DNA of 22,844 nucleotides from a virus. Both the position numbers and the translations under genes were made by a program. The notes beneath the pieces are model-generated. The model searched no databases. It saw nothing but the letters and a program-made list of their open reading frames with translations, and was not told the origin of the DNA. The stretch lies in IMG/VR virus record IMGVR_UViG_3300050821_003435, positions 1-22,844 of that record. One strand, written 5' to 3'. Within the stretch, counting starts at the first letter, position 1, and each line of letters opens with the position of its first letter. Shown piece after piece: positions 1 to 22,844 of the stretch.

Positions 1-678
1 TTTCACGTAAGCGGTAACATCGCCGCCGCCGGTTCGAAGCGCTACACCCAGTGCTTCCGCAGCGCTAGCGTTATCCCCGACTGCAAGCAAGAATTTAGCA
101 GCGTCAGCGTCACTGACACTGAACACCTGAGCCAGTCTTTCCGTAGCGGTAGCAAGGGAGCTTTGCTGGTCTCCGAGAGCTTTGCTTGCGCCAGCGAGAA
201 GGTTTTCCGTCCGGATAGCCTGCAACATGACATCAATGTTCTGCATCTGCAACTCATTGGCATCCAGCATCCCAGCGTTAACATTTTGCAGCTCAGCCGC
301 CAGATCACGCATAGAGGTCATTTCCGATATTGCCGCCGCAGCCGCTTCTTTCTCCGCAGCAGTAAGGGCCTCATCCCGGGCGATAGCAGCGTCAATATTT
401 TGAGAGTCCGGAGCGCCAGTGTTGTTAGTGACAACGTTAACTTCAACCGTCTGATTTTTGATGGTCTCCAGGTCCGCTTTGATCCCGTTGATAACCGCAA
501 CAGCATTCCCGGTGACATTAATCTCAATGTTCTTCCCCTGCAACGCGTCAATAGCAGCCTGCACTTTAGCGATCTCAGCGATCAAACGTTCAGTCTGATC
601 GATCATCTCCTGGATCGCAGCGTCATAAGCTGACGTGTCAGCAGTGAAATCCTGGCTTACCTTCGGAAGCTCCGGAAC
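1..678 (-). CDS. Tape measure protein, N-terminal part (cut by window edge)
   Basis: This frame is open from about 678 to base 1 and gives about 226 residues. The protein is rich in Ala, Glu, Gln and Asp, with heptad-like helical stretches and no Cys-rich or enzyme motif. It begins PELPKVSQDFTADTSAYDAA, an N-terminus style common in actinophage tape measure proteins. Its place directly after tail chaperone genes also fits the protein that sets tail length and is threaded inside the tail tube. The start is a problem: a strong AGGGGAGG ribosome site at about 686-693 leads to GTG at 680-678, but that GTG is in another frame and stops after seven codons. The first in-frame ATG is at 606-604, inside the conserved-looking helix. 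I take the coding region from 678 as the most natural, while noting that no standard start codon lies there. Coding and tape measure identity are likely; the exact start is unresolved. Confidence 0.72.
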
Positions 679-716
679 ACAAACACCTCCCCTCTACAAA
701 TAAAACGGTCCGCATC

Positions 717-1205
717 TTACCCACTGAAAAAAGGCAAGATACGGACCCAAAACGCTGACATCGCTTCACGAGTCAACCCGCCGTTAGCGATCAACCGCTC
801 AACAGTCGGACGGAAATACGGATGCTGCGGAATAGTGATACGTTTCTTATACCACGAACCCCCAGTGTTCACCCAATGCATATACGCACTGCGGTTAGGC
901 CATGTGGGACCACCGAATTCCTGGATAGCAGCGTAAATAGCGGTGTTACCCACCAAAGCGGTAGCAACCACTGCCGTGGACGCCGGAACCATCATCATGC
1001 TGCCAGCCAAATGCCCCGACGCGTATGCGGGGGGGCGAGACGGGGCAGCTTTCCAGAAAATCCCCGGAGCATGCGCGACAAGTTTCAACTGGGCAGTGAC
1101 TTGCCGTTTAACTTCAGTACCCATCGCGTTAGCAGCGGGAATAGCAGCCTCCCCGGCTGCGTCACGCAACGCCGCAAGATACGCGGGGAGAGCATCGAGA
1201 TCCAC
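717..1205 (-). CDS. HK97 gp10-like neck or tail-completion protein
   Basis: The 162-residue product has an N-terminal helix (DLDALPAYLAALRDAAGEAA), a central segment AIYAAIQEFGG near residues 90-100 and the C-terminal pattern IPQHPYFRPTVERL. This arrangement is typical of the HK97 gp10-like family, small proteins that sit at the head-tail joint or cap the tail. The start is GTG at 1205-1203 with AGAGG a few bases upstream, seven bases after the stop of the small zinc-ribbon gene. The family is usually encoded between the connector and tail tube, but here it lies between a glycosyltransferase and the tape measure gene, so a tail-tip or minor tail role is possible. Family assignment rests on motif style only. 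Confidence 0.62.
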   Translation of the reverse strand: MDLDALPAYLAALRDAAGEAAIPAANAMGTEVKRQVTAQLKLVAHAPGIFWKAAPSRPPAYASGHLAGSMMMVPASTAVVATALVGNTAIYAAIQEFGGPTWPNRSAYMHWVNTGGSWYKKRITIPQHPYFRPTVERLIANGGLTREAMSAFWVRILPFFSG

Positions 1206-1211
1206 ACACCT

Positions 1212-1346
1212 CTATTCTGGATGACACTCCAGGCATTTCGCGTACATCGGGCAGGCGCATTCCGGGCAAGATTGAGTTACCGTCATTGGTTTTCCGCATC
1301 GACTGCATGTGAGAAGCGTTTCAGTCCAGTTAACTGGTTCGTGCAC
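1212..1346 (-). CDS. Small zinc-ribbon protein, 44 residues
   Basis: This short frame starts at GTG 1346-1344 inside the end of the glycosyltransferase gene and stops at TAG 1214-1212. A GGAAG ribosome site lies about six bases before the GTG. The protein has CSRC, CPEC and CLEC pairs, plus further Cys in the run CPECACPMYAKC, within 44 residues, which strongly suggests a zinc knuckle or double ribbon. The overlap with the upstream gene points to translational coupling. The function is unknown; it could be a small structural, DNA-binding or host-interacting protein. It belongs to a group of tiny Cys-rich proteins scattered through this window. Confidence 0.6.
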   Translation of the reverse strand: MHEPVNWTETLLTCSRCGKPMTVTQSCPECACPMYAKCLECHPE

Positions 1347-2481
1347 GCCTTACTTCCATCCGCGCTAGAAGCTCCGCGATGACCGGCTGCATATACTTCA
1401 TGGAAACCTGTGTGTAATCATACATCTTCGCGAAATCCCGCAGCTTCCTAGAAACCACATCTTTACGCTGCTCATACGCCAGTTCATACGCCTCGTAAAT
1501 CTGAGTGACATCCGGGGCGATCCACCATCCCTTATGCACGCCATTCCAGAACGGCTGACCGTCAACATGCTGTCCCAAAGGATTCACTTCAACCATCGAA
1601 GAAGCATTCGTGGTGATCACCGGAGTGCCCGCAGCTTGCGCTTCCATAATCGGAAGACCGAAACCTTCCGCATATACAGTCTGCCCCAGCACATCAATAA
1701 CGTTATACCATTCATTCAAATCATCCGGGGTGATCATACCCGCTGAATAACGATACTGATCCACAACACGAACCTGATCAAGAATACCCAGGTTTTCCGC
1801 GACAGCTTCCAAATCCTGACCACCATCTTGATGCACACCAGTGTGCAACGTCAGAATAGCGTCAGGATGGTTCCTCGCGAACTTCGCGAACGCGAGCATC
1901 TGCTCAGGCAACGCTTTACGGATAGCATCGTTGTTCGCCTGGTTAATCCCGATGACGAACTGGTCAGGTTCCAGTCCGCATGCTTCCCGTAGTTCCGGCA
2001 CATTATCCAACGGACGGAACACAGTAGTATCGATACCATGCGGAACATACAACGAGTTGAAACCAGCGGTTTTGAATCTTTCCTGCCCGAACTGTGACAT
2101 CGCAACCAACTGCGCCCCGGACTGCTCTGCGACGGTACGATCAGCGAGGGACATCGGGCGGCAATCCCCCGGAAGCCAATGCGCCACAGGGAGTGCTTTA
2201 ACAACATTCGGGTCCATAACCCAGATATCACCCAGTGTGACGACAAGGTCAGGGGCGAAATGTTTAGCGTGCTGAAACAAACTCGGGGAACAATAATTCC
2301 CGCCGAAACCAGGGAGAACTGTCATCCCCTCCCATTGTGTGGCAGCCCCCTGAATACCCCAGTAACTGGAAATGATGATCTCATGTCCGAGTCGTTTCAG
2401 TTCCTTCGTCCAGATAGCAGTCTGGGTTCCGTACCCGGACGGAGCCCACGGGGCACAAGAGTGCCACATGATTTTAGCCAA
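1330..2481 (-). CDS. GT-B fold glycosyltransferase, GT4-like
   Basis: The 383-residue product starts AKIMWHSCAPWAPSGYGTQT, the usual first Rossmann strand and glycine loop of GT-B glycosyltransferases. Near the C-terminus it has EGFGLPIMEAQAAGTPVIT, the E-x7-E nucleotide-sugar site of GT4 enzymes. The predicted reaction is transfer of a sugar from a nucleotide-sugar donor, in the host cytoplasm. I chose TTG 2481-2479, five bases after the preceding stop, because it gives an N-terminus that matches GT4 proteins; ATG 2469-2467 is the alternative. The gene lies between the tail chaperones and a gp10-like gene, an odd place for an enzyme, so tail or capsid proteins are candidate acceptors. Host wall polymers or phage DNA are alternatives. 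Fold is confident; substrate is unknown. Confidence 0.85.
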   Translation of the reverse strand: MAKIMWHSCAPWAPSGYGTQTAIWTKELKRLGHEIIISSYWGIQGAATQWEGMTVLPGFGGNYCSPSLFQHAKHFAPDLVVTLGDIWVMDPNVVKALPVAHWLPGDCRPMSLADRTVAEQSGAQLVAMSQFGQERFKTAGFNSLYVPHGIDTTVFRPLDNVPELREACGLEPDQFVIGINQANNDAIRKALPEQMLAFAKFARNHPDAILTLHTGVHQDGGQDLEAVAENLGILDQVRVVDQYRYSAGMITPDDLNEWYNVIDVLGQTVYAEGFGLPIMEAQAAGTPVITTNASSMVEVNPLGQHVDGQPFWNGVHKGWWIAPDVTQIYEAYELAYEQRKDVVSRKLRDFAKMYDYTQVSMKYMQPVIAELLARMEVRRARTS

Positions 2482-2485
2482 TTCA

Positions 2486-2740
2486 CTACTTTCTCTGAGC
2501 TTGCATTTCACGGGAAATAATATCTGAAGCCAGCTCACTGGCTTCATGGAGGATCGGAATCCACTCAACTTCCTCCAAAGTCAGCTTATCCACCTCACGG
2601 GGATGCCAGCTTTTCACCCTGGAGAACCAATGATAAATCAGCATTTTAACAGGAAAATTTTCCGGGTAATCAGGAACACTTGAATTAGGATACCCGTGGT
2701 AACGGTAAACGAAAATTTGCTTCAATCGATCTATCGCGAT
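2486..2740 (-). CDS. Tail assembly chaperone, frameshifted second part (T-like)
   Basis: This frame has no good start of its own. The first candidate is a TTG at 2725-2723, but the frame stays open back through the slippery site at 2740-2746. It therefore fits the downstream half of a lambda G/GT-like pair, made only as a fusion after a -1 frameshift. The segment is rich in aromatic and charged residues (MLIYHWFSRVKSWHPREVDK, then EEVEWIPILHEASELASDII), as is common in the C-terminal chaperone extensions of siphoviruses. The predicted fusion with the upstream gene is about 197 residues. In known systems the long form links the tape measure protein to tail tube subunits during assembly. Confidence 0.8.
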   Translation of the reverse strand: MAIDRLKQIFVYRYHGYPNSSVPDYPENFPVKMLIYHWFSRVKSWHPREVDKLTLEEVEWIPILHEASELASDIISREMQAQRK

Positions 2741-3078
2741 TTTGGGTCTGTCCGCACAGCGGACCCGGTGATCTTATCGAGAAGCGGCTGGATTTCCTCA
2801 GACAACATATTATAATCATCGATGTCCAAAGCGTTCCCGATAACAACATCCGCTGCCTGCAACGCCGCTACATCATTAGGGGTCTGCCCGAACGACCAGC
2901 CGGTGATGATCCTGCCTAGAAGTGCGTTCCGCTGATCATTCATCAACCCCAAAGACGCCTTGTTAGCGCCATCCCGGAACTCAAGAGAAACAGCGTCCTG
3001 AACAGCGAACTTATCCCCTGACATCAGCTTATCGCGATATTCAACCCAGCCACCACTTGGCAGCTCAACTTTTGCCAT
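2731..3078 (-). CDS. Tail assembly chaperone, first part (G-like)
   Basis: The product of 115 residues (MAKVELPSGGWVEYRDKLMS...) follows the tail tube gene and ends at a -1 frameshift site, the standard place and layout for the first tail assembly chaperone. The middle is helical, with WSFGQTPNDVAALQAADVVI and NMLSEEIQPLLDKI. I chose ATG 3078-3076 because AAGGA lies eight bases upstream; the ATG at 3102 adds eight residues but has no ribosome site. The protein acts in the cytoplasm during tail assembly and is normally not part of the finished virion. Identification rests on position, size and the slippery site rather than on a specific domain signature. Confidence 0.82.
   Translation of the reverse strand: MAKVELPSGGWVEYRDKLMSGDKFAVQDAVSLEFRDGANKASLGLMNDQRNALLGRIITGWSFGQTPNDVAALQAADVVIGNALDIDDYNMLSEEIQPLLDKITGSAVRTDPKSR
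2740..2746 (-). promoter_or_regulatory. Programmed -1 ribosomal frameshift slippery heptamer
   Basis: On the minus strand the sequence is CCCAAAA, read in the first chaperone frame as C CCA AAA. This is an exact X-XXY-YYZ slippery heptamer. The zero frame ends at TAG three codons later (TCG CGA TAG), while the -1 frame continues for 84 codons to 2486. Frame, heptamer phase and gene order all match the tail assembly chaperone frameshift known from lambda-like siphoviruses. Confidence 0.85.
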
Positions 3079-3109
3079 TCTCAATTTCCTTCTATTAGAC
3101 ATTAAATTC

Positions 3110-4459
3110 TTAATACGTGGGTATTCCGTTAATCAAAGTGACTGTCCCCGGGCCAAGACCGCCGCTTCCCCCGATATCCGTGGAGTTAGCAACACCTTCG
3201 AACGAGTTCTGATACCCGATCAGCAGTTTCGACCGCATGATCTTCGACTTAATGTTCGCAACCTGAGAAGCAGTGAATGTCAACGTGAACGCCTGGCCCG
3301 CGTTCGGGATACCTGCGTTCGAGCAAGTGATAGTCATCGGACCCTGAGCGTTCTTCAACATGATGTCCAACGGAAGTTCAGTGATCGTCGGGTCATACTG
3401 AATACTCCCATCCATGTTCAACGGGCCACGTGCGATAACGAACGGGGTCTGAGAACCCTGCACAGTCCAGTACACAGTGGTGGCACGTTTGAAACTCACT
3501 GAGAACTCACCGATCGTGTTAACCTGACCCTGGTCAAGGATCGTCACAGTCGAGTTCCAGTTAGGGATAGGGCGAGCGCCTGTCACGTTCACAGTCGGAG
3601 CTGTCCCAGTGGGAATAGCCTGCGACAAATACGAGTCACCTTGCAGTTTGATACCAAGCAACTGCTCAGCGTTCCCTGAGAAGTCAATCGACTTGCAGAC
3701 ACCAGACTGATACCAGCGGGCACCATACGTGTTGACCGGGGCGGTCCCGTAAGTAGCGGATGTCATAACATTCACGATGTTCGTGATGTCACTGAACGTG
3801 TGAGTGGGCGGCTGAGCCCCGTAAGCACCACCGTAACCCAAAGCACTGTTCAATGCGGCGAACCGGTGGGTGAAAGAAGTCCCCGATGCGAGACTCATCA
3901 CCGTGCTACCGGCAGTGCTGGAACCGGGAGCGTGCACGAAACGAGCCGGGGTGTTAGCGAAGTTAATAACGTTCGACGCGGCAGTTGAAGAAATCTGGAT
4001 GACTTCATTGTTGTAACTGTTAGTGCTGCTGGTCAGTGCAGTACCCAACTGCACATATGTTCCCGCTGAAAATGCCGCAGGAGGTGCGGACGCCAGCGTG
4101 CAGGACACAGCCCCGATAGCGACAGTGCCCGTGACTGTCCCTGAAGTGCCCAAAGCGGAGCAAGTAGTGGACAAATCCCCGAACACGTTGTCGAAGAAAT
4201 ACCCGTGCGTGTCAAGGAAGTTAGGACCACCAATGGAGAAGGTCGCGGACTCAACACCAAGCGTCTCATAGAACAGGTTAGTCATATCACCACGGACAGC
4301 CTCATCCTTCAAGAACTTCGGCGTATCCTCAAACTCATAAGACCCCTGCTCAAGTGGCTGAGTGTAGACAGGCAGAACCCCTGTTCCTGCTGTCAGTTCC
4401 CTAGCGATTCCCAGCCACGAGAGTACGCCAGGATAAATGTTCGGCCCACCAAGCGCCAC
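3110..4459 (-). CDS. Major tail tube protein
   Basis: The product has 449 residues, is rich in Thr, Ser, Gly and beta strands, and lies directly before the tail chaperones, the usual place of the tail tube subunit. The N-terminus (MALGGPNIYPGVLSWLGIAR) and the C-terminal half, with repeated strand-turn patterns, look like a long siphovirus tube protein. It is larger than simple tube proteins of about 200-250 residues. Part of the extra length is a beta module at about residues 108-188, resembling inserts in the connector and in a capsid-side protein, and perhaps exposed on the tail surface. Start GTG 4459-4457 has GGGAGA just upstream. The next gene begins 31 bases after the stop. Confidence 0.78.
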   Translation of the reverse strand: MALGGPNIYPGVLSWLGIARELTAGTGVLPVYTQPLEQGSYEFEDTPKFLKDEAVRGDMTNLFYETLGVESATFSIGGPNFLDTHGYFFDNVFGDLSTTCSALGTSGTVTGTVAIGAVSCTLASAPPAAFSAGTYVQLGTALTSSTNSYNNEVIQISSTAASNVINFANTPARFVHAPGSSTAGSTVMSLASGTSFTHRFAALNSALGYGGAYGAQPPTHTFSDITNIVNVMTSATYGTAPVNTYGARWYQSGVCKSIDFSGNAEQLLGIKLQGDSYLSQAIPTGTAPTVNVTGARPIPNWNSTVTILDQGQVNTIGEFSVSFKRATTVYWTVQGSQTPFVIARGPLNMDGSIQYDPTITELPLDIMLKNAQGPMTITCSNAGIPNAGQAFTLTFTASQVANIKSKIMRSKLLIGYQNSFEGVANSTDIGGSGGLGPGTVTLINGIPTY

Positions 4460-4468
4460 ACATCTCCC

Positions 4469-4996
4469 TTATGCGTTAATAATTTCCCAAACAGAACACA
4501 TGACAAGAGCGTCATATCTAATCAAACGCTCATCAGCGAGGTCTTCCAAACCAAGCTGAGTGCGTTGCACTTCCCCCGTATTGTAAACAGTGGAAGTCAA
4601 ACCCGTGTTAGGGTCCGTCAAATACGCGGGATTCGGAGTGCAATACCTCAAAGCCGCCATCACCGCGTCAACAACCCCGGGAAAAAGAGGGTCAGTTTGC
4701 TTACCCCTGTTCATCGCCCCGGTCCACGTGATATAAATGTCCATCTGATGGAGCAAACCTTTAGTTCCCGACGCAGTGCCGAAACCAGTGTTCCTCGGGA
4801 CGGTCCCCCCAAGTTCACCGCTGCGGTTCTCCTCAGAGGAAGTCGGCCAAATATAGATAGCCGGGACACGTGCCTTGATTCTAGGGTCAGGTGGGGTGAT
4901 GAATGCTTCAGCGGCAGGCATCCCGTACGGAAGTTCCAGCCCGTCAAGAATATTCAACAGAAACGATTGCACAGTTACAATCGGCACATACTTCAC
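4469..4996 (-). CDS. Tail terminator or head-tail joining protein candidate
   Basis: The 175-residue product lies between the connector region and the tail tube gene, where phages of this type encode a tail terminator or a second head completion protein. It has a helical N-terminus (PIVTVQSFLLNILDGLEL), a central strand segment (ARVPAIYIWP, then MDIYITWTG) and a helix PGVVDAVMAALRYC, an alpha/beta order compatible with the lambda gpU/HK97 terminator family. The start is GTG 4996-4994; its ribosome site is weak. I see no catalytic motif. The assignment is positional, and a minor neck protein remains possible. Confidence 0.55.
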   Translation of the reverse strand: MKYVPIVTVQSFLLNILDGLELPYGMPAAEAFITPPDPRIKARVPAIYIWPTSSEENRSGELGGTVPRNTGFGTASGTKGLLHQMDIYITWTGAMNRGKQTDPLFPGVVDAVMAALRYCTPNPAYLTDPNTGLTSTVYNTGEVQRTQLGLEDLADERLIRYDALVMCSVWEIINA

Positions 4997-5036
4997 CCAT
5001 CTGCAAGTTTACCAGGTAAATAGTATTAATGTCTAT

Positions 5037-5198
5037 TTACGCTTTCTGTGATTTCAAACTTTTCACTGCTGCCTGCGCAGTTTCAGCGGTAGAACCCCGC
5101 TGCGACGTTTGCGGGATCATCACTGTCACCCGGGCTGCCTGCTGGAAACCCCTCCGGTTACTTCTGCGGCTTTTACCGTGTATCTGCCTGCGGTTCAT
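5037..5198 (-). CDS. Small basic protein, 53 residues, after the connector
   Basis: ATG 5198-5196 overlaps the connector stop as ATGA and is preceded by AGGAGG with good spacing, so translation is well supported despite the small size. The 53 residues are very basic in the first half (MNRRQIHGKSRRSNRRGFQQ) and Ala/Gln/Lys-rich in the second, with no Cys and no membrane segment. The charge suggests nucleic acid contact or binding to acidic faces of the neck proteins, but that is only a guess. The gap of about 40 bases to the next gene holds no other frame. Confidence 0.65.
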   Translation of the reverse strand: MNRRQIHGKSRRSNRRGFQQAARVTVMIPQTSQRGSTAETAQAAVKSLKSQKA

Positions 5199-6181
5199 AT
5201 CGTCCTCCTGAACGGGCGAAGAAGAATTTCAGCTTCCGAATTCAACCCGGTCATGTCCCCGCCTGTGGACTGGGCATGACCGCCGATGGAGTGAATAGTT
5301 GTGGTGGTAGCGCCACGGACAAGAGCCTGCGCGACACAGAACAAAATACATGCCTGTTCCACCGCAGCAGGCATCGTCGTCACAATCGTCCCTGCGATAT
5401 GCGGGTAAGTCAAAGCAGATGACAATGTGAGAGTCCCCGGGCCGCTGGTAGTTGAAGACGCGGTGACAGTGACAGCTTCCTGCTGCCCCCCGTCTTTCAC
5501 AACCCCCGTCGCCCCGGTCACAGTCGCTTCATAGTTGGAGATAGCCCACCCGGTGGTATCAGCAACAGAAATGGTGCTGGTCCCAGCGGATGCGGTAGCA
5601 GTCAAACTGGTATGCGGCCACCCATTCGTGTACTGAACCTGAATAATGTAACCATTCCTGTTCAATCCCCAGTCCACATACCCTGGGGCGACAAGAACAG
5701 CCTGCCCCCCGTATGCGTCATCGGCGGGGGCAGAGGAATTGTAAAGTCCGTACGGGGGAAGCTCAGGTTCCGCATATCCGGAAGGAACTGTTGTCCAACT
5801 GCGGGGCCACACAGCATTAGGGGCGACTTTCACCGTGTTCACAGCCAGGATCGGCCATCGGGAAAGAATGATCCGGCAGTTCGACCCGGATGTACCCCAA
5901 TATGGGGTCGGGTACGCGCCGCCAGCGGCGGGACCGACAACGACACGGTAGTCCGGGCCGTGCAGGATTTCCGTGTCAATCGACGCGCGCAACAGTTGAT
6001 TACAATACTGATCCGCCATTGATGTGGCGCGGACACACATGTTCCACAGTTCAGCGTTCGTCGCAGCAGGATTATAGTCGTTAGGATCAGGGATGGTGGT
6101 GAAATCAATTCCTGTCGGGGCGTTCTGAAGTGTGGTGGGGCTGACATACGGGGTCAATCCGACCGGCATCGGTGATGTCAT
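5195..6181 (-). CDS. Head-tail connector (adaptor) protein with inserted beta domain
   Basis: The 328-residue product has an N-terminal helical part (AELWNMCVRATSMADQYCNQ, about residues 43-62) followed by strands with WPILAVNTVKV. It ends with a helix AAVEQACILFCVAQALVRG and an extended tail ending LRPFRRTI. This order matches HK97 gp6-like or gp15-like connectors that bind the portal and begin the neck. Between residues about 195 and 270 there is an extra Thr/Ser-rich beta module (AGTSTISVADTTGW ... YPHIAGTIV), making the protein much longer than the usual 100-200 residues. The start ATG overlaps the upstream stop (ATGA). Confidence 0.72.
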   Translation of the reverse strand: MTSPMPVGLTPYVSPTTLQNAPTGIDFTTIPDPNDYNPAATNAELWNMCVRATSMADQYCNQLLRASIDTEILHGPDYRVVVGPAAGGAYPTPYWGTSGSNCRIILSRWPILAVNTVKVAPNAVWPRSWTTVPSGYAEPELPPYGLYNSSAPADDAYGGQAVLVAPGYVDWGLNRNGYIIQVQYTNGWPHTSLTATASAGTSTISVADTTGWAISNYEATVTGATGVVKDGGQQEAVTVTASSTTSGPGTLTLSSALTYPHIAGTIVTTMPAAVEQACILFCVAQALVRGATTTTIHSIGGHAQSTGGDMTGLNSEAEILLRPFRRTI

Positions 6182-6381
6182 ACCATCCCCTTCTTGTCAA
6201 ACTTGATACCCAGCCCACGGGCGCATTTAGTGCACAGGTAATGGTCGGAGTTCCACACTGCATGCAGATCACAGATGTCAGCGCCGCATGTGCTGCACTG
6301 CGCTATCGGAGCTGATACCCGCGCTGCTCTGCCTCTTCGAGGGCCACCGCATCTCCTGCAAAGTCCCGCTGCTCGACTCAT
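6178..6381 (-). CDS. Small zinc-finger protein, 67 residues
   Basis: The product holds CRRC, CSTC, CDLH and CTKC, in that order, within 67 residues. This is enough for two zinc sites and suggests a double zinc ribbon or treble clef. An Arg-rich stretch (GPRRGRAAR) separates the first pair from the rest. The gene follows the SAP-domain gene by eight bases and overlaps the connector gene by ATGA, so all three are probably translated together. The function is unknown; DNA or RNA contact during packaging, or a structural role in the neck, are both possible. Confidence 0.7.
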   Translation of the reverse strand: MSRAAGLCRRCGGPRRGRAARVSAPIAQCSTCGADICDLHAVWNSDHYLCTKCARGLGIKFDKKGMV

Positions 6382-6389
6382 AAACTTAC

Positions 6390-6965
6390 CTATGACAGCC
6401 TTTCAATCAACTGGTTTCTTGTCCCGTTAATGGGGAAACCTTGTTCCTTGCACATACGCTTCAGTTTGTCCGTGGAGAAATCTTCAAGGTCATATTTAGG
6501 TGCCTCGATTTCTTTCTCGTTCGCCACTTTCCCCTGCACGATTTTCGGATCGAGAGTGCGTGACAGCAGCCACATTGCCTCCGGGGGAATGTCAAGACCG
6601 GCTGCCTGTGCGGCGGCAAGAGCGTTCAACTGGTCAAGCTGCTCCTGAGCACGCTTAATGCGTTTCCTGACGAAAATACGTTCATCGGGGGTCTCCGGGG
6701 CTGCGTCCGGGGTGGAACCCCAGCACGGATCACAGTCCGCGACTCTCTCCTGAGTGGGGAGAATCCCGTTATCACGGTCCCCTGGGGTGTACCTCAAAAC
6801 GGTACGTCCCCCGCCTTTCAGGAAGATTTCGCAGCCTGGGCAGGTCAATTCGAATTCTTTAGCGGGAACACCGTTGCGGACGGGTCGAGTGTGGGTAGCA
6901 CCGCACCCTCCGGACGCAACCGGCACGGATACGCTCATCACGTCTGAGCGTGCATACAGGGACAT
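6390..6965 (-). CDS. SAP-domain protein with Cys pairs, neck region
   Basis: The 191-residue product ends with LEDFSTDKLKRMCKEQGFPI followed by NGTRNQLIERLS, a clear SAP-like helix-extended loop-helix motif (residues about 159-191) known for DNA binding. The N-terminal half has Cys at 21, 42, 45, 78 and 81 (CPGC and CDPC pairs), consistent with a zinc site. A helical linker rich in Ala and Gln joins the two parts. I chose ATG 6965-6963, preceded by AAAGGGGA. It is the first minus-strand gene after the plus-strand cassette, so it may start its own transcript. Proteins with SAP or Rho-N-like ends are often found next to connector genes in actinophages. Confidence 0.72.
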   Translation of the reverse strand: MSLYARSDVMSVSVPVASGGCGATHTRPVRNGVPAKEFELTCPGCEIFLKGGGRTVLRYTPGDRDNGILPTQERVADCDPCWGSTPDAAPETPDERIFVRKRIKRAQEQLDQLNALAAAQAAGLDIPPEAMWLLSRTLDPKIVQGKVANEKEIEAPKYDLEDFSTDKLKRMCKEQGFPINGTRNQLIERLS

Positions 6966-7007
6966 CAGTTTTCCCCTTTCACGGGAATAGCAACACCCGG
7001 ACGGACG

Positions 7008-7037
7008 TTGACATGGGTACCGCAGCTCAGGTAGGCT
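7008..7037 (+). promoter_or_regulatory. Sigma70-type promoter for the plus-strand cassette
   Basis: A perfect TTGACA -35 box at 7008-7013 is followed after 18 bases by TAGGCT at 7032-7037, which keeps the most conserved first, second and last bases of the -10 box. A start of transcription near 7044 would leave a short leader before AGGAGG at 7049-7054 and the GTG start at 7058. It lies in the gap between divergent genes, exactly where a promoter is needed. No experimental support is available. Confidence 0.65.
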
Positions 7038-7057
7038 GCGGAGACTTAGGAGGAGAA

Positions 7058-7183
7058 GTGTCGGTACTGTGCAAAGCACGCCCGAACTCGTGTTTCTGCA
7101 CCTCATGTGAGGGATGCACGACGAGGACCCCGAGGAAGCATTGCGGGAAGCACAACAACGACTGCCACAAGAACTGTGATTAG
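7058..7183 (+). CDS. Cys-rich micro-protein, 41 residues
   Basis: GTG 7058-7060 has an excellent AGGAGG site four bases upstream and begins a 41-residue frame, the first gene of the plus-strand cassette. The product holds eight Cys and three His: one Cys near the start, three in SCFCTSC, one in the following EGC, one in KHCG and two in DCHKNC. Such density in so short a protein points to one or two zinc ions or a disulfide-stabilised fold. I do not recognise the family. It ends two bases before the next gene, implying one transcript. Confidence 0.65.
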   Translation: MSVLCKARPNSCFCTSCEGCTTRTPRKHCGKHNNDCHKNCD

Positions 7184-7185
7184 CG

Positions 7186-7581
7186 ATGAGAACACCACCT
7201 GAGCTGCTCGCCTACCAGCTCCCACCCGGGAAAAGCCTTCACTCACTCGTGAAAGAGGAAAAGGAAAGGCTCCGTATCCAGCAGCCGAGGATACGTACTT
7301 CCGCGAAGGAAATCGGGGGAAGATACGGACGGCTGCTTGACGTAGCTGCGTATCAGCGGTGGGAAACCGACATGAGATACGAGCTGCTTAAACTGGATAT
7401 CCGTGAACAGATGGGGGACGCGGGAACTGCGATGTCCCGGGGCGTTCCCATTGCAACACGACGCCAGTATCCTGTTCCAGCGGAACCCGTGAAGCGAATG
7501 TGCCCGCATTGCGGGATACTCACTGAAGAATGGGGATACTGGGTGCCGGGATATGATCTGGATTCAGTGTTCCGAGTATGA
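7186..7581 (+). CDS. Unknown 131-residue protein with C-terminal CPHC
   Basis: The product is charged and helical in the N-terminal two thirds (HSLVKEEKERLRIQQPRIRT, then a helix around LDVAAYQRWETDMRYELLKL) and ends with a CPHC pair at residues 106-109 and an aromatic tail. One CxxC could make half a zinc site or be shared with a partner protein from the same operon. ATG 7186-7188 follows the previous stop by two bases, and the stop overlaps the next ATG as ATGA. There is no strong ribosome site, so coupling to the upstream gene is likely. I do not recognise the function. Confidence 0.65.
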   Translation: MRTPPELLAYQLPPGKSLHSLVKEEKERLRIQQPRIRTSAKEIGGRYGRLLDVAAYQRWETDMRYELLKLDIREQMGDAGTAMSRGVPIATRRQYPVPAEPVKRMCPHCGILTEEWGYWVPGYDLDSVFRV

Positions 7582-7793
7582 ACTTCCAGCCTTACGAAAA
7601 AACATGGCGGAACTTCAGTTACGTCCGCTACGATCCCGCGAAGTTCTCCATCAGGAACATCAATCCTCCGTACTGGTTCGCACTGGAATCCCAACGGTCC
7701 ATGATTCCCGTGGAGAAACTTCATCACCCGTTCACTGGTATCCGCTACTGGAAACTGCGGGTCGGGTTGATCGCAATCAACTGGAGGTGGTGA
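7578..7793 (+). CDS. Unknown 71-residue aromatic-rich protein
   Basis: ATG 7578-7580 overlaps the preceding stop (ATGA). The product is very rich in Trp, Tyr and Phe (NFQPYEKTWRNFSYVRYDPA and a C-terminal INWRW) with no Cys. It looks like a small beta-rich globular protein. The stop overlaps the next start as TGATG. It is the only gene of the cassette without Cys pairs. No family is recognised; the tight overlaps on both sides are the main evidence that it is real. Confidence 0.6.
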   Translation: MNFQPYEKTWRNFSYVRYDPAKFSIRNINPPYWFALESQRSMIPVEKLHHPFTGIRYWKLRVGLIAINWRW

Positions 7794-7990
7794 TGGCACT
7801 CACCAAATGCAAATACTGCACCGACCAGCATATCTGTCATCACATTTTCCCAGAGGAAACCTCAGGGGAAGTGCTGTACAACCGGCTTCATGAACTCATC
7901 GTAGACGGGAAAATCGGTGTCCCGTCTATCCCCTGGGAAGAGGTTCCTATGGAAGAGAAAACACTCTGGGATCAGGTGGCGAACACATGA
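7793..7990 (+). CDS. Small CxxC protein, 65 residues
   Basis: ATG 7793-7795 overlaps the previous stop and has GGAGG five bases upstream, which fixes this start; the frame is open further upstream but that part runs through two other genes. The product begins MALTKCKYCTDQHICHHIF, a Cys/His cluster (CKYC, then C and HH) that could bind zinc, followed by an acidic helical part (EEVPMEEKTLWDQVANT). The stop overlaps the next ATG as ATGA. The function is unknown. Confidence 0.65.
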   Translation: MALTKCKYCTDQHICHHIFPEETSGEVLYNRLHELIVDGKIGVPSIPWEEVPMEEKTLWDQVANT

Positions 7991-8301
7991 GCTGCCCCCA
8001 CGGTCGCATATCACGAGTCCGATGCGACGAATGCATGGTTCCCGGGACGTTCGGTGACTACATACTCGCCGGGGGAAACCCTAAGAACTTCACCAGTCCC
8101 GAAACACGGCTGCTGCGTGTCATCTACGGGCTGTGCCCCCTATGTGACATTCCCGATGAGCATGCCCACGGATCATGGATCAACGGGGAATGGTTTTCGC
8201 TAGCAAACTGGGCAAATCGCCCAAAAGGGCACATCGAATACGTGTACTCCGCTCAGCAAGTGGGAATACAGCACACCAGGGAGGTGTTACACTACACGTA
8301 A
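7987..8301 (+). CDS. Zinc-binding 104-residue protein, last gene of the cassette
   Basis: The product opens MSCPHGRISRVRCDEC, giving a C-P-H and a CDEC cluster. It has a second CPLCDIPDEHAHG cluster near residues 56-68, so two zinc sites are likely. The pattern LCPLCDIPDEHAHGSW, with a His pair after a Cys pair, recalls HNH or endonuclease VII-like zinc cores, but the catalytic DHCH run is missing, so I do not call a nuclease. It starts by ATGA overlap and stops only five bases before a long self-complementary sequence that probably forms the 3' end of the transcript. Confidence 0.65.
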   Translation: MSCPHGRISRVRCDECMVPGTFGDYILAGGNPKNFTSPETRLLRVIYGLCPLCDIPDEHAHGSWINGEWFSLANWANRPKGHIEYVYSAQQVGIQHTREVLHYT

Positions 8302-8305
8302 AGCC

Positions 8306-8433
8306 CCTGCCCGTGAAGGCCGCGCGGTCCCCCGAAAGGTGTGCTCCTTTACAGGGGAGTGTTTCCTGACACTACCTCGAAGGGGATGGGACGGGATTCA
8401 CCGACGCTTCACCGTCCCCTCTTCACGGGCAGG
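8306..8433 (+). ncRNA. Structured RNA domain 1 (13-bp closing stem)
   Basis: Bases 8306-8318 (CCTGCCCGTGAAG) pair perfectly with 8421-8433 (CTTCACGGGCAGG), closing about 100 bases. Inside, 8388-8394 (GGGACGG) pairs with 8412-8418 (CCGTCCC). Shorter stems are possible at 8344-8347 with 8356-8359, and at 8358-8362 with 8369-8373; the last two share bases, so the exact fold is open. No reading frame of useful size covers the stretch on either strand. It begins five bases after the last cassette gene, so it is either the 3' UTR of that mRNA or a processed or independent small RNA. I do not recognise a known RNA family. The pairing is directly visible; function is unknown. Confidence 0.55.
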
Positions 8434-8436
8434 CTC

Positions 8437-8524
8437 AAGGCCCTCGTACGGTAAATAAGGAGTTCCTCCCTCTCCTTAGAAGGCTCCCTCAATGAAGAGA
8501 AGCCTCCCGTACGGGGGCCTTTTT
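8437..8524 (+). terminator. Structured RNA domain 2 ending as an intrinsic terminator
   Basis: Bases 8437-8451 (AAGGCCCTCGTACGG) pair with 8507-8521 (CCGTACGGGGGCCTT) over 15 positions with one G-U pair, followed by TTT to 8524. This is a strong rho-independent terminator tail for the plus-strand cassette. Unlike a simple terminator hairpin, the stem encloses two further stems: 8456-8462 with 8472-8478 (TAAGGAG/CTCCTTA), and 8481-8485 with 8501-8505 (AGGCT/AGCCT) extended by CTC/GAG. The result is a three-way junction only three bases away from domain 1. The convergent minus-strand gene ends at the same point (8524). Confidence 0.7.
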
Positions 8525-8763
8525 CATGTCAACTGGAAACAAACCTCAGCGGGATCACCGGAAAGCAGCTTACAGAACTGCTCCCATTCAATGTTGAACT
8601 TCGCGAAATCCTCATAACATCCGATTCTCACAGGCGGGGTAAGCGTAACCTGACTCTTAGATATCGGGTTAACAGCGACAGTAAGCTCACATTCAATCCA
8701 CCTGAACCCCTTGAAATCATCCATAGGGTCAGGTTTCTGCGTTACCACTCGACGCCTGCTCAT
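8524..8763 (-). CDS. Unknown 79-residue protein
   Basis: ATG 8763-8761 lies just after the TAG of the preceding zinc protein gene. I prefer this to a longer upstream frame that would run through that gene. The product (MSRRRVVTQKPDPMDDFKGF...) has alternating strands (WIECELTVAVNP, SQVTLTPPVRIGC) followed by a helix (DFAKFNIEWEQFCKLLSG), which suggests a compact alpha/beta protein. No known motif is visible. It is the last minus-strand gene before the plus-strand cassette, and its stop meets the cassette terminator. Confidence 0.6.
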   Translation of the reverse strand: MSRRRVVTQKPDPMDDFKGFRWIECELTVAVNPISKSQVTLTPPVRIGCYEDFAKFNIEWEQFCKLLSGDPAEVCFQLT

Positions 8764-8764
8764 A

Positions 8765-9121
8765 CTAAGGGATTCTCGCTCCGTTCCTGTCTGTCGGGGG
8801 AGGCGGAAGTTCAACGTCAGCTTCCGGAACTGTGGGTCCATGACACTTATTACACTCCATCGTCCAGCTTTGCCACAAGCGCATGCAACTCTGGCACCAG
8901 CGACCTTGTTTCCTCTTATCGGCAATGAACTGCTTCTCCGGGCCAGCGTCAACAAGACCGGCAGAAGCATAATCCTGATTGGCGAGTTTCTTCAACGCTC
9001 TCGCATCCTGAGGGTCCGTGGGATCAAGATTCACATATGAACCCGGACCCCGTTCAGCCTTATATTTCTTATCCCCGTCCGCGAAACCAGCGCAGCCAGG
9101 CGGCAAATTAATCTTAGTCAC
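8765..9121 (-). CDS. Zinc-ribbon protein, 118 residues
   Basis: The C-terminal half carries CQSC (76-79) and CNKC (90-93) separated by ten residues, a classic zinc ribbon. The N-terminal half holds Lys/Asp-rich segments, with DPTDPQDARALKKLANQDYA resembling the helical part of small phage head or neck proteins. The tail ends in a run of prolines. GTG 9121-9119 starts just after the previous stop, with AGGAA upstream. The gene lies between a beta-rich surface protein and a small protein. Function is not recognised. Confidence 0.65.
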   Translation of the reverse strand: MTKINLPPGCAGFADGDKKYKAERGPGSYVNLDPTDPQDARALKKLANQDYASAGLVDAGPEKQFIADKRKQGRWCQSCMRLWQSWTMECNKCHGPTVPEADVELPPPPTDRNGARIP

Positions 9122-9122
9122 T

Positions 9123-9431
9123 TTACGTTTCCTGAGTAACCATAATATAGTTGAAAGCAGTCAAAGTAGCGGTAGCAGTGGTGCTCAGCGCATACAGATA
9201 ACCAGCTTTACTGCCCTGATAGCCAGTCCAAGTCGTCGGGATGCTGTGCATCACAAGCCCGTTAGCAGTGCCCAAGTTCGGTGCGACCGTCGCGGAAGTG
9301 CCAATCCCCATCCACAACGTGTTCGTGTTCGTGTTATACACGGTAATGTTGTAAGGACCCGGGGGAATCTGGAAAGTAGCAGTCGCCACCGTCCCCCCCG
9401 GAACATTCCACTGCCCCATGTTAACTGCCAC
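9123..9431 (-). CDS. Beta-rich probable surface or decoration protein, 102 residues
   Basis: The product is almost entirely Thr, Ala, Gly, Asn and Val with regular strands (GTVATATFQIPPGPYNITVY, NTLWMGIGTSATVAP, ATATLTAFNYIMV). It has no Cys and few charges, as expected of a small beta-sandwich on a capsid or fibre. It resembles two other genes at 11410-11925 and 11955-12290 in composition and in short patterns such as V-x-N-T-N-T and GIG-T, although I cannot prove homology by eye. It starts at GTG 9431-9429 with AAGG upstream and directly follows the GT-A glycosyltransferase gene, so it is a candidate acceptor for sugars. Confidence 0.6.
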   Translation of the reverse strand: MAVNMGQWNVPGGTVATATFQIPPGPYNITVYNTNTNTLWMGIGTSATVAPNLGTANGLVMHSIPTTWTGYQGSKAGYLYALSTTATATLTAFNYIMVTQET

Positions 9432-9434
9432 ACA

Positions 9435-10133
9435 TCACACCTTTCCCAACGCCCATTGCACATCCGGATTGAATTTTCTTCTCAATCGGGAAACATCCCC
9501 CGCGATCTGAGTGGAAGCTTTCCACGCCTGGAAAGCTGCTGCGTCCCGTGCACCATATGAACTTTCAGTTTCCTTATACAAACCATCATATTCCGTGGTT
9601 GCATCCACAGAATAATGCTTATGCTCAATCACAACCTCAGGAACCCAGCGGATCAGCGCAGCGCGTCTCCCAAGCTCAGCGATACTATTGTCAAGATAGT
9701 AATGTTGCAGAACCGGGTTAGCGAACCATCCCAGTTCCCTCACCACATCTGCGGTGCAAACCCAGGATTCCGGGACATCAGCTCGCCGCCCATTATTCGG
9801 ATAAACCCATCCGGAACCAATGAAATCCAAAGCGTCGATAAGTTTATCATCCCAATGATGTGTTACGAAAACGTTGTCGTCAGCGAACCATCCGACATAA
9901 TCGTAATTATCCAGAAGATTCATCACGCTACGGTTCAGCTTCTCCGAAAGAGAACTCCGAGGGGACAACACCGCGTTCTCGTGGCCAGCCCAGTCGAACC
10001 CCTCGTAGGAATCATCATCCCCGTCAGTGACGAACAGGAGATCCGCTTGCGCGTCAGTTTCCTCAAAAGACTTAATCAGGCGCTTACATTGCGCGGGACG
10101 GGAACGAGTCGGAATGACAATAAGCAAAGACAA
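9435..10133 (-). CDS. GT-A type glycosyltransferase
   Basis: The product (232 residues from TTG 10133) starts SLLIVIPTRSRPAQCKRLIK, a typical first strand and loop of GT2-like nucleotide-sugar transferases. It has YVGWFADDNVFV with an Asp pair at 85-86, matching the metal- and donor-binding DXD-type site. A later YYLDNSIAEL and HKHYS add an Asp and His positions that could serve the acceptor side. The start overlaps the methyltransferase stop region; TTG 10160 is an alternative that adds nine residues. It is translated with the methyltransferase and nucleotidyltransferase, so the donor may be a nucleotide sugar made by the neighbour. The acceptor may be virion protein, but this is inference. 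Confidence 0.8.
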   Translation of the reverse strand: MSLLIVIPTRSRPAQCKRLIKSFEETDAQADLLFVTDGDDDSYEGFDWAGHENAVLSPRSSLSEKLNRSVMNLLDNYDYVGWFADDNVFVTHHWDDKLIDALDFIGSGWVYPNNGRRADVPESWVCTADVVRELGWFANPVLQHYYLDNSIAELGRRAALIRWVPEVVIEHKHYSVDATTEYDGLYKETESSYGARDAAAFQAWKASTQIAGDVSRLRRKFNPDVQWALGKV

Positions 10134-10134
10134 C

Positions 10135-10704
10135 TTATTTTCCCTCAGGTTTGTAATCAAGATTCTTACGGATAATAATCAAACCGAACCGGTAACGGAT
10201 CTCCTCAATAGGGCCATCCCGGTTCGCGAGCATCGTCAGGAACGACTCAGCGACCTTCAACATCCCCGGACCCCAGCAAGGACCCCACCGGTCATCAGAC
10301 CTCAAAGCAACCATCCAGTCCTCAATAACATAGTAGCCACCGGGACGGACTTTGCTCCACAACAGCATCCACGAATGCTGAGTCAACGGGCCTTCATGGG
10401 AGCAATCATCAATGATCAAATCGAATTGTCCAGGAAGATCAGCAAGAATTGCCGGATCATTCTGCTCCCCGACAACCTTCACCGTCCCCGCAGGCCATAT
10501 CGCTTGCTTATCCCGGTCCACTCCGTAAATTTCACCGAGCGGGAAGAAAGACCGCCACATCCGCAGAGATTCCCCACCTTCAACACCCAGCTCACACACC
10601 CTCCCGCGAGGGCCTATCTCCGCTGCGAGCTGAACGTAAGTCTGGAAATATCCGTGCGGTTCAACTTTATCAGTATCGAAATAACTTGGCTCAGTGCTGT
10701 GCAT
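10135..10704 (-). CDS. SAM-dependent O-methyltransferase, probably acting on a sugar
   Basis: The 189-residue protein has motif I CELGVEGGES (residues 37-46), an acidic residue after the second strand (YGVDRD, Asp 63) and FDLIIDDCSHEG followed by VRPGGYYVIED. The DD-x-SH pattern and the GGYYVIED strand match small class I methyltransferases of the macrolide-sugar O-methyltransferase type (MycE/TylF-like), in which the Asp pair binds metal. I chose ATG 10704-10702, overlapping the nucleotidyltransferase stop by 14 bases with GAGGAA upstream; a longer frame would run deep into that gene. Between a sugar activation gene and a glycosyltransferase, its likely substrate is a nucleotide sugar or attached glycan. 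Amino acid or other small-molecule methylation cannot be excluded. Confidence 0.78.
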   Translation of the reverse strand: MHSTEPSYFDTDKVEPHGYFQTYVQLAAEIGPRGRVCELGVEGGESLRMWRSFFPLGEIYGVDRDKQAIWPAGTVKVVGEQNDPAILADLPGQFDLIIDDCSHEGPLTQHSWMLLWSKVRPGGYYVIEDWMVALRSDDRWGPCWGPGMLKVAESFLTMLANRDGPIEEIRYRFGLIIIRKNLDYKPEGK

Positions 10705-11386
10705 TGACAAGTTCCTCACGATACCCGTACCAAGTACCGCAATCCCTGTAGGATTCCAGCCACACCACCGGAGCGCCAACCACAGGGCGTCGAGCAGCAC
10801 CAGTGCGGTTCGTGGACGCTGCTATCATCCGCATCCCCAGAACACCTTCCCTGTCAGCAAACCCGAGCATCCCCCACACAGCATTATACAAATCAGGTTT
10901 ATCAGGTTTATCTTCATAAGCGCGTACCGTGTCATCCTGGATAACACAAAGAGCCCCGGCTTCCCGGATATGATCCGGTGACACTTTAGCGGCAGCGAAC
11001 GAAAACCCTGACTCACCAGTGACCGCCGCCAACGCAGTAATGGGATCTTTCGAACACTCATATGCACTGTCAGGCAGCATCACAATATTCATTTCGGTAA
11101 ACCAGGGCTCCAATCGCAGCACCGCATCCGGCCAGTCAGCAGCGTAACGATGCTGACGAACCAATGCCACCGGAGTATCGGGAAGCCGGGACTCCACGTA
11201 TTCGCGGGTACGTTCCCGCGTCCCGTCATCCATGACAATAACACGACACTGAGCACCGGTTTTCGCGAGGATGTCGAGACTTGAATCAATAAGAACACGT
11301 CCCGGTGAAACAGGAGCTAGTTCTTTAGAAAACGGAACACCCAGTCGGGTGCCTTTACCTGCGCAAGGCAGGATAACAGTGATCAT
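10691..11386 (-). CDS. Sugar nucleotidyltransferase (RmlA/GalU-like)
   Basis: The 231-residue product begins MITVILPCAGKGTRLGVPFS followed by KELAPV, the signature G-x-G-T-R...K-x-L-x-P-V of sugar-1-phosphate nucleotidyltransferases. MLPDS near residues 103-107 is the metal and sugar-phosphate site. The end CGTWYGYREELVNAQH matches the family's usual DIGTPEDY-like tail. The reaction would be NTP plus sugar-1-phosphate to NDP-sugar plus pyrophosphate. It is shorter than RmlA (about 290), closer to compact phage and CDP/GDP-sugar forms, and the exact sugar and base cannot be read. It begins 23 bases after a beta-rich surface protein gene and overlaps the methyltransferase. Confidence 0.85.
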   Translation of the reverse strand: MITVILPCAGKGTRLGVPFSKELAPVSPGRVLIDSSLDILAKTGAQCRVIVMDDGTRERTREYVESRLPDTPVALVRQHRYAADWPDAVLRLEPWFTEMNIVMLPDSAYECSKDPITALAAVTGESGFSFAAAKVSPDHIREAGALCVIQDDTVRAYEDKPDKPDLYNAVWGMLGFADREGVLGMRMIAASTNRTGAARRPVVGAPVVWLESYRDCGTWYGYREELVNAQH

Positions 11387-11409
11387 TACTCAATAATACA
11401 CTGTTTATG

Positions 11410-11925
11410 TTAGAGAACGCCAGCTTGAACACTGATCGGGCCTAGCTGAGCGGAAACCACTGTAGCGACAGTAGCACCCGAAGCATGGTCATAAATCGAT
11501 GCTGTGCTGGTAGTAGCAGTCCACGGTGTGACCGCGCCGGTCACAGCCGTAACATACAGGTATTCCGCGCTGTTGCCGTTACCCACACGAATGTAAGTGC
11601 TGACAGTCGGCGCTGCTGTAGCTACCGTCCATGACGTGGCACCCGCCGCATTCGCGGCACTCAAAGTACCGGTCGATGCGACACTGTTAACACCGCAGCA
11701 TGTGTACAGAGTACCGCTGATGTTCTGCAACTCCACCGGGCGGTTACCTGGAGGGACCGGCAGCCCGTTAAACGGGGTGACTCCGATACCACCGACATAC
11801 ATGGTGCCATTGCCGAGGTTAGCGAACCGGACAGTTGCGGTAGCACTCGGGTTAGGTACAAACGCGACCGCAGCAACAGGTGTTGCATTGACCACGTTTG
11901 CGCTACCCGGAGGCAAAGTAGGCAT
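11410..11925 (-). CDS. Beta-rich surface protein with Ig-like module, 171 residues
   Basis: The protein has two beta parts. Residues 1-80 hold strands such as ATATVRFANLGNGTMYVGGI and a Pro/Asn-rich segment ending in a CC pair. Residues about 87-160 hold a module (AGATSWTVATA, then SAEYLYVTAVTG, then YDHASGATV) like those inserted in the connector and tail tube proteins. There is no signal peptide or helix of note. ATG 11925-11923 is preceded by AGGAAGGGG. The place after the capsid gene suggests a decoration or head-fibre protein. The C-terminal SVQAGVL could be an assembly tail. Confidence 0.62.
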   Translation of the reverse strand: MPTLPPGSANVVNATPVAAVAFVPNPSATATVRFANLGNGTMYVGGIGVTPFNGLPVPPGNRPVELQNISGTLYTCCGVNSVASTGTLSAANAAGATSWTVATAAPTVSTYIRVGNGNSAEYLYVTAVTGAVTPWTATTSTASIYDHASGATVATVVSAQLGPISVQAGVL

Positions 11926-11954
11926 ACAGTCCCCTTCCTAGAACTGAGAGAGGA

Positions 11955-12290
11955 TTAGATGTACGCGACGTTAGTTGCGAAACCAGCGGACACGTTGACG
12001 GCAGTTGAAGTGGTGTTAGCCACCCCGATAACCGCCCCAGCGGGAACCTGGCATTGAGTCAGGATCACAGTCCCGCCAGTGGGAACCTGGAACCCGGCCG
12101 CAGCCGTAACAGCTCCAGCGGCACCCAAGGACACAAACACGGTTCCTGACGTACCAGAGTTGGTAACAACAAGGTCACGTGCGTAAGTGCCGAAAGATAC
12201 AGTGCTAGCGGACGGAACTGTGTAAAAAGTTGACACAGTGGACGTAGCCGCGATGCTAGCAACGGTCTGCCATGCGACAGAAATAGCCAC
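11955..12290 (-). CDS. Beta-rich capsid decoration candidate, 111 residues
   Basis: This is the first gene after the major capsid gene, a usual place for capsid decoration proteins. The product is nearly free of charged residues and built of Thr/Ala/Val strands (STVSTFYTVPSAS, ARDLVVTNSGTSGTVFVSLG, TGGTVILTQCQVPAGAVIGV). This resembles small receptor-binding or decoration beta-sandwiches found in other phages. GTG 12290-12288 has AGGAG upstream. A hairpin lies between it and the capsid gene. Cement, fibre or surface function is inferred from position and composition. Confidence 0.62.
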   Translation of the reverse strand: MAISVAWQTVASIAATSTVSTFYTVPSASTVSFGTYARDLVVTNSGTSGTVFVSLGAAGAVTAAAGFQVPTGGTVILTQCQVPAGAVIGVANTTSTAVNVSAGFATNVAYI

Positions 12291-12320
12291 ACTTTCTCCT
12301 ATTCTTTATTCGATGTGGCG

Positions 12321-12359
12321 TGCCCCAGGGGACGGACTTATTACCAGCCCCCTGGGGCA
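12321..12359 (-). terminator. Strong hairpin after the capsid gene
   Basis: Bases 12321-12331 (TGCCCCAGGGG) pair perfectly with 12349-12359 (CCCCTGGGGCA) around a 17-base loop. The stem lies six bases past the capsid stop on the minus strand. There is no T-run, so it is not a classic terminator. It could cause partial termination, protect the 3' end of capsid mRNA from decay, or both, helping the capsid gene to be expressed above the genes that follow. Confidence 0.55.
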
Positions 12360-12365
12360 AACTTA

Positions 12366-14306
12366 TTAGCTGTAAGGTGTCACATCCGACACCTGGAGCC
12401 CCTGAAGGATTCCAGAGTAGAACGGAGCGTGCGCAACAAGACTTCCCAGCAGGAAGATCGAGTAGCGGAAGGTGGCATCGATCACAGGCCAGGCAACCGA
12501 TACATAGTCCTGAACCACAGTCATTTCCCACGCGTTATCCACGTGGCTCCATGTCTGCGGAAGCTGATAGGACATAAGCAGGGCGGTACCCTGAGAAAGC
12601 CACGGGTGAACCGTGAGCTTCACTGTGGAACGAGTAACCGGGTTGACGAACTCAGCGACAGCAGCACCGGCACGAATACCGGAAATCTGATCCTGGCTGA
12701 TGTTCAGCAGATAGTTCAAACCAGCACCCTGAAGCAGCATGTCGTTAGCCAGCCGCATAAGATCGCCACCATCAGCGACGATCTCAGACGGGTCAGCCTT
12801 GTACACACCCGGGGTGACGTTGTTCAAACCGTTGTTCTCCCACAAAGCATCCAGCGCAGTGAAAATAGCGTTGGTGGAAAGGTGAGTACCAACGGACTGG
12901 TTGATGTAACCGCCCTTCCAGACGTTGGAACCTTCAAACCCAACGTTGCTGTAAGGCCCGGACCCGGTGGAAGACAAACCACTAAGAGTCGGGATCAAAC
13001 CTTCCATACGGTTGGAACCACCAGTACCGGTGTCCACCGTGGTCGGGTTAGCGGTAGCGGTAGCCAGCACACCCTGAATGGTGAACCGGAGCCCACCAAC
13101 AGCGTTAGAGGTCTGAGTACCGTTGTAAACAGTGGTCCCCACGCCACCGGTTCCGCCTTGAACGGAAGTACCAGCCTGCAACCAATCCTGAGAGTTGGAC
13201 GGGGTGGCGGAAGCGGTAGCAACATAAACATTGTACTGCTGTGCACCCGGAACCGGGGAAATTGTAACGTCCACAACCTGTGAAGAGGTAACAGTGGTGA
13301 TGTCCGCTGAACCCGCAGAACCAATCGACTCACCGAAATAGTTCAAGGCAGTGACGATAACCCTGAAGTGAGACGGGGAAGTGCTGATTGCGGTCTCGTT
13401 GGAACCAGCGGTACGTGCAGTTGTAGTGGGAGTACCCGGGGTCGCGAGGTTCTGTGAAGAACCCGCGATCATCTGGTATTCCTCACCCAGCATCATTTCC
13501 TGGAGAAGAACCAGGTTAGCCAGAGCGGAAATATCTTCGAATCCCTGACCTTCAAATTGGGCGAGCCACGTGAGCGACTCACTCAACCCGAAGAAACGGT
13601 AAGGAACATTCAGCTTGTACTCTGTCTGACTTCCGGTCTTAGGGATGTTCAACGGCCAGTTACCCTGAGCGGTGAAGTTGTTGTTCGTCCCGATCAGTTC
13701 CGGCATCGAAATGTCGATGATGCCCTGACCCCCGGTCTGAGAACCGGAAATCCCGAGCAGCCCGTAAACCTGACGGGAAGCACCCTGACCAGCAGGCCGG
13801 GGAAACTTGTTACGGAACAATGTATAAACCGGGTAGATCAGCCGCGACGGTGCCAGAAGATCAAACGGAACAAGCCCGTAAGGAACCCCGGCGTTACCCA
13901 AGTTGCCCGCAGAGAAAGCCTTACGCAACTGAGCGTCCTGAACAGCCTTCGAATACAACCCTGCATACTGCTTAGTGGAACGAGTAGCATTCCAGAAATC
14001 ACTGGAAATGCTTCCGTTGATAACATTGTCAGTGTCCCAGGCACCCTGTGCTGTAGCCGCGCGAGTACGGAGAATCGTCTCGTGGGACTTAGTGAGAATC
14101 TGACCGGAATGGTCAAGGTCATTCAGGGGTACACCCCCGTTACTGACATGACCGACACCTTTAACAAGGCTCTTAGCCTTATTGGTGAACATGCCCTCAT
14201 AGGTGGTACGCCGCGCCTGCGCAGCGTCCGCGTAAAGAGCAGTTGGGGAACCTGTCCCAATTTGAGGAGCAGCAATGCCCTCATCAGCGGTAAGAATATC
14301 CGCCAC
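12366..14306 (-). CDS. Major capsid protein with inserted fibronectin-like domain
   Basis: The 646-residue product follows the protease/scaffold gene, as expected. It has long N-terminal helical segments (about 1-130), then LLAPSRLIYPVYTLFRNKFP at 151-170, the typical strand-loop of large actinophage capsid subunits, where a P-domain beta sheet follows. Near residues 290-400 is an extra beta domain with HFRVIVTALNYFGES and VVDVTISPVPGAQQYNVYVA, resembling fibronectin type III. The capsid fold resumes with SNRMEGLIPTLSG and a C-terminal region ending YSIFLLGSLVAHAPF. The start is GTG 14306-14304 with GGAGG upstream. The insert probably points outward, and together with size (HK97 capsid subunits are about 280-400) it explains the extra length. 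Confidence 0.85.
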   Translation of the reverse strand: MADILTADEGIAAPQIGTGSPTALYADAAQARRTTYEGMFTNKAKSLVKGVGHVSNGGVPLNDLDHSGQILTKSHETILRTRAATAQGAWDTDNVINGSISSDFWNATRSTKQYAGLYSKAVQDAQLRKAFSAGNLGNAGVPYGLVPFDLLAPSRLIYPVYTLFRNKFPRPAGQGASRQVYGLLGISGSQTGGQGIIDISMPELIGTNNNFTAQGNWPLNIPKTGSQTEYKLNVPYRFFGLSESLTWLAQFEGQGFEDISALANLVLLQEMMLGEEYQMIAGSSQNLATPGTPTTTARTAGSNETAISTSPSHFRVIVTALNYFGESIGSAGSADITTVTSSQVVDVTISPVPGAQQYNVYVATASATPSNSQDWLQAGTSVQGGTGGVGTTVYNGTQTSNAVGGLRFTIQGVLATATANPTTVDTGTGGSNRMEGLIPTLSGLSSTGSGPYSNVGFEGSNVWKGGYINQSVGTHLSTNAIFTALDALWENNGLNNVTPGVYKADPSEIVADGGDLMRLANDMLLQGAGLNYLLNISQDQISGIRAGAAVAEFVNPVTRSTVKLTVHPWLSQGTALLMSYQLPQTWSHVDNAWEMTVVQDYVSVAWPVIDATFRYSIFLLGSLVAHAPFYSGILQGLQVSDVTPYS

Positions 14307-14336
14307 ACGCCTCCAAATTTATGTACGGAGCTTAAA

Positions 14337-17096
14337 TTACTCAGTCATACCTTGCATCTTGTAGAGCGCCTGCCAGGCAGCTTCACGCTCAGCGGGATTT
14401 TCACTTGCATTAGCTGTGCGCTGCAACTGGCGCATCATCATTTGCTGAGTACGCTCCGCGATCTCAGCTTGCGACGGCACACCCACCGGGTTTGCCGACT
14501 TCCTAACCGGGTTCATTGCAAGTCCAGTGAACACGACAGAACTTGGGTCAGCGACATTCGCCAACTTCTCGAAACGCTCATCATATTCGTCAAACTTCTC
14601 AAGCCGCTTCTCAGCCTTTTCAAGCTTCTCTTCAGTAGCCTGAAGCTTAGCGAGCAAAGGTCCGAAAGCGCTCTCAACAGCCGACTTGATGACATCAGCG
14701 TCAAACATCGGGGCTACAGGAACGCTCACTGCGACACTCTTAGTGACAGTCTCAGGGGTCTCGAACCCGAGAGCTTTCAAAGCCTCATCGCGGGTGATCT
14801 TCCCGGACTCAAACTGGCTCTTGATAAGAGCTTCGTTGTCGTCGTCAGCTTTCTGTGCACGCATACGACCCATCTTTGAGCGTGCCTCATCCACAGTCAT
14901 TTTGCCGGAAAGAACCTTCTTCCCAAGCTTCTTCCGCATACCCTTATACAAGGTGTCAGCGTCAACGTTAATCGCGACTGTAGTCTCAACAACAGGAGTT
15001 TCCTCGGACTTGCTCAAACCTTCAGTCGGGGGAACATTCGTTGTCGGGTTGTTCACCGTATACGCGTCCTGCTCAATCATCGGGCAGGCCAACGGGAAAG
15101 CATGCGCCAGATGATCATGCATCATCGACAAGGCAACACGAGCGCGTTCCTTCTCCAGATGCGCGAACTGAAGACGCTGCGGGACACCTTCAGCAGAAGG
15201 AGTTTCCCATGTTGCCTTCATGAAACTCGGGGAAGGAGACTGATGTCCGGACGACAGCGGCGGACGGTCAAAGTTGTTACCTGACATGGGGGCACTGTCA
15301 GCAACTTGCGGGCTTGAATTCGGGCTGCCGTAGCCAGATGAGTTAGCGGAATGCCCCGCAGTGATATTCGGGCGGCAGAACGACTTAGGTCCGATCGAAC
15401 CAGGACTCGGGTAAGACGTGGGGCCAGGGTTAGCGTCCCGGAAAGCCTTATGCATTTCCATCCGGTGAGTGTTCAGTTCCGCTTCATCAGCGTTCTTCAG
15501 AACCTCCGACGCCTGCCAGATCTCCGTCATCATCATGGCCTTCTCCAAAGGCCCGCAGGCAGCGTCAACAGCTTTACGCTGCCACACGCCAGGTTCAATG
15601 ACAGAGTTGAAGTCAGCGAACGGATGATACTTCGCAACATCATCCGGGGAGAACGCAGGGCAAGTCAAGTCATGCAGACGCCCCAGGTCAGGGTCAATCC
15701 CGATGGTCTTGAAACGCAGCAGCGCGGCAACCTCCGGGTTATCCGACTTGTGTTCCGGAGTGTTCCGACCGGCAGGCATCGGGGAATGCTGATATGCTCC
15801 CGGGTTCGGGATCTCATCCATTGAAGCAGCATCCTTCGCCCCAGACGCGGACTGCGGAGTCCCGGATGGCATGCATTTCTCGGTGTGCGCGTGATCCATC
15901 TTGCAGGACTCACTGTCGCTACCGTCGTCATCCTCATCTTCACCGTCATCCCCGTCAGCGGAATCAGCGGCTTTGTTCTGGTTCAGCCACGGGGGAAGGT
16001 TCTTAGCGCCCTTCTTCGGCTTCTTCTTGTCCTTAGGCCCGGGTCCGTCACCGTCAGCCGGGTCCTTAGTAACGACCGGTTCTGCTTCCTTCGGAGTTTC
16101 CGTCTCCGCGACAACAGTAGTGTCAGGGATAATGTTCTTCTCGTTATCACTGTCGAGAGGATTAGCCACACCAAGATCCTTTGCCCTTCTAGCAATAAGG
16201 GCTTTAGCCCCGGATACATTTCCATGCCCGCTGCGCGCCAGAACGGCTGCATTATGCAGGTCTTCACTATTAGCAATCGGATAGCTGCCATCCGGCAAGG
16301 CATGGCCTGCGGAAGCGAGACTACGCCTCGTGGCAGTGTCAATGTCCCGCTTGTAAACCCCGGCTTCAGCGTCCAGAATGGCTTTCATTGCAAGCTCATC
16401 GTAATGCTGCTCAATGAACTTCGTCTTCAAAATCTTCGCAAGATCATTCGGGGTGAACGTGAACGTAATGTCATCCGTCATCGTAATACCCGTCGCGGAA
16501 GTGCCATTTTCGTATGTTACCCCAGTGGAAGTCTTAAAGATTTCCCCAGTGAGAGCTTTCGCGATGTCCTCTTCCGACCCGAACACCTCATTAACGAACT
16601 CTGGTGCCCCGTCAACACTCTTAACCAACTGGATACCGCAACGTTTATTCGCCGGGCGGTCAACCAGACTGATTTCAACTAGTTCCCCGCCGACAATACG
16701 ACCACCTGGTGCAGCAGCATCACGAACAATACTAGGACGAGCAATCCCAACACTGTAAGCACGCAAGACTCCCTTCGCGACAAGTTCTTTGGCGTTCGGC
16801 TCGACAATCAAGCCCCTAACAAAAGTGTTGCCATCCCTGTCAGTTTCAGCTTGCAAACCCTTACCTGCCGGGTAAAGCTGAGGGTTGTGCTGAGTGCGGA
16901 TGTTAGGCCCGCTGGACATCCAATCCTGAACAGCCTTGCCCATCCAAGTTGGGTCAACGATTTGATTGTCAGAATCTACCTGACCATCAGATGCTTTCCC
17001 ATAGACAACCAGGTCGCCGTCCTCATTGGTTTCCATTTTGTCCACGGGGAAGCTGGCGTAAAGAAGTTCGCCACTGCCAGTCATAGTAGTCGCCAT
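14337..17096 (-). CDS. Prohead protease fused to linker and scaffold domains, 919 residues
   Basis: The first 160 residues are a capsid maturation protease: IRTQHNP gives catalytic His 70, RAYSVGI gives Ser 115 and LVEISLVDRPAN closes the fold, as in HK97-type S78 proteases. Next come an actinophage-type module (about 256-308, ALPDGSYPIANSEDLHNA), a Lys-rich then strongly acidic linker (350-400), a small CKMDHAHTEKC cluster, a globular region (450-560), a Pro/Gly/His/Ser stretch (560-625) and a scaffold-like C-terminus with a Lys/Glu coiled coil near 820-848. Proteases alone are about 200 residues, so this is a polyprotein that directs capsid assembly and is probably cut. I chose ATG 17096 with GGAG upstream; the frame stays open to 17144 but that part overlaps the HNH promoter region. 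Confidence 0.85.
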   Translation of the reverse strand: MATTMTGSGELLYASFPVDKMETNEDGDLVVYGKASDGQVDSDNQIVDPTWMGKAVQDWMSSGPNIRTQHNPQLYPAGKGLQAETDRDGNTFVRGLIVEPNAKELVAKGVLRAYSVGIARPSIVRDAAAPGGRIVGGELVEISLVDRPANKRCGIQLVKSVDGAPEFVNEVFGSEEDIAKALTGEIFKTSTGVTYENGTSATGITMTDDITFTFTPNDLAKILKTKFIEQHYDELAMKAILDAEAGVYKRDIDTATRRSLASAGHALPDGSYPIANSEDLHNAAVLARSGHGNVSGAKALIARRAKDLGVANPLDSDNEKNIIPDTTVVAETETPKEAEPVVTKDPADGDGPGPKDKKKPKKGAKNLPPWLNQNKAADSADGDDGEDEDDDGSDSESCKMDHAHTEKCMPSGTPQSASGAKDAASMDEIPNPGAYQHSPMPAGRNTPEHKSDNPEVAALLRFKTIGIDPDLGRLHDLTCPAFSPDDVAKYHPFADFNSVIEPGVWQRKAVDAACGPLEKAMMMTEIWQASEVLKNADEAELNTHRMEMHKAFRDANPGPTSYPSPGSIGPKSFCRPNITAGHSANSSGYGSPNSSPQVADSAPMSGNNFDRPPLSSGHQSPSPSFMKATWETPSAEGVPQRLQFAHLEKERARVALSMMHDHLAHAFPLACPMIEQDAYTVNNPTTNVPPTEGLSKSEETPVVETTVAINVDADTLYKGMRKKLGKKVLSGKMTVDEARSKMGRMRAQKADDDNEALIKSQFESGKITRDEALKALGFETPETVTKSVAVSVPVAPMFDADVIKSAVESAFGPLLAKLQATEEKLEKAEKRLEKFDEYDERFEKLANVADPSSVVFTGLAMNPVRKSANPVGVPSQAEIAERTQQMMMRQLQRTANASENPAEREAAWQALYKMQGMTE

Positions 17097-17143
17097 ACAA
17101 CTCCAATTTGCTGTAGGATTGTGCTGAAAGGAGGTGCAGCACA

Positions 17144-17704
17144 ATGCCTAGCGCCACACGATTTGAAGAAACTGATGACCTTGAAAACTCCAAGATCTGC
17201 ACCATCTGCAAAAAGCGCCTATCATATGAGGCGTTCCATAAGAACAAATCCAAGAAGGATGGCTTGCAGACACGTTGCCGCAACTGTTACCGAGACTGGT
17301 ACAACCAGAGATACCAGTCAAACCCTGAGTTCCGGGAGAAACGCAAGCAGCATTTCTCCAAGTTCTATGAAGAGAAATATCCCAGCCGACGCGAGCAGCA
17401 TAGTAACGCTCGACTGTTGTACAAGTACGGATTGACCGTTGAGGACTTCGAGAAACTATCTATCGCACAGGATCATCTTTGCGCGATTTGTCGTCAACCG
17501 CCTCGCGGGAAGAAACGCTTGTCAGTTGACCATTGTCATGAGACAATGGCTATCAGAGGTCTGCTTTGCGATCCGTGCAATACAGGTCTTGGCATGTTCC
17601 GAGATGATCCGATGCTATTGCACTCGGCAATAGCTTATTTGACGAGTGGAGGTGATAACGATGTTGGAACTCTTCTGTCGCCAGATATTGGCGATGCTTT
17701 TTGA
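17144..17704 (+). CDS. HNH endonuclease, recombination endonuclease VII-like
   Basis: The 186-residue product has an N-terminal zinc ribbon (CTIC at 19-22, CRNC at 45-48), a Lys/Arg-rich helical middle and a nuclease core at 96-166. The core is YGLTVEDFEKL, then HLCAICRQPP, LSVDHCHE (residues 127-134) and LLCDPCNTGLGMF. DHCH plus the two Cys pairs are the zinc and active-site pattern of T4 endonuclease VII-like HNH nucleases. All key residues are present. AAAGGAGG a few bases before ATG 17144 is a very strong ribosome site. The gene lies opposite to the flanking structural genes and between two of them, as free-standing homing endonucleases do. A packaging or branch-resolving role is also possible. 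TAGGAT at 17114-17119 could be a -10 box but no good -35 is seen. Confidence 0.88.
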   Translation: MPSATRFEETDDLENSKICTICKKRLSYEAFHKNKSKKDGLQTRCRNCYRDWYNQRYQSNPEFREKRKQHFSKFYEEKYPSRREQHSNARLLYKYGLTVEDFEKLSIAQDHLCAICRQPPRGKKRLSVDHCHETMAIRGLLCDPCNTGLGMFRDDPMLLHSAIAYLTSGGDNDVGTLLSPDIGDAF

Positions 17705-17801
17705 AGCTCTGCTTGCGCCGATCCGGGAGCGCTTGGCAGTGATTATGGCTGAATTTACTCGCAACGCATGTCGCAGTATGTATCATCAGCTTGGTTGGTA
17801 A
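17661..17801 (+). CDS. Overlapping 46-residue ORF downstream of the HNH gene
   Basis: ATG 17661-17663 lies inside the last codons of the endonuclease gene in another frame, with GGAGG eight bases upstream, and runs to TAA at 17799-17801. The peptide (MLELFCRQILAMLFEALLAP, then IRERLAVIMAEFTRN...) is a hydrophobic and amphipathic helix that might touch membranes or act as a small regulator. The hairpin at 17814-17844 follows. The ribosome site and spacing are good, but with no known family it may be a chance frame. Confidence 0.4.
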   Translation: MLELFCRQILAMLFEALLAPIRERLAVIMAEFTRNACRSMYHQLGW

Positions 17802-17813
17802 AATCTTCTACCT

Positions 17814-17844
17814 ATAAGCCCATGCCCGCCAGGTGTGGGCTTAT
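17814..17844. terminator. Hairpin between convergent genes
   Basis: ATAAGCCCA at 17814-17822 pairs perfectly with TGGGCTTAT at 17836-17844 around a 13-base loop. It lies just after the plus-strand HNH unit and covers the stop of the convergent minus-strand gene. No strong T-run follows on either strand, so it may be a weak bidirectional terminator. Its place at a convergent junction is the main support. Confidence 0.5.
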
Positions 17845-18065
17845 TAGTCTTCACCGTCATCATCGAATTTGCTCTCAACCAGCATGCGGACAACCCACCC
17901 ACGCTTGCGAGGCATCACGTACCCGTATTTTGACACAACAATACCGTGTGTCATTTTACAATTTAGCTGATTCTTTTCGCATTCGTCAAGCGCACGTGCA
18001 AGATTCTTCAAACAAATTTCTGCTGTCTTGATTTTTTTGCGGAATTTCTTCGAGTTCTTCTTCAA
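17844..18065 (-). CDS. Small basic protein, about 73 residues
   Basis: The product is strongly basic at the N-terminus (KKNSKKFRKKIKTAEICLKN), then helical with two Cys (LDECEKNQLNC), and ends with an acidic tail ESKFDDDGED. TTG 18065-18063 overlaps the preceding stop as TTGA, like the ATGA junctions elsewhere. GTG 18092 is an alternative that adds nine residues but has no ribosome site. It is the last gene before the inserted plus-strand HNH unit. Function is unknown; binding to nucleic acid or to acidic scaffold is possible. Confidence 0.55.
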   Translation of the reverse strand: MKKNSKKFRKKIKTAEICLKNLARALDECEKNQLNCKMTHGIVVSKYGYVMPRKRGWVVRMLVESKFDDDGED

Positions 18066-18373
18066 TGATGCGTCTCTTTCAAATGCTCCCACTCAGCCAA
18101 AGCCCGCTGTGAGGCGGCAACAACCTCGGGGGTAATCTTATGCTTCCCCCAGTCGAGGTTCCCTTTCGCCCATCGTTTAACTGCGTTAATCGCAGTTGCG
18201 ATAGCCTGCGATTCTTCCATCCCGTCACGCATAAGCGCATGCGCGATATGTTCAATATAATTGGGAAGCTTCTGCTTAGCTGGTACCTTCTTGCTGGGAG
18301 TGTGCCACAAGCCGTGTGGTCCCAGAATGTCGGGAGTAGCTTCAAGGCGCGGAGTCTCCGCTGACTTCTCCAC
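18062..18373 (-). CDS. Small helical protein of the actinophage head region
   Basis: The product of about 103 residues contains LPNYIEHIAHALMRDGMEES followed by QAIATAINAVKRWAKG and a C-terminal PEVVAASQRALAEWEHLK. This helix pair resembles a short conserved protein often seen beside or fused to capsid protease genes of actinophages, though I give no family name. GTG 18373-18371 is chosen because GGGAG lies seven bases upstream; GTG 18379 adds two residues but is too close to it. Its place just upstream of the protease gene supports a head-assembly role. Stop and next start overlap. Confidence 0.7.
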   Translation of the reverse strand: MEKSAETPRLEATPDILGPHGLWHTPSKKVPAKQKLPNYIEHIAHALMRDGMEESQAIATAINAVKRWAKGNLDWGKHKITPEVVAASQRALAEWEHLKETHH

Positions 18374-18394
18374 AATCACACTCCCAGCGCGAAA

Positions 18395-18739
18395 TTAGGC
18401 TACAGAAGTGAAGACAGCAACACCAGTGAAAGGCGCAGCCGTCCCGGACAGAACATTCGAAACCTCAGTCCACACACCCACAGGACTGCGGTTATCTGAA
18501 ACACCGACAGTTGTAGCCTCAACAGTGGAAGCACCCGCAACTTCAAGGTTCGGGAAGTTACCACTGCTGTCAGAGGTCTGTGAAACGTTGCTGTCAGCAT
18601 CTGTAACAGTGACAGTCACCACGCTGGTGACATCAGCTACAGAAACGTCAGTGGACGTATAGTTGATAGTGAGGGTGATCGTAGCACCCGAGTTGTAAAC
18701 AGGCTGATCGAAAGACCAGCTTGTAATATCCAATGCCAT
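18395..18739 (-). CDS. Ig-like beta protein, 114 residues
   Basis: The product is charge-poor and made of regular strands (SGATITLTINYTSTD, VADVTSVVTVTVTDADSNVS, GASTVEATTVGVSDN, GVAVFTSVA), as in immunoglobulin-like domains of phage surface proteins. It has no signal peptide and no Cys. ATG 18739-18737 has AAAGGAG upstream. It lies among small head-region genes upstream of the protease, so a decoration or minor capsid role is plausible. The strand pattern is clear; the exact fold is not proven. Confidence 0.62.
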   Translation of the reverse strand: MALDITSWSFDQPVYNSGATITLTINYTSTDVSVADVTSVVTVTVTDADSNVSQTSDSSGNFPNLEVAGASTVEATTVGVSDNRSPVGVWTEVSNVLSGTAAPFTGVAVFTSVA

Positions 18740-18755
18740 ACTGCTCCTTTTATTG

Positions 18756-18770
18756 TTGAAGGACCTTCAA
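18756..18770. promoter_or_regulatory. Near-perfect 15-bp palindrome before the Ig-like gene
   Basis: TTGAAGGACCTTCAA is an inverted repeat of seven bases on each side of one centre base. It lies in the only sizeable gap (18740-18777) among these small genes, about 17 bases upstream of ATG 18739. It may be a protein binding site or an RNA stem that affects translation. It could also be chance. Confidence 0.3.
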
Positions 18771-18777
18771 ATCTATG

Positions 18778-18921
18778 TTACCACCAACGGTGGAACCACC
18801 GGGATGGCGGCCAAAAACGTTTCTTTGAACGTACCGTGAACGTTCCGGTTCTAGTCGCGTGACTTTTCTTATCCCGCACAACCATAGTCACAAAATATGT
18901 TTTCTTCTTACGCCTGAACAT
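18778..18921 (-). CDS. Very small basic Trp-rich protein, 47 residues
   Basis: ATG 18921-18919 overlaps the preceding TGA (TGATG), and the frame ends at TAA 18780-18778. The product MFRRKKKTYFVTMVVRDKKS continues with alternating strand residues and ends FWPPSRWFHRWW. It is highly basic and Trp-rich, with no Cys. The overlap and the lack of any other frame support it as a gene, although its ribosome site is weak. Nucleic acid or membrane binding is possible; the function is unknown. Confidence 0.5.
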   Translation of the reverse strand: MFRRKKKTYFVTMVVRDKKSHATRTGTFTVRSKKRFWPPSRWFHRWW

Positions 18922-19109
18922 CACAAACCTTTGAGAGAAACATCACAAATAGCTTTCGACCAGGAAAGCTGACATTCGCAGCACATCCACTTCCCGAGAA
19001 CCGCATTCCATGTGATCTGCCTGGTTGAAGGTCCGTTCGCGGACGGATAGTCAGCTTTACTGCATCCCTCACACGCGTTAGGGCGGTCCTCAAGAGCACT
19101 GTAAGTCAT
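18921..19109 (-). CDS. Small zinc-binding protein, 62 residues
   Basis: The product contains CEGC at 13-16 and CCEC near residues 44-47, enough for one zinc site. The rest is short loops (SANGPSTRQITWNAVLGKWM), giving a zinc ribbon-like layout. ATG 19109-19107 overlaps the previous stop as ATGA, so it is translated with the gene before it. It ends by overlapping the 47-residue gene. It is another member of the group of tiny Cys-pair proteins here; I cannot assign a function. Confidence 0.62.
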   Translation of the reverse strand: MTYSALEDRPNACEGCSKADYPSANGPSTRQITWNAVLGKWMCCECQLSWSKAICDVSLKGL

Positions 19110-19381
19110 TCAACATTCACCTTCAATGATCTGCGGCCCATATAATGGATCAACGCCTGATCTTTCGGCTCATCCCAAGTTTGCATCCGCACTTCCGTGC
19201 GGGTAATCGGGTTGACGATATGCCAATGTGGATGAACGATACTGATCCGGTCAGCGCGGTTGAGGAGGATATCTTCATACAGTTCACTGAAAGATTCCTC
19301 GGAAAGATACAGGGCTGACAGGTCACCTTTCCCGTCAGCCCAGTACCTTGCGCATAGTTCCTTAAATTTCGCTAGTTTCAC
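19106..19381 (-). CDS. Unknown 91-residue protein
   Basis: The product is helical at the N-terminus (KLAKFKELCARYWADGKGDL, then ESFSELYEDILLNRA) followed by strands (ISIVHPHWHIVNPITRTEVR). It has no known motif. GTG 19381-19379 starts just after the VWA gene stop, and the stop overlaps the following ATG. The tight packing shows it belongs to the same operon as the VWA gene, and its charged surface could make it a partner of that protein, though this is a guess. Confidence 0.65.
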   Translation of the reverse strand: MKLAKFKELCARYWADGKGDLSALYLSEESFSELYEDILLNRADRISIVHPHWHIVNPITRTEVRMQTWDEPKDQALIHYMGRRSLKVNVE

Positions 19382-19384
19382 ACG

Positions 19385-20059
19385 TTACGGAGTTTCACCC
19401 ATAGCATGTTCACGCTGCTCATCATTGTAAACAATCCCCGTGGAAGCTGTAGCTACACCCATGTAATCATAAGTGGGGACTGTGCCAGCGCTGACAGATG
19501 CGGAAAGCACATCATAAGTGTGGTTCACGCTGCGGGTAGTGCCAACCCAACTCAAAGTTGACGCCGCAGCAATACCGATCGAACCAGCTTCCGCGAAAGA
19601 ATCCTGGTTAGCGCCAAGATAAGTGAAGTTCCATCCGTACTTATCTTGCTGATGTTCAATCATCTGCTTCACCCGGTCACGGGTGTAAGTGCGAGACGAG
19701 TTCTCCTCACCGTCCGTCACAATGATGACCATCACGAACCCGGGACGTTCATCTTCAGGTATCTTCTTCAGCTTCACGCCAACCTCAACGATCGCCTGAC
19801 CCACCGCATCCAGGAGAGCTGTGCCTCCTCTTGGGATCAGCTCATAATCCCTGGCCTTCTCAAGGAGATCAAAGTTATGCAACCGGTCATGGGTTGTGTC
19901 GAACTGGTAGAACGAGACAGTACGCTTGTTCCCATCCACCCCTTCAAGCTGCTTGTCGATAAACGAGCGGATACCACCCTGCATGTCATCCTTGACTGTT
20001 GCCATCGAACCGCTGCGGTCAACGATAAGGACGTAATGCACTTTAGTCGGGTCAGTCAT
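19385..20059 (-). CDS. Von Willebrand factor A domain protein
   Basis: The 224-residue product begins with the VWA strand YVLIVDRSGSMA, giving the D-x-S-x-S metal site (Asp 14, Ser 16, Ser 18). It carries GGTALLDA with Thr 80 and VIIVTDGEEN with Asp 116, so the metal ion-dependent adhesion site is complete. The C-terminus (AAASTLSWVGTTRSVNH) ends the fold without extra domains. VWA proteins bind partners through the metal and often work with AAA ATPases or in adhesion, but no ATPase is in view. ATG 20059 lies 15 bases after the giant MuF protein gene, and the protein may serve in head assembly or bind a host or virion partner. Fold is confident; role is unknown. Confidence 0.88.
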   Translation of the reverse strand: MTDPTKVHYVLIVDRSGSMATVKDDMQGGIRSFIDKQLEGVDGNKRTVSFYQFDTTHDRLHNFDLLEKARDYELIPRGGTALLDAVGQAIVEVGVKLKKIPEDERPGFVMVIIVTDGEENSSRTYTRDRVKQMIEHQQDKYGWNFTYLGANQDSFAEAGSIGIAAASTLSWVGTTRSVNHTYDVLSASVSAGTVPTYDYMGVATASTGIVYNDEQREHAMGETP

Positions 20060-20073
20060 GCTGCTTCTTTCTC

Positions 20074-22844
20074 TTATTTGTTCCTCGGGTCGGACCCCGA
20101 ATGAACTTGCGACGAATGAGTTTCCTCAGCCGCCATCCTGTCCTTACCGTCAATAATACCAAGATACGCGAGAACTGGCATCCCCAGCTTCTTACGAGCC
20201 AGCGCACGATGATGCCCGTCAATGATGATAGCTTTAGGGCTGTCATTATCCTGGATCGCGATGCTAGGGTTCGTGTGCCCCGTGTTCGCTTTAATGTCTT
20301 TCGCGAACCGGTTGACGGCATCCATCTGATGTGTAGCAGCCCACTCTTCAATGTCATGCGTGTCGATGCGATCCCATGGGAGATTCACCGGACCCACCCA
20401 CCGTGCACGTCTCACCCAGCCGATCGCATTTTCAGGGAAATTCGACCGCATCAAATTCAGCACATGTTCAGGATCAACAGGATTAGGATCAGCGTAATCC
20501 GAAGGTCCCCCAACACCTTTCTTCCCTGGGGAACGATACGCGTTCTCTCCGTTCGGAAGCTCAACCGGGACAACAAGCGCCGGATCGAACGCAGGTTCCC
20601 CGCCCTCAGAATGCGGTTCATACGGATGCGGGGTAACCGCTGCTGTACTCCCCACAACAGGCCGCAAAGTACCCATCCCGGTGACATGCGTATCACTGCC
20701 TTTCCCCACGGGGGGGACACCAGTCAAACCCCCGACACTGCCGCCACCTGATTCAGTACCGCCATTAGTGTTCTGCGGGAGCGGGGGTTGCTGTGAAGGA
20801 TTCTTCGAAGGTCCTTTATTGGGTTTCCGTCCCCGTGTCGGGAAATCCCCCGGTTCCTCCCCCCCGTCATAAACGCGAGTGTGTGTTCCCTCCGACATGT
20901 CATCTTGAGGTTGTGAAGGAGCAGGAGTGTTCTGTGCAGGATTCCGTGAAGGCGGTTCAGGTGTCTCCGCAGTCCCGTAATGCGGAGCTTCACTGCCATC
21001 AGACCTACGCGGATACGGCCACCGTGCACCGGCAGGATACAAAGGCTCATCGCGTGGTTTCACTGTCAGCATTTCACCTTGTTCCGTCACCGCAACCTGC
21101 TTAGCGACCTCATCCCATTCAATGTTCCCCCACTGACGTTCAAAATTCGGCTGCAACGGAAGTTTCTTAATTTCCTTACCGGTGAACCATGCGCAGCCAG
21201 CGGTTTCATGCGGGGTAGCCCCGTTCATTCGCGGGAGGAACAGGGAAGGAGCATCACACAGGAAAATATGTATCAGCCGGTCATCATTTTGTTCCGTATA
21301 ATGCGCAACAGGGTCCAGCAACGGAATATCCCCGAGTTCCTCAGTGGATTCCCGCAACGCTGTCTCCCACGGACCCTCACCCGTATGAGATGTCCCCCCG
21401 GGAAGACCCCACGTCCCAGGATGATTCACATCCTCCCCGCGTTTCTGCAACAGGAACACTTCTTTCCCGTCCGCCATGGAACGGTAAAGGATAAACGCGC
21501 ACATCGACGGGTCTTCCGCTTTCCCGATATGTGCCTGCGGGGGTTCCACATTCACCCCGTCAGGAGCAGGGACACACCGGCAGTCAGGATGGAACGGGCC
21601 ACCCAAACCCCCGGAGGGGAAAATAGCGTCCAACGGGATAACACCCTCATTTTTAGCGGTCTTGCACACATCACATTTATCGTCAGGGGCGACAAGCAGA
21701 TGCTTATGAGTCACACCGTTGTCCCGGTATGCTTGGATAGCGCCTGCGTTCATCGCGCGGGCTACTTCAGTGCGGGAAATGATTTCCGCGCGTGACTTCG
21801 CGTTTTTCAACCCGGTGCGGGCGATCTGCTGAAGCCAATGCTGACCTTCAGTGTCAATGAAAGCATTCAAAGCTTCACTGCCTGCACCGTCAATGTTAAA
21901 ATCAGGTTCCCCGCCTGTGACCAGCGACTTACCTGCCGTATACCCGAGATCCCATGCTTCCGTCCACAACGGGCTTAGTGTTTCAAGGAAAGTGCCATGC
22001 ACTTCCTCCGCGATAAGACCACGGAGAGTAGCGTTGTCCACGAACATTTTCCCGGAAGCAGCAGCCTTGCGGATAGTGTCAGCTTTCACTTCCGCTGCGT
22101 TAAACGCAGCTCCGATCTGCTGCTTATAAGCCCCGACGAGACCAAGGTCACGTTCCCATCCGGGCCACTGCTTAGCTTTCCCGATAACAGGTCCCTGAAC
22201 TGAAAGCATAACCGGGGGAATGTCAGCCCACGGAGCTTCTGGGAGTTCATCAGGGATCTGGCTTGAAATACGATCCACGGCAACATCCAGAAGGACACCC
22301 TTAGCGATATCCTCCGCGATCATCGACAACTCACGGGGCGTGATAGAAACAGGTTCCCACGTGGAAATCATCCGGCCTTTACGCAAATGCCTTTTCAACG
22401 CGTCCAGTTCAGCGACAGCACCCTTCTTCCGTGACCCGGCGACACTAGATCGGCTGGGTGTTCCCCCTGTCCTCGGGGTGGGGGACTGGATAGCACCTGA
22501 AGCAGCGGAATGCCCCGGCGTCAACGATTCACGATGCGGGCTTACAGGAGCGGGGTGTGAACCATTCGGTTTCGTTTGCCCCCCAGCTCTGATCGCTGGC
22601 TGCTTCGTTTTAGGAGCAGCGCCACCAGGAGATCTCTGTCCCGAATTTGTAGACTGCGTACGGTTGCTTGATTTCTTCTTAGGTCCAGATGATGAACCAG
22701 AAGACTGGTTGTTGCCCTGCATCGCCATGCGGAGAAGTTCCGGTGCCATAGAGAAAGGCACAGGCCCTTGAGCAGTGAACACAACCGGTTCGGAAGTCTC
22801 CGAAAGACCCCACGGTGCCATGTCCAAACGGTCCCGGACCTCGT
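20074..22844 (-). CDS. Portal-end/MuF head protein fused to Nudix and ParB-like domains (5' cut)
   Basis: The frame is open to the right edge and gives at least 922 residues. The first part seen (MAPWGLSETSEPVVFTAQGP) looks like the end of a portal protein, so a portal-MuF fusion is likely. Numbered from TTG 22827, residues 40-135 are a Ser/Gly/Pro linker. Residues 235-425 are a MuF domain (ISRTEVARAMNAGAIQAY, CDVC, FHPDCRC). Residues 440-560 are Nudix, with box G-x5-E-x7-RE-x2-EE-x-G at 478-499. Residues 610-760 are a second low-complexity linker. Residues 795-895 are ParB-like, with AIIIDGHHRALARKKLGMP. MuF proteins join the head during assembly and may be injected. The added domains suggest carried enzymatic activity, or roles in the head. 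The domain chain is directly visible; purpose is inference. Confidence 0.82.
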   Translation of the reverse strand, partial: EVRDRLDMAPWGLSETSEPVVFTAQGPVPFSMAPELLRMAMQGNNQSSGSSSGPKKKSSNRTQSTNSGQRSPGGAAPKTKQPAIRAGGQTKPNGSHPAPVSPHRESLTPGHSAASGAIQSPTPRTGGTPSRSSVAGSRKKGAVAELDALKRHLRKGRMISTWEPVSITPRELSMIAEDIAKGVLLDVAVDRISSQIPDELPEAPWADIPPVMLSVQGPVIGKAKQWPGWERDLGLVGAYKQQIGAAFNAAEVKADTIRKAAASGKMFVDNATLRGLIAEEVHGTFLETLSPLWTEAWDLGYTAGKSLVTGGEPDFNIDGAGSEALNAFIDTEGQHWLQQIARTGLKNAKSRAEIISRTEVARAMNAGAIQAYRDNGVTHKHLLVAPDDKCDVCKTAKNEGVIPLDAIFPSGGLGGPFHPDCRCVPAPDGVNVEPPQAHIGKAEDPSMCAFILYRSMADGKEVFLLQKRGEDVNHPGTWGLPGGTSHTGEGPWETALRESTEELGDIPLLDPVAHYTEQNDDRLIHIFLCDAPSLFLPRMNGATPHETAGCAWFTGKEIKKLPLQPNFERQWGNIEWDEVAKQVAVTEQGEMLTVKPRDEPLYPAGARWPYPRRSDGSEAPHYGTAETPEPPSRNPAQNTPAPSQPQDDMSEGTHTRVYDGGEEPGDFPTRGRKPNKGPSKNPSQQPPLPQNTNGGTESGGGSVGGLTGVPPVGKGSDTHVTGMGTLRPVVGSTAAVTPHPYEPHSEGGEPAFDPALVVPVELPNGENAYRSPGKKGVGGPSDYADPNPVDPEHVLNLMRSNFPENAIGWVRRARWVGPVNLPWDRIDTHDIEEWAATHQMDAVNRFAKDIKANTGHTNPSIAIQDNDSPKAIIIDGHHRALARKKLGMPVLAYLGIIDGKDRMAAEETHSSQVHSGSDPRNK

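Follow-up and report, generated by a model that had tools for sequence, protein, structure and literature searches.

The window, the whole 22.8-kb stretch of DNA analysed here, is a virus fragment from a soil phage, with 77 related loci in viral contigs by its capsid protein. Between two of its minus-strand genes, and opposite to the direction of the virion genes, lies a plus-strand unit (7008-8524) composed, in this order, of a promoter, five short and mostly Cys-rich genes, and two folded domains, named domain 1 and domain 2 below. The genes and the promoter of this region are:

6390..7106, minus strand: conserved gene with a SAP domain match, one flank of the insertion slot, with homologues in 56/78 loci
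7008..7037, plus strand: promoter of the unit, TTGACA-18 nt-TAGGCT, from the sequence
7058..7183, plus strand: small Cys-rich ORF of 41 aa with a GTG start, preceded by AGGAGGAG
7186..7581, plus strand: ORF of 131 aa with a zinc-finger-like C-terminus and homologues in the related loci L014, L011, and L028
7578..7793, plus strand: ORF of 71 aa, with start/stop overlap with both neighbours
7793..7990, plus strand: CxxC/H-rich ORF of 65 aa with a 44% identical homologue in L014
7987..8301, plus strand: CxxC/H-rich ORF of 104 aa, the last gene before the RNA domains
8524..8970, minus strand: convergent ORF (longest start); for a shorter form, 8524-8784, there are homologues in L014 and L002
8765..9121, minus strand: conserved gene, the other flank of the slot, with homologues in 60/78 loci

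The inserted unit

The start given for the SAP-domain gene is the longest one and is probably too far upstream, while the start of the 41-aa ORF at 7058 is a putative one, judged from the ribosome-binding-like sequence AGGAGGAG. The 131-aa protein has 39-44% identity with its homologues in the three relatives. None of the small genes of the unit has a Pfam or PHROG match, and no convincing homologue of the 7987-8301 gene was found.

The unit occupies a variable insertion site between conserved genes: from 56 relatives having both flank genes, the slot is empty in 30 (gap of at most 128 nt, or overlap) and filled in 26, with inserts ranging from 364 to 5027 nt. A promoter of the form TTGAC[A/T]-(17-18)-TANNNT reading into the insert was found in 7 of the 26 relatives with inserts longer than 300 nt (0.08 expected) and in none of the 30 with an empty slot. 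Phage morons are horizontally acquired, independently transcribed elements (PMC6469090). Since the plus-strand unit has its own promoter, at least at the sequence level, coupled small genes, and a terminator, and since the promoter occurs only with inserts, we consider it a moron.

Two other regions of the window deserve mention. An Endonuclease VII-like gene (17144-17704, plus strand) lies within the minus-strand virion operon and is possibly another insert, and a long minus-strand ORF (20074-22827) joins a Mu-F-like region and a NUDIX domain in a single frame.

Two folded domains at the 3' end of the moron

On neither strand of the window does another 220-nt segment fold as stably as 8306-8525, the lowest of 226 tiled segments on each (z about -6.4 and -7.0). 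Compared with dinucleotide shuffles, z is -6.2 for 8290-8540, -4.4 for domain 1 alone, and -6.2 for domain 2 alone, with 0/200 shuffles as stable in all three cases. Because the reverse strand folds equally well, the strand is set only by the T-run and the gene order. The structural features are:

8306..8433, plus strand: domain 1, an RNA domain closed by a 13-bp stem (fold z -4.4, helix list)
8306..8318, plus strand: 5' arm of the domain 1 closing stem (helix list)
8421..8433, plus strand: 3' arm of the domain 1 closing stem (helix list)
8358..8373, plus strand: inner hairpin of domain 1, AGUGUU/GACACU (8358-8363/8368-8373), mean pair probability 0.97
8381..8420, plus strand: 3' hairpin of domain 1 (GAAGG...CCU), 8381-8394/8401-8420, pair probability 0.75-0.80
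8437..8521, plus strand: domain 2, a branched terminator stem of 15 pairs with two inner hairpins (z -6.2)
8502..8518, plus strand: alternative simple terminator hairpin (pattern scan)
8520..8524, plus strand: terminator T-run TTTTT (sequence)

The closing stem of domain 1 is a perfect 13-bp helix, CCUGCCCGUGAAG/CUUCACGGGCAGG, with a mean pair probability of 0.94. Four enclosed hairpins are predicted, more than the preliminary description had listed; according to the model the one at 8358-8373 is the only near-certain hairpin among them, and we are fairly sure of the one at 8381-8420, which abuts the closing stem without a spacer in the predicted fold. DNA of this kind has, by chance, a stem of at least 12 pairs at this spacing roughly every 9 kb (164 in 1.39 Mb of relatives vs 149 in shuffled sequence), so the 13-bp stem alone is unremarkable. 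What is notable about domain 1 is its place and its whole fold. A pattern scan gave no sigma-70-like site just upstream of it that would speak for the independent small RNA raised in the preliminary description, and it may still be processed from the mRNA.

Domain 2 follows after a CTC spacer (8434-8436). Its stem (8437-8451/8507-8521) has 15 pairs, one of them G-U, with a mean pair probability of 0.98, and encloses the hairpins 8456-8462/8472-8478 and 8481-8490/8497-8505. In its sequence, domain 2 is an intrinsic (Rho-independent) terminator, a stable G+C-rich hairpin downstream of a gene with a T-run directly after it, and it would be expected to act as one. As a terminator it is nothing unusual.

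No plausible gene crosses 8306-8524 in the ORF list, where a 64-aa open frame (8175-8369) merely overlaps the 7987-8301 gene out of frame. No Rfam 15 family matches the element at the gathering score, only chance-level matches appear over 8250-8560 at permissive thresholds, and ARAGORN returned no tRNA or tmRNA. The preliminary description, which had seen two adjacent stems of 13 bp and 15 pairs, the second with two more stems inside and a T-run, in a stretch free of reading frames at the end of a phage cassette, thus holds well in these respects, the cassette end being the 3' end of the moron. Its remark that there is more structure than a terminator requires is also borne out, since domain 2 is already a terminator and domain 1 comes in addition, and its failure to recognise any known RNA class agrees with the Rfam comparison.

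RNA domains in the slot of related phages

No sequence similar to domain 1 was found by blastn in phages and plasmids, nor any sequence homologue by blastn and nhmmer in about 77 relatives. A covariance model built from domain 1 alone (R2) recovered, in 1.4 Mb, domain 1 itself, its own reverse strand, and chance matches only, and no convincing covariation was found. Selection on the domain 1 structure is therefore not demonstrated. The preliminary description had made its case depend on conservation together with the cassette, and at the sequence level this expectation largely fails, domain 1 being absent where the cassette genes are homologous. L011 has a homologous moron gene, yet only a plain terminator at the place of domain 1, and in L014 and L028, also with homologous cassette genes, a different RNA family occupies that place.

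L014 has two moron genes in common with the window, as well as the minus-strand gene that adjoins them, and carries a second domain closed by 13 bp (17132-17256, z -5.7) between its member of that RNA family and a separate terminator. This is the sole candidate homologue of domain 1, and a tentative one. The R2 search that covered it ranked it first (E 0.06). In its closing stem, 8/13 pairs are identical to those of domain 1, and there are 5 double compensatory differences. This one pair of stems is the only hint of the compensatory changes that the preliminary description had called for, and it does not discriminate: domain 2 read on its reverse strand outscores the L014 domain (25.7 vs 17.7 bits), and 3 of 95 stems, counting that of L014, match at 8/13 pairs. 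Because these controls score as well, we do not claim homology.

In eight promoter-bearing morons, that of the window included (8.6 kb, moron strand, stems closing 45-180 nt), 7 stems of at least 13 pairs were counted, where the remainder of these and of near-related loci predicts 0.49; the Poisson p of about 1e-6 is optimistic because the test was made after several of the domains had been seen and because one of the stems (L012) falls in coding sequence. Four of the 7 slot domains (L014, L028, and two in L002) belong to one covarying three-way-junction RNA family. The slot in related phages thus repeatedly holds RNA domains closed by 13-14-bp stems, and domain 1, thermodynamically beyond chance, lies in that slot. 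Degenerate short repeats around GGTACGGCAGGTAAGG were also observed at the moron end in L028:15990-16250 (minus strand) and L201:3335-3409 (plus strand).

The motif of the family is P1-GUYAA-P2-AAGGNCNNUCAUGAUCC-loop-GGG[G/U]AGNNGNACCUGC-P1', and its members are:

L014:17272-17370, L028:16271-16359, L002:18833-18922 and 18705-18787, minus strand: members in the slot
L155, L206, L208, L209, L210, L213, L215, L285-L289: further members

A first-pass motif, AAGGGC..CATGATCC, gave mostly chance matches in viral contigs, and a structure filter was applied. The pattern scan places the RNA in 9 viral stretches and in Actinosynnema, and the covariance model in 6 of 249 genomes of the same family (Pseudonocardiaceae). 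It lies directly behind a tRNA gene in two contigs (L210, L213) and, by inspection, upstream of HTH-type genes in L285, L286, and L270. In an alignment of 16 sequences, both partners vary in 15/20 pairs, and the share of cells that pair is 90.5%, dropping to about 40-46% on sliding by 1-3 columns; none of the shuffles equals the covariation score. At its positions in the loci holding it there was no match to any Rfam family, and a literature search found no description, although this search was limited and is not proof of novelty. This is an RNA family with strong covariation that is absent from Rfam 15 and apparently undescribed.

Ro60 genes are the usual partner of YrlA and the bacterial Y RNAs (RF02553). 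Of 50 relatives searched for Ro60 (TROVE) genes, 12 gave a match at E 1e-3 or better (11 of them over the cut-off), and none of 34 unrelated viral contigs had one. Ro60 is encoded in 5 of the 11 records bearing the three-way-junction RNA, a co-occurrence to be set against the fact that Ro60 is common in this phage group anyway. In seven Ro60 phages of other kinds the RNA was not found, and five of them have YrlA-like RNAs near Ro60. We treat the three-way-junction RNA as no more than a candidate Ro60 partner, that is, a candidate Y RNA. Even permissive thresholds gave no match of the YrlA covariance model in the window.

Several related observations were made in these contigs. Ro60 genes are located in the L222-L238 contigs (relatives of the window and family-bearing phages) and in the contig of L014, whose phage has an apparently split Ro60 gene with several open frames (L226:1-1948). 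YrlA-like RNAs with a T-arm followed by a D-arm, below the Rfam gathering score, are found in L209:4966-5079, in L213:1494-1573 and 1974-2092, and in L275, L276, L277, L279, and L281, in several cases close to Ro60 genes. In Gordonia phage Sixama (L277:6004-6425; MN484601.1), a stretch with no annotated feature gives a tmRNA match of 88 bits.

Interpretation and comparison with known systems

We suggest that the moron, inserted against the virion genes, would be transcribed independently, and that the element would form the 3' end of its transcript. The likely use of domain 2 would then be to keep plus-strand transcription from continuing as antisense RNA into the minus-strand genes that converge on it, and domain 1 would be a noncoding 3' portion of the transcript, stable and possibly processed. 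That domain 1 acts as an RNA seems most likely to us, because the slot repeatedly carries RNA domains closed by 13-14-bp stems; for the complete reading, a moron transcript ending in a self-contained folded RNA that acts as such (domain 1) and a terminator (domain 2), we see about an even chance. It is a more speculative idea, and in our view a doubtful one, that the slot serves for loading noncoding RNA cargo and that domain 1 is the first-seen member of another phage RNA class; the RNA domains counted for it are the three-way-junction family in three relatives, domain 1, and the second L014 domain.

Domain 1 could instead be a non-specific stabiliser, a structure in the 3' UTR that holds off 3'-5' exonucleases or reinforces the terminator, with neither a partner nor a conserved sequence. 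It stands directly upstream of the terminator, is highly stable, and is not conserved in sequence, and a plain terminator suffices in L011. However, domain 2 alone is already a strong terminator (z -6.2), and closed domains of the same size are over-represented in the slot and include a bona fide RNA family, both of which suggest specific RNAs. We regard the stabiliser as a real possibility, although one that falls short of probable. The same slot, 13-14 pairs in the closing stem, and a 3' hairpin that has a GAAGG/CCU base and abuts this stem without a spacer would fit a strongly diverged member of the three-way-junction family, as in L014, L002, and L028, but domain 1 has neither the invariant CAYGA internal loop with its flanking paired core nor the GUYAA junction, and the models of the family, R1 and R3, give no match at 8306-8433 with filters off. 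Only the general layout is in common, and we rejected this very unlikely assignment.

The preliminary description also proposed a regulatory element for the upstream zinc-protein genes, and several CxxC/H-rich small proteins are indeed encoded beside the RNA, so that a zinc-finger-like moron protein might bind domain 1 and control its own transcript. Domain 1 is not kept with these genes, though, since L014 has two of them with a different first RNA domain; the proposal is not supported, and we consider it highly improbable. A feature at the DNA level, such as a small inverted-repeat mobile element or a recombination site, would account for the terminal inverted repeats, 13 bp each, that flank about 100 nt and for the CCTGYCC/GGRCAGG ends common to domain 1 and L014. 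No second copy exists in the window, relatives, phages, or plasmids searched, and the number of matching pairs with L014 is one that other stems reach, which makes this explanation scarcely credible.

Morons are catalogued as protein genes. If the slot is regularly used for folded RNAs, the accessory cargo of phages would include RNA genes that protein-based annotation misses. The three-way-junction RNA offers a directly testable target, being present in soil phages, in two phage contigs beside tRNAs, and in chromosomes of Pseudonocardiaceae.

Like a Rho-independent terminator, domain 2 lies behind the last gene of the unit and has a G+C-rich stem with TTTTT directly after it, but unlike a simple one its stem encloses two further hairpins and has an alternative shorter pairing (8502-8518). 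The element resembles YrlA and the bacterial Y RNAs (RF02553) as a structured phage RNA and differs in having no match to the YrlA model. With the three-way-junction RNA of three relatives, domain 1 shares its size, the length of the closing stem, and the abutting 3' hairpin, but not the conserved core and junction or a model match. The unit as a whole, with promoter, short genes, and terminator against the surrounding operon and variably present among relatives, resembles a phage moron (PMC6469090), and differs by the extra folded RNA domain before the terminator.
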